Below are positions 1 through 64,000 of a DNA stretch of 64,000 bases, one piece after another. How positions within the stretch are numbered: position 1 is the first letter of the stretch; every line of letters starts with the position of its first letter. Made by a program: the position numbers and the translations under genes. A model generated the notes under the pieces. That model was not told where the DNA came from. It made no database searches and saw nothing but the letters and a program-made list of their open reading frames with translations. The stretch is taken from NCBI RefSeq assembly GCF_004210375.1, contig NC_134830.1, forward strand, positions 45,823,094-45,887,093. The letters run 5' to 3'. This DNA comes from Tachypleus tridentatus (taxonomy: Eukaryota; Arthropoda; Merostomata; Xiphosura; Limulidae).

Positions 1-2440
1 AATTAAATTTCACCGCTACTGTATGTGTGTGTGGGGTAACAAGTTAAGTATTTACATGTAACATACGCACACTCAGACACACATATACATGTATAAATCA
101 TTTTAACACACGCACATACATCATATGTATAGAAATAGCATTGCATTCTCCAAAATGGCTGAGCATAATTATTTGAGGAACGGGTTGCTCCTTCTTGCTT
201 TCCATTTTTCCATATATATGTCATCCAAACACACAAAAATTGTAATTCGGTTATTGTAAAATTTTGAAAAAGTTGGTTTTGAAGAAATCCAATTAATTAG
301 GTATTATCTACTTTAACATGTTGTGACATACAAACCGTTGAAAATGGTCCTACCCTATTTAACATTATAATTACTGTGAACTTTGGATGTTCAGTGTAAT
401 TGTTTTCCTCGAATAAATAATAATTTCTTTCATTGACATTTACAATTAAAGACTCATCAAATCTGTATTATGATGAAGATCAAACTATATTAAATATAAT
501 ATTTTAGCTTCCTGCAGGCTTACTCAATTTTTCAATGTAAACATATCTACAAAAAATGTAATAAAGATTTTTTATGTACTCGGATAATTCTTGTCAAAAA
601 ACAATTAAAAAACAACATGTGTTGTTAATAAGTATTTTAATGTTTTATTATTGTTGTATTAGATGGTTTTAGTGAATAAACGTCATATATGATTAAACAT
701 GTTTTTATTAACACTGATCAGAACATTATATACAACAAAGAAACACAGACAATACTGCATTGAACTTGTTCAGAAAACAGTTAGTCTTCGAACACGACGA
801 TTGTTACTCAATATGGAAACACCGACTGACATTAATTTATGATACTATATTTTATTCTTAAATATTAATTATCTATGAGCCTATGACCAAGTCCGTCTTA
901 TGGAAGAGACACTTTGCATTTAAGTAAATATATTCATAATTCTGATATCATTTAATAGTGGTTTCGCAAGCTGATACAGTACATTTAATCTTTCGTCCAT
1001 GTCTGCAATTATCTTCAAAGCTATAATAACCTACCATTTTATAAGAACTTTTTCTTCAGTCAAACTGTTCCTTAAATGCAACATTATGTTTCGTGTTATA
1101 AAGCTTAGATTAGTTGACACGTAATATAAATATACAAGGTTGTTTACCGAAGAATAAAGGGAAGTTTTCTGTGGATTAAAATGCATTCTAAACAAAATTT
1201 AAATAATTACATTTTGTAATTAAGATTTCTATTTTACATTTATAATTTAATTTCTAACCCCCACACATGTGTTTTAGAAGCTTGTTTCATGTGAAAAAGT
1301 ACAGTGTTCAAATAGTATGATAAGTGTATTCTAGCGAGGACTTTTGATTAATGAAAATTATCTTGGATTTCATAGTAATTAGTTTATAGTTAGGTAAGAT
1401 GTATTCACGTCTTGTTTTGATCAAATTTTAAATATTCTTATTTCAATTTGTTTTTGATTGACCTAATATTTTTGTTCATAAATAAAAATGTGTTTTTTTA
1501 TGGTTCTATTAATTATGTTATTATTGTTTAAATTAGCATATATTACACATTTTCAATTACAATTTAAGTCACAAAAATATTAACATACCTATTTAACAGG
1601 ATAGTTATAATAGTATTTGACCAACATATATATATTAACGATATAAAAGAACGAATAAATAAACAAAAAAAAACGATTCATTTTGTTAAGTTTTCTTAAA
1701 ACTTTCATTGAATAGTAAGAACATTTTTATCATTAAAAAAACTATATTTTACGATTGTTATTACATCTCGAGATTATGAAATTCGATATGCAACATGTTG
1801 TCAAATTCTGCTGCAAGAAGAAACTATAATATATTTCCCTTTTTCTCTCTATGTTAATAGCAGTCATATTTTGGATGGTAGAGACGTGTAGTTATGATAA
1901 TTTAGTTTATAAAAGAATGTACTTCTTCAGCTTTCGTTATAGTTTTTTTTTAATTTAACCGCGAATTAAAACGATGAAAACAAATCGTATAACGTAATAT
2001 ATAATGTTTAAAATAATCACTCGAATTACGTTCACTAAACATTGCTTATTTGTCGTGGATGCCACAGCACTGATTTTAAAAACACTTTTAAATAACCAAC
2101 ACTAAATATATTAAACTTCAATTCGTCTAATTTCTCCAAGGAAACAGAAAAAGTGAAGGTTTTTGTTATTTTCTTGCTACAATACTGTGTACTGTATAAT
2201 TCCTATTTATGCTTATTTTCACTTTGAAAATTTGAGCATTTTTTGTCTGAGCAATATACACACAAATATGTATATACACATAATTTGTTTTCTATATAAA
2301 CCTCAAAATGCCTGAGCTTTAAGAATTTTTCGACAACACAGTGTAAGATTCTTACCAGTAAGTTACTGACTTATAAAAGAACAAACACAACCTTAATGTT
2401 TGAGTGTAGTCTCTGGATTCCATTCACCTTCTACTGCTAA
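1..2440. other. No gene seen
   Basis: AT-rich sequence downstream of the MpaB-like gene. Short purine and T runs only; no supportable ORF, RNA gene or recognised repeat. Confidence 0.6.
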
Positions 2441-2448
2441 ATATTTGC

Positions 2449-2757
2449 GGTTCATTCCATTTGCTAGTGTTTAGGCTGTTAACACTTAGTTCATTCCACT
2501 TACTAATGTTTAGGCTGTTAACACTTAGTTCATTCCACTTACTAGTGTTTAGGCTGTTGACATTCACTTCATTTCACTTGCTAGTGTTTAGGTTGTTAAC
2601 ACTTACTTCACTCCACTTGCTAGTGTTTAAGCAGTGAACACTTACTTCAAAACAGTTGCCAGTATTTAAGCTGTTGAGATTTACTTCATCCACTCGCCAG
2701 TGCTGAGGTTCTGCCATTTACTTCATTTCACTTGCTAGTGTTTAGGTTCTTGACATT
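2449..2757. repeat. Degenerate 39-bp tandem array, about 8 copies
   Basis: Repeats of CTAGTGTTTAGGCTGTTAAC plus a 19-bp remainder ending CATTCCACTTA, increasingly diverged toward the right. It lies just downstream of the MpaB-like gene's poly(A) signal. Confidence 0.85.
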
Positions 2758-2953
2758 TACATGGCACGTTTAGTATTTATTTCGATTTTATAATATTTCG
2801 TATTATTTTGTTTAACATCAATCCCACAAAGCTTCAAATAAAAAAGCCCGACTCGCCTCAAGGAAAACAAAATTGAACTAGATCACTTTACGTATGATCT
2901 CTAACATGATTAATAACATCCTTTCTTACAAGTCTGTTCAATAGTAATGTGTT

Positions 2954-2959
2954 TTTATT
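2954..2959 (-). terminator. Candidate poly(A) signal of the MpaB-like gene
   Basis: AATAAA on the minus strand, 117-122 nt past the TGA of the MpaB-like gene. It is the nearest canonical hexamer noticed downstream. Not experimentally supported. Confidence 0.5.
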
Positions 2960-3075
2960 AATCCGTCCACGATAAATAGCAGTGGAAGTGAACTGGGAAG
3001 GAAGACAGTTCTTTCCTTAAACAAGAAGCTGGAGAACTGGAAAGATAAACTCAACCCTAAATTGAGTCATCCGTC

Positions 3076-3985
3076 TCACAAGATTGGCTTCTTATGGGCA
3101 TCACTGCTTTCAGTATCTACTCGTTCTAGTTTTTTTTCTAAGTAACCTTGCCATTTTACCGTCCGCCAATAAGCAACTTTGATCAGTGTGTTAAAAAATA
3201 CTCTAAACACAAAGAATTTAAGCAGTATTTCAAAGGCAACATACATCAGCCAATAGCAAATTGACATGTAATAAGTGGTCTTCTTCTTGAATGATATATC
3301 CAGCAAACGACACCAAAACTTCATCATGGCAGTCCAGTTCAGAAAAGGCACGACCACGCTCATGGCCTGAATGATGTCTTTACTCATCTGGACGGATTCC
3401 GGCAATGGTGACTTAATTGTCGGTTTCCAAACAGCGTTCATGATTTCTCGACAAATAGCTTCTGTTTCTTTCAGACTTCCATCACAGATGTTGAACCGGT
3501 CGTCAAGTCCCAGCTGATAACCCACCCCTCTCCAGAAGTGTATAAGGCTCTCCAACTCTTCCCGTGAACAGTGAATCCCCAAAGATTGAGGAAATAACAC
3601 AATAAGTCCGATGAAAGAGAACTGTGTTAGAGCCATATCGTACTGAGACATAACAACTCCTCCTTGGCATGGACAGGTTATCTGGGTTTTAAAGTCTTTT
3701 TGAATGTTCGGATGTGAGTCGAATGATGATATAGGCCTACTTTTGTCGTTCAATCTATCGGCGACGTTTTTATGCATTCGTCGAGTAATTGTTATTGACT
3801 CATAAGCTGCATCTTCTGAATTCCAAATATCACCTTCGTACCACTTGCGGACGTGACGCATGGTACTCACGTAACGACGAAATATCCGCACTAGATTCGA
3901 AGAGTTACCCGTATAAAGCAATGGATTAAGCATGTTAGGAATGAAGACCAGAAATAAGAGTCCCGATAAATGGGCAAAGAATATG
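3076..3985 (-). CDS. MpaB/DUF2236 oxygenase-like protein, exon 2 (last coding exon)
   Basis: This exon encodes residues 55-357 of a 357-residue protein and ends at a TGA at 3078-3076. It begins after a good acceptor (TTTCTTTCTTCTACAG, G at 3986). The first base completes the serine codon started by exon 1, so the frame runs unbroken from 7016. Family hallmarks are visible: RRMH at 123-126, SQYDMALTQFSFIGL at 168-182, and FWRGVGYQLGLDDRFN at 205-220. These match the ER-bound oxygenase MpaB/MpaB' / rubber oxygenase catalytic family (PF09995, DUF2236), whose characterised members are haem or metal oxygenases. The histidine of RRMH is a candidate metal ligand by analogy only. Hydrophobic stretches at about 56-71 and 295-325 suggest membrane association, as for ER-bound MpaB. 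The arthropod substrate is unknown. Family call is firm; biochemical role is inference. Confidence 0.88.
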
Positions 3986-4121
3986 CTGTAGAAGAAAGAA
4001 AACGAAATATAAGTACATGAGAAGTTCAGTTAATTATTATATGACATGAAAGTGAGATCTTACAATAAACAAGAATTTGAGTGTAGTAGTGGATATTTTA
4101 ATAAGAAGTTTAATTTCTCTG

Positions 4122-4240
4122 TTTATTTGTAGTTAAACACAAAGCTATAGAATAGGTTATCTGTGCTTTGTCCACCATCGATAGCGAAACCCGGTTTCTA
4201 GTGTGGTAGGTCTACAGATATGTCGCTGTGCCACTAGGGA
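4122..4240 (-). repeat. tRNA-Val-like SINE, family A
   Basis: Minus strand. Family A plus-strand consensus starts CCCTAGTGGCACAGCGGTAT and includes CTTACAA at the anticodon loop (TAC, Val) and GGGTTTCGATACCC as B box. It ends TTTGTGCTTAA. Confidence 0.85.
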
Positions 4241-5203
4241 ACAACATATATAAATACAGATAGTACTTTCTCATAGTTCGTAACAGAATATTTCTGTCAA
4301 AAAGTTTCCTAGATCTTCATGTTGCACTGTTAAATTTTCTTTGTTTGTTATTGTTAGTAGGCACATTTTAAGAACACATATCTCCAAAAGAAATGTTGCA
4401 ATAACCACTGCTCTAAGAAATTACTATGAGAACACTACAAAGCTTTGAGATATATATATTTTAAAAATGCATAGACATAAATAGGCATAACAGGTACTTT
4501 ATCACTATTCTGTAATTTTCATTAAATTCGAATTGTAAAGAAAGGTAAGAATAATAGTAGTGATGGCATTCTTGACATACTTAACTACTTTCTGTGTCAC
4601 TATGAGACCCAGTGTCTACAATTAGCTACATTAAAGTCAATCAATACTAAAAAAGGTTCATCTCTAGGGCGCTTTTGAACTTTGGTATGCAGACATATCA
4701 TACATTTTCTATCTTCTTATTATAACATGGACATTTTAAAAAGTATTTTATTTATTTTACATCTACGCACCTTTTGCATAACATGTGGTTCAGAAAATTA
4801 TTAATTTGATTTTGTTCTAGCTGCCTTTGTTCATGTGTTATTCTGTAGAGGTTACACCTGTTTTGTCCATGAGAGGAATTGCTATAACGTTGTACGTTGC
4901 GCAAGAACGTGGACAAAATATAGCTTTTCACTGGTAGATCAGATGATATCCTGAACTTACCCTAACGTTGAATGATAATTATTCATTCACGTTATTAACA
5001 CTGGTCGCCACAGGTAAATTTGATGTTTCTTGTGAAGTAAGAAATATCAGATTTAAACAATTTACAATTGATCTCAACTGCTAGTTGATGGGAAGACATC
5101 TTGAGAAAAGAATATCTATTGATGAATTTACAATTCTAGCGAAATGCAGAAGTTTAGTATCAAATGGAAGTATGCGCAACGTGTCCAGTCTCTTCCTTTC
5201 TGA

Positions 5204-5487
5204 GCCCGGCATGGCCAAGCGCGTAAGGCGTGCGACTCGTAATCCGAGGGTCGCGGGTTCGCGCCCGCGTCGCGCTAAACATGCTCGCCCTCCCAGCCGT
5301 GGGGGTGTATAATGTGACGGTCAATCCCACTATTCGTTGGTAAAAGAGTAGCCCAAGAGTTGGCGGTGGGTGGTGATGATTAGCTGCCTTCCCTCTAGTC
5401 TTACACTGATAAATTAGGGACGGCTAGCACAGATAGCCCTCGAGTAGCTTTGTGCGAAATTCCAAAACAAACAAACAAACAAACAAA
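5204..5487 (+). repeat. tRNA-Thr-like SINE, full length
   Basis: Head GCCCGGCATGGCCAAGCG with A- and B-box-like tRNA sequence (anticodon position reads CGT, Thr). A body follows containing AGAGTAGCCCAAGAGTTGGC, and the tail is (AAAC)n. Pol III derived; used here to define the family. Confidence 0.95.
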
Positions 5488-5927
5488 CTCTCCTTTCTTA
5501 GTTTAAAACTCAGTTAGTTTAGTTAAATTCGTTATCATTTCGAAATTTACCCCCTCTATTTCCTCGTTATAAAAAAATGTATCTACTACTTTTTACAAAA
5601 ATCAGTTTAACCCGAGCATTGTTTTACGTAAACAAACACCTAAGCAACCCTTTATGTCATATTCACTCTAATATACAAACACACTGTAATATATTCAAAT
5701 GACATTGAAGTTTCATCTCTAGTTATTTACTACTTCTTGTTTCGGAAATTTGAAAAAAAAATCAGTCGTAATATACCTAGACCTGTCAACCTGTGGATGG
5801 TACCAGTGTGTAAGATTGTTAAGGTCAGTTGTTCCGTCTCAGCGAAATTACCACATTTCTGTATTTTTTAAGTAAAACATAAAACTTAAATGTACCAAGT
5901 GCCTGGGATATTTATTCAAGATAATGT

Positions 5928-6043
5928 TATTTGTTATTAAGCACAAAGCTACACAAAAAGCTCTTTGTACTCTGCCCGTCACGGGTATGAAAACCAGATT
6001 TCTAACGGCATAAGTCCGTAGACATACCGCTATGCCACTAGAG
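5928..6043 (-). repeat. tRNA-Val-like SINE, family A
   Basis: Near full length, minus strand, in the intron of the MpaB-like gene. Confidence 0.9.
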
Positions 6044-6159
6044 TATTTTATTGAAATGCATATGCATGAATGTGAACTACTTCAACAAGCAAAGACATAA
6101 GTTGGGAATTGTGATTTCTTATGAGTCGTGTTATACTACATGGTAGTAGTGTTTCATTG

Positions 6160-6480
6160 GTGTATTTTATCTAGTTGTCTGCTACTGTTGTATTTCACTG
6201 TAACAGTCTACCATTATTGTATTTTATTGTTTTTCACTGTAGCTGTTATCTTTTTTGTAGTTCTCTGTAACAGTATTTCATTGTAGTTCTCTGCATTATT
6301 GTATTTCACTGTAGTTGCCTACCATTGTTGTATTTCACTGTAGTTACCTGCCATTGTTGTATTTCACTGTAGTTGCCCACCATTGTTGTATTTCACTGTA
6401 GTTGTTTACCATTGTTGTGTTTCACTACAGCTATCTATCATTGTCGTATTTCAATGTAGCCATCTTTCACTGTTAAATTT
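6160..6480. repeat. Degenerate 29-bp tandem array
   Basis: Units of about 29 bp built on TTGTATTTCACTGTAGTTGC with CTACCATTG. Copies are most regular at 6300-6440. It lies in the intron of the MpaB-like gene. Confidence 0.85.
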
Positions 6481-6852
6481 CAAAATGTTAAATTTACGTA
6501 ATTATTAAAACTGCAGGGATTATAGAATTGTGTTTAGGAACTATTATAATGTGTTTTGTAATTTTTATTCCGAGTTAACAAGAATAATTATTTGCTTAAC
6601 ACTCGGACTGTGAGTCAGAGAGACATTTGTCTGGTGAGTCGATTTCCAAATTTAATTAAAAGATGAATGTCTCATCGACTCACAAACTAGACGTCAATTG
6701 ACAGGCAAATCGAATAAAGACAATATTATCCTTCTTATATTCTGTATAATAATGTATGTTCATAATAACTTAGTGAATGTCTTAGATGCTTTTTCATACG
6801 AAAACATTTGGGTTTTATTATTTCAGAATTAGCTCGTTTCATTCGTACTCAC

Positions 6853-7016
6853 CTGAAGAAATATCGTTGGAATACTTCCTTAGCCTGATGAAATCTATCT
6901 TTATCCAACCACGACGGTGGGAGAGAAGAGGAGTTTTCATTATCTCCATGCAACTCAGTTCCTTGTCGCAGGTCCTCCATTCGCTTCATGGCTTCAGCTT
7001 TTGCTGAGGACCCCAT
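6853..7016 (-). CDS. MpaB/DUF2236 oxygenase-like protein, first coding exon
   Basis: Encodes residues 1-54 plus two bases of codon 55. The ATG lies at 7016-7014 and is preceded in frame by TGA and TAG, so it is the start. The peptide has a charged N-terminus followed by LPPSWLDKDRFHQAKEVFQR, a pattern typical just before the first hydrophobic segment in arthropod DUF2236 proteins. The exon ends in a consensus donor CAG|GTGAGT at 6853/6852. Joined to 3985-3076 it gives an uninterrupted 1074-nt coding sequence. A leader acceptor (TTTACAG, G at 7041) suggests at least one upstream untranslated exon. The intron is 2867 bp and contains two SINEs and a 29-bp tandem array. Confidence 0.85.
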
Positions 7017-7099
7017 GCCCACTCAACCGGGCGACTACAGCTGTAAATTAATTAAACTTGCAAAGGATACATTCGAAAAATTCCTTTTTTCTTTGTGTA

Positions 7100-9070
7100 T
7101 GTGTGAATTATAGTGACCAAAGCGCTTTCTAAAACAGTTAGTGTAAGCTAAATAAATATATAAATATACTATTCTTACTGATTACCATAAGTACAATATA
7201 AGAACAAAATCTCAAATTTTGCGAACAAAAACAAACACATGTTGGTGTAATTATAATTTCGAATAGAAACATCCTTCTTCGTGCAACTATAGTTACAATA
7301 ATAAAATATTTCACTCAGCGGTTAAATAGGAATTGTTAGAACTTTAAGGCTTGTAGTTTAACACAACAGATAATCTATTGTACATTTAATGGACGTTCTG
7401 AAAAAAAAAAAACAGTATTTCTTGTCTTTGTCTCTAGCCGTAACGTAATACAATTTTGTTTTCAAAGAAAATATTTGTGATCAAAATAATGAGTTAGAAA
7501 TCTAAACTGAACCAGTTTAGACCAATTTGTTTCTGAAATATTTTGAGAAACAGTATTTGATTAATAATTGTCTACATTTAAGGTACTTTATGACATGGAA
7601 CATAGAAGTTAACGTGAACTTTATTTATTACTACGACTATATTATCTATTTATTTGTATTTATATACACATATATAAAAAATAATTTTGTCGCTCTGCCA
7701 ATTGCACTGTTGGACATTCGATTTTTTAGCGTTAAAGGCCACGAGATTTACACATACAGTACACGTATATAGTACGCACACAATTACACACACACAGTAT
7801 ACATATACAGTACACATACACAAATAGTACACATGTACAATACACACATACAGTACACGCACATAGTACTGTTTATCAGTATAATAAAAGGCTATTGACT
7901 TTATTTTCGTCCAGAACAACTAGAAAAGATACAAATCTCCAAAACTGGTCTAACTCAGTTACATGGTTTAATTTAAGTATCAACCGCATTTCTCAGCATC
8001 TAAGATAGCGCTCCAAGAAGTGTATTTTACTGTACCATTAACTCTTTGTTTGTTGCTTTAAACCTAATACCATCAGGACGACCTCTAACATCTTAAAAAA
8101 AAACATTATTTAAATTCCTACTAAATTAACTGGGATAGAACCATGAATGCCTTTGTTAAAACGTTCTTCAAAGACGTCATAATCTATGAGTGCGTCTGTA
8201 TCACAACAGACAAATATTAGCTAGAACTGTATGTAGAGCAGTCATGTGATTTACACAACCTACTTACATCGTACGAAGTCAAATCTGGTTTTTATAGTCC
8301 AGTTTAATTTTATCAAGAAATGCTCAAACACTAGAAATGAAAAGAAACTTTTTGTATCATGGTACAAACAGGTATAAAAGTATGTTCTCAACAATATGGA
8401 CATACTAAGACACCAAAGTCAAAGACATGGTAACGCAACGTATATTTGGAAACAATAAACTGCTCTAAGTATGAGCAAGTATACTGCAAAATATTGTAAT
8501 AAGCCCATATTTTGTAATCATTAACGTGATGTGAGAAAACACCACCAGCTGCTGTAGTGATTGGTGAATTCACTGTCTTGAAAGAATAAAAAATAATGGT
8601 CTGCTTTTCGAAAACATTTCCATTCTAGAGATGAAATTATGGTGATCATATCGTCCTTAGCATGGTCAGTTGCTAAAAAAATATTACCGAAATCTAGTTC
8701 TTAATAAGTTATCATGTACCTATTAAGAACTTGCACAAAACCATAGCATAACGTTCAGGTAAAAAGCACTTAAACAGTAAGGATTCAGACAACAATTTAA
8801 AATATTTGCTTTTGACTGCTAAAGCTGTACATATTTAAAACTTCCCAAAAGAAATACTTATGTTATGCTTACAAAAAAAATAAAATTTGTTTAAAACGGT
8901 ACGTTAGTAATTCTTATAAATTATTGTGCTCTTGCTAGCCTATAACAAAAACGGCTTGGTATATTGTACCCTAACATTTCGTTAGGTACTGTGAGGAACA
9001 TAGGAGTATTGAAAAATCCATCTGTTTCTTCCATACTTTATGTAAGCTACAAAACCTCATAACTTTAGTG
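7100..9070. other. No gene seen; microsatellite only
   Basis: Upstream side of the MpaB-like gene. Apart from the CA-rich microsatellite I see nothing with coding or structural support. Confidence 0.5.
7745..7868. repeat. Compound CA/TACA-rich microsatellite
   Basis: Irregular runs of ACACATACAGTACACGTATA-type sequence. The overlapping minus-strand ORF here is simply the repeat. Confidence 0.85.
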
Positions 9071-9183
9071 TTTGTGTTTTCTTATAGCAAAGCCACATCG
9101 GACTATCTTCTGAGTCCACCAAGGGAAATCGAACCCCTGATTTTAGCGTTGTAATTTCGTGGACTTACGGCTGTACTAGCGGG
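9071..9183 (-). repeat. tRNA-Val-like SINE, family B
   Basis: Minus strand. Family B resembles A in its tRNA-like head (anticodon loop TTTACAA, B box GGGGTTCGATTCCCC), but its body ends GATGTGGCTTTGCTATAAGA. Confidence 0.85.
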
Positions 9184-9303
9184 AAAATAATTTTAGTGTA
9201 ATCTATGTTATCAATATACTTTGGAGTCAGTGAAACAGGAATTACTAGCCAATAACAGATGAACATTAGATGACTGTAACATGTAGATTTTGGTTTGATC
9301 TAT

Positions 9304-9560
9304 TTTGAATTTCGTGCAAAGCTACTCGAAGGCTATCTGCGTTAGCCGTCCATAATTTAGCAGTGTAAGACTAGAGGGAAGGCAGTTAGTCACCACTACA
9401 AACCGCCAACTCTTGGGCTACTCTTTTACCAACGAATATTGGGATTGACATTATAACGTTCCCATGGCTGAAAGGGCGAGCATGTTTAGTGTGACAAGGA
9501 TTCGAACCATTAACTCTCGTATTACAAGTCGAGTGCCTTATCTACCTAGCCATGCCGGGC
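9304..9560 (-). repeat. tRNA-Thr-like SINE
   Basis: Near full length, minus strand; head ends CATGCCGGGC at 9560. Confidence 0.95.
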
Positions 9561-10396
9561 ATAAGATGAAGAACACTCATGATTTGTAAGTTACATAACT
9601 GGTGTCTTCAGAGATCCAATCCCTATATTGTATGTGAAATGAAGAAGTAAAAAATATCATAACACACAATATAAAATTTTATTATACACATTTGTAAACA
9701 ATTATTTTAAAAGACACGAAGGTTTATTTAAAGCGATGTCTTATACGTATATATTTTGTTTGAAATGGCTGCTTTTCCATTGGTAAACTTTTATGCGCGT
9801 TTAGTGGATGTTATGTCTTAGTTTGTGCGTATATTTGCCTATTGCTGTGCATTATATATAAAGAATTTAGTTACACAGAAACTCTAAATGCTTAGTATAT
9901 TCTCAGACAAATCTCCATGAGAATCTACAGCTGCAGTTTAACATTTTTTCATCTCGAACTAATGCGATCAAATAGACAATAGCTATATTAAATCATCATG
10001 AACCGTATCAGTTAACTGCTAGCTATGTTTATTGTCATTAAAATGTATAAAATTTAGTTACCATACCGAGTAATCCTTTGTCTATAGTCAAAAATAAAAA
10101 GACAGCAAACAAGATGAATAAAAAATTTGAATTTTAAAAATCTGCAAGTAGCGATCGTAAAAAAAGAAGGAAACAAGACTGGAGATACGGCAGTATTATT
10201 TATACGAACTACAAATCCCTATTTTAAGTCCACCAAATGTAAGTTTAGTAACAGGCATGAAGCCAAAATATAAATTTGTAGTTTGAGTGAATAATTTCTA
10301 GAGGCTTGTTTTCTCACTTTTAATTTTTACGATCTGTACTTGCAGGTTTCTTTTTTTTTAAATTTCATACTAATAATTTATATCCTCTGTTTCTTT

Positions 10397-10508
10397 CCCC
10401 TAGTGGTACAGCGGAATGTCTGCGAACTTATACTGCTAGAAACTTGATTTCGATACCCACGGTGGGCAGAGCACAGATAGTCCTTAGTATAACTTTGTGC
10501 TTAAAGGT
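10397..10508 (+). repeat. tRNA-Val-like SINE, family A
   Basis: Plus strand, CCCCTAGTGGTACAGCGGAA to TTTGTGCTTAAA; about 240 bp before the P2X7-like exon. Confidence 0.9.
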
Positions 10509-10696
10509 AAATTTTACAGAAAAAAGAAAACTTTGCAGTCAAAAGAACTACTCATACTGATTAATTTTGCAGGTTCACATTTTTTATAAAAAATATGTGT
10601 TAATAAATGAAACATAGAACTTGGTGCAGAAAGAGCCCTTTCCGAGGGGCAATCCGAACGTTTTAGTTTTTACGTTTGCCGCTAGGAAAAGTACTG

Positions 10697-10704
10697 TGAC
10701 GTAA
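10697..10704 (+). promoter_or_regulatory. CRE-like site upstream of the P2X7-like exon
   Basis: TGACGTAA, a CREB/ATF-type element, ends 48 bp before the ATG at 10753. It lies within a locally GC-richer segment (about 10630-10750) that could be the proximal promoter or 5' UTR. No TATA box is evident. Confidence 0.35.
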
Positions 10705-10752
10705 TAGTTGCCAAACAAACCGCCAACGCCAGCTCGTTGAATGTAAATAAAC

Positions 10753-10994
10753 ATGGCCAGTGCATACGGAGAAACAGAGGCGGAGTCTGTTTTGACTTTG
10801 TGTTCTGAACAGTGTCGAGTAGCCCCATATCAATTCGAACCTACTCTGAACGAACCTAGAACAGTTACTTTTGACACAGATCTGACAAGTTCTAGTGATG
10901 AGCACAGTTCCACGAGTGAGAGTAGTGGAACTGTGAGTGATACTGATAGCACCCAAGCCGGTTGCGAGTCAGTCATACCTCCAGTGGAAGAATG
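10753..10994 (+). CDS. First coding exon, P2X7-C-terminus-like cysteine-domain protein (partial)
   Basis: From ATG 10753 the frame encodes 80 residues plus two bases and meets a donor TG|GTAAGC at 10994/10995. Read through, it ends W-stop after 81 residues. The pattern is VAPYQFEP (23-30), then a Ser/Asp/Glu-rich stretch, then PPVEEW. This resembles the N-terminus of invertebrate proteins annotated as P2X purinoceptor 7-like, which lack the channel and carry only the C-terminal Cys-rich (BEPR/ZBD-type) domain; there W is followed by a C-x-C-G-x-C motif. I did not find the following exon in this window. Local GC content is higher than the flanks, which supports a real exon. Family assignment is tentative. 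Confidence 0.5.
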
Positions 10995-10999
10995 GTAAG

Positions 11000-12570
11000 C
11001 CTAAGTCATGACAACAAATATGGTCTGTATTATTTCACGTGCAATTTTAAGCATCTCGAAACCTGTCTGGTGTTTATAAATTATTGGTATCACAGACTGG
11101 GTTTTATTTGTTTATACTTTGCCGACTATGGTAACTAATACTCTGCCCTTCCACAATCATTGTACCGGGTATTTATGACTCGTAACAAAATGAATTTCAA
11201 TTATACGTCATAAATCTGTCTATAAAATCAAACTAGATGTAGTAGTCTGAATAGTTAATTTAATATTTGCCATAAATGTATAATTTATATGACATATTCC
11301 GTATGTTTGTGCAAGGTGTAGGTGTAAGCCATGTTATCATAAAACAAACATAAAGTAGCAATATCAACACAAAAAATAATCTCACAAAGTATGTAATCCG
11401 AAAAAAGCATCGATAGATTTACATAAAACTCCAGTACTGAAAGGAACAAAATGATTGGCGCGCAACGAAGCGTGTTTGGCAACTATTACGCCATAGTTGT
11501 AAAACGTGAGGGAAACAGCCGAACGATCGAGAGGAACTTGAGTTCGAGGACCCGCATATTTTGTTTCATTTTTTACTCAAAAACTAAAGTGTTTAAAAAT
11601 ATGGCAATCACGCAGGAATTATACGTAATCAAAGTACAGTTTCTAAGGTAATTATTAAATTTGTTGAAAATTCACCTTTAATAACAAACAGCCCCAATCA
11701 TTCTCTATCTTCGATTATTGTGCTGTCATCTACAGGGGAGTTGTAAGAAGTATTGTTTTATCTGGTGGTAGAGATCTGTATTTCTTTCTGGGCTTTTTTC
11801 ATCGTGTGTCGTTAATATTTCTATACTTGGTATCATTCCATTTTAGTGTATCTGTTATCTTTGTTTGGATTCTTTATATTGGCTTCTTAATACTTGTTAA
11901 TATGGTATTGACTTCAGGTGGCGTCTTTGGAAAGGCTTCTGACAAGGGAGAATATGAATGTTTGTAATTTTCTTTCTGCTTATTCTTGGTGTTTTTCTGA
12001 ACTATTTCCTTCTATGTACTATGCGTAAGGTATTTGTTTTAAAGGAAAGTCGCGGTGGTGAGTTTTAAATCCTTATTTATTACTATCTTCCGTATTACAA
12101 ACATTGTAGACGCAATGTGTTCAATTGTTAAAATACAGTAACCTATGGTAGAGGTATCTATCAGCATTTGTAAAGTCCCGAGATATATGATGCGTATCTT
12201 ATTGACCCTCACGTCTAGGAATGATAGTCACAACCTCATTGTATTTCTATTCTGTACTGCGTGGCTATGTTAAAAATGTATCGTCAACACACCTGAACAA
12301 AATTTTTAGGTTCTAGAATGACGTATGTGATCTTTGATATTTCCATGTACAGTATAGTAAGTTACAGCTCATAGCCAAGCCATCATGTAGAAAGTAGGTT
12401 GTAGTGGTACAGAAAATTGAAGTTCTGTTATTGTGGATACTGTCTGCTGGTTGTGTTCCTTAATGGTTCTATCACTTTTAAGTTGCTGGCAGAGTATCTG
12501 TAATAAATTAGTCAATCTTTGTATCTTGGAAGTAATCATGGTTGTTTTTATAACATGTATAAAGCATACA
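11000..12570. other. Possible intron of the P2X7-like gene; nothing else seen
   Basis: Follows the donor at 10995. Contains short ORFs (for example 11451-11651) with no family resemblance. Confidence 0.4.
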
Positions 12571-12579
12571 CAGTTCTTA

Positions 12580-12950
12580 ACACGTTAATAAGGATATTCT
12601 ACCCATTAATAGGAATGTTTTATTTATTTATGATCATGTTATACCTATTGATAAGGATGTCTTACCTGCTTATGAGGATGTTTTACCTAGTAATAATGAT
12701 GTTGCAACTATTAATATGATGTTATATCTGTTAGTAAGGATGTTGTAACTGTTGATAAAAATGTTTTACCTGTTGATAAGGGTGTTGTATATATTGATAA
12801 GGATGCTGCAATTATAGTTATGTTTTACCTGTTAATAAGGATGTTTTACCTGTTGATAGGGATGTTTTACTTGTTAATTAGGATGTTTCAACTACTAATA
12901 AGGGTGTTTTATCTGTTAATGAAGTTTTATATGTTAAAGATGATAACTTC
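12580..12950. repeat. Degenerate 21-bp tandem array
   Basis: About 17 imperfect units of GTTAATAAGGATGTTTTACC plus one base. Because the unit is a multiple of three, a short plus-strand ORF crosses part of it; I do not regard that as a gene. Confidence 0.85.
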
Positions 12951-15320
12951 ATCTACAAGTTAACTAGCTAGGAGGTGGCGTGGTGAGTTAAGGGATAAAG
13001 AGATTAGTCTTATTTATAATTTCTAGGTAGACCATTTTGGTAGACCATATGTACGGTTAGTTGTTTGTTAATTCCTGTCCCAAATTCTTATTGATGTTTC
13101 TCGAAGAGTTGGTTAATCGTTTTTTTTTGGGTTTTTTTTTTCAATGTTTTAAATTTGACTGTTCTGTACTGGTCATCTTCAACTGGCGTCGTCTATTAGA
13201 GTGTGACTTCATTCAGTTAGGCTTTGGCATCGTGGGGTAATTTAAACTTCAGATTTTTTTGTAATAACAATTTACTGTCTAAACTGTCAGAGGAAGGTAA
13301 AATGGTTATTTATTTTAGACAACTTTCAATTAAGTGATGATACCACAGCAGATGCACGAGGATCAGCAGCAAGCAATGATGATAGAGTTATATTAACTGC
13401 CAATCATATCCTTGCGAAGTTTTTAATCCTGACAGAAGAGAATGAGATCAGAACCTGCCATGTATCATGATGATGCTCTAAGAAACAGAGCAGTAATTAA
13501 TTGAATATTGATTAAAATAACTTATATTAAAGCCTGCTCCAAGTGGATATAGTGTATGATCCATATCCAAGTGCAGATGTACCATAGTAAGTTTATTGAA
13601 ATTGATAAAGTTTTAAAAGTATGTATTTGTTGATGCTCGTGAGATTTGTGTTTTAACAGACTGGTAAAACAATCATACATCAAAAATAAGACTATGATCA
13701 GACAATAGAGAAATTAAACTTTAGCTTTGAAAACTGGGTTTGGCTTGCATTTACATCATTGAATAAATTAATTTCTATCTATATGATCTTTATTCTAACA
13801 GCTCAATCGATGAAAATGCAGCCTGAAGAAAGAATGTAAGGTATAAAAGTATGTTGAATTTGTTTATAAGCTAAAGTCATCCATCATTGATGAACCTTTC
13901 ATGCACTGGTTGGATCAATAATTAGAAATATAAGAAACTGACAAATTAGCAATTAGCAAGAGTACTTTATCTAACCAACAAGTGATGAAAAAGATGCTGT
14001 AAATACTGTTCATGATAATTCATAGGTGTATATATTAATTGTGAAACACTTGTATTATTCATGACGTCAGGCACAACACTAATGTCGGTCTTCGAGTTGA
14101 TATGGCTAAAGCTGAACCAATCAAAAGATTGTGTGGAGGTTGGAGCTCAATATATAACATAGCTGCTCTATTTAAACTCAGAAGAGAGTAGTGTGAGACT
14201 TACATTCGAACCTACTGACTAGTTTCATTGTAAAATATCATTAGAATATTTTGTATCAACCATTCAATTACAATAATTAATGTAGTTGATGTTATTATAG
14301 CATTAACAGATGGCGTGATTGGTAAGGATCACTAGTAGTTCTAAGAGATCTATACGCTGAATGGTAGAATTTAGTAGTGAATATTTGCAGAAACTACATG
14401 TTGCATTTAAATACAGGACTTTACCATCAGTTGCAAGATGAGAGAACACTTAAATAGCATAAAGAGTAGTGGAAAACTCTTTATCTTACAGGATTTAGTT
14501 TGAGTATTTTTAATGTGCTGATAAAAGCGGTTTTCCGATCCAAAAGTTGTGTAACTATTAACTAGCATATCTACAGCTATAATAATGAATGTATTTTACT
14601 GACATGCACTCTACCTCCCCTATAACAGCCTAAGTGTACATTGGTATGTCGCACAGTTGACAGTATGGATAAAGATCTAGACTACATTACTTGCAGTGAA
14701 AGGGCCCAATTCAACAGGGTTTCACTTGTGATAACGTACGTTTTTGTGATACTGATCAAGTGGGGTTTAATCACTTTATAGCTGGCAATGCAGTACTAGA
14801 GAACTTAACTGTGAGTTAATAGCTGCCCAAGAATAACTTCCATATAGTTGCCACATGCTAGTCAGCAGATGCCTGTATTTACGATATTGTTATTTGTATG
14901 ATAATATACAAGCATGTTTACACTTATAATGCATAAGAATATATAGAGAGTACGATTTTCAGGCAATAAAGAAGAATAACCAGAATACAAATGATACAAA
15001 TAATACCCTAGGAGTTAGGTAATGGTGTTTTGCTAGTAAGATAAAAATTGGTGTGAAGCTCAGGCTACAACAAGGGAAAAAACGTTATCTATACTGTTTT
15101 CAGAAATAGTGCTGTACATTTGAAATGTTCATAGATCTGCCCTTTAATGAAAAGAAAACATATATTAATTGATTAATTCATTTCAAAAAAAAACACAGTG
15201 TACCTGTTCTTTTTAATGTTTCTGAAAATGATATACTTTATTTACTAAAACTTAAAAACCCGGTAATATTTCTTAATGGTCACTTTTTGTACAATTTATA
15301 TTTGAAATATAATTTTTTTC
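12951..15320. other. No gene seen
   Basis: AT-rich. Includes a perfect CRE palindrome TGACGTCA at 14062-14069 with no gene model attached. Confidence 0.5.
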
Positions 15321-15324
15321 TCTT

Positions 15325-15566
15325 TTAAATTTCACGCAAAGCTACACTAGCCTTCCCTAATTTAGCAGTGTAAGACTAGAGGGAAGGCAGCTAGTCATCA
15401 CCACCCAGCGTCAACTCTTGGGCTACTCTTTTGTCAACGCTAGTGGGATTGACATTATAACACTCCCACGGCTGAAAGGGCGAGCATGTTTGGTATGACG
15501 GGGATTCGACCCCGCGACCCTCAGATTACGAGTGAAGTGTTTTAACCACCTGAACCACGTGGCAAG
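15325..15566 (-). repeat. tRNA-Thr-like SINE
   Basis: Minus strand, with a short internal deletion near the tail and a diverged head. Confidence 0.9.
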
Positions 15567-15644
15567 ATGTGAATAAACTGTACAAATCTTAACTTTGTTT
15601 GAGTTATAGTTAATTCATAACAGGGTCAAATTAATATTAATTGC

Positions 15645-15914
15645 TTGTTTTTGAATTTCGCACAAAGCTACTCGAGAGCTATCTGTGCTAGCCGTCCCTA
15701 ATTTAGCAGTGTCAGACTAGAGGGAAGGCAGCTAGTCATCACCACCCACCGCCAACTCTTGGGGTACTCTTTTACCAACGAATAGTGGGATTGACCGTCA
15801 CTTATAACGCCCCCACGGCTGAAAGGGCGAGTATGTTTCGCGCGAAAGGGATGCGAACTCGCAACCCTCAGATTACGACTCGCACGCCTTAGCACGCTTG
15901 GCCATGCCGGGCCC
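15645..15914 (-). repeat. tRNA-Thr-like SINE, full length
   Basis: Minus strand; 80 bp from the previous copy in the same orientation. Confidence 0.95.
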
Positions 15915-16044
15915 AAATTAATATTAATGGTAGACTTCAGCTATTTCACCTCTTAGATCAAAAACAGTGGTCGGTGTTTGTGAAACCACTGTCTAAGTTT
16001 CGGGTACTGATAAATGGATGCCATCTTAACAACTGTGTATATGT

Positions 16045-16168
16045 ATGTGTATTTTTCTTATAGCAAAGCCACATCTAGCTATCTGCTGAGCCCACCGAGG
16101 GGAATCGAACCCCTAATTTTAGCTTTGTAAATCCGTAGACTTACCCCTGTATTAGCGGGGGGGGGCAT
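16045..16168 (-). repeat. tRNA-Val-like SINE, family B
   Basis: Minus strand, intact B box; ends in GTATTAGCGGGGGGGG. Confidence 0.9.
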
Positions 16169-16169
16169 A

Positions 16170-17060
16170 TATAACAACTGAAACTATTTTACAGTAATCA
16201 AATACTAGTGTAAAATACCACATGCATATAATCAGGTAGCCTGTCTTGTTGCTAATCAGTGGACTAACAAGGAACCTGCCAATGGAAAAATGTGTAAATC
16301 CTCAATAATGCCTAATTTCTACGGGTGCGTTTCAAATGTTAATTAAACTAGTTTTTAGCATTACGCAGTGTGTCCACAATGACAGATGAGGGAGCCATGA
16401 AGTTTCATAAAAATCAATCTAGTTGATTTTTAAAAAGTTCCCTGCCTCAGTCCTTATTATGAAGCCAGTGTACTCAACCTGTGTTAGCCTAGACATTTAA
16501 ATATTTAACTTATGGATAATACCACATCTTTCTCAGTATGACTGCATTGTTCCTTTTACTTACTTTTCTGTTATACCTACAAATAAACAGTTATCCTAGA
16601 GATAAAGTAAGTTTTCCCAACAAAACAGAACTTTAGATTCACAATTTCATGTTCAGCGACTGGAAGTGTTGTGTGGCTGATAAGCGAAGGAAAAAAGAAA
16701 CAAAATAAAATGATGTATTTTTAGGTTTCATTAAATACGTTTCTTGTTCAAAGCTATATTGTTGTTAAGTCATTTTGAACAAAACGAAAAATTAAAATTA
16801 GTCCTATCTTTTGTATTAGTTTCGAAACTTAAGACATGATTTAAACTATGCAAATGTAGAGGGTGGTGCTCTGTGTTCAAGATGTTCCAAAAAATTAGCA
16901 CTGCGTATTTATCTAACTTTTGTTTGTTTTCTTATGTTCTGTTGCAAAATATTTCTGTAGACGAATAAGTTTATCAGCTAGTTACGACATTTAACCCGAC
17001 ATTGCTGACTATATTTCTAAACTAACTTCACCCGGCTTATTATATCCTGACTTTGCTAAG
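16170..17060. other. No gene seen
   Basis: Nothing recognisable before the 42-bp array. Confidence 0.5.
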
Positions 17061-17066
17061 AGTATT

Positions 17067-17402
17067 AATGTCGTGGTCAGTTTATTTATCATAATACTTG
17101 AACTCATTAATGTCGTGGTCAGTTTATTTATCCGAATACTTGAACTCATTAATGTCGTGGTCAGTTTATTTATCATAATACTTGAACTTATTAATGTCGT
17201 GGTCAGTTTATTTATCATAATACTTGAACTCATTAATGTCGTGGTCAGTTTATTTATCCGAATACTTGAATTCATTAATGTCGTGGTCAGTTTATTTATC
17301 ATAATACTTGAACTTATTAATGTCGTGGTCAGTTTATTTATCCGAATACTTGAACTCATTAATGTCGTGGTCAGTTTATTTATCATAATACTTAAACTTA
17401 CT
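17067..17402. repeat. 42-bp tandem array, 8 copies
   Basis: Units containing TGTCGTGGTCAGTTTATTTA. Two unit types alternate (ATCATAATACTT and ATCCGAATACTT). The period is divisible by three and stop-free, so long ORFs appear on both strands as 14-residue peptide repeats. Confidence 0.97.
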
Positions 17403-17917
17403 GTGTGGTAAATTACTCCAGCTATTCTCACACATAGGAAGATAAATTTTTATTATCGGATAAGAACTAAAATGATTTTGTTGGAGTTTTCATCATGTCA
17501 GATAAACTGTTAAACTAAGTTGGTATCAATGAAATAATAGTGGTATAAGAAAATATTGTAGCTATGAAACCTTTCAAAAAGTCACCTACCATATCAACCA
17601 AAATTGTGGAGCTCTGATTTTCTTTATTCATATGAGTATTATAAATTACTACGCATCACACTTATCACATCATCAGTTAATGAGACCATTACTCAATCCG
17701 CAATTAGTGTAGTTGCCTTGATTAAAAACCACAAATGTAGGGAAGCAGAGAAATGTGTCACACACCTCTAAGTGAGGGGCGCCACATTATAGACTCCAAT
17801 AATTCTTTCTAAGACTAATAAAATCGAGAAATAAGAAGAAAAACTAGTTTATTATTCTTAGGCCCAGAAAGACTTGTAGATCACCTCAGCAACTGTTATA
17901 GCTATGACTTACAAAAC

Positions 17918-18150
17918 TTTCAGTACTACTAATAGTGTTGTACACTTCTTTCTTTCAGTACTACTAATAGTGTTGTACACTTCTTTCTTTCAGTACTACT
18001 AATAGTGTTGTACACTTCTTTCTTTCAGTACTACTAATAGTGTTGTACACTTCTTTCTTTCAGTACTACTAATAGTGTTGTACACTTCTTTCTAATAGTG
18101 TTGTACACTTCTTTCTTTCAGTACTACTAATAGTGTTGTACACTTCTTTC
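17918..18150. repeat. 35-bp tandem array, about 6.7 copies
   Basis: Units of CAGTACTACTAATAGTGTTG followed by TACACTTCTTTCTTT, nearly identical. One unit near 18095 is shortened. High identity suggests recent expansion. Confidence 0.97.
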
Positions 18151-19740
18151 AAAAAAGGAAATTGCTGGAGATGTTGCGAAACTGGAACTAATTCAACAAA
18201 ACAAACAGTTTGAGACGACTTAAAGAACCATTATATGGAATGTTAATGGAAAAACTGAAAATTGTGTGATCATCTTATATAGTTCAGTTATTATCTATCT
18301 TTCAACAGAAGGTATAGATAGTAATATCTTGCCATTGTCAAAATTTGTAATTATATTTACATGTGTACTGTGTGCTGTTAAAGTTAAGAGCATCAGATAT
18401 GATATCTAAATTATGTCTCATGTTAAAAATTAAAACGTATATATGTTTTATCAATATTTAAATCGAAGTGTAGGGCTAAAAGGTACGTATATATATATAT
18501 ATATGTATAATGATAGAAGTGTGATGGTGGTATGAGGCTAAAAGATATTTGTGTGAGTTGATGAAAGAAAGTTAGTTAAAAATGCATAGATATACTCATA
18601 ACTTCACAATGAACTCAACTTAAAAGTGTGTGTATAACTTGCAAAAGTTTTAAGCTATGAAGTGTATATACATATTGCAATAAATATCCAAAGAGTTTAG
18701 TTTAAAATTTGTATACGTTACGAGGCTACAGTTTTAGAATTTGATATCAGAAGTAATTATGGAGACAGTAAGTAAAACGAATATACAATGCGAAAATTTT
18801 GGTATTACTCCTCACTCTGTTGTATGAAAAATGATATTCACCAGTACAGTTTACTTTGTGATTGTTTGTAATCCAAATAACCAGACAGTGCCAGAGCAGC
18901 ATAATCTAATAACAGTGCACACAATCATACTATCACCAGCAGTAATTCGGTGAATGCGCACATACTTCCAAGAGACTGAGGCAAAGAGGACAGTTTGAAG
19001 CAAAATCTAATATTTTAGTAGGAACTTCATGGTAACTCTTAAGAAGATAAAATAGTTTTGTTGATAATAGATGAAGACAAAGTAGAAAGTGCAGTCTAAG
19101 AAAATGCAATCGAGTAGAGATTTTTTCTCCCATTAATATAGCTGTACGTACAGCGGGAAATGTTACCTCCAAAAGAGTAAGATACAGGTTAGCAAAAAGT
19201 GACCTCAGTAGATGTCTAGCTGCTCACAAACCACTGTTTACGAGATGCAATTAAACAGACACCAGACTTCAAACGATGTGGTGAGCAAATCTTGACGGAG
19301 GTGTTATTTACAGGTAAATCCAAATCAAAATTGTTCAGCCAAAAAATTCAATGACAGGTTGTTTGAGGGCAAAGAGGAGAACAATATTATTGTTCAATTT
19401 ACATCTGCCGATATAAAATGCATAAGACTAACTTCTACAAACACTCAGGATGAGTTTATGGTTCTACCTTAAAATATACAAATCCAGTCATGCATATATC
19501 TTAAAATGCATAAATGTAAAACTTTGCTTTGATTTTTCAAGTATAAAATAATAACAATTATGGCGACTAAATGTGTGTGTATATATATAATTAGAGGTAA
19601 TATTAATACTGAAGAGCTAAGTAAAATAAAATAAAACAAAATCAAAATTAAAAACAACAGATCCAAACCTCTAACTAATGTTAGTTTGTTTTAATAAAAA
19701 ACAAATCGAAACAAAAATAAAAAAAACGCTGCATCAATTG
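18151..19740. other. No gene seen
   Basis: Contains short TA runs (18488-18504 and near 19575). The minus-strand ORF at 18933-19172 shows no family features. Confidence 0.5.
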
Positions 19741-19746
19741 AAAATT

Positions 19747-20018
19747 GTTTGTTTTTGAATTTCATGCAAAGCTACACGAGGACTACCTGCACTGGCCGTC
19801 CTTAACTTAGCAGCGTAAGACTACAGGAAAGGCAACTAGTCATCACCATCCACCGCCAACTCTTGTGATACTCTTTTACCAACGAATAATGGAACTGGCC
19901 ATCAAATTATAACGCCCACACGGCTGAAAGGACGAGCATGTTTGGTGTGACGGGGATTCAAACCCACGACTCTCAGATTACGAGTCAAGCGCCCTAACCA
20001 CCAGGCCATGCCGGGCCC
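19747..20018 (-). repeat. tRNA-Thr-like SINE, full length
   Basis: Minus strand; head ends CATGCCGGGCCCC. Confidence 0.95.
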
Positions 20019-21925
20019 CATCAATTGAAAAAGATCCCGGGGTACAAACTATAATGTGAGATATAAAATGTACCATGGGTTTTGAAGGTGACTATGGAAG
20101 TAAGACCCACATTGCGATATTTATTTTCGTTTGAAATACACAATAACTGCTTAAACGCCCGATGCCAGTCATAAAGTAAACCAGATTATTTTACTTTAAA
20201 TAAAATTGCTTCCTTTATACCAAGTTTCTTTTTGTAATATTGTGTATAGACATTAGGCTGACCATTCGATTATATGTATAAGTATATATGATACATATAT
20301 ACCCGTTAAATCGTTCATTTAAATGTTATATGTTATTCTCTGTTAAATGGTTCATTTTCATTGTTATATATTATTATCTGTTTAAAGAAAGTTATTTTCT
20401 GTGTTATAAATATATATTCTGTTTATTTTGTCTTTGCATTTATTATAAACTTCTTATCCGTGTATATTGTATTTATCTTTAAATTTTGATCACACATTAA
20501 TAAATATTACTGCATACTTTTGTGTGAGTGTCGTGACATTTGATGTTGTTCAGGTATGAAGTTATGATTTTAGTTTAGTTCACAATTTAAATTTCGATAT
20601 ACTATTTAATCTAATAAAAAGGTAAAAAGTGAGAATTATGATGTGTTGTTATCTCCTAAGCTAAATTATTCTCTAATATGCTATATAAATGCATTTTTAT
20701 TAATATAATTTATTAAAGTTTTAGTACAGGCTTCTGTACTATCTTAGTTACATGTTATAAACCGTTATGATGTGTCCAATCTTAATTCCGCTAATTTTAC
20801 CCGTAGGTTACGTCATACACGTTTTTAGGCTTAACCAAAACTTGTATAATTTTCAAGCCTTGCTGACTTAATAATTCGTTGAGATGGTTTTAGTGATTAC
20901 ATACAAATGGCGCTAGCCTGATGCTAAGGGGTGATGTGGCATTACTGGATGTTTTAGTAAACTTAGAATTAAAATATTGTTAAACATAAAGCTAGTTCTT
21001 GCACAGAAGTTGCCTAATTTTTGCTATATTTACCTTGGTGGTTTTTGTGTAATGTTCTACCACCCATTAGATGATGGCCTAACGTATAGAGAAGTTTATC
21101 TTCATCACTATTGTAAAAGTTTTGTCACATTAACTTAACCAAGAAAACTGAAAAAATCTTCTTTACTCAAGAAAGAAAGAATAATATAGAATAAACAGAA
21201 ATTCAGCCCGTTCATTCATTCTAAGAATAACTTATGATAAACACTTATTCTCTTTCCCAGCTGGTTTTTCTAATGCAATTATCAAATACTGAAGTAGTGG
21301 AAATCAAGAAAGGTGTTCTTAGATATAATATTGGATAAGAAGTCTTTATACACTGGAAAATTTATTTAATAAAGGGTTCTAAACCCAGGGTTTATTGAAT
21401 CACGAAAAAAAGGGCTGTTGAATTCGCAAATAGTAGACGGCACTGCACTCTGATTCAGTAAAAAAAAAGAAAAGAAAAATATTAGGGTTCAGAACTAACT
21501 TCCAATACACCTGTTGGTTTAAATGTTTCGAGTATAACTTGAAAGAAAACAAAGAACCACCTTGTACAGTTCACTTATAAACCTGATGTTACACTAATTA
21601 GTGTATACACTGTGACTTGAACATGGATATTACTGTAAAGTGTCCATAAAAACCTGAAATCTAATATATTCCAAATAACCACCAAAGAAGTTATTAGGTA
21701 CATCACAACTCTCTTTGCTGTGATGTAAGCTATGAACACTGATTTTTCCTTTTCATGAAAACTTCCAAGCCTATGCCCACATTTTAAACAACCAAACATA
21801 CTCTTCGCTATCACCAAGGAAACCGTGTAAACTAGATCCTCCAAAGGAGCTATATAAACTAGCAACAGTTTCAACTAACATATCTCTTTGCTGCCTGTAG
21901 TCATGCCCTTCCCTTGTATATTATC
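20019..21925. other. No gene seen
   Basis: AT-rich. It may include the 3' flank of the Tc1 relic, but no terminal repeat was identified. Confidence 0.5.
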
Positions 21926-21929
21926 GTAT

Positions 21930-22925
21930 GTACCATGTTGAAAACTCAACTCTTTCACAAAATTACGAGAAAATTATTACAGAAATTATTACTCTTATAA
22001 CCTTTGTCAGGTGGCGTTCCATGCTTTTGATGAAGTTACTGATACGTTTCACCGTGATTTTATCCCAATTTGCAACTATAAAGCGCTGCAACTCAGCAAC
22101 AGTAACTGGTTTAAGGTCATGGTTAGCAATTTTCCGGCTCAGTTCTGCCCAAAAGTTCTAAATGGGATTACAATTTGGAGACTTTGGTCATGGCAAACTT
22201 GTAATATCACTGGTCGAAATATTATTGTACAATACGCTCACTGTTAGCAATGGTATTGTCATTTTTGAACACAAAGTTGTTGCCAAACCTTGCCCTAGCA
22301 TATGGCAGAAATATCGTCTCTATATGATGCTTATAGGAAGAGACATTGATGTTTCCCTGGAGGATACGAATAGTAGTTTTTCACCTTGAATGATAGCTGC
22401 TCAAACATTTACTGCGCTACCTCCTATGGAAAAACAGTATTTTCTCATCTACTTTCTAGACAAACGAACATATACGAGTCCTACCATCAGTTCCAATAAG
22501 CAAGAAATAAGATTCATCTTCAAAGAGTACGAGTCACCAGTGTCCTAACTGTAAATTGGCAATCTCTTTTGCCTAAGTAACATTCTGTTTAATATTGGTT
22601 TGTAAAATAGTTTTATTTGGTCAGTCATGTATTACCACTGTGTATCCAGAGTGAATGTATTAATGCCATTTCTGTCGTAAGGTGTTGCAAGACTTTTTCG
22701 ACCTTGATGTGTTAACCTGATCAAAATATGATCATTTAAGGCAGCAGGTTTTCGATGTCTACCAGTAGACATTCCTTGGAAAACGTTTCCTGTAGTCTGA
22801 TGATGTTTCAGGGTTCTTGATACAGTACACTGGGGTACCCTACTATTCTGACAATGAATGTTTTCTTCATACCATTTCTGGACAGTCGAATAATTTGATG
22901 TCCAGTAACTTCTGGCACTTGACAA
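21930..22925 (-). pseudogene. Tc1-type transposase pseudogene
   Basis: The minus strand encodes Tc1/mariner transposase pieces in order. A helix-turn-helix region has CTVSRTLKHHQTTG and GRHRKPAALNDHILIRL (22925 down to about 22680). VLFEDESYF holds the first catalytic Asp (about 22530). FKNDNT holds the second Asp (about 22270). PKSPNCNPI is followed by TAG exactly where the third catalytic acidic residue (E of NPIE) belongs, then NFWAELSRKI and a C-terminal tail to about 21930. Another TGA replaces a conserved Trp just before this motif, and frame changes occur between segments. No terminal inverted repeats were identified. Confidence 0.8.
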
Positions 22926-22929
22926 GGCA

Positions 22930-24750
22930 TGACTTTACACCAAGTACAGATAAAGCGTTTCGTAAAAAATAATACAAAAAGCATACCCTCTTATACAAAA
23001 CAGGTTTAAATGTCTGTTTTGTCGAAAAAATGCTCAAAACAACTTACACAGACCAGAATAATGACTCGTACACGTTTGTCTGACCATACGCTACCTTCTG
23101 TGTTACTACTCTGGCATTTACTCAATAATTACTTCTTGGATGTAGACAATAACATCAATATAGCACAGTAAACAGTCATTTTGGCCAAGACTATATGTAT
23201 TGTATTTAACATCATCATAAAATATAGATGCTATAGTTATCTTTCGTGTGATATCTTTTGAACATCCTCTAAGGAATTTTACACAAAAGCTCCTAAAGTA
23301 AACATTTCTTTTGTCTTTTAACCCTCACAACCATCTACTGTTATAATCTTATTACCATCACAGGTAGTGATGAAATTCATTGAATCTCAGATATAGTTAT
23401 TTAAAAGTTGGTATTTTTCTATAGGTCAATCTTTCAAGCAGATAAACTGGCACAGTATTGATTCTATTTCCAGTATCGTATCATAGTTAGATAAGTACTC
23501 GCAACCTATTTCTTATCAACATTCAGGCTTAAAACACAAAAACAATGGTCTCACTACGTGTGGTTCACAACTCTGGTCTACATCTGAATCAAGGTCAGCT
23601 AATTTATCAGTAATATACTGTTTTAGTTTATCAACATTGTTTTAGATATTTTCATAAGATACATTACTGTAATGGTTCCATATCAAATCACACGGTATTG
23701 TCATGCAGCCAAAACAACTTGCAGAACACACTGTGTGTTATTGACATAAGTGATAATTTAGCCATATTTCACTTTCTGTGACTCGGATCGTGGTAATCCA
23801 AACTATCACGTATTTTAAGTGAATATTCTCTACTGGATCCTTACCTCACATATTAAATTTCAAAATAATCCATTACGAAATTCACGAGATTAAAAATTTT
23901 TAATTTTTATTGAATTTCTTTTTTTTTTTTTTCGAATGTACGGAAAATGTATTTGATAGAAAAACCCCTTCATATTTGGCGCACTGATAGATCTTTACAA
24001 CCTACAATCAGTATAACTTGGACTAAATATAACCAAATATACAAAGTTATTCAACATAAATCGCCCATTTTTGACCAAAATGTTTAGCACATCTGCGCAA
24101 AATGTCGCCTAAACTAACGGTCTGATAAAAGACGACTGATTTAGAGCAGCAAAATTATAGGGTGAAAGCACGTGTATATTGGTTAAACCAAACAAACTAA
24201 ATTAGCAATTTCCAGCTCAAACTTTCAAAAGAATCATTCGCGTAGATGGTTATTATTCATTGTCAACTTTTAAATACAAATTAGCTAAATTTTATTAAAT
24301 TCTCCTAATTGCAGATCGTTTAGCGTCACGTGATATTTGCTTAAGCAATTAGTATAAATAATGACGCTTGATACGTTGCATCGAGTGCATAAAGGTGATG
24401 ACAAAAAACTGTTAATCTAAATTTCATGGCGTTAGTATAAAAGAAGTTATCAACACTTACTTAGAAATGAAAACCTACCACCATATATTTTAATGAATCT
24501 GTTTGGTTCTGTAAGATATAGATCTGTTCCGATTAACAGAGTTGTGATCCTAGGGCTAATGTTGGTTACTCTTGAGTATCCATTTCTTACTTTCTGTGGT
24601 TTGTTGGTTGTATTGACAAAAAAGTCATAGTGGCTAATCAAAAACACCTTAGGTGTGAGAAAAAAGTGTGGCAAAAAAAAAGGATTGAGTGTATGACAGT
24701 TTTAAGTCGAACTTCCAATCCTTTTTACTGGCCACATACCCCCTCCCGTT
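22930..24750. other. No gene seen
   Basis: 5' flank of the Tc1 relic, then AT-rich DNA with a T-run at about 23918-23932. Confidence 0.5.
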
Positions 24751-24756
24751 ATGTTA

Positions 24757-24984
24757 TGAACTTTGCATAAAGCTACACGAGGGCTATCTGCACTAGATAT
24801 CCTTTATGTAGCAGTGAAAAGCTAGATGGAAGGCAGCTAGTCATCAACATTCAACACATACTCTTGAACTACTCTTTTACCAATGAATAGTGGGATTTAT
24901 CGTCACATATAATGCCACCACGGCTAAAAGGGCGAGTATGTTTGGTGGGACGGGGATTCGAACCCGTGACTCACAGATTGCGTC
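24757..24984 (-). repeat. tRNA-Thr-like SINE, head truncated
   Basis: Body and B-box region present; the outer tRNA head is missing after 24984. Confidence 0.9.
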
Positions 24985-25950
24985 TTTTTTCATACCTCAG
25001 ATGTTTTCATTAGATGTCTAATAACAATAAAGGATCTTTCACGTCCATCAATATCTACAATTAACACAATATTTCATGTCCGATGCTGAGAGCACAATTT
25101 GAACGGACCTTCTTGATGTAGTGATAGTGCAGTCGTAGTGACAATCTCTGAGTCCTTCTGTCCTCCCGCTTGCACCTTGACACTTGGAAGTGCTTATGGC
25201 AAATGAAGAACATATGAGAGGCGGTGCCACTGCTGCATCTACTTCAGAAACTAAATTAACTTCTTACCTGTTTCAGTCAGGGGTCAAATACCTCTGATAC
25301 CTGCATGATGTCTCACAGGTTGGCTTAAAATTGTCTACTGAGCCAAACTAACAGGAAAATTCTACAACATCCTTATCCTAGCTACTGAGTTGATCATCAT
25401 TATATAAAACACAGAACCGCCCAGTATCAAACATAAATTTGTATGCTCTCAAGTCCAAATGCTACAAGCTGCAAACTATCATTGACTTGACTTCATTCTG
25501 GTAGCTATTTTCTTCTCTTAATCATAAGTCCTTTATATTTGGAAATCACTTTTAAATTATAACAACATTCAAAATCAAAGGTTCATAAGAATATAGAAAA
25601 CAGACTAACAAAGAACATTACTCGTAAACTCTGTGACAACAAACACTGGTTACATCAACAAATGTTTTTCATAACAACGTTAGCCACTTGTGTTCATGAG
25701 CTGAATTAAAACAGATAAAATTACGATAATAAGAAATAAAAAGGAAGTTTGGTTATATTTGTTTAGCATATGTTTACATAGGATTAAGTCAATCAAGAAA
25801 TTAAAAACTAAAACACGATATTTTCAAACAAGGAAACAGCTTGTAAGATAAAACAGGAGGAACGGAGAACAAAACCAAACTCAGCCTCTTATTTACCGTA
25901 TGCATATGTCTATTGTCTTACTATTCAGATGGGTAACAAACACTGTGTAA
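24985..25950. other. No firm gene; one donor-like site
   Basis: A minus-strand ORF (25048-25230) lies downstream of a donor-like GAAACAG|GTAAGA near 25268, but no family is recognisable. Confidence 0.4.
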
Positions 25951-26227
25951 GTTTGTTTGTTTGTTTTGAATTTCGCACAAAACTACTCGAGGGCTATCTG
26001 TGCTAGCCGTCCCTAATTTAGCAGTGTAAGACTAGAGGGAAGGCAGCTAGTCATCACCACCCACCGCCAATTCTTGGGCTACTCTTTTACCAACGAATAG
26101 TGGGATTGACCGTCATATTATAACGCCCCACGGCTGAAAGGGCGATCATGTTTAGCGCGACGGGGATGCGAACCCACGACTCTCAGATTACAAGTCGCAC
26201 GCTTTAAGACGCTTGGCCATGCCGGGC
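25951..26227 (-). repeat. tRNA-Thr-like SINE, full length
   Basis: Minus strand, tail GTTTGTTTGTTTG, head GCCATGCCGGGC. Confidence 0.95.
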
Positions 26228-26372
26228 GACTGTGTAAGAGTACAATCACGGAATATGTTCTGATCAAAATTCCCATATTGAAGTCTGAAGAAAGAAGTCT
26301 TTTCTTGTTCTTAATTTCTTTGCCATAAGTGTCTTTTCCCTTCAAATATTGTCGAATGAAAAAGAAGGAAAG

Positions 26373-26608
26373 GGCCTGGCATGGCCAGGTGGTTACGGCG
26401 CTTGACTCTAAACCTGAGGGTTACAGGTTCGAATCTTCGTCACACCAAACATGCTCGCCCTTTCAGCCGTGGTAAAAGAGTAGCCCAAGAGTTGGCGGTG
26501 GGTGGTGATGACTCGTTGTCTTCCCTCTAGTCGTACATTGCTAAATTAGAAAGGACAAGCGCAAGTAGTCCTCGAGTAGCTTCACGCGAAATTCAAACCA
26601 AACCAAAA
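26373..26608 (+). repeat. tRNA-Thr-like SINE, internal deletion
   Basis: Plus strand. About 40 bp are missing between the AGCCGTGG and TAAAAGAGTAG segments. Confidence 0.95.
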
Positions 26609-26609
26609 T

Positions 26610-28035
26610 ATTAACAAAATAAAGTGAATATAAAAATATTAAGCTGTATTAGAAACCTACCGCAATTGTGTTAATGATTTTTGATGATCTTGTCCTTCAT
26701 ATGGGCAGCTCAGATATTTCACGCTTTTCAAATTTTAGGTTTCTACTTTGAATATATTAAAGTATTTATGCTCTCATATTTGAGTAAAGATTAACTTTCT
26801 TAAAAGTAGTCGCAATATATTTTTGTAGCATAAATCCGATTTTCCTACCCCTCGATCAATATAAACACCTGAAGTAAAACATCAAATGAGACTGTGTCCT
26901 AACAAAGGAAATCACAATGTGCACGATTTATTGCTAAAAGTTAAAAGTTTCCAGTTTTGAAATATCGTTCACAAAGATAAAATCTAGCACACACACACAC
27001 AAAACTCGCCATCAGTTCTGCTTGCATAATTTAATCTGACAATAATACTGGAAAATATTTTGCTTATTCGTATTTTCAGTGATCTATTACAAGATTTAAA
27101 AAACAACAACATATTTTGCTCCTACTGTATTTTCCTACACCTGCATTAAAGATCGTATCAGAGTCATTGACTCAGACACCAGCGCCTTGTGTCTTTCAAA
27201 CGTAGTCTTACTATGGGAATCGAAACAGCTTCAGAAGTTGTGAGTTAGAACAAAATGGCGAGTTCTATGAGTTACCGCCCTTTTTTTTTTCTGTTGTAAT
27301 AATACACTTTGCAGAAAAAGGAAGTTTTAGTTACCTTATAGAACAGTAAAGAGAAGATTTACCATTAAAGTCACGTGGAAGTTTAAAATATGAGACCGAA
27401 ATGTGTGACGTCTCAACATCCTTGTAGATAGATGTCACTAAACTTTCCACATTAGAAGGTTCACGATTTTGTTTATATTTAAAACTTGTTCATTACAGCA
27501 CGGCATTTGTACGTTCTTCTTCAAAACTAGTGGAGCAGAATTTAGGACACGTGTGTTTATTCCGCTACGTACCATATTGCCCAAGACAATTCCAGTAAGG
27601 CCAGTTTTCTTGCAGCTATTTTTTAAGTGTTCATGTACGGTTACTGATGTAACAGAAGTTTCGACCAACATGCGTTGTAAAATTTAAAACACTTTTTAAT
27701 TAGCCCAAATATTAAAAGGTTCTCGAAAAATAATTTCAGTTCCATAAAATATCCAACTGCGTTGCTTTATTGAGAAATCGGTGAGAGAAAAGCCCATAAA
27801 GCTATGTCAAAGTTCTTATCTGATTAGAATATCGAAGAATTACTTCGAATAAAGACTTGATCTAAGATTTTGATGAGAAAAAATTAAAATTATTGTATTT
27901 TCCTTTTGCAATTCAATTTCAGACAGATTGTCTTCATATGAACTATAAATTTTGTTATATCAATTGTGTAAGTGCAATGATCAAAGCATTTGTAATGATT
28001 GTTTTTCAATAATAATTTGGTTTTGAAAGCTATTT
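26610..28035. other. No firm gene
   Basis: Overlapping ORFs on both strands at 27438-27687 have no clear family; a (CA)n run lies near 26990. Confidence 0.4.
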
Positions 28036-28036
28036 G

Positions 28037-28170
28037 TTTAACCAACAAATAGTAGGATTGGCTGTCGTAATATAACGACTTCATGGCTGAAAAGGCGAAC
28101 ATATCCGGTGCAGGGTATTCGAATTCGCGACCCACAGACTGGAAATTCAGCACCCTAATCACTAGCTCTC
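28037..28170 (-). repeat. tRNA-Thr-like SINE fragment
   Basis: Diverged head and central body only, minus strand. Confidence 0.75.
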
Positions 28171-28197
28171 CAGTGATAACAGTAGTCATTATATATA

Positions 28198-28235
28198 TGT
28201 ATGTGCGTGTGTGTGTGTGTATATATATATATATG
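28198..28235. repeat. (GT)n(AT)n microsatellite
   Basis: Alternating GT then TA dinucleotides, following a SINE fragment. Confidence 0.9.
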
Positions 28236-28357
28236 CAATTATTTACTTTTAAGTTCAATAAATGCAATATTTTATGTTTGATCATTTATTTATTCATGTG
28301 TTTATTACCCCACTTCCTTCAATGGCCAGCGCAATTCTGACAAATTATTTAACTAAA

Positions 28358-28434
28358 TAATTGGGTTTCGATATTCGCGGTGTGTAAAGAACAGGTAGTT
28401 CAATATATAGCTTTGTGCTCAATAACAAACGAAC
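28358..28434 (+). repeat. tRNA-Val-like SINE, family A, 5' truncated
   Basis: Begins in the B box (TTGGGTTTCGATATTCG), ends AACAAACGAAC. Confidence 0.75.
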
Positions 28435-28900
28435 TAACTTAGCCCAGTAAAGAATACCCACTGTTATTTATGCTCAGCATTGGTTGTCTTTATAATTTAA
28501 TAAGATATATTTTACTTATCGTATGCTATTTCAATAATTTGGGGTGTACGGAGGAAAATAAATGACTAACGATGACATTTGTTTGCTTTTGTTTATTAGC
28601 ATTAAAATGCAAGTTTATCAATAAAAATGATGTTGACTAATGACAACATGGCTAAACTAATTCAAAAGTTTCACAACAAAGTGAAATATGCATGGCTGTT
28701 AAGCCTAATTAACTTCTTTGCGTTGAACAGGTAACCAACAGCTTACAATAATGAACTTGTATTTAAACCATCAGGAGCGTTAATAATTTCAGGAATATCT
28801 CAGTGTATTCATAAATATCAAATAAAAATATAACTGTTTCTGATAGTACTTAAAACAAAACTTCGAGATGCGACTTTACGTTTTAGAAATTAATACTTAC

Positions 28901-28982
28901 GGATACAAACGACACATAAAGATACACATCAACGTACATTTCGCAGCAGTAAGAAGCATCTTCGTAAATTTCCTTCTTTAGT
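28901..28982 (-). other. Candidate 82-nt exon
   Basis: Ends in a donor TATCC|GTAAGTAT; the acceptor (TTATTTAATTAAG) is weak. The frame that continues from the 61-nt segment reads LKKEIYEDASYCCEMYVDVY and stays open to the donor. It may belong to an unrecognised gene or be leader sequence. Confidence 0.25.
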
Positions 28983-29439
28983 CTTAATTAAATAACATTA
29001 TAAAATACATTTAAAAAGGCATTTTCGTTACTCACAGGAAAATAATTAAACATAAAAAGCTACTAATGATAATAAAAGTTATACAGTTTATTGTCAAAAC
29101 TACATCATCTTTAATGCCTACTATTGTACCTAGCCAAAAAAAAGTCCACTTCAACGTGGACAATTTTAAAAGAAACATCTCAATGCGAGTTTTTTTAATT
29201 ATAGCTTCGTTTATTTATTCGTTACCAAACTTATAAATGACATCTCATCCCTCCTCTGCCTAATACACGCACGATGATACTCTGTTGTGGCATATAGCAC
29301 AATCATGGTTTTCTATGTGTGACAGAATTTATTCACATGTAATTTTTAATATTCTGTTGTGTCAAGCACACGTAAATCGAACTTTAAACGAAAGATATTC
29401 TAAGTCAAACCGATTATATTTCTCAGAGTAAAACTTTAC

Positions 29440-29500
29440 CTTTGTATGTATGTCGCCCTGTTTCCTTCACTAGCTGATTGAATATAATATGTGGTATGTG
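29440..29500 (-). other. Candidate 61-nt exon
   Basis: Bounded by a strong acceptor (TTGTTTTCTTTTTCAACAG) and a donor AAAG|GTAAAG. One frame reads TTYYIQSASEGNRATYIQ and joins in phase with the segment at 28982-28901. No start codon is present in that frame, and I do not recognise the peptide. Confidence 0.3.
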
Positions 29501-29886
29501 CTGTTGAAAAAGAAAACAATATTTAAAAAAAAGGGAAAAATCACAAATGAAACATAATAATTAAGTCATCAGAGGTTTCTAATCGTCTGCCATTTTAAAT
29601 TATCATGTCTCTTGTAAAGCGTATCTTACGAGGAATAATGATTATCGTAAGAACATACATGTTAATCTAAAAATTCTTAATGAAACACTGCTTTGTGCAA
29701 TATATTAAAGCATACTAAATATATTATATTTATCAAATTTACCGTTTATTTTAGAGGTTATTTTTACAATTTATAATCTTACGAAGCTAACATTGTTGTT
29801 CCTTTTATTTGTAAATACCCATTAATGCATAAGTTACATGAAGGATTTATCGCACTTCATCTGAGTCATTTGTATGTGTCAGTGGT

Positions 29887-30146
29887 TTGGTTTGTTTTGA
29901 ATTGCCCGCAAAGTTACACGAGGGTAATCTGCGCTAGCCAGGTTATCAGCGTAAGTCTAGAGGGAAGGCAGCTAGACATTACCATCCACTGCCAACTCTT
30001 GGACTACTCTTTTCCCAACGAGTAGTGGGATTGACAGTATAACGCCCCCACGGCTGAAAGGACGAGCAAGTTTGACGTGACGGGGATTCGGACCCGCGAC
30101 CCTCAGATTATGAGTCGAGCACCTTAACAACCTGGCCATGCCGGGT
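29887..30146 (-). repeat. tRNA-Thr-like SINE
   Basis: Near full length, minus strand, head CATGCCGGGT. Confidence 0.95.
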
Positions 30147-30229
30147 CATACATGCTAGTGAAGTAATGTGTCGCTGCAGATACAAGCCGTGATGACACGG
30201 GCGACACGTTTAGCATTAATACATTTAGC

Positions 30230-30465
30230 GGCTCGACATAGCCAGGTGGTTAGGGCACTCGACTCGCAGTCTGAGGCTACGGGCTCGAATCCCCTTAATA
30301 CCAAATATGCTCGCCCTTCCAGCCGTGTGAGCGGTATAATGTGACTGTCAATCCCACTCTCTATTGGTAAAAGAGTATCTTATGAGTTGGAGGTGGGTGG
30401 TGATGACTAGCTGTCCTCCCTCTAGTCTTTCATTGCTAAATTAGCGATGGCTAATGCAGATTTTG
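30230..30465 (+). repeat. tRNA-Thr-like SINE, tail truncated
   Basis: Plus strand, diverged head GCTCGACATAGCCAGGTGG. With the previous copy it forms a head-to-head pair. Confidence 0.9.
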
Positions 30466-30866
30466 GTTTTGAGTAAAAATATAACAAAGCCTTTCTGAAG
30501 AGAAGTATTCATGCGGTAAGACTGTTAAAGAATCTTGAACTAAAGGGAACCACATATGAAAGAAGGTTGCCTTCGACTTTTTCCATGAATGTTTAAGATA
30601 GTAACTGGTGCACCATAACCCAATTCAGAAGAATCCCGTCATCCGCAAAGTAAAGGCTATGATTACAAAAGAGAAGCATTCAACCCAAACACCCTACCTA
30701 CCAAACCCCAAAAAAAATTTATGAGTAAGCTGTGTACATCCTAGTACCATTAACAATAGAATAAACATAGAGTTGAACCTGACCTAGACTCACAAAGCAA
30801 GGTCCTCATGTCGCAACTAACAATGTTTTCATGTGAAATGTAGGTGGAGTAAAGATAATAGCATAC

Positions 30867-31140
30867 CTGTGAAACCCCCTGATACAGCTCGAATGGTCTC
30901 TAGTGCCCCTTGTCCACTAAAATGCAATCTTTGAAGCAGTCGTGCAAGTTTACTAGAAATTAGTGGAAAATTTGTTACGATGTGTGATTTAATGTTGGTC
31001 TCACCATAGTTCACATCTTTCAATAATAGTTCGTGGCCGAAAGATTGGGTACGTCAAACAATGAAAGTGGTTCCAATAGTATTACAGGATCCGGAGCCTC
31101 TGATAAAGTACGATTAACCTCAGTACAAGTCCAATATAAC
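30867..31140 (-). pseudogene. Coding-like relic, unrecognised
   Basis: On the minus strand, one frame (about 31140-31030) reads EVNRTLSEAPDPVILLEPLS and onward, then meets stops. A second frame takes over and includes SKLARLLQRLHFSGQGALET, then GGFT before a donor-like CAG|GTATGC at 30867. The residue composition looks protein-like and the frame change looks like an indel. I recognise no family. It could be a decayed gene or transposon fragment. Confidence 0.25.
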
Positions 31141-31874
31141 TGTCCTTACATGTGTGAATTTAAACATTCCAATCCGATATATCATGCCCATAATAAGCAT
31201 TAGACCACTGATAAAATGTATTACTTTTATTTAATGCGCACTTGTTGAGTGCTGCTTTTTATTTGTATGATCTCTCACCACTAATAAGTGTTTTAGACAT
31301 ATTCTCTATTTAAAAATATCAAATAATCTTGGAATAGTTATCATTGGTAGGTTTATTATGATTGTAAGTTTTCAATGAAAACTCGCTGTTAGTTTCTACA
31401 TATATTTGTTTCTTCTTTAAATCTGCTTACATATCGAACTAACACCTTGTATTAATAAGCAAAAGTTTACTGCAACCTCCTTTATTACAGTTTCTTGAGA
31501 AAACCTTAGAATTTATAATTCTAAAACGAGTTTTCTTCACTGAGCTTAATATCATTTTCCTAATTTGCCATGTCGTTTTCAGGAAATGAGACGCTATCCC
31601 AACGTCTTCTGTATTTTGTATTTCTTATTAGATAGAACTTAACCTAGATAATTTATTTCGTATACTGTTTCTTTCACAGAGAAGAAAAACTCCAACACTA
31701 AATCTTATCTTGTATCTTTACAGTGACTTCATTAATCCTTATAGCAACCTAATAGTTTACTTTATATTGTACCAACAAAGACAACATCGTCAACTTGTAC
31801 ACCATTTGTGTTAACGAAGTGTAACATCGAGTATAAAAGGCACTTTTTTGTTTTATGTTGTTCTCGTTAATCGT

Positions 31875-32142
31875 GGCTTGACACAGTGTGGTGGTTAGTA
31901 TGTTTGACTCGCAATCTGAGAAGTCGTGGATTCGAATCCCGTCACCAAACATGCTCGCCCTTTCAATTGTAAAGGCGTTATAAGTTGGCGGTCAATCCCA
32001 GTTCTTTTTTGTTTGGAAAGGTTCCCCAGGAGTAGGCGGTAGGCGATTTTAACGAGCAACCTTCCTCTTGTCTATCACTTCTAAATCAGAGACGGCCAGC
32101 AGGATGGTCGTCGAGTAGCTTGCGAGAAATTCAAAAAATAAA
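31875..32142 (+). repeat. tRNA-Thr-like SINE, old copy
   Basis: Plus strand, diverged throughout but alignable from head to AAAT/C tail. Confidence 0.85.
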
Positions 32143-32189
32143 CCTCTTAAGTGTTTTACAAATCGACTGAATTCACTTTTTCTCGTCTC

Positions 32190-32306
32190 ACGGAGTCAGT
32201 GACAAATATTCAGGCTTACAACACTAAAAATCGGGTTTCGATACCTTTGGTGGGCAGAGCACAAATAGCCCATAGTGTAACTTTGTCCTTAAAAACAATC
32301 AAACCA
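32190..32306 (+). repeat. tRNA-Val-like SINE, family A
   Basis: Plus strand, GGCTTACAACACTAAAAATC then GGGTTTCGATACC. Confidence 0.85.
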
Positions 32307-32561
32307 ATTTCTCTGTAGAACATAATATTAAATGTAAAGCATATATTTTCGTCAGTGACATGTCTTCTTAATCATGTCTGATATCAGATTTAATTTTATT
32401 TATAGACAGCACGATATGTTTATTGTCTGTAGTAAAATAATCCTCAGACGTAGGGTGCAAAGACCTTCTTCGAGAAATTCCTTCATATCCAACCTTCAAG
32501 CCAAAGTGTCAGGATTTTTGTCCTTCTGTTTCTTTGTTAAGCATGATGGATTGTATGCGTT

Positions 32562-32634
32562 ATGCGTACCACGAATATCGAAACCCGATTTTTACTGTTA
32601 TAAGTCTTTAGACCTACTGCTGACCACTGTGGGA
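32562..32634 (-). repeat. tRNA-Val-like SINE, family A fragment
   Basis: tRNA-like portion only, minus strand (TATCGAAACCCGATTTTTAC). Confidence 0.65.
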
Positions 32635-32894
32635 ACATTATAAGTCACAGGTCGAATTTGTCTGAGTCGTTTCAGTAGATTGACTAGCATACACACACTA
32701 AAACTGCACATTTCAGAATATGTTCAGACGATAGAGGGTTTTTTCCTGAATCTTACAGTTCGCGTTAAAATAACAGGTAAAGTAACGTCTCCATCATATT
32801 TTACATATGTTATAGTAGTTGAATCAATTTAAAAACATATAGAGAAATAAAAAGAATTCGACATTCAGTTTATTTCTATATATTTTTTTCTTTG

Positions 32895-33005
32895 TAGTTA
32901 AGCACAAATCTACACCAAGTGCTATATGTGCTCCCTCCCCACTACGGGTATCGAAACTCGCTTCAAGTCTGGAGACATACAGCTGTGCTACTGGAGATTC
33001 TGAAA
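32895..33005 (-). repeat. tRNA-Val-like SINE, family A
   Basis: Minus strand, diverged, AAGCACAAATCTAC to CTACTGGAG. Confidence 0.85.
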
Positions 33006-33198
33006 ATTTAGTCATATTATTACTAATATAAAACTGTGTTATATATTTAAGCTAAGTTCTACCAAGTGACATTTTGTTTGTGCAATTAGTGGATTTTTGT
33101 AATATTTAATTTTTTACAAGAAAAAGGTTTTGTTTTCATTTTTTAATTTAATCTTTCTGAAATTAACCCTCGTAAAACATTGTCCAGTGCTGACTTAC

Positions 33199-33231
33199 CT
33201 GAGTGGTAATGGAATGAAAATCCAGGAGTCG
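33199..33231 (-). other. Candidate 33-nt micro-exon
   Basis: A 33-nt segment between a pyrimidine-rich acceptor (ACTTCTGTATTTTGGGCAG) and a perfect donor (CTCAG|GTAAGT). It lies downstream of the CpG-rich candidate first exon on the same strand. It could be a leader exon. One reading frame stays open into the next exon-like segments. Confidence 0.3.
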
Positions 33232-33598
33232 CTGCCCAAAATACAGAAGTAAAAATAAACTTTCTTATGGTACTTGTTCATTAATTCGTACTGACATTAA
33301 AGATGACTAGATAAAACGAGAATACGTAAAACTAGAGACTATGCAACCGAACAATCTGCCATAAGACACGTTTTCCAGTAGATATATATACAGTGTATCC
33401 AGAACGTTAAGAAATCATTGTTAAGATGTAGGCTGGGATAAATGAGCGAAAGGCTAGTTTAATATCACCATGCTCGTATTGGAACGTCACTAACAAACCG
33501 TAAGAAAGTACAACCGCGAAGTAGTTGCGTTAGGGACGTCAGTTAATACTAGCATAAAACAGGAAGTAAAAACCGGTGACAGCTTGGGCCTGGCTTAC

Positions 33599-33720
33599 CT
33601 AGCGACCGTGGCCCCGCGGCCAGAAATGCCTACGTCCCGTTAGTTCCGTTACCTCTGCTGCCCTAGTTCCTTGTTTGTTTACCGCTAGGGGGCGTAAAGC
33701 ATCTCCAAAATTCTATGTAA
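33599..33720 (-). other. Candidate untranslated first exon in a CpG-rich island
   Basis: This GC-rich stretch contrasts sharply with its AT-rich surroundings. On the minus strand it ends with a donor CTAG|GTAAGC (33599/33598). The only ATG noted near its 5' side is followed by an in-frame TAG after five codons, so it would be leader sequence. The exon's 5' limit is a guess. The next recognised coding gene downstream on this strand is the MpaB-like gene, 26 kb away. Confidence 0.35.
33682..33694 (+). promoter_or_regulatory. CTCF-like motif
   Basis: CCGCTAGGGGGCG matches the core CTCF consensus (CCRSYAGRGGGCG-type). It lies inside the CpG-rich candidate promoter. Whether the factor binds here is unknown. 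Confidence 0.35.
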
Positions 33721-33778
33721 AGAAGACGAGTGTCTGTGTGGTAGTAACGCAAGGTATGATCGTGACACGGTATGAGCG

Positions 33779-33792
33779 TGACCTGTTGACCT
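33779..33792 (-). promoter_or_regulatory. Nuclear-receptor DR2-type element
   Basis: Two perfect half-sites spaced by two bases: AGGTCA-AC-AGGTCA on the minus strand. This is a classic RXR/RAR-type DR2 layout. It is upstream of the candidate minus-strand first exon. Confidence 0.35.
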
Positions 33793-34089
33793 GGTAGACG
33801 CAATAGTTAAGAATGAGATGTTCTTGATTTTTTCCTAGTTGTTTCTCATTTCTTTACGACTCCTTTTCTATTGTGAAATCAAGTTACTGGGAGTGATCTA
33901 CATCAAATGTAAAGAGAGTGGCTCGTGAAAGGTTCTTATTTCAAGTCTGTGATTGGTAAGCCAGTTGACGAGATCTTTTGTATGTCGAATTTCCAAAAAA
34001 ATCTGCAAAGTTTAAAATAAAAGTAATTTATATAATGTAATACAGACATACAGAAGTTTTACTGGACTACATATAAATAAGATTCATCG

Positions 34090-34315
34090 TTTGTTTGTTT
34101 AGTGAACTCTGAGTAAAGCAACGCAAGTGATACCTGCACTAGTTATTCCTAATTCTTAAATAATAGACTGGAAGGAAAACAGTTAGTCAACAACGTCCAC
34201 CCCCAACTGTTGTAAGATTGAATAGTTCTGTTGTTTTTTTTAGTGACAACAAGAATCGAACCACTAAACCTGACCTCTACTGTCAAACATTTTAATCACT
34301 GTGTCACGTTAGGCT
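34090..34315 (-). repeat. tRNA-Thr-like SINE, strongly diverged
   Basis: Order of blocks conserved (AAAGC, CTAGTTATTCCTAATT, AGTTAGTCAACAACGTCCAC, GAATCGAACC), with the AGTGGGATTGACC block lost. Confidence 0.7.
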
Positions 34316-34715
34316 CACATAAAATTTCAATCACTCGAAAGTAACTCGTAAAATTTAATTATGACTCATGCTGTTAACTCTATAAAAGTAGAATTATCGG
34401 TGGGATCCATAACAACATATCAATTTACAAAAACAATTTTACACTATATTTGTGCACCACATTGCTTGTAGGTCCAAAAACTGGGTTCCTGATACCAAGT
34501 GAGTCACACAAAACATTAAACGAAAATACTACCAACTGATCTCACAAATTAACCATGTACTTATCATAGAAAACAAATGGTTTCTCCCATTTTTTTATTG
34601 AACATTTGTTTACACTGGGTACTGTAACCATCGAAAATATAAAAATCACTCAATATAATGTGATGTGTAAAGGATATAAAACGTTATTGTAATCTTGTAT
34701 TCTGTAATCTTCCTA

Positions 34716-34982
34716 GGCCCAGCATGACCAGGTGGGTTAAGGCGTTTGACTTGTAATTTGAGGATCGTGAGTTCGCATCCCCGTCGCATCAAACATGCTC
34801 GCTCTTTTAGTCGTGGGGGCGTTATAATGTTACAGTCATCCCACTATGCGTTGATAAAAGAGTAGTGCAAGTGGTGGCAGTGGGTGGTGATGACTAGCTG
34901 CCTTCCCTCTAGTCTTACACTGCTAAATTAGGGTTTGGTAGCGCAGATAGCCCTCGTGTAGCTTTGCGCAAAATTAAAAAAA
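34716..34982 (+). repeat. tRNA-Thr-like SINE, full length
   Basis: Plus strand, head GGCCCAGCATGACCAGG. Confidence 0.95.
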
Positions 34983-34984
34983 CA

Positions 34985-36690
34985 TACACTACCTCTCATG
35001 CGCCAAATTATCGCTGTTTTGTTTGCCTGGTGATGAACCTGTAGACGGTCGAAGAATATACGTGTGTGTATTTCTCTGTAATAAACATTTCACAAACTAC
35101 AAATATTATATGGCTTCCACTATCTTAAAGTGTGAAAAAAGTTCCCACTATTTGGTTTAAGTTTATATATGAAGCTTTCGGCCGAGATCACGCTCTTGTA
35201 TAGTTATTTTGCCAGAGATAATCGGGCCTCGCAAAAGATACTTATTATCACGTGTCTACGCGCGAAATAAATAGACAAGGAATACAAACTAGGAACGTGA
35301 TTTCTCTGCGATGTGCGCAAAAAATTTGGTTGATTTTGGAACCATATGTAGTAGAAACATTCCATTACTCAGCGTTACTAGATGAAAGATGTGAGCTTTC
35401 CACTGTCACACATTTCTATCTTTTCGGTTTAAATATATTTTTAAATTGTCAATTTTAAAATTCATTTCGTGTTTAAGTTTGATGTGAAGAAGTTGTATAG
35501 CCAAAGGGATTCTCTACATGTAAAAAAACAGTCTATTTTAATGTAACTTCAGCAAGATGTCTCTCAAGTTAATTTTTTAAGATCGAGATTTTAATTTCAT
35601 TTCAGTTTTTTTATGTTATTTACTAATGTTTTCACCTTTAGGCTTGTCAGAAATAACGTTCATTCTGTTAAAAAATACCAACGTTTATAGTTTCAACTTC
35701 TGTAAACAGATTAAAAACAAACTTTATTTCCATACTGAGTTTAAAGGTTGTCATAAGCCTATTCGAAGGATGTGTAAAATAATAATATTTTATATAATAA
35801 TCACTTTCTAGATGTCTCTTACTTTTCTAAAAAGGTTGCTGAAAAATTATCGCGAAATTTGTGAAGTAAAGTAGCATTTTTTACGAGAATCTTTTTATTT
35901 GACAATAAAATCAAATCATTATAAATCTACTAAACATTTTATTGAAACACCAAACGTATACAGTTTAAAACCATAATTTAGAAATGTATAAATTAAAAAT
36001 CCGTAATCGAAAACCTGGCTTATGTGTTCTAGTTTTAGTAGGATATAAATTGGTATTGAAATGTAGATTTTCGGTTATTGGTTTTAAATTTAATGTATGG
36101 TGCCTCAACGATATTTTTAATGTTATTCACTTTTAGACTTTTAATAGTTTGATACAATTTAAATTTCTTAGGAGCTTAAGCATGAATATTTGGTTTTTAA
36201 AAATACAAAAAAAGGACTAAATTGTTTGCTGGCTTTTAAACTATGCCTTCAGAAAAGTGTGAAATAGTGAAAAGGTATATGTTGTTACTTATCCGTTTCT
36301 AACCTTTGAAGAATATTAAAAAATGATTTATTTGAAGAATGAAAAGTTTCATAACACAATGAATTATGTGTTTAATCCAAACATTTAAGATATGAATTTT
36401 TTTGTTATATCCGTTGAAATCCATATAAATGTATTTTATTGCTATATACTTGAACTTAAAATGATATGGCCTTGTTATTTATTCTAAAGTTATCCAGACA
36501 CAAAGCACACGCCACCAATATCCTCTGTCTGTAGTTATTGTATTTTTGTTCTTGTATGTGATTTTCGGAGGTGGGGGGTGCCAATGTGAATTTGAAATCA
36601 ACGAAATATTGTCTGTGTGAGAGTAGTCGCTATTATGAATGTATTTTTATATTGAATAATATACATATATATTGCTTGTTAGATATTAAG
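34985..36690. other. No gene seen
   Basis: AT-rich, short ORFs only. Confidence 0.5.
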
Positions 36691-36721
36691 CACACAGTTA
36701 CAGTGTGGGCTAACTGTAATG

Positions 36722-36837
36722 GCCCCTTCAGCGTCACAGTGGTATGTTTGCGGACTTACAACGCTAAAAATTATATTTTGATACCCGTGGTGAGCAGAGC
36801 ACAAATAGCACTTTGTGCTTAATTACAAACAAACTAA
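36722..36837 (+). repeat. tRNA-Val-like SINE, family A
   Basis: Plus strand; a second, truncated copy in reverse (about 36846-36920) follows directly. Confidence 0.85.
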
Positions 36838-36845
36838 CTATGATG

Positions 36846-36920
36846 TGCCTGCAGCGATTATCGAAACTCGATTTTTAGCATTATAAGTTCTTACACACCT
36901 TTCCACTGTAACGCTAAGAG
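36846..36920 (-). repeat. tRNA-Val-like SINE, family A fragment
   Basis: tRNA-like part only (TATCGAAACTCGATTTTTAG), tail to tail with the previous copy. Confidence 0.65.
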
Positions 36921-37009
36921 CACACACACACACATATACGTATATATTAGTTAGTATACACTTGTTATTCCTTCATTTTTAGAACCGTGTTATTTTTGTT
37001 TGTGTAGAG

Positions 37010-37230
37010 GGTTTTTTATCGCGCAAATCTTTACAATGGGTATCTGAGCATAGCCGTCTATAATTTGCGCTGATGGACTTTTATCTGACTAAACAGTGTG
37101 ATGTGACCATCACTTTATAGTGCTACCACAGACCCAAAATTGAGGTGGTTTAACCGCATTAGGACACAAACTATGTATCCTTTAATTTATAGTATCAGCA
37201 CACTAACCTCTTGGCCATATCTGGCTTAGC
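37010..37230 (-). repeat. Probable ancient tRNA-Thr-like SINE
   Basis: Only scattered blocks remain (GCGCAAATCTTTACAATGGG, AGCCGTCTATAATT, CTTGGCCATATCTGGC). Confidence 0.45.
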
Positions 37231-37374
37231 TTCTGTTAGTAAAACATCATTCAAACATAGCTAGAGTCTTATAGTCAAAATTCTACTAAACGTTATGTTC
37301 AGATTACAATAGTTCATTATAAGTATATTTTTGTCTCGTCATCCTGCCGGCCCCCCATTGCTCAGCACCAAGTT

Positions 37375-37455
37375 TGTGTGTGTGTGTATGTGTGTTTGCT
37401 TATAGTAAAGCCACATTAAGCTATCTGCTGAATTCACCGAGGGAGCTAGTGTGAG
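37375..37455 (-). repeat. tRNA-Val-like SINE, family B, partial
   Basis: Minus strand, (GT)n tail and body only. Confidence 0.75.
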
Positions 37456-37469
37456 AGTTCAAACCGATA

Positions 37470-37545
37470 AAATCCAGTTTCCATACTCGTGGTGGACACA
37501 ACACAGACAACCCATTATGTAGGTTTGTTCTGATAAAACAAAGAA
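37470..37545 (+). repeat. tRNA-Val-like SINE, family A fragment
   Basis: Diverged body (TCGTGGTGGACACAACACAG), plus strand, abutting a family B copy. Confidence 0.5.
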
Positions 37546-37968
37546 ATTTATCACGTTCTTAGAATCTAAGTACCACTTTTCGTATAGAGTGACGTAAAAC
37601 TCTTTAATATCTTATTAATACGGTTTTCCACAATCAGCTGATTGCAAATTCTTGCGTATTCTATTTCCATCCTCACAAATACAGTTTAGAGTGATTTTTT
37701 TTTTACATATATTCGAAAAAGTATAACCGAGATTAATGTCAGATATTTGTTCACGTTTATGTTAAATATTCTTCATTAATTGGAATTTTGGGTTATTCCT
37801 TAATTAACAAATGTTGTAATTTTAAAATAAGCCATTAGTATCTGAGCTTGTTAATTCTAACCCAGTAGAGTTACATAAGAATAAAAAAAAAAGCCATTTC
37901 TAGCAATGCGCATCAGTTGTGCTTGGCACAAACAGTAAGCCCAAGTACTGTTAGACCTTCAGCTGCTT

Positions 37969-38239
37969 GGCCCCGCATGGCCAGGTGGGTTAATGCGTTC
38001 GACTCGTAATCTGAGTGTCGCGGGATCGAATCCCGGTCGCACCAAACATGTTCGCCCTCCCAGCCGTGGGGGCGTTATATTGTTACGGTCAATCCCACTA
38101 TTCGTTGGTAATAGAGTAGCCCAAGAGTTGGTAGAGGGTGGTGATGACTAGCTCCTTCCCTCTTGTTTTACACTGCTAAATTAGGGACGGCTGGCGCAGA
38201 TAGCCCTAGAGTAGCTTTGCGCGAAATTCAAAAACAAAC
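37969..38239 (+). repeat. tRNA-Thr-like SINE, full length
   Basis: Plus strand, head GGCCCCGCATGGCCAGG. Confidence 0.95.
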
Positions 38240-38697
38240 TTTCATTCTTTCACAATTTACGCGTTTAACAATACTGCAATATTTGTATGGTTTACAAATA
38301 CTTTAAATAAAATGTTGGTTTGGGCATTTTCACTGTAGTTGAATTAGAAAGTGTGTTTGTTTAGACTTAATTACGACTTCTTTCGAATATAAAATAACCT
38401 TTTAACGTTTATTATTCGTTTTTCAGAAAAAAATCTACACTTCCTGTGATAGAGTTAAATGGTCGCAACATCGTGTAAAATTTACATACGAATCATACAA
38501 TGTCATTTAAAGATGTTATGTAAAATTATTTTAAAGAAAATAAAGTTTGAAGTATTTTTTCATTAGTTTGCCTTCCTGTCCATTTAAACAAATTAATTAA
38601 GTAAAAATAAAAGTATTGGCCAGTCCCAGGTTAGTTTTGTAGGAATATAATTTGCTTTTATTAGTTATCGTTGTTTTATTTCATTTCGCTTGTGTCT

Positions 38698-38812
38698 TCT
38701 GGTGGGACAAAGATAAACATTCAGATTCACAACACCAAATTCAGGGATTCGATTCCTCTCGATGGATACAACAAATAACTTGATGTGGCTTTGCTATAAG
38801 AAAACATACATT
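38698..38812 (+). repeat. tRNA-Val-like SINE, family B
   Basis: Plus strand, diverged head, body GATGTGGCTTTGCTATAAGA. Confidence 0.85.
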
Positions 38813-38814
38813 TC

Positions 38815-40435
38815 ACTTATTTTATTTTGGTAAAATATTTTGTCAACGAGTTTTTCTTTCACTTGAGGTAGTTTGTATTAATTAGTTAACAAAAATTAAT
38901 CTTACAGGGATACAGACTTGAAACAATTCTATATTTTTGGATATTCAGAGACGTTCCCCTTACTTCTACGTGATGAACCTGTTAGAGCCACTCCTTTTAA
39001 GCCTATTTCGTAGTGTTTGATTTTGAACTCAGCGGCACCATTCAACGAAATATAGAAGAGATAAAAAAGCGCGTATATTCATTCACATTAGCACATAGTA
39101 ATATACAACAAAGACTTTACCATTTTTGTTTAGTTTATATATTGTTAAGTAAACTATTTTATCAGAGAATTTCAAAATTAATTCGAACTCTGTTTTAATT
39201 CCGTTGTATTGTCTTAATACTTTTGCTATACTGTAAGTTAATTTGTCTTAGGCAAACAAACGGTTTACTTGGTTTCCAGAGACGAAAACGAGTTGGAAAT
39301 TTGTTACGTGTTTTTCTTTTTTACTAAAGACCCTTACACTTTTTTCTCATATCGTAAGTTTTAAATTTTCAAATGATTAAACACGATCTTCATTTTCAAA
39401 GCAGGCCATCTCATAAATAGACATCTATTGAGGTCATTCTCTAGAGATGTTCAAAAAGAACAACTTATAGCCTTCACATAACAAGTGATATGTTAACTTT
39501 CTAAGCGTAACCTTTCACCAGAGCAGAAAAATGCCAGAGCATCTTTGCTAAAACTGAATCTTACGAGAGGCTTCAAACATCCTATTGAGGTCTTCCTGAT
39601 GACGTCATTATATGGAACATATTGCAGAACTAAATTATATCTTGCTAATAATTCAGCATTGATATGCTTCAAAACACGCGTTGGTTACAATTTATCTTAA
39701 ATAGCTGGTGAAGCTATTAAAACGCTTTTTGATCACAATGCGGAAAAACATATTTATCAGGCGTCGATAAAAGGAAATAGGCTTGCATTAGTAATTTAGT
39801 ACAATCACCAAGTGTCCTTTGTTGAGCAAGGTGGGGACAAGGAACGGGGAAGACACTAACTACCCCTACCTACTTGCTGGAAACCTCCTGCCCCGATTCA
39901 CAAGGACGCCAGGTGCACGTGCTATTTAGCGTTAAACTTCTAAGGTCAATGTCTTCTAGCATCACGAAGGGAAGTGTGTTTTTTACCCATACTTTCTCAG
40001 TTATTCTGTCTTCCTAGCTTCCTTCACATTACAACACAAAATAATCTCACATGTTGAGGTTTCTATTGGAGCAGAACTCTTTTCAGTTCATCGTTGAATT
40101 TGTTCCGTGAGCTAAAACTAATCACTCGAAGTAAAACAATTAACATAACCATTAAGTATTTTAGAGTCTTTCTCAACAAAAAAGAAAGAAGAACGTTCAG
40201 CCGAGTTATAGACAGTACAATCTATCTGAATTCAAAAGTTCTGAAAATAATTTTGTCTAGCGACTTAGCATTGTTTTAGTTTGGTTACATTCCGTAATTT
40301 TAAAATGAGTGTTACATATCCCTAACATTTAAAATGTTTGTCTTGTTTAATTGTTCGTATCTACTTGTGCTAAGTATGGCCATCATGGAAAGTATATTTT
40401 ATTCCCCTGTAGTAATATAACTGTACACAACTTTT
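38815..40435. other. No gene seen; GC-richer patch at 39830-39960
   Basis: Holds a perfect CRE palindrome at 39600-39607 and a locally GC-richer patch around 39830-39960 that I cannot identify. Confidence 0.4.
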
Positions 40436-40438
40436 AGT

Positions 40439-40713
40439 GGCCCAGCATGGCCAGGTGGGTTAAGGCGTTCGACTCGTAATCGGAGGGTCGCGGGTTTGAA
40501 TCACAGTCACTCTAAACATGCTCGCTCTTTCAGCCGTGGGTGCGTTATAATGTGACGGTCAATCCCACTATTCGTTGGTAAAAAAGTAGCCCAAGAGTTG
40601 GCGGTGGGTGGTGATGACTGGCTGCCTTTCCTCTAGTCTTACACTACTAAATCATGGACGGCTAGCGCAGATAGCCCTCGTGTAGTTTTGCGCGAAATTA
40701 AACAAACAAACAC
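40439..40713 (+). repeat. tRNA-Thr-like SINE, full length
   Basis: Plus strand, head GGCCCAGCATGGCCAGG, tail AAACAAACAAAC. Confidence 0.95.
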
Positions 40714-41087
40714 AACTTCTATACTTATAGCTTCACATTACTCCTCCTTCATGAAATATCCTAAGCTAATGTTATTTTTCTCAACAGGATATTACGTGTG
40801 TGATTTGACAACGCGTGACAACTCGAGGCGACACGTGATGTCATCAATTCAAAATGCTAAAAACATTAATTTTCTGTTTAATTAAAAGAATAATAATGAA
40901 TAATGTTTCCACGAAGGAAAACAGCACTGTTTGTACATATACGCGTTGCTATTTGATTTATTTTCACTTTTTTAAACAGGTTTTAAGTGATGTTATTAAG
41001 GTATTACTGGATGATTTCACTCGCTTAAAATGAACTAAGGGTGGAACAGAATAAGTTATTAAAAAGCTTTGGATTTGTTGTTTTTTT

Positions 41088-41349
41088 CGAATTTCGCACA
41101 AAGCTACTCGAGGACTATCTGCGCTAGTCGTCCCTAATTTTGCAGTGTAAGACTAGAGGGAAGGCAGCTAGTCATCACCACCAACCACCAACTCTTGGGC
41201 TACTCTTTTGCCAACGAATAGTGAGATTGATCGTAACATTATAACGCCCCGACGGCTGAAAGGACGAGTATGTTTGGTGTGATGGGGACTCGAACCCGCG
41301 ACCTTCGGATTACGAGTCGAGTGCCGTAACTACCTGGCCATGCCGGGCC
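41088..41349 (-). repeat. tRNA-Thr-like SINE, full length
   Basis: Minus strand, head GGCCATGCCGGGCC. Confidence 0.95.
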
Positions 41350-42695
41350 TGTGTGATTAAAAGACCAAAATAATGCAATGGTTCGTTTTTACCCTATCTT
41401 ATGTAGTAGCGTAAGTTATCAAGTTTTTTTGTAAATAAAGATATCTCCGGTTAATAATGTATTTGTTATTCCTTTTTTACGCAAAGAAAACTAACAAAGT
41501 ACCATTAACTTTCTGTTAGAACTAATAAAGAAAATTCGAGCATATCACTCAGATTAGAAGATTTGTAAAACTTGGTGATTAAATAATAATTTGCTTTGTT
41601 ATAATTTTAAAAGGTAAAAAAAACAACAATTAGTTGACCACATAGGTTTCTATTCTCAGTAGTAAATATCAATGGAAAATTAACGTTGTCATGCAGGTAA
41701 AATTTTGTCTTTGTCTCATGCGATTTGTTCAAAAACATAGTACGGAAGGTCTAACCTTCTTAGACATGGAAGTTACGTCATTTTCAAAGTTTTTTTTAAC
41801 CATATTCAGTTGTACTCTTCCTTATATTTCCACAGTTTCCTAAAGATATGGATGTAAACAAGAAAATACAATACGCCCAGTAAGTAGCCCTGACATCAGA
41901 CTCCAATCTAGTAGATGACCACTATCTGCTGATCCTGGGTCGCTCCAAATATATAGGGAGATACTCTCAGTGAGATTGAATAAGATATTTTAAGTCCTAA
42001 CTGGACCTTTCTTCAGTGTACATATAGTTGGAAATACACTGCATAAAGTCCATTTGAATTCCAGACGACTAATCTGTTCATAGCAAAGCATAAAACAGCT
42101 GCCAAGAGCATGTCCAGTAGGCCAATAACATGTGGAATAATATTTTACTTGCATACTGGTCATGTTTCATCCTGCAACCAGAAATATTTATCTGGAGAGA
42201 ATCTAAAATCATATCTAACTCCGATTTCATTGAAGAACGTAACACATGGAAGTGAGCAGAAACAAGCATTCGTGAACGTATTGGCTTCTGTCATTAACAT
42301 CACACATCAACGGGACTACCTACACCCTACAACACATTGTAATGTCATGTTATTATTAACATGGCTCTGACTCTAGCCTAATGGATTATAATGCCCCTAT
42401 CATGCTGAATTGGTCAATAAATTCTTTTAAAAAAAGAACGGGTTTGACAAAATGGAGTCGCTTACATCCACGCGGGACTTATTCCCATACATCATGTATG
42501 TAGCGCTTATAGAGGAAACACTTCCATCTTGCCACTTGAGAATATCTCAAGACACTATAAACACTCTGGGTTTAAGGTTACGATGATGGTAGCAGGCTGT
42601 TCTTTCTGTTTGAGTTGACCATCCTTGATATTTATCTGAAATGTCATGAACTACAAAAATGTATAACTGCCCTTACTATTTGTCCATTTATGAGT
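41350..42695. other. No gene seen
   Basis: Overlapping weak ORFs near 42078-42370 on both strands show no family features. Confidence 0.5.
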
Positions 42696-42699
42696 GCTG

Positions 42700-42795
42700 G
42701 CTAAATAACTACTTGTATTCTCAAGACGGCTAGTATATGTATTAAAACTTTAATTAAAATAAAGTGCAGAACAACGTTCCAACCTTCTTAGGTTA
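42700..42795 (-). repeat. Penelope terminal repeat copy (3' side)
   Basis: Its reverse complement matches the plus strand at 44853-44957 almost base for base: ACCTAAGAAGGTT, then AACGTTG, then TTTATTTTAATTAAAGTTTTAATA. An eight-base piece of the ribozyme-like core (TGAAGATG) is missing, so this copy should not self-cleave. Confidence 0.7.
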
Positions 42796-44852
42796 ACAAA
42801 AGAGTTTGCAGCTGACCGTTGCCGGGTACATGTCTTAGGGACGAGTGTAAACGGATACGGGATTGTAGAGGGCGTTGTAGTTAGATGTTAAGTTATTAAT
42901 TAGTATAGGTATAAAGGTGTTCCTTTGTATTGATTTAATTTTGGTTTGAGTTGTTGTATAAGTAGGGCTTCTTTGATTTTGCTTTTGTTTATCTTTGTTT
43001 CCTTACTTAGGATATTGGTGTTTTCTACGGTTATATTGTGTTTATTTGATTTGCACTGTTCAAAACGTGTTAAGGTTTTTTTTGTATTTTTTAAATCTGA
43101 TTTCCATTTTCTGCTTGTTTCTCCAATATAGAAGTCGTGGCAGTTGTTGCATTGTATTTTATAAATAATGTTGGTGTTGTGTTTGTCAGTGTAGTTTTTA
43201 CATAGTATGGACTTTAGTTTTGTACCTGTTTTTTGAATAAATTTGGTGTTTACTTGAATGTTGTGTTTTGTTCTAAGTTTTTTTTCCAAATGTTGGTTTT
43301 ATTTCGCTGATGTCGGGAACATATGGTATGCAGCAGTATAAGGTTTTGTAATTTGTTGTATCTTAGAATTTATTATTGTTTGTTATTGACTGTGTTATTG
43401 ATCTAGATGTGTGTGTATAATTTTTTCCATGGTTTTTTGAGGAAATTTGTCGATGTTAATGAAGTATTGTTTTATTTTGTTGATTTCATCATTAATTTTA
43501 TAGCATAGTTTTGTGGCTGTGTTTATTTGGTTTCTTAATATGTTGAGTTTTTGTTTCGTTTCATGTGCTGAGTCCCAGGGAATGTATAGTCCAGTATGGG
43601 TGATTTTTCTGTGAATTTCTGATTTGAATTGTGTATCAGTTCTAGTGATCTTGAGGTTAAGAAATGCTGTTTGGTTAGTTGTTTTTTTCCTGTTCACAGG
43701 TAAACTTAATGTTGGGATGTATGAAGTTAACGTTGTTAAAAAAACAACAACTAAGTATGTGTTCTGTAGACATGAATCCACAATTTTATCAACATATCTG
43801 TACCAGTATAGTGATGGGTGTAAGGCTGAATTGATCACTTGAGATTCAATGTGTCATGAAAATGTTGGCTGGAACTGGTGACACGAGATTGCCCATACTT
43901 AGGTCATTTATTTGTAGGTAGTTTTGATTATTGAACATAAAGTTAGTTTTGATGGTAGTGAATTTTATAAAGTTTGCTAATTGGTTGCTGGGGGTATGTA
44001 TCAATGGGTTCGGGTCTTGGATATAAAGTTCTAAAGCTATCTTGCAGGCTTCTGTAGTTGGGACATCTGTGAAGAGGGAGATTACATCAAAACTGGCCAT
44101 TAAGGTTTTATGGTTCAGTTGATTAAGAATAGATTTATAGTTAGAAGAGTCTTTGAAAAAGGGCCCAGCTTATGTTATATATTTAGAAAATACCCACGCT
44201 ACGTATTTATCGAGACTGTAGTTAAATGATTCATAGGTCGGCATTATGGGTCGTACTGGACGATCTCGTTTGTGAGGTTTGTTTGTGCTGTATACTTGTG
44301 GCGTGCGTGAGTCGATCCTGTGTGGGTAAGAATAAAGGTTTTCTGAGATTGTGTTGGTTTTTACCATTTGCACTAGTATTTTGTTTAGTTATTTTCATGT
44401 GTTTTTGTTGGATTTGTGTGTATTGGTTTAAATTTGTTTGTATCTGATAAGAAATTGTTCATTTTTGAATGTATTCATTATTGTTCATTATAACTATAGC
44501 ATTGCTTTTATCTACTTTTAGAATTTTGATGTTATTGTTTTGTTTTAGGTTGTGTAAAGAATTAATATCTTTCCGTGCGAGTTTGTTTTTTTTTAGTTTT
44601 CTTTTCTGTGAAATTACGTTGATGTTTTTTGCGTGAAAATACTTTCAAAAATTTGTTTCAAATACTGTTTTGAGGTGTTTCTAGGAAATAGATGTTTTCA
44701 GTTCTACCTGGAAAGATAGTTTGTTGATTGTCGATAGAAATGTTGTCGAAGTTGTGTCTTCTTTCTGGTGGTTGTTTTCCGTTGTTTTGTTGGTGTTTTT
44801 GGTTTGTGTAGAATGAATCACTATCCAGCAACGATCAATTGCAATCTCTCTT

Positions 44853-44957
44853 TTTTAACCTGAAGATGACCTAAGAAGGTTGAAACGTTGCTCTGTACTT
44901 TATTTTAATTAAAGTTTTAATACCCATATCAGCCGTGTTGAGAATATATTTTGTACT
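44853..44957 (+). repeat. Penelope terminal repeat copy with hammerhead-like core
   Basis: Contains CTGAAGA, a short hairpin ACCT-AAGA-AGGT, then GAAACGTTG (about 44862-44893). That is the order of a minimal hammerhead ribozyme of the kind known in Penelope terminal repeats (CUGAWGA, stem II, GAAAC). It is inverted relative to the copy at 42700-42795. Confidence 0.6.
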
Positions 44958-44959
44958 TC

Positions 44960-46600
44960 AAGCTGGTTTCTCATCATCATGAATTATCAGATTATCAGAT
45001 GTCTTATTTGCATAACAGTTAACTGAAGAAGACAACTGAGATTAATTTGTAACAATAGTTTTGCGTTGTCATGGTTATAATATTATAAATTTCAATTATT
45101 CTTTACTTGTTTTTGTGCATTGCACTTCTAACAGTAACTTTTACTAAAATTGTTCTATTTTTATATGTTTAAATGGAGATTCAGAAGGTTTTTTTAAATA
45201 AGTTTTGATTGGTGGCACACTTTTCTCTAGACTGTAAGTGAACATCACAGTTTATTTCTGTTATCTTATTAACATTATCAAAGTCATCCAAGTAGAATAG
45301 TCATGGCTATCAACATAACTCTTTTTAGCCTTATTTCTATTTTACCCGTTTGTAGAATTTCGTTCTTGACTGCTTTAAAGGAGTTGTTTCCCTCCCTGGT
45401 AATCTCGTTATGCCCATGGTAACTTGCAAAATTGTCCAACTTTCCCACACGAATACTGAGCAGCTATTTTCCATCACTATTTATGTACTAAGTACAAAGT
45501 GAAAAACGTCATATTTTTGTTTTGATCGTACTCGTATATTTTAGCTTTTGATAAGATTTCAGTATTGTTTCAGCTGTGGTCGAGTTTAATAACAGTCCAG
45601 TATCTGATACAGTAAAATTGTCTTGGTTTAAGTTGTACACAGTTTACACACTTATATAGTAGTGTTAGATTTTGCAAAAAATAGTACTTTATAAGCAATA
45701 AACGGTACCTGGGTCAAAGATTAAAGGTCAAGTACTCACCTTCTAACTAAATACAACAACTGTTTATTTCATTGCAGTTATAGCTTATTTTTGTGTGACT
45801 CTCAAAATAAGAATACCAAAGAGTAAGTTAGAAATGTAATTTTTAAGTTGTAATTAAGGTCTTAAATGGGCCAAGAAAATGGTTGTCATTTTCATATTTA
45901 TCTTCATCCAGCCATCTCCCCAGATTTTTTTATTTACAATATTTCTATAGAGTTTGATCGCCACGTATATATTATGTGGCAATACTTGTACAGACATTTT
46001 CCAAAGCACACTAATCTTCTCTGCTTGCTTTCCACAATCCATCTAGTACACGAGGATTATGATATCTGAGCTCCCATTTAAACAGTCTGATAACACTGAC
46101 TGAGGTATGCAACAGTTGAACAGACATGTCAAAGAAGCAACTTTGTATTATAACATGATGCCGTACTTTGTTTAACAAAGCTGGGGAACAACTTTCTTTA
46201 ACACTTCATCATTATATATATTTCGGTAATTTATATTTGTGGTATGACTTTTAGTAAGTCTTATTTTGTATGGGCCTGGGTTCCCAGGTTAATCTATATT
46301 TATTTATTTTTCCAATGCTATTAAATATAGAGGATAGCTCTGTCTTCAACATTTTAACTTCGCAACATAAAGGCATCTTTGTGAGAGAAGTGTATAATTG
46401 TTTTGTTTCAGAAAGGGTTATTAACAAAGACAATCAATTTGCGATGGCATCTACTAAATAAAAAAACGAAAGACATTGTTAAAATGTAATTCTAATATAC
46501 ACATTCCGTTTCATAGTGGCTGTGATTTTTACATAACTTAGTGATTTGCATGTGAAGATTATTATAAAATATCATACTCACTACTCTGTATTCCTAAACA
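44960..46600. other. No gene seen
   Basis: AT-rich, short ORFs on both strands only. Confidence 0.5.
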
Positions 46601-46603
46601 ATA

Positions 46604-46870
46604 GGCTAGGTAGTTTAAGGCGTTCGACTCGTAATCTGAGGGTCGCGGGTTCGAATCCCCGTCGCACCAAACATGCTCCCCATTTTAGCCGTGGGGGCGT
46701 TATAATGTGACCGTAAATCCCACTATTTGTTCGTAAAAGAGTAGCCCAAGAGTTGGCAGTGGGTGGTGATGACTAGCTGCCTTTTCTGTAGTCTTACACT
46801 GCTAAATTAGGGACGGCTAGCGCAAATAGTCCACGTGTAGCTTTGCGTGAAACTCAAAACCAAAAAAAAC
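46604..46870 (+). repeat. tRNA-Thr-like SINE
   Basis: Plus strand; first bases of the head altered, B box intact (GGGTTCGAATCCC). Confidence 0.95.
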
Positions 46871-47342
46871 CTAAACAATATTTTTGTTATTTTATATTTT
46901 GAGAATGATTTTATCTTAGGATTACTTCAACTTGTAGATTCCATGATAACTGTAGTTAGTTAGGAAACCTTCTAACTATGACTTGCTGTACGTAACAAAA
47001 ATTGTAATAATTTTGGCTTTCAAACCCTTCTGTTCCCTTATCATCAGAATTTCCAAGTTGGACTATCCTTATATTTTTTGGATAATTTAAAAGATGGAAA
47101 GTTGGTCACTTGACTAAATTTGTATTTCGTGTGTATCTTTAGCAAACATTTCCATTATATTTTGTACTTGTATAAATATAATGGTACTGTATGTTGAAAG
47201 CTCAAGTAACTACTTCATAGGGTATGGATGGATCTTGGTATGGAAGTTTATTAGGTCTATGCGGAGATACATTTTATAAGCGTTTTTTTTTACATTTTTT
47301 ACAATTACATACAAGGAGATCAACTTTTCACGGTCCATTTAT

Positions 47343-47586
47343 TTGTTTATTTTTGAATTTCGCACAAAGCTAATTTAGCAGTGTAAGACTAGAGGGAAGG
47401 CAGCTAGTCATCACCACCCACCGCCAACTCTTGGGCTACTTTTTTACGAACAAATAGTGGGATTGACTGTCACATTATAACGCCCCCACAGCTGAAAGGG
47501 CAAGCATGTTTGGCGCGATGGGGATGCAAACCCGCGACCCTCAGATTACAAGTCGCACGCCTTAAGACGCTTGGCCATGCCAGGCC
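47343..47586 (-). repeat. tRNA-Thr-like SINE, internal deletion
   Basis: Minus strand; about 30 bp lost between CGCACAAAGCT and AATTTAGCAG. Confidence 0.95.
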
Positions 47587-47689
47587 TTCACGATCCAAGA
47601 TAACCTTTCATTAATAATGAATTTATATAACTTCCGTCCAGGAAATGGGCACTCCAGCCAGCTATAGATAAATTACGATATGATATTTA

Positions 47690-47755
47690 ATTTTGTAGTC
47701 TTACTATAATGTATTTGGGTTTGTAGCCTTATTATAATGTATTTGGATTTGTAAT
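47690..47755. repeat. Two-copy 31-bp tandem duplication
   Basis: TTTGTAGTCTTACTATAATG and TTTGTAGCCTTATTATAATG occur back to back, each followed by TATTTGG. Confidence 0.7.
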
Positions 47756-47759
47756 TGAT

Positions 47760-48995
47760 ATTTTTATTCACTTTTGTCTTTTGGTAGTTATTTTTCTATC
47801 TGTGTGACTTAAGATCATGATTCGGTCAATTACGGTGGATACGTGTTTGAAAATTAACTGAGTAGCTAATTTTAAATTTGATGTCACTGTAGATGGTCTG
47901 AAGAGGAAATGGGGAACAATTATAATAATTTTGTCTCCCAAACCAAATGTGATGTAACTTTATTTCTATTATATGAAAGATTCGCTTTAATATTTTCATC
48001 TGCATATAGAAGGACACCCCTCTTGCTTTACACGAATATTTTATGAATGTGGGACGTTCCTAATAATTTCTAGTTTTAAATAGACAATCTGTGTTTTCAG
48101 TGGACTTTTGGGGGCAGACTTGTCAGACTTCCCTCGTATGATCATTCCTTTTATACAATAAGTGAAATTTAATGAAGCATTATCTTCGTTTTGGTGTTTC
48201 TGTGTATTTCAGCCGTTTTGGACAAGAGTAACTACTGATATTCAATGGCCAGGCATTTTATAGAACAGGTTTGAAACGATCACTAGTAAACCACTGTTCT
48301 CATACACTAGATACGTTATGGAAAGTGCAGAGAGGAAAGATATGCTTTGGACATGAAATTCCCACAATGAAGCCTTTTGCAATGAAGACTACATTGCAGT
48401 GCTATTATTAAGATTGAGGATCGTCAGAAAGAGCACGAATAAACGTGGCGACATAGAATTCAGTGACATGTAAAGTCTGTTTAAATCGTTTTAATATGAC
48501 GTATTTAATCCTATGTAATGACATTGTTCTGGTAAATGCTTTTCTCTTTCTGCTCTTGATAAAAGATATTCCTGCCAGTAGGGGCACCTACCATCATGCC
48601 CCTTTAAAAATTGGAGAGAAACCTAGCTCTTACCTTTTGTCTTACAAACGAACTCTGATCGCAATTACATGCCCGCACGTAAATAAAACAATAGGAATGT
48701 TTTTTTTTCTCCATTGGCTTGTAAAAGGAAAACTTGGTCTAGACAAAAAATACCAAAGTTTTTGCTTGTAAAACAATGTGTTTCTAAGATGCAAACGGCG
48801 TACGAAAAATTTATAATGATTTTAAAAAAATACCGATAAACGTCTAAGAAAAAGAGTGGGTACATCTTTCTTACTGATTTATTATTTGAAGCATATACAA
48901 CCAGTTTTATAATGTTTTGTAAATTATTGTTTACTGTAAACGTGTTTTAGGATTATTCGTTTACAACCACATTGTTGTACCTAATGGCGTAAGAC
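47760..48995. other. No gene seen
   Basis: The plus-strand ORF at 48463-48771 (102 codons) has no recognisable domain. Confidence 0.45.
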
Positions 48996-48996
48996 T

Positions 48997-49090
48997 AGTG
49001 TGTGTGCTTTTCTTATAGCAAAGCCACATTGGGATATCTGGTGAGTCTATCGAGAGGAATCGAACCCCTGATTTTAGCGTTGTAAAAGGC
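48997..49090 (-). repeat. tRNA-Val-like SINE, family B, head truncated
   Basis: Minus strand, stops in the anticodon arm (GCGTTGTAAAAGG). Confidence 0.85.
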
Positions 49091-49702
49091 GTAATAAAGC
49101 GACTTACTTTAAGTATGGGTATGACTAGGATATTTACGAAAAAGTGCAGGAAGCGAATTGTTCTCATTGATATTTGTATAGCAGAAAACAAAGCTTTAAG
49201 ACAAAACAAAACTGGTTGCATCTTATATAGTACATGATAAGCAAACTTCTCACCGGTTTTCTAGCTGTTACATTGCCAATGATCTCTACATTGACAATGG
49301 TGTAAAGGAAAAGACAAGTATTAGCAAATACCTCTGAGGTTTTGGGTTCGGCAATTACCTCCAGATGTAAAGTACGTTTTTATTTTACTAAATTTAACAG
49401 CTGTAATCATTTTCTAGTCAGTACTTCAATGATCAAAACCCCCTTTTTTTTTTTCTTAAAGTGACATCATTGTAACGTACACTTACACGACCCCAGTATA
49501 GTGTACCATTCGTATTACACAGAAGTTATTTTGGGGGTCAAGTGTTTCTTTACCAAATTTATATAGTTTACATATTAAGTTTTTTATCAGCTTCTGATAC
49601 TTACGGAACAAAAATGTGTCAAACGTTAGTTAGTTTTGATTAAATGATGACGCTTACAAACAACTCTTCAAAATTTGTTAGTGCACAACTACACAAGGGT
49701 TT

Positions 49703-49948
49703 GCTTTGTTTTTGAATTTCGCGCAAAGCTACACGAGGGCTTCTGCTTTAGCCGTCCCTAATTTAGCAGTGTAAAACTAGAGGGAAAGCAGCTAGTCATC
49801 ATCATCTACCGTTAACTTTTGGGGTACTCTTTTACCAATGAATAGTGAGATTGACATTATAACGCCCCCATGGTTGAAAGGGCGAGCATGTTTGTTGTGA
49901 TGGGGATTCGAACCTGCGACCCTTAGATTACGAGTCGAATGCCTTAAT
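49703..49948 (-). repeat. tRNA-Thr-like SINE, head truncated
   Basis: Minus strand; stops at GAGTCGAATGCCTTAAT. Confidence 0.9.
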
Positions 49949-50417
49949 CCTGCACAAGGGACTGTCCGCCCTAGATTCGCTGAAGAGATCAGACTCTGAA
50001 TTCTAATGTTGTATGCACGCAAGATCACCGCTGAACCATCAGGAAACTCAAGCAGATGTGTCCCTCCCAATTACAGTTAAGACACATTAGAAGAAATCAT
50101 TCATGCTTCTGTTTTTATAAATATAACATAATGTAAATAACAGTAGAACTGAGGCCATGAGATTGACGAAAAATGGGGGTAATATGTGAAACATTAGATC
50201 GTAATGCTTCGTAAATTTTCATAAGTTAAATATGTGTTATAATAAACCATTTCGGATATTCTCTGTTATTATTTCACCAAAGTACTTTAAAAATATATTT
50301 CAAAATACTTTCTCGATTTTTTTAAGTTTTAAAATTCTTATGAAGAAATAACACACTGAATAAACCTAATATTGAAGGAAAGCTTTCAGAAAGTGGAATT
50401 AATATTAAACAAATACA

Positions 50418-50423
50418 TTTATT
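50418..50423 (-). terminator. Candidate poly(A) signal of the serpin gene
   Basis: AATAAA on the minus strand about 135 nt past the serpin stop. A second AATAAA overlaps the last coding codons (50564-50569). Which is used cannot be told from sequence. Confidence 0.4.
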
Positions 50424-50557
50424 TGATTCTTTAAAGTTTATCTAAATTTTTCAGTTGGACAACTTTTCAGTCTCTTGACTATGTCCATGTACTTCACATT
50501 ATAACACTTAGTGACAATATGTATTTTTTAAAAAGTAACGTTTTGTGTGTTGTTTTT

Positions 50558-50893
50558 TTATGTTTTATTCTCCAAAATACGAGGGTCAGTGTACTGACCC
50601 ATGAGAAGAATCATATTAGTTTCTAAATCTCGTAGGATGAACAAGAAAGGATGGTTAGCACAAAACACTGGAAGCTGGTCGTACACTAGCGACCTCTCTG
50701 CAGCTACGAGTTCCGTAATAGCAGCTGCTTCTGCTCCAATCTCGTCCACTTCCAGCCGAGCACTCTGAACCATTTCCTTCACAAACAAGAAATTCTGAGA
50801 ACTAATTCCGCTGAGATCTGCATACTTTGCGTCAAACAGTAGTTTCAAGCCAAGTTCCGATAAGTGTCGATGAAGGGAAAGGCGACCATCAAT
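50558..50893 (-). CDS. Membrane-anchored serpin, exon 2 (residues 361-471, reactive loop)
   Basis: Encodes the C-terminal 111 residues, entered through acceptor TTATTTCCACTTCAG (G at 50894) in phase 0, so LPKFK continues into IDGRLSLHRHLSELGLKLLF as in other serpins. The hinge is canonical for an inhibitor: Glu at P17 (411), Gly at P15, Glu at P13, Ala at P12-P10 and Thr at P8. P1-P1' is Arg427-Ser428, followed by Leu, which resembles the R-S-L bond of antithrombin and suggests trypsin- or thrombin-like target proteases. P14 is Ala, where Thr or Ser is commoner. HPFLFILRD at 441-449 and the final MGQYTDP motif complete the fold. The stop is TAA at 50560-50558. The last codons overlap an AATAAA hexamer; another lies at 50418-50423. 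Confidence 0.92.
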   Translation of the reverse strand: MDGRLSLHRHLSELGLKLLFDAKYADLSGISSQNFLFVKEMVQSARLEVDEIGAEAAAITELVAAERSLVYDQLPVFCANHPFLFILRDLETNMILLMGQYTDPRILENKT

Positions 50894-51069
50894 CTGAAGT
50901 GGAAATAACTTTTTAAAGACTTTTAATTCACATTTTATAGAACACACAAGCTAGAAAAAAATCTAAATGCTAAAGGAAATGTATGCATATTGTACTACAA
51001 CATATGATAACACAAAAATACTCGTATAAGACATATGCACTCCTCGTGTAAGTTGCCTAAAAACGGAAG

Positions 51070-51395
51070 TTAAAGAGAAACTACCAATAAATTACTAGAA
51101 GCTTCTTTAGTTGGGCATAAAAAACAAACACAAAATGCCCCTTGGGTTCAAGTCTTCATCTCCTTAGTTATGAACTTCTAATAGTAAAGTGGAGAGGAAG
51201 AATCGTAATGCAAAGAGGTTTGGAAGACTTTATCTTGAAGTGTTTTGTAAATGTTTAAAGTTAAACACGTGTTAAAGAAATTAAATAAAAGAAACTTCCA
51301 ACAAACTACTTAACGCTTCTTTAACTGGACATAAAAAATCACACTTGGGGTTGAGCCTATTTACTCATGAACCAGTAGTAAAAACTTTTAAACCT
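51070..51395. repeat. Diverged direct duplication
   Basis: Segments at about 51070-51195 and 51275-51395 share GAAACT(A/T)CCAA, ACTACT-type sequence, GCTTCTTTA and GGGTT(C/G)A in the same order. They lie in the serpin intron, close to the last exon. Confidence 0.5.
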
Positions 51396-52583
51396 GGTAT
51401 TATGTAAAATAACTTGAAACACACAGCGGACAAGACACAAACAAATAATTCAAATTTATAAACCATAACAATGAGTCGAAAATTAAAATATGTTTGCAAG
51501 ATTGCCACGAGGAGATGCGGTGCAACTTGGGTTTTGATGCTACAGTTGCTTATGGTAACAGTGAGAAGCAGACATTCAGCCAGACGTTCTGACCCAAATA
51601 TTTCTGGTTGATTATATATCAGGTTGTGTTTGATAGTTTTTTTTGTGGCTGTTAATTGTTGGAGACTGAATTATGTCTCGCTCGTTGTTTACTCCCATTT
51701 CAGCTTGTTCTGAATGTTTCTACTTTCTGTGAAAAACTATTTAAAAGACAAATTAATTCATAAACCTTAAACTATATCTGAATATGATAGCATTTTTAAT
51801 TCAATTTTGTACCACAAAAGGTCTTATGTCTCAGTGCACAATATAATTATTTAAATAACGCATGATTAGATGTTGCTTCCTTAAACAATACTGAAAAACC
51901 AAATATTTTAAGTTGTGATTTTTATGAGTTTTACTTTGTTTATCCCAATTTGCCAGTCAAAGTACAAACACACATGAAAAGTTTAATGTGCTAGTAAGAC
52001 TTATGTATATCACCGTTCAGAAAAAAATAAAAACCCCTCTAAAATTTTTTCTGAATAAAAAAAAATTGGCACAGCGATTTCTTACCCAGGAAAATAACCT
52101 TTCCGGAGCTGCCAAGTACAGAACAAATACTTTAAAACTTAGCCTTCTGTGACGCGGGAATGAGGACATTGTGACGCTCGACACGCTGTTTGGATAGGAC
52201 AGCCAAATATATAACATGTATATTTCTATTTGTCTTAATACACGAACAATAGAAAACGTTTGAGGCCTGCCACTTTCGGAAATGATTTTAAACACGTGAT
52301 GGAATTAACCCTTATTTAAAATAGGTCATATAAGGAGCCATGAACAGATACTTGCTTATCCATATCTCTGGGATCACCAAGCAAGTTGCTAGATCATTTG
52401 GTGTGAGGCAAGTAAAATAGCAATTTGTTACAATTATTGATTAACTTATTTATCCATATTACGTATACTTCAAAGTATAAGTACAGGTCTGTGCTATAAA
52501 GGTTACTGTTCGGAATTCCCTTAAGCTACGCGATCAAGATTTGTCCGACTTTTATTGTTAGAACTTAACTAACCGTCAGCAGG

Positions 52584-52700
52584 TGTGTGTTTTTCTTTTA
52601 GCAAAGCCACAAAGGCTATCTGCTCAGCCCACCGAGTGGAATCAAACCCCTGATTGGAGCGTTGTAAATCCGGAGACATACCGCTGTACTAGCGGGGGGC
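52584..52700 (-). repeat. tRNA-Val-like SINE, family B
   Basis: Minus strand, near full length, in the serpin intron. Confidence 0.9.
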
Positions 52701-53079
52701 CCGTCAGCAGGTGCTTCATAAAGTTAGAATTAAAATTTGTCACATAACTTTGATGACATAAGTTTGCAACAAACTGATAAGTCGGTCTTCACTCCAACGG
52801 AAATATGTAAAGTTAGCACTTGAAATAAGAAGTTTTACTTCGATAAACATAAATATTAATATTAAAGTTAGTTTGCAGGCTGTTTTAATTTTGAATACTT
52901 TTTCAGCTTCATTTTGTGTTTGAAAATTAGTTTTAAAATAATGAGGATTTTTACTCAGTGAGACAAGACAAACAAACAAAAAATTACAATGACAGTGAAT
53001 GGCTAATTGAATCTTCAAGGTATTTAAACTTCACTGAATGAATCTTCAAATGCTAAATGTTTTTCTCTCCAGTTCTCTG

Positions 53080-53103
53080 TGTGTGTGTGTGTGTGTGTGT
53101 TTG
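53080..53103. repeat. (GT)n microsatellite
   Basis: About ten GT repeats at the tail of a tRNA-Val-like SINE on the minus strand. Confidence 0.9.
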
Positions 53104-53210
53104 TAATTAAGCACAATACTACAAAATGGACTATCTGTCGTTTGCCCATCGCGTATCGAAACCCGGTTTCTAGCGTTATAAATCTGTAGACATAAACTTG
53201 GGGGGTGGGA
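53101..53210 (-). repeat. tRNA-Val-like SINE, family A
   Basis: Minus strand, with (GT)n on its tail side and a poor head. Confidence 0.85.
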
Positions 53211-53364
53211 GCTCCAGTTCTGACTCGCCATATACAAATTCTACATCTATTCACGTTTTATTATATATTCAAGCTCTTGCTAAAAAACGCATAAATTTCA
53301 TTAACAGTGAGGATATACAACTGAGGGTGTACATTATAATCATTATGAGCAATATACTTTGATT

Positions 53365-53530
53365 AAAAATTCAAACACAGCTAAAGTGGAATAGAAAAAA
53401 TGCATCAATTAAAAAAAGAACGTTTCGTCACTGTTAACGTGACATCACCAGATGTTAACAGTGGCGAAACGATATTTTTTTAAATAATGCATTTTTTCTA
53501 TCCCACTTTAACAGTTCTTGAATTTAAAAT
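53365..53530. repeat. Long inverted repeat with hammerhead-like core
   Basis: Two imperfect arms of about 70 bp (about 53365-53437 and 53452-53530) flank a 14-bp centre. The minus strand of the central region reads CTGGTGA, stem GTCAC/GTGAC, then GAAACG, close to a minimal hammerhead core (CUGAUGA...GAAAC). It looks like two Penelope-type terminal repeats head to head. It lies in the serpin intron. Confidence 0.6.
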
Positions 53531-54446
53531 TTTGCAATGTTGAATACCTTCAACATTTATATAATGTAGTTTGAACAGTTTGTCAAAGTAGCAATGCTCA
53601 TTACCGGGCATATAATATTGGTTCTTATCTTTGTCGGTAAGTTGCTTTGAGCTGGAAAATGTAGAGGAAAAATATTACATATACAATTTTAAACTGACTT
53701 GGACGTGTAGGCAAGTCATTTTAAACCAAAGTATTACCGTAGTTTAGTTTTAGCCTTACAGAGAGTTGCTTCAGTGAATACAAAATCATTAGTGCGTATA
53801 TTTCTTGTGAAGCACAACGCTAAGCTATACAATGGACATATTCAGGGTTGGGGAGGATTGTTAACCTAAAATATATTGTTAACAGTCGGCTTCAACAGGG
53901 TAATGCTGGTTTTAGCAAGTAGCGACACCCCCAGTATATTTATGAAAACTTCGTAACTATAACAGATGCCTAGAACAACAAATAGGGGAGTAGGTTATTA
54001 TTTTCATACTCAGACTGGCCTAATAAGGACATTTACCTCCTTCTCAGAGACAGCGTGCCGCCAGGGTACAATCCACGCAGCTGTGTGGTGGCCTGAGGCA
54101 AAATCCACAAAGATTTTTCGAACATTGCCGTTAGATGAAGGTCATTTACTACCCACTTCCCCTGGCTGCAGTAAAAGCACTAAACACTGGAAAAACTGGG
54201 GTAACTTTTTTGACTGTCAAACAGTTGCCGGTCGTCCTAATCTATCTCGATATGCCAAATGATTACTTTGACGTCGAATCCAAAACAATTCACGTATTTG
54301 TACAGAACACAACCGATTTCTTCTTGCATGTTACGTTAAGGTTTCATGGCCATCCATTCATACACCAGCGAATACTAAACACGATAAAAAGTGTAATTAT
54401 TCCGATGTGTTTCAAAATTATAAACACAAACGTTTATTATTTAGCT

Positions 54447-54562
54447 TGTTTCAAGTTAAACAGAGAGATATACAATCGGCTATCTGTGCTCTGCCCATCA
54501 AGGTTATTGAAATCTGATTTCTAGCATTGCACGTCCGGAGACACGCCACTGTGCCACTAGGG
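54447..54562 (-). repeat. tRNA-Val-like SINE, family A
   Basis: Minus strand, ends GTGCCACTAGGGA; in the serpin intron. Confidence 0.85.
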
Positions 54563-54736
54563 AGTGGTTATTATTGTTATTGTAAGTGTAAGTTATTGTA
54601 ACACATCAAACAAGCCACGTGTTTAATGAAACTAAACAAGGATAATTCCAAACAGGAATATATAAGTAACACTTAAAACCATCACTAATTGGTGAAACTT
54701 TATAATCAATAGAAATGAGGAAAACTGAGACAATTA

Positions 54737-54846
54737 GACGTTTCACAAATATTTCATTTATTGTAACCATCGTTTCGCTTGTACTTGATGAAGTTTATAG
54801 TGGCGAAACCATGGTCGTAATGAATGAAATATTTGTGAAACGTATA
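54737..54846. repeat. Second inverted repeat with hammerhead-like core
   Basis: Arms 54737-54779 and 54799-54846 share CGTTTCACAAATATTTCATT and its complement, then diverge slightly inward. The centre reads TTGATGA, then GGCGAAACC on the plus strand. The layout matches the inverted repeat 1.3 kb away, but the sequence differs, so it is a different subfamily. It lies in the serpin intron. Confidence 0.6.
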
Positions 54847-54866
54847 CTTTTCTTTGTTTTACCAGC

Positions 54867-54910
54867 TAGCCCTTGTCTAGCTTTGCGTGAAATTAAAAAA
54901 CAAACAAACA
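54867..54910 (+). repeat. tRNA-Thr-like SINE tail fragment
   Basis: Only the 3' end CTAGCTTTGCGTGAAATT and its AAAC tail remain, next to the second inverted repeat. Confidence 0.7.
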
Positions 54911-56004
54911 CTTCTGTTAATCAGAAATAACTGTACAAATGCTGCTCAGATCAAAAGCACTTGTTTTTTTTTTGTTGTTGTTTTTTTCAGTTCTCCGCGC
55001 AGTTGAACGCTTGCTATATGTGGTTTATAGATGACGCAATTGCTCAGGAAATTTTCTGTAAGTTATGTTAAAGTCATTCACTAAATTTGCAAGTATTGTT
55101 TAGTCAAATATCATTGGAATAATGTTAAAACCAGTTTTTGATTGTCCAGAACACTTGTTTATACTTTTTAAAATGCCGTAACTAAGTTCTGTATAATAAT
55201 AAATGTAGAGTTTACTTATTAAAACCAAGTTACGTATTATCTCGAAACCTTAAGATAGGCTAAATTCTGTACGTGATTTTTCATTTTCTGAATATCTGTA
55301 TCTGTTTATCTGCATGCATATATATATATTACGTAAAACTACCATTTTTGTTTTGTGCAGGCTAATACATCTATTCAATACTTTTGTACACTAGCAGTAA
55401 AAGAGTAAAAAAAATAATTTTATACCCTGTTCACACATACGACCTCACAAATATCACAAGTTTAAACTTGTATTTTGAGTGAAACAACCGGTTTCTTTGT
55501 GGCGAAAAAAAAAATGTGTGCATATTTTTGTTAGTTGTGTAATGAAAATAAGTGTTTATTATATGAGTAATTTGTTGCTTTTTATAATAATTGAAAGCAT
55601 ATTGAATAGTTTGGTTTATACAAGCAGTAGGATAACAAACTACATCGTTTTTACTCATATGGTTTACTACTTTGTATGATAAACTAAATTTTCTCCTTTT
55701 ATTTCAGGTACTTCAGTATTCTCCACACACTGACTGTCACTCGTCCAAATTTTACGAAACGAAACGTTTTAAATTTGAGTTTTATAAGAGTGACATCGAC
55801 TTAAGGCATAGAAAATAACAGTTTTCAAAATACTTGAAATATGAACAATCAGGACACAATCCAAATTTAAACCCAATAAGCTAGCACCTGTTCTTTCTCT
55901 ACATTTTACAGTTGAAGATGACATGGCAGTTTGCTCATCTTCAAGTTAAGATTGAAATTTATTAGCTTAATAACAAACGACTCTAGCGTCCTAAGGCGGG
56001 ATTA

Positions 56005-56017
56005 CCCCCCCCCCCCC
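56005..56017. repeat. Poly(C) run of 13
   Basis: An uninterrupted C13, so a G13 run on the serpin sense strand, about 330 bp from the minisatellite. Confidence 0.9.
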
Positions 56018-56344
56018 TTCCAAGGATGCAGGATGACGCAGAAGAAACTGAAAGTTGGCATAATATCACGTTTGTTTAAACAGCAGTTGGTAACACTATT
56101 GAGCTGTTGATTCAATATATCTCTTTTTGCAATTCGGGTATGGGAACTCGTTTTCCGCTAGCGAGTACATTGTCTTTCTTTAAAGTTGAAGATCCTTATC
56201 AACCTAAACTGTTTTAAAAACACATTTTAATTGATCTTATGAATAAATCTATGTGATAATTTTCTTTATCGTGTATGAGTTTACGTGCTTGAAGTGCAAC
56301 AGGGATGTACTGGATCAAGCTCTGCGCTCTAATAAAAGAAGAAA

Positions 56345-58955
56345 CGATAAAACTTACAACACGAGTAGTATTACGATAAAACTTACAACACGAGTAGTAT
56401 TACAATAAAACTTACAACACGAGTAGTATTACAATAAAACTTACAACACGAGTAGTATTACGATAAAACTTACAACACGAGTAGTATTACAATAAAACTT
56501 ACAACACGAGTAGTATTACGATAAAACTTACAACACGAGTAGTATTACAATAAAACTTACAACACGAGTAGTATTACAATAAAACTTACAACACGAGTAG
56601 TATTACAATAAAACTTACAACACGAGTAGTATTACAATAAAACTTACAACACGAGTAGTATTACAATAAAACTTACAACACGAGTAGTATTACAATAAAA
56701 CTTACAACACGAGTAGTATTACGATAAAACTTACAACACGAGTAGTATTACAATAAAACTTACAACACGAGTAGTATTACGATAAAACTTACAACACGAG
56801 TAGTATTACAATAAAACTTACAACACGAGTGGTATTACAATAAAACTTACAACACGAGTGGTATTACGATAAAACTTACAACACGTGGTATTACGATAAA
56901 ACTTACAACACGGTAGTATTACGATAAAACTTACAACACGAGTGGTATTACAATAAAATTTACAACACGAGTAGTATCACAATAAAACTTACAATACAAC
57001 ACGAGTAGTATTACAATAAAACTTACAACACGAGTAGTATTACGATAAAACTTACAACACGAGTAGTATTACCATAAAACTTACAACACGAGTAGTATTA
57101 CGATAAAACTTACAACACGAGTAGTATTACAATAAAACTTACAACACGAGTAGTATTACGATAAAACTTACAACACGAGTAGTATTACGATAAAACTTAC
57201 AACACGAGTAGTATTACAATAAAACTTACAACACGAGTAGTATTACGATAAAACTTACAACACGAGTAGTATTACGATAAAACTTACAACACGAGTAGTA
57301 TTACGATAAAACTTACAACACGAGTAGTATTACAATAAAACTTACAACACGAGTAGTATTACGATAAAACTTACAACACGAGTAGTATTACAATAAAACT
57401 TACAACACGAGTAGTATTACAATAAAACTTACAACACGAGTAGTATTACAATAAAACTTACAACACGAGTGGTATTACAATAAAACTTACAACACGGGTA
57501 GTATTACGATAAAACTTACAACACGAGTAGTATTACGATAAAACTTACAACACGAGTAGTATTACAATAAAACTTATAACACGAGTGGTATTACGATAAA
57601 ACTTACAACACGAGTGGTATTACGATAAAACTTACAACACGAGTGGTATTACAATAAAACTTACAACACGAGTAGTATTACGATAAAACTTACAACACGA
57701 GTGGTATTACGATAAAACTTACAACACGAGTGGTATTACAATAAAACTTACAACACGAGTGGTATTACAATAAAACTTACAACACGAGTGGTATTACGAT
57801 AAAACTTACAACACGTGGTATTACGATAAAACTTACAACACGGTGGTATTACGATAAAACTTACAACACGAGTAGTATTACAATAAAAACTTACAACACG
57901 AGTGGTATTACAATAAAACTTACAACACGGGTAGTATTACGATAAAACTTACAACACGAGTAGTATTACCATAAAACTTACAACACGAGTAGTATTACGA
58001 TAAAACTTACAACACGAGTGGTATTACAATAAAACTTACAACACGAGTAGTATTACGATAAAACTTACAACACGAGTAGTATTACAATAAAACTTACAAC
58101 ACGAGTAGTATTACAATAAAACTTACAACACGGGTAGTATTACGATAAAACTTACAACACGAGTGGTATTACAATAAAACTTACAACACGAGTAGTATTA
58201 CGATAAAACTTACAACACGAGTAGTATTACAATAAAACTTACAACACGAGTAGTATAACGATAAAACTTACAACACGAGTAGTATTACAATAAAACTTAC
58301 AACACGAGTAGTATTACGATAAAACTTACAACACGAGTAGTATTACGATAAAACTTACAACACGAGTGGTATTACAATAAAACTTACAACACGAGTAGTA
58401 TTACGATAAAACTTACAACACGAGTGGTATTACGATAAAACTTACAACACGAGTGGTATTACGATAAAACTTACAACACGAGTAGTATTACAATAAAACT
58501 TACAACACGAGTGGTATTACGATAAAACTTACAACACGAGTAGTATTACAATAAAACTTACAACACGAGTAGTATTACGATAAAACTTACAACACGAGTA
58601 GTATTACGATAAAACTTACAACACGAGTAGTATTACGATAAAACTTACAACACGAGTAGTATTACGATAAAACTTACAACACGAGTAGTATTACGATAAA
58701 ACTTACAACACGAGTAGTATTACAATAAAACTTACAACACGAGTAGTATTACGATAAAACTTACAACACGAGTAGTATTACAATAAAACTTACAACACGA
58801 GTAGTATTACAATAAAACTTACAACACGAGTAGTATTACGATAAAATTTACAACACGAGTAGTATTACAATAAAACTTACAACACGAGTAGTATTACGAT
58901 AAAACTTACAACACGAGTAGTATTACAATAAAACTTACAACACGAGTAGTATTAC
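56345..58955. repeat. 29-bp minisatellite, about 90 copies
   Basis: A tandem array of about 2.6 kb; the unit contains ACTTACAACACGAGTAGTAT and is 29 bp long. Units differ mainly at two sites: CG/CA before ATAAAA, and AGTAG/AGTGG. A few units carry small indels. There are no unique spacers. On the serpin sense strand each unit contains TTGTAAGT, a 5' splice-site-like word. Confidence 0.97.
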
Positions 58956-59267
58956 AAACCACTTTCTAAAAAAATGCAATGTTGTTCGTTTTCTCTTGTC
59001 ACCCTCCATTCTCATAAAGAATTTCACTTTATAACATCAAAATTTCTTGCCACTAATAAGCTAAGAAAACCAGATATTAACCAGAAGATGAGGACATTAT
59101 ACCCTAAATTATGAAAATGTAAAGAAAGAACCAGAACATGAACTTCGATCGTTGAACATAAGGTGTACCAAAGTTTACACCTCTTTTGGTAATGCCTAGG
59201 GAAAGAATTGCGTTACACATTTATGGTTTTAAAATGTATGATTTTCATTGGAGAAGAATATTTTTGC

Positions 59268-59500
59268 CTAAAGCTGCGCAAAGGATTATCCGTTAAAGTC
59301 GTCTTTCATTTTGAGCGGAGTAGTGGAAGTTGGGAAAATAGCTGGTGAAAAGGACTCACAGCCATCTCTCGGGCTACTTTTGTTAGACTGCTTAATGACA
59401 TTTGACCATCAACCTTATAGCCTCAAAGCGTGGAAACGCAAAATAGAAATCCTCGTATCCACACTCGGAGCATGCTAACTCCAGATTACGCCTGGCTCGG
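59268..59500 (-). repeat. tRNA-Thr-like SINE, strongly diverged
   Basis: Retains CTCGGGCTACTTTTGTTAG and CCAGATTACG blocks; minus strand; in the serpin intron. Confidence 0.6.
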
Positions 59501-59537
59501 GGAAAGGGGTTGGATGGAGACATAGCGTATGTGATTT

Positions 59538-59640
59538 GTTTATTTGTTTAGAATTAAGCACAAAGCTACACAATGGACTATCTGTGCTTTGCCCATCACG
59601 GGTATCAAAACCTGGTTTTTAGCTGTTTGCTACTGGGGGG
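59538..59640 (-). repeat. tRNA-Val-like SINE, family A, internal deletion
   Basis: Minus strand; anticodon-arm region deleted after CCTGGTTTTTAG. Confidence 0.85.
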
Positions 59641-60063
59641 AGCATATACGAAGTCGCGAAGGGAATGAATAAAAACACAAATTGTGTCACTTTATAATCA
59701 TCTAGTGTGTACACCTTACGTGTCGTAATTTTGTTGTAATTATTCAAACATTAAGAATGTCTTTGTGCAAACTTATTGTTTTTCTTATCCATTTTGTGCT
59801 TCTACTAGCATATGTTCTCTCTTGTGCAACAGAAAAAACAGAAATAATTATATATTTTTATATGTGTTATTATATTATTCGAATTATTATTCTTGTTTTA
59901 ATCATTTCTGGCATCACGTCAACGGTAAGAGAAGATACAATTTTAAAAAATAAATCTAATAACAGAGTAACTTTCATACCTAAATAAATAGTTTATATTT
60001 TATGCAGTTGTACTTAACTATAATTATTAAAGCATATATACCAATGCAAAATCTAAGCCTTAC

Positions 60064-61143
60064 TTTGAATTTAGGTAGGCAGATATACAAGGTTTTGTTC
60101 TTCATGTGTCCATTAAGCTCGCTTAAAATTTCAGGGTTTTCTTGTAAGATTTTACGTACTTCAGACAATCGTCCAGGTTTATTTGGCAGAATCAGAAGGA
60201 GACTTAACTTATCTCCATCAATCGGTAGCTCCAGTGATTGCAAACCTAGTGTGGTAAATTCCCCATAATTGTAATTTCCAGTTGTATGCATCATGTGAAC
60301 AGTGGCTTCATCATCTGGTTGAACATAAAATCTGGTTTGAAAAGTGTTTTGTTTTGGGAAAGCGTGTAACCACTGACCTTTGAAATACATAACAGTGGTC
60401 ATCAGAAGACGGGTAGTTAGGTCAAGCTGATTGGGTCTCAAAAGCTCTCTGACTTGTCCCCACGTTTTTTTAGACACCCACGTGTTTATGATTTCACGAG
60501 TTTCTTCTTCCTCCACGAAATTAACTTCAGTTGCTACACATTCGTAATTTTGTTTCAACTGATCATTAAACTTAGAAGTAATCTCGAAGTTTTTCTGAAT
60601 AAATATGTTTCCTCCTATGTATAATTTAGTGTATATGTCTGTCTTTCGATTCAAATCTCGCAGCAAGAAACCTAAGCCATTCTGGATTTCGAATGCTGAT
60701 GCAGGATTCCAATTAAGAACAGAACAAATTTCTTCAGCAGTGTGCCCTTTGGATCCTTCTAATATCATTGACAAACCAATAACCAAACTTAAAGGGCTAA
60801 ATATTATGTTGGCATTATTCTCAGCCATTAAGGGCAAGAGCTTAAAGGCAAGTTTCGATGTCCCTAACTGGACTTCCTGTGTTTCTGGAACATCCTGGAG
60901 AGAGCCATGGCTCGCAGTGAACAGATTCCACCCCAGAAGGATTACTAAAAAGGACAGAAAAAATAGTATATGTAAGCCTGCGATAATCCAAATATTAACA
61001 GCACTGAGAGCCCAAAAAGGGGCGGCGTTAAAGGCTGAGGTTTGTTTATCAGAAAGTTTAATTTCAACACCCCAGTCAACATCTCTATTTAAATCATCTT
61101 CTTTCTTCTCAGATTTCTTTTGGGTAGTTATCGGTGGTTTCAT
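60064..61143 (-). CDS. Membrane-anchored serpin, exon 1 (residues 1-360)
   Basis: Encodes the N-terminus and most of the serpin fold of a 471-residue protein. The ATG at 61143 follows an in-frame TAA at 61206-61204. Residues 1-45 are hydrophilic and rich in Lys. Residues about 46-72 form one long hydrophobic segment (ALSAVNIWIIAGLHILFF onward). The serpin body starts near 95: NIIFSPLSLVIGLSM at 112-126, INTWVSKKTWGQVRELL at 219-235, VMYFKGQW at 251-258 and LSLLLILPN at 313-321. It ends LPKFK at 356-360, right before the donor AAA|GTAAGG (60064/60063). Positive residues on the N side predict a type II anchor with the serpin domain outside the cell or in the secretory lumen. Serpins inhibit serine proteases by suicide trapping. 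An NKT glycosylation sequon is at 349-351. The family call is firm; topology is inferred. Confidence 0.92.
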
Positions 61144-61837
61144 GATGGAAAGCGTGCGAGATTTTGGAAGAAAACTTGATTTAAATAAGGGTATATATCT
61201 ATCTTATTTATTCCGTGGTGTAACAGCTTTGACGCAGTGGGTTTGTCTTTCTAACTAACAACAGGTGTATTAGGGAGAAAGACTATCGTTGAATATTGGC
61301 ACGTGAAAGAGTGTGTTATATAATTTCTATTGGCTGTTCACCACCTGTTGGTTCTATGCGTATTTCATGGGCTTACCACCTGTTCTGTGTTGTATATGTA
61401 TTTGTTTACATGTGGATCAAATACTTGTTTGTTTCTGTACCGCTGTGTGTGAGATTTTAGTCTTAAACTAATCTGTTAGTATCGTAAATAACGTTCTAAA
61501 ACAATCAACTGAATTGCAAACTAATCGTATTAATAGCTATGAGAAAACAACAACAAAAGGAAAATCGTTACTGAACAAATAATTATTTTTGATAAGTCAT
61601 AATTACCAAAGAACAACAGCCATTTATTGATTTTGTTGCAAAAATCCAACCACACAACTTTATAGAATTTCACCTCAAATTAAACCAAACTACAACAATA
61701 ATAATTTAGTTACAATTCATATCTATTTTTTGTAATACCATATGCCTTTATATTAAATTTTTAGTGTATACTTTTTATCACAAGCTTTTGGTGAAAAATG
61801 TCTGCCGTGAATCAAAATATGAAATCATATTGTCAAG

Positions 61838-62118
61838 GGCATGGCATGGCCAAGCGTGTTAAGGTGTGCGACTCGTAATCTGAGGGTCGCGGGTTCGCAT
61901 CCCCGTCGCGCCAAACATGCTCGCCCTTTTAGCCGTGGGAACGTTATAATGTGACGGTCAATCCACTATTCGTTGGTAAAAGAGTAGCCCAAGAATTGGC
62001 GGTGGGTGGTGATGACTAGCTGCCTTCCCTGTAGTCTTACATTGCTAAATTAGGGACGGCTGGCACAAATAGCCCTCGAGTAGCTTTGTGCGAAATTCAA
62101 AAACAAACAAACAAACAT
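61838..62118 (+). repeat. tRNA-Thr-like SINE, full length
   Basis: Plus strand, tail AAACAAACAAACAAAC. It lies between the serpin's first coding exon and its candidate leader exon. Confidence 0.95.
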
Positions 62119-62119
62119 A

Positions 62120-63105
62120 TTATCAGAGCGTTGCTGGCAAGACTGTTGTGCGTGTTCGTTAGTGAGAAGCAGTTACAAATACGCACTAATATCAGAATAA
62201 TGTAGGTTGAGTTGTCTCAATCTGTGGTTTAGCAAGATGAGTAACAATTCTACATTTTAATGAGCATGCGTGCAACTTTGTGTCAACTTGTCAGTTATAG
62301 TGCCAATGCGTATTACATCTAGATCGTTAGCAGTAAAAAACACAACGTCGAGCAAACTAGGTTATCTCAACAAAAAGCGTTTGCTCTTATTTCAATATTT
62401 ATAAGAAAAAATAACAAACTATAATAGCCTCACTGTAGACAACTGATGCTTTAAGTTACAACGAATGAAAACTTTCCAGATCCAAATCACAGTTTACGGT
62501 GTGCATTTTGTGTTTATGATGTATATTAATTGGGCCATATTGTTGAATTTAAAGTACATAACTGAATATAAACATTACTAGTCAAATTTTGATTTAAAGG
62601 AACCTATATTTCACAAAGCATTTCATAATGTTATAATTAAATGCGTAGGTTTGTAGAACCAACCTCCTAGCATTACACAAAGGTTGGTACAAGCAAGGTA
62701 GAAAACACAAAAATATATGATTATAAGCTACGAATTCTTATTTGTATTATTGCATGGTTAGAGGGAAGGTTGATGTCTCTTGGATTAAGGCCTGGAATTA
62801 CTTTTAAAGTGTTTAGAATAGTTTGAGCAGCATAAAACCCGAATTAGGCTAAAAAAGATGATTACTGAGCACATTAGTTCGTTGCATTGAATCTAAAGTT
62901 GCGAGATAATATTTGATCGAACTTGTTTATCTAATGTTGCGACTCTGAGAGTCGGTAAAATGATCAATATGTTTTACACAGCAAAAAAAATTAACCAGTC
63001 AGCGGAATTGGTATATTAGCGTCTAATGTAAACTCAAACCTATCAGTAAACACTAGTTAAGCAAACTTGTAACAAATAAAACGCTTTTGTTATCATTAAG
63101 TACAA
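62120..63105. other. No gene seen; probable serpin leader intron
   Basis: Lies between the candidate leader exon (63814) and its acceptor (61255). Nothing else supportable. Confidence 0.4.
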
Positions 63106-63106
63106 C

Positions 63107-63327
63107 GGTTTGTTTGTTTGTTTTAATTTTGCGCAAAGCTACTCGAGCACTATCTGCACTAGCCGTCCCTAATTTAGCAGTGTAAAACGAGAGGGAAGGC
63201 AGCTAGTCATCACCACCCACCGCCAACACTTGGACTATTCTTTTATTAACGAATAGTGGGATTGACCATAAGTTTATAACGCCTCCACGGCTGAAAGGGG
63301 CGAGCATGTATGGTGCGACCGGGATTC
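63107..63327 (-). repeat. tRNA-Thr-like SINE, head truncated
   Basis: Minus strand; head lost after CGACCGGGATTC. Confidence 0.9.
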
Positions 63328-63813
63328 TTCTTTTTACAGATTAATTCACAAGAACCGACCAACAACAATAATCGTTACTACAACATAACTAATAAAATAG
63401 TGGATGTGTCATGCATTATGAAATGTGACGCATATATTTCCAAGGGCATTTTGTAAGGACATCGTTTGGCATTTAAGTTATGTTGATGCATGAACATAGC
63501 TTTAAAACTGTAGAAAGCGGGACTAAGTTTTAAGCACTTTGAATACACGTATAGTTTAAATAATTATCAACTCGGATAAACTTATAATTTTTAAAAATTA
63601 CATTTACAGGTTATTTTAGTTAAAAATTTGTTAGAAATATTGATTTTATTTCCGTAAATTATTTTAAAAGCCCCATAGCTAGCGACATCTATGTGATGTT
63701 TCCCAATCCAGAATATTTCCAAAATAAGGAAATATGTTCGAAAAAATCCGTTAACTAATTTTTGAATTAAAGTACAAGTTCTACGAACTCATATAAAAAG
63801 TAAATATTCCTAC

Positions 63814-63840
63814 CTGAACAGTGACAAGGTACCGAAGCAT
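63814..63840 (-). other. Candidate serpin leader exon with short upstream ORF
   Basis: An ATG at 63840 opens nine codons (MLRYLVTVQ) ending in a donor CAG|GTAGGA (63814/63813), shortly downstream of a TATAAAA box. The nearest minus-strand gene is the serpin. A pyrimidine-rich acceptor (CACCTGTTGTTAG, G at 61255) lies 111 bp before the serpin ATG. Splicing 63814 to 61254 would extend this ORF to 25 codons, ending at the TAA at 61206-61204, 60 nt before the serpin ATG. This would be an upstream ORF, not an N-terminal extension. Assignment to the serpin is inference. Confidence 0.4.
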
Positions 63841-63876
63841 AAAATTAATTCCAGGAAACTACAGCTGCTTAGCTGC

Positions 63877-63883
63877 TTTTATA
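63877..63883 (-). promoter_or_regulatory. TATA box
   Basis: TATAAAA on the minus strand within GGTATAAAAGC. It sits 43 nt before the ATG at 63840, so transcription would start about 63852. It is the clearest core-promoter element seen on the minus strand upstream of the serpin. Confidence 0.45.
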
Positions 63884-64000
63884 CCAAGTCTTACATAGGT
63901 TTCAAGCTGATTTAGGGTTAGAAGTGTAACCATTAACATTACACAGCATTTTAGCTTATCTGCTGAAGTTCAGCAAGCTTAGTTTTGGAATTATTAAAAG

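Follow-up and report, generated by a model that had tools for sequence, protein, structure and literature searches.

On the minus strand of a 64,000-nucleotide stretch of Tachypleus tridentatus DNA (hereafter the window) lies a two-exon gene whose predicted product of 471 amino acids joins a hydrophilic N-terminus and one long hydrophobic segment to a complete serpin domain. With somewhat better than even confidence, we propose that this gene encodes a real type II (N-in, C-out) signal-anchored inhibitory serpin. A tail of about 45 residues would lie in the cytosol, one uncleaved hydrophobic segment (about residues 46-75) would serve as the anchor, and the inhibitory domain would be held at a membrane, on its lumenal or outer side, at the cell surface or in a granule. 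Trypsin-like serine proteases would be trapped there by the usual suicide mechanism, with cleavage after Arg427 and loop insertion, and the covalent serpin-protease complex would stay tethered to the membrane. Use of the start at 61143, the uncleaved state of the segment, its orientation, the inhibition, the target and the location are each inferred. The features of the gene are as follows.

61316-61322, minus strand: TATATAA, 32 bases before a TCA, a possible but weak core promoter
61143-60064, minus strand: exon 1, residues 1-360, comprising the N-terminal extension, the hydrophobic segment and the serpin core to LPKFK
61009-61143, minus strand: residues 1-45, hydrophilic N-terminus with eight Lys/Arg and eight Asp/Glu, coding-like
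60895-61044, minus strand: residues 34-83, 50 residues without Asp, Glu, Lys or Arg, from the sequence
60919-61008, minus strand: residues 46-75, putative membrane span or signal anchor, from hydropathy
60945-61004, minus strand: acceptor-like sites with AG ending at 61004, 60978 and 60945, within the anchor-coding segment, which would be the splice sites if the anchored frame were a read-through artefact
60064-60861, minus strand: exon 1 part of the serpin domain, residues 95-360, from Pfam
50894-60063: intron of 9170 bases, phase 0
50893-50558, minus strand: exon 2, residues 361-471 and the stop, holding the reactive-centre loop
50690-50743, minus strand: reactive-centre loop, P17 Glu411 to P1' Ser428, with Arg427 as predicted P1
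50418-50423, minus strand: AATAAA polyadenylation signal, from the sequence

The reading frame, coordinates and two-exon structure given by the initial annotation are correct, and the full serpin fold it described is borne out by a complete match to the Pfam Serpin profile (PF00079, positions 3-370 of 370, E=1.9e-95). The exons meet in phase 0 at a GT donor (AAA/GTAAGG) and an acceptor reading ttccacttcag/ATT, and the intron contains a 29-base tandem array of 90 copies (56344-58955). An in-frame stop (61204-61206) lies upstream of the ATG at 61143, the start that would be used. Solved serpins match the predicted protein throughout domain and hinge, and with the loop aligned to them P17 to P1' reads EIGAEAAAITELVAAER/S. 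Inhibitory hinges have Glu at P17, Gly at P15 and small residues from P14 to P10; the hinge here (E-I-G-A-E-A-A-A, P17-P10) shows this pattern with the usual Glu at P13, and Ile at P9 is a mild departure. The sequence thus supports an inhibitory-type domain with Arg427 as predicted P1. NKT sites occur at residues 349 and 469. Rfam at gathering thresholds gave no match in the window, and viral and prokaryote contig collections yielded no relative, as expected for an animal gene. Coagulogen-family genes in the same genome support its horseshoe-crab origin.

The hydrophilic N-terminus of 45 residues and the long hydrophobic segment after it, both noted in the initial annotation, are equally evident: the charge-free stretch contains a Kyte-Doolittle 19-residue maximum of 2.66 at residues 51-69, and by hydropathy the protein has the one span of at least about 20 residues behind a hydrophilic N-terminus that characterizes type II proteins. 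Because the n-region is about 45 residues long and the hydrophobic core has about 25 residues or more, a cleavable signal peptide pattern appears to be absent. Signal peptidase allows small residues at -3/-1, and the sites TAS/HG and SHG/SL conform to this rule, so that from a correct start a long signal peptide might be cut after residue 78-80 (TAS/HG or SHG/S) and the serpin released. Such a charged n-region and long core are, however, unlike the 31 signal-peptide-like N-termini of sister serpins in the same genome, and we regard this outcome as very unlikely. Among 34 sister N-termini compared by hydropathy (a set that leaves out fragments and reading frames without a usable start, such as L013, L014, L038-L041, L044 and L045, as well as L020 and L021 first exons), 31 begin with a signal-peptide-like segment, starting at residue 1-11, and three do not; the segment of our protein is longer and later than in all 34. 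In L020/L021, each of the four first exons shows a Met and, close to the start, a short hydrophobic stretch.

Charges on the C side of the segment are D84, E87 and E90, with no Lys or Arg before K97; on the N side, K29 and K33 stand with E27 and D32. The C side is therefore the more negative, which mildly favours the N-in orientation. The reverse arrangement, at an intracellular membrane, would have a cytosol-facing serpin guard against proteases that escape from granules or lysosomes. It draws on L015 and L022, the two sequences of the genome that score best as relatives of exon 1, which both lack a signal-peptide-like segment, but besides the charge difference it faces the alignment of several sister signal peptides with the hydrophobic segment, from about residue 57-71, and we consider it extremely unlikely. 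Identity to sister serpins is about 35% or less over long alignments, and the placement of the gene in the tree is unsure: its end branch measures 1.84 and pairs with L016, itself a long branch.

That residues 1-45 look truly coding is favoured by their coding score of +8.7 bits, obtained with a score trained on sister serpins, the target gene left out, a design that favours the sister coding controls. Those controls (codons 31-75) range from 3.1 to 14.3. In all 23 of 23 sister genes, L023 included, the in-frame 45 codons just upstream of the start are negative, at -4.9 to -31.2, with stops penalised and near-duplicates counted; when the open part alone is scored, it is negative in 14 of 14 where it spans at least 11 codons and slightly positive in five of nine where it spans five or fewer. 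Around the ATG at 61143 the running score rises from negative values to positive ones. When residues 1-45 were shuffled 6000 times with dinucleotides preserved, 132 shuffles stayed open and two of these matched the real score; the same control on 12 sister coding stretches gave 0 of 1000 in nine, and 1, 5 and 19 in the remainder. Synonymous codon choice alone gives -1.0 for residues 1-45, near the non-coding mean of -1.7 and not favouring coding, the hydrophobic part (residues 46-73) scores -1.7, and the full score is less distinctive over residues 1-62, where 2.8% of 686 open stretches of the non-coding set reach it. That set comprises the remainder of the window, in which unannotated exons may lie. 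Within that set, three of 122 ATG-started open 45-codon stretches reach the score of residues 1-45. Two of these three overlap and may be a real exon; Pfam found nothing there.

The main competitor of the anchored reading is a read-through artefact, in which an upstream ATG exon is spliced to 61003, 60977 or 60944, residues 1 to about 47-66 are an intron tail whose polypyrimidine tract is read as hydrophobic, and the product is a secreted serpin of the ordinary kind. In most sister serpins a 5' intron seems to end immediately ahead of the ATG: an acceptor-like site scoring at least 1.0 lies within 32 bases before the ATG in 22 of 23 genes, and one scoring at least 2.9 in 20 of 23. These scores are rough, since the weight matrix is generic, from recall rather than trained on this genome, and gives the exon 2 acceptor only 0.72. 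In the target, the best score within 35 bases before the ATG is -3.2, and the four best sites of exon 1 fall at residues 47-84, the region in which sister signal peptides would begin when aligned. The best of them, attttttctgtcctttttag/TA at 60945, scores 4.65; those at 60978 and 61004 are weaker. The first Mets of the predicted protein are at 1, 106 and 126, with none at the signal-peptide-equivalent position, and in L038, L039 and L040 the main exon lacks any Met before the serpin domain, a precedent for an upstream start exon. In L023 the reading frame stays open for 71 codons upstream of the likely start, through its own acceptor, so that a first-ATG reading would yield the same kind of false hydrophilic tail and long hydrophobic segment.

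Against this, the false extension of L023 scores -8.0 bits, as opposed to +8.7 for residues 1-45 of the target, whose score so few shuffles equal. A site of at least 4.65 also occurs somewhere in the reading frame of 15 of 26 sisters, so the one at 60945 is not exceptional in coding sequence in general; it is unusual for the first 40 codons, where one of 26 (L018+) has such a site. The first-ATG reading of L018+ itself seems to span an acceptor. Scanning about 9.8 kb upstream turned up possible ATG exons that carry good donors (for example 68164-68133), but the scan had no control, and of the 12 combinations it gave, two are interrupted by stops. No GTRAG donor-like site occurs between 61143 and 60945, and the anchor is thus not evidently an intron within the frame. 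Coding statistics thus speak for the N-terminus in the expressed protein, and the acceptor-like sites and missing 5' acceptor against it; on balance we judge the artefact unlikely.

Two isoforms would reconcile the coding-like tail with acceptor-like sites at the intron position expected for the family: the anchored form would come from a proximal promoter, and a secreted one from splicing of a distal exon to 60977 or 60944. The TATATAA and TCA lie at -179 and -147 relative to the ATG, but this pairing arises by chance in 65 of 568 test stretches (11%), and we give the two-isoform scheme little credence. For the same reason the pair is a weak argument for a start site.

Within the favoured reading of an anchored serpin, we tentatively consider a possible history in which the 3' end of a 5' intron was exonised, turning a secreted serpin into a membrane-anchored one. 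The polypyrimidine tract, read as Phe, Leu and Ser, would have fused with the old signal peptide to give the long signal anchor, and what preceded the tract would have become a cytosolic tail under coding constraint. Such exonisation would account jointly for relics that resemble acceptors, for the loss of the start Met and for a tail that looks coding. When the whole genome was searched with exon 1, residues 1-56 were matched in the gene itself only, and no second copy was found.

The proposal of a type II anchored inhibitory serpin therefore stands in part: the inhibitory domain is supported by sequence, while the anchor, preceded by residues that look coding, is for now the best reading rather than a proven one. 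The proviso that an upstream exon might replace the N-terminus has become concrete through the acceptor-like sites in the anchor segment and the apparent 5' intron of the sisters.

The usual description of serpins is as secreted or intracellular proteins. Those of secreted type in the same genome (for example L001, L003 and L018) share the domain and inhibitory-type hinge with our protein, but 31 of the 34 have a signal-peptide-like start, and no 56-residue extension was found among them. The horseshoe-crab coagulation inhibitors LICI-1, LICI-2 and LICI-3 are, by general description, alike in domain, inhibitory-type hinge and animal group; they carry a conventional secretory signal peptide, whereas here about 45 residues, many of them charged, precede the hydrophobic segment. 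HAI-1 and HAI-2 (SPINT1 and SPINT2), whose anchor is on the C side, would be comparable as membrane-fixed inhibitors of trypsin-like proteases if the anchored reading is right, but have Kunitz domains of unrelated fold and inhibit by a reversible canonical mechanism. The orthopoxvirus serpin K2/SPI-3 is not known to have an anchor of its own.

In the portions available of the following sources, LICI-1 and LICI-2 are named (PMC5438962; cited in PMC7878551) and HAI-1 and HAI-2 appear as membrane-anchored Kunitz inhibitors (PMC5837738). K2/SPI-3 is, like our candidate, a serpin at the plasma membrane, but is there through its complex with A56 and acts on fusion (PMC3386626). The clade B serpins SerpinB2, which binds phosphatidylserine and for which a membrane-bound form is mentioned (PMC4101741), and serpinB3, detected membrane-bound on mononuclear cells (PMC8774208), are likewise serpins on membranes, but those portions describe lipid binding or surface detection and no transmembrane anchor. 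Ixodes scapularis, also a chelicerate, has a large serpin family, 82% of it putatively extracellular and bearing a signal peptide, with 16 sequences of basic P1; the main text of that report nowhere uses the word 'transmembrane' (PMC2689274). For the serpins of PMC13303414 and PMC4223420, the accessible parts state that there is no transmembrane helix or domain. No serpin with its own anchor is described in the portions available of these two sources, PMC4322644, PMC5438962, PMC2689274, PMC7437470, PMC7878551, PMC4833078, PMC3386626, PMC4101741 and PMC8774208, nor did one emerge from the accessible text of the open-licence literature searched for it.

The read-through in L023, together with the apparent 5' intron of the family, shows how easily gene prediction could invent anchored serpins, a warning for annotation of serpins in this genome. 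If true, the single-chain anchored serpin could also exemplify the conversion of a signal peptide into an anchor, and it would be a local, non-diffusible, one-shot brake. Such a serpin may act as a localised brake on clotting proteases; it would bear on the way in which an animal whose haemolymph clots by an explosive cascade keeps its own cells from harm.

The serpin gene on the minus strand has a clean two-exon structure and encodes 471 residues, and the gene coordinates of the initial annotation proved right:

61143-60064, minus strand: exon 1, with donor AAA/GTAAGG, phase 0
50893-50558, minus strand: exon 2, with acceptor cttcag/ATT
50423, minus strand: AATAAA, 3' of the gene

The intron spans 9170 bases and harbours a tandem array of a 29-base unit (90 copies, 95% matches, window 56344-58955). 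As initially proposed, the serpin domain is complete: residues 95-464 match the Pfam serpin profile from end to end (positions 3-370 of 370, E=1.9e-95), and among the best 60 of 196 distinct sequences the top solved-structure matches are serpins, for example 8gxv, conserpin and a leukocyte elastase inhibitor. The reactive-centre loop reads E-I-G-A-E-A-A-A-I-T-E-L-V-A-A-E-R/S. Serpin hinge-to-P1 spacing is usually 17 residues, which predicts Arg427 as P1; a trypsin-like protease is therefore the likely target.

The predicted protein displays the hydrophilic start and long hydrophobic segment described previously, with eight Lys/Arg and eight Asp/Glu in residues 1-45, no charged residue at positions 34-83 and a hydropathy maximum of 2.66 across residues 51-69. 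By hydropathy, 31 of 34 N-termini from the genome's other serpins have a hydrophobic segment starting at residue 1-11, while loci L005, L015 and L022 lack a signal-like one there; this set retains near-duplicates, includes some starts picked by hand, leaves out loci without a usable start and does not span every serpin locus, as searching for the family returned 69 matches, of which many are single exons. The conserved FSP-like motif is located at residue 114, compared with residues 29-75 in the 27 of 34 sisters in which a simple pattern found it. A whole-genome search with exon 1 returned 51 matches (55 candidates, all scored); all except the gene itself start no earlier than residue 57, so that no other match covers residues 1-56. 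The genome yielded no close paralogue, identity being about 35% or less over long alignments and higher over short stretches alone, and we are unsure of the gene's placement in a tree because its branch is very long.

Comparison with the sister genes altered the assessment of this N-terminus. In 22 of 23 sisters (drawn from loci L001-L037, counting near-duplicates, and each having a main-exon Met), an acceptor-like site scoring at least 1.0 lies no more than 32 bases before the ATG, and in 20 the score is at least 2.9. On this evidence, a 5' intron ending just ahead of the start codon, followed by a largely uninterrupted coding region, seems common to the family. The main exons of the serpin loci L038, L039 and L040 lack a Met upstream of the serpin domain and carry an acceptor-like site (7.6, 7.2 and 2.7, respectively) where their signal-peptide-like region begins, which presumably places the ATG in an earlier exon. 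The gene under study has no notable acceptor-like site ahead of 61143 (best 1.1 at -329; -3.2 within 35 bases), and the four best of exon 1 (4.65, 3.07, 3.06 and 2.87) fall at residues 67, 84, 56 and 47, respectively, where sister signal peptides would align. On a less likely reading, residues 1 to about 47-66 would be read-through of the end of a 5' intron. Polypyrimidine tracts translate as Phe, Leu and Ser, and read-through of an intron end can therefore mimic a hydrophobic span. In the sister L023 the open frame extends 71 codons beyond the likely start on its 5' side, and translation from the first ATG yields a hydrophilic tail plus a long hydrophobic segment; as the open frame passes through the intron end (L023:1038-2525, minus strand), an automated pipeline could annotate a spurious membrane-anchored serpin there.

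However, a codon score for which sister serpins and non-coding window sequence served as the two training sets gives +8.7 bits for residues 1-45 (sister coding stretches, 3.1 to 14.3), whereas the 45 in-frame codons upstream of the 23 sister starts score -4.9 to -31.2 (stops penalised) and the false extension of L023 -8.0 bits. Open parts of at least 11 codons upstream of sister starts are negative in 14 of 14 cases; shorter ones are slightly positive in 5 of 9. Among 6000 dinucleotide-preserving shuffles each, 132 were open for residues 1-45, 75 for residues 1-56 and 31 for residues 1-66, of which two, two and none, respectively, scored as high. In the non-coding part of the window, the score of residues 1-45 is reached by 0.33% of 2100 overlapping open 45-codon stretches and by 3 of 122 ATG-started open stretches, and that of residues 1-62 by 2.8% of 686 open 62-codon stretches. 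Near the ATG the running score changes to positive values, falling again across part of the hydrophobic segment; no GTRAG donor-like site occurs between 61143 and 60945, so this segment gives no clear sign of being a small intron. Against this, synonymous codon choice taken by itself carries no information (-1.0 for residues 1-45), and the coding signal therefore stems mostly from amino-acid composition.

The genome (2.17 Gb; window at C6:45823094-45887093) contains 19 matches to the Coagulin family (PF02035), four stretches on contig C11 jointly spanning most of the profile; none of 14 control genomes matched, a contrast that says little as the named controls are microbial. Coagulogen is a clotting protein of horseshoe crabs, and these matches thus support the earlier guess of a horseshoe-crab-like animal. 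The loci L032/L033 and L038/L039 lie in two blocks (C1 near 183.04-183.06 and 182.69-182.71 Mb) that are almost identical and contain corresponding serpin genes, which suggests either a recent segmental duplication or unmerged assembly haplotypes. L020, L021 and L045 form a tandem serpin cluster with a shared exon pattern (G000 C10 4.397-4.420 Mb), at least one copy having a stop within the matched stretch. Elsewhere in the window lie:

3079-4029, minus strand: open stretch with a match to MPAB_Lcp_cat (E=7.2e-08), the family of ER-bound oxygenase mpaB / rubber oxygenase; it is probably one exon of a nearby, unrelated gene
42900-43853, minus strand: two adjoining open stretches with no Pfam family above cut-off, which by our impression resemble retroelement fragments

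The proposed type II anchor is thus upheld in part: the hydrophobic segment is long and late and residues 1-45 are coding-like, but acceptor-like sites lie within the segment and a 5' acceptor is missing. We favour a genuine anchored N-terminus over read-through, because residues 1-45 score as coding while sister upstream sequence scores negative. If the start at 61143 is real, the segment, too long and too far in for an ordinary signal peptide, would be expected to serve as an uncleaved signal anchor, and the charge distribution around it mildly favours an N-in, C-out orientation. The serpin domain would then face the lumen or the outside, where it would trap trypsin-like proteases beside the membrane; a role in haemocytes or clotting is conjecture, prompted by the kind of animal rather than by the gene.

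In the accessible portions of open-licence literature on membrane-anchored or transmembrane, horseshoe-crab, chelicerate and arthropod serpins, we found no serpin with its own membrane anchor. Membrane-bound SerpinB2 is described as a lipid-bound protein (PMC4101741), membrane-bound serpinB3 as a surface-detected one (PMC8774208), and a poxvirus serpin resides at the cell surface in complex with a partner (PMC3386626); HAI-1 and HAI-2 are known anchored protease inhibitors, but of the Kunitz type (PMC5837738). The anchored protease inhibitor is therefore a known idea, whereas a serpin with its own anchor would be a new form of it, provided that the N-terminus is real.
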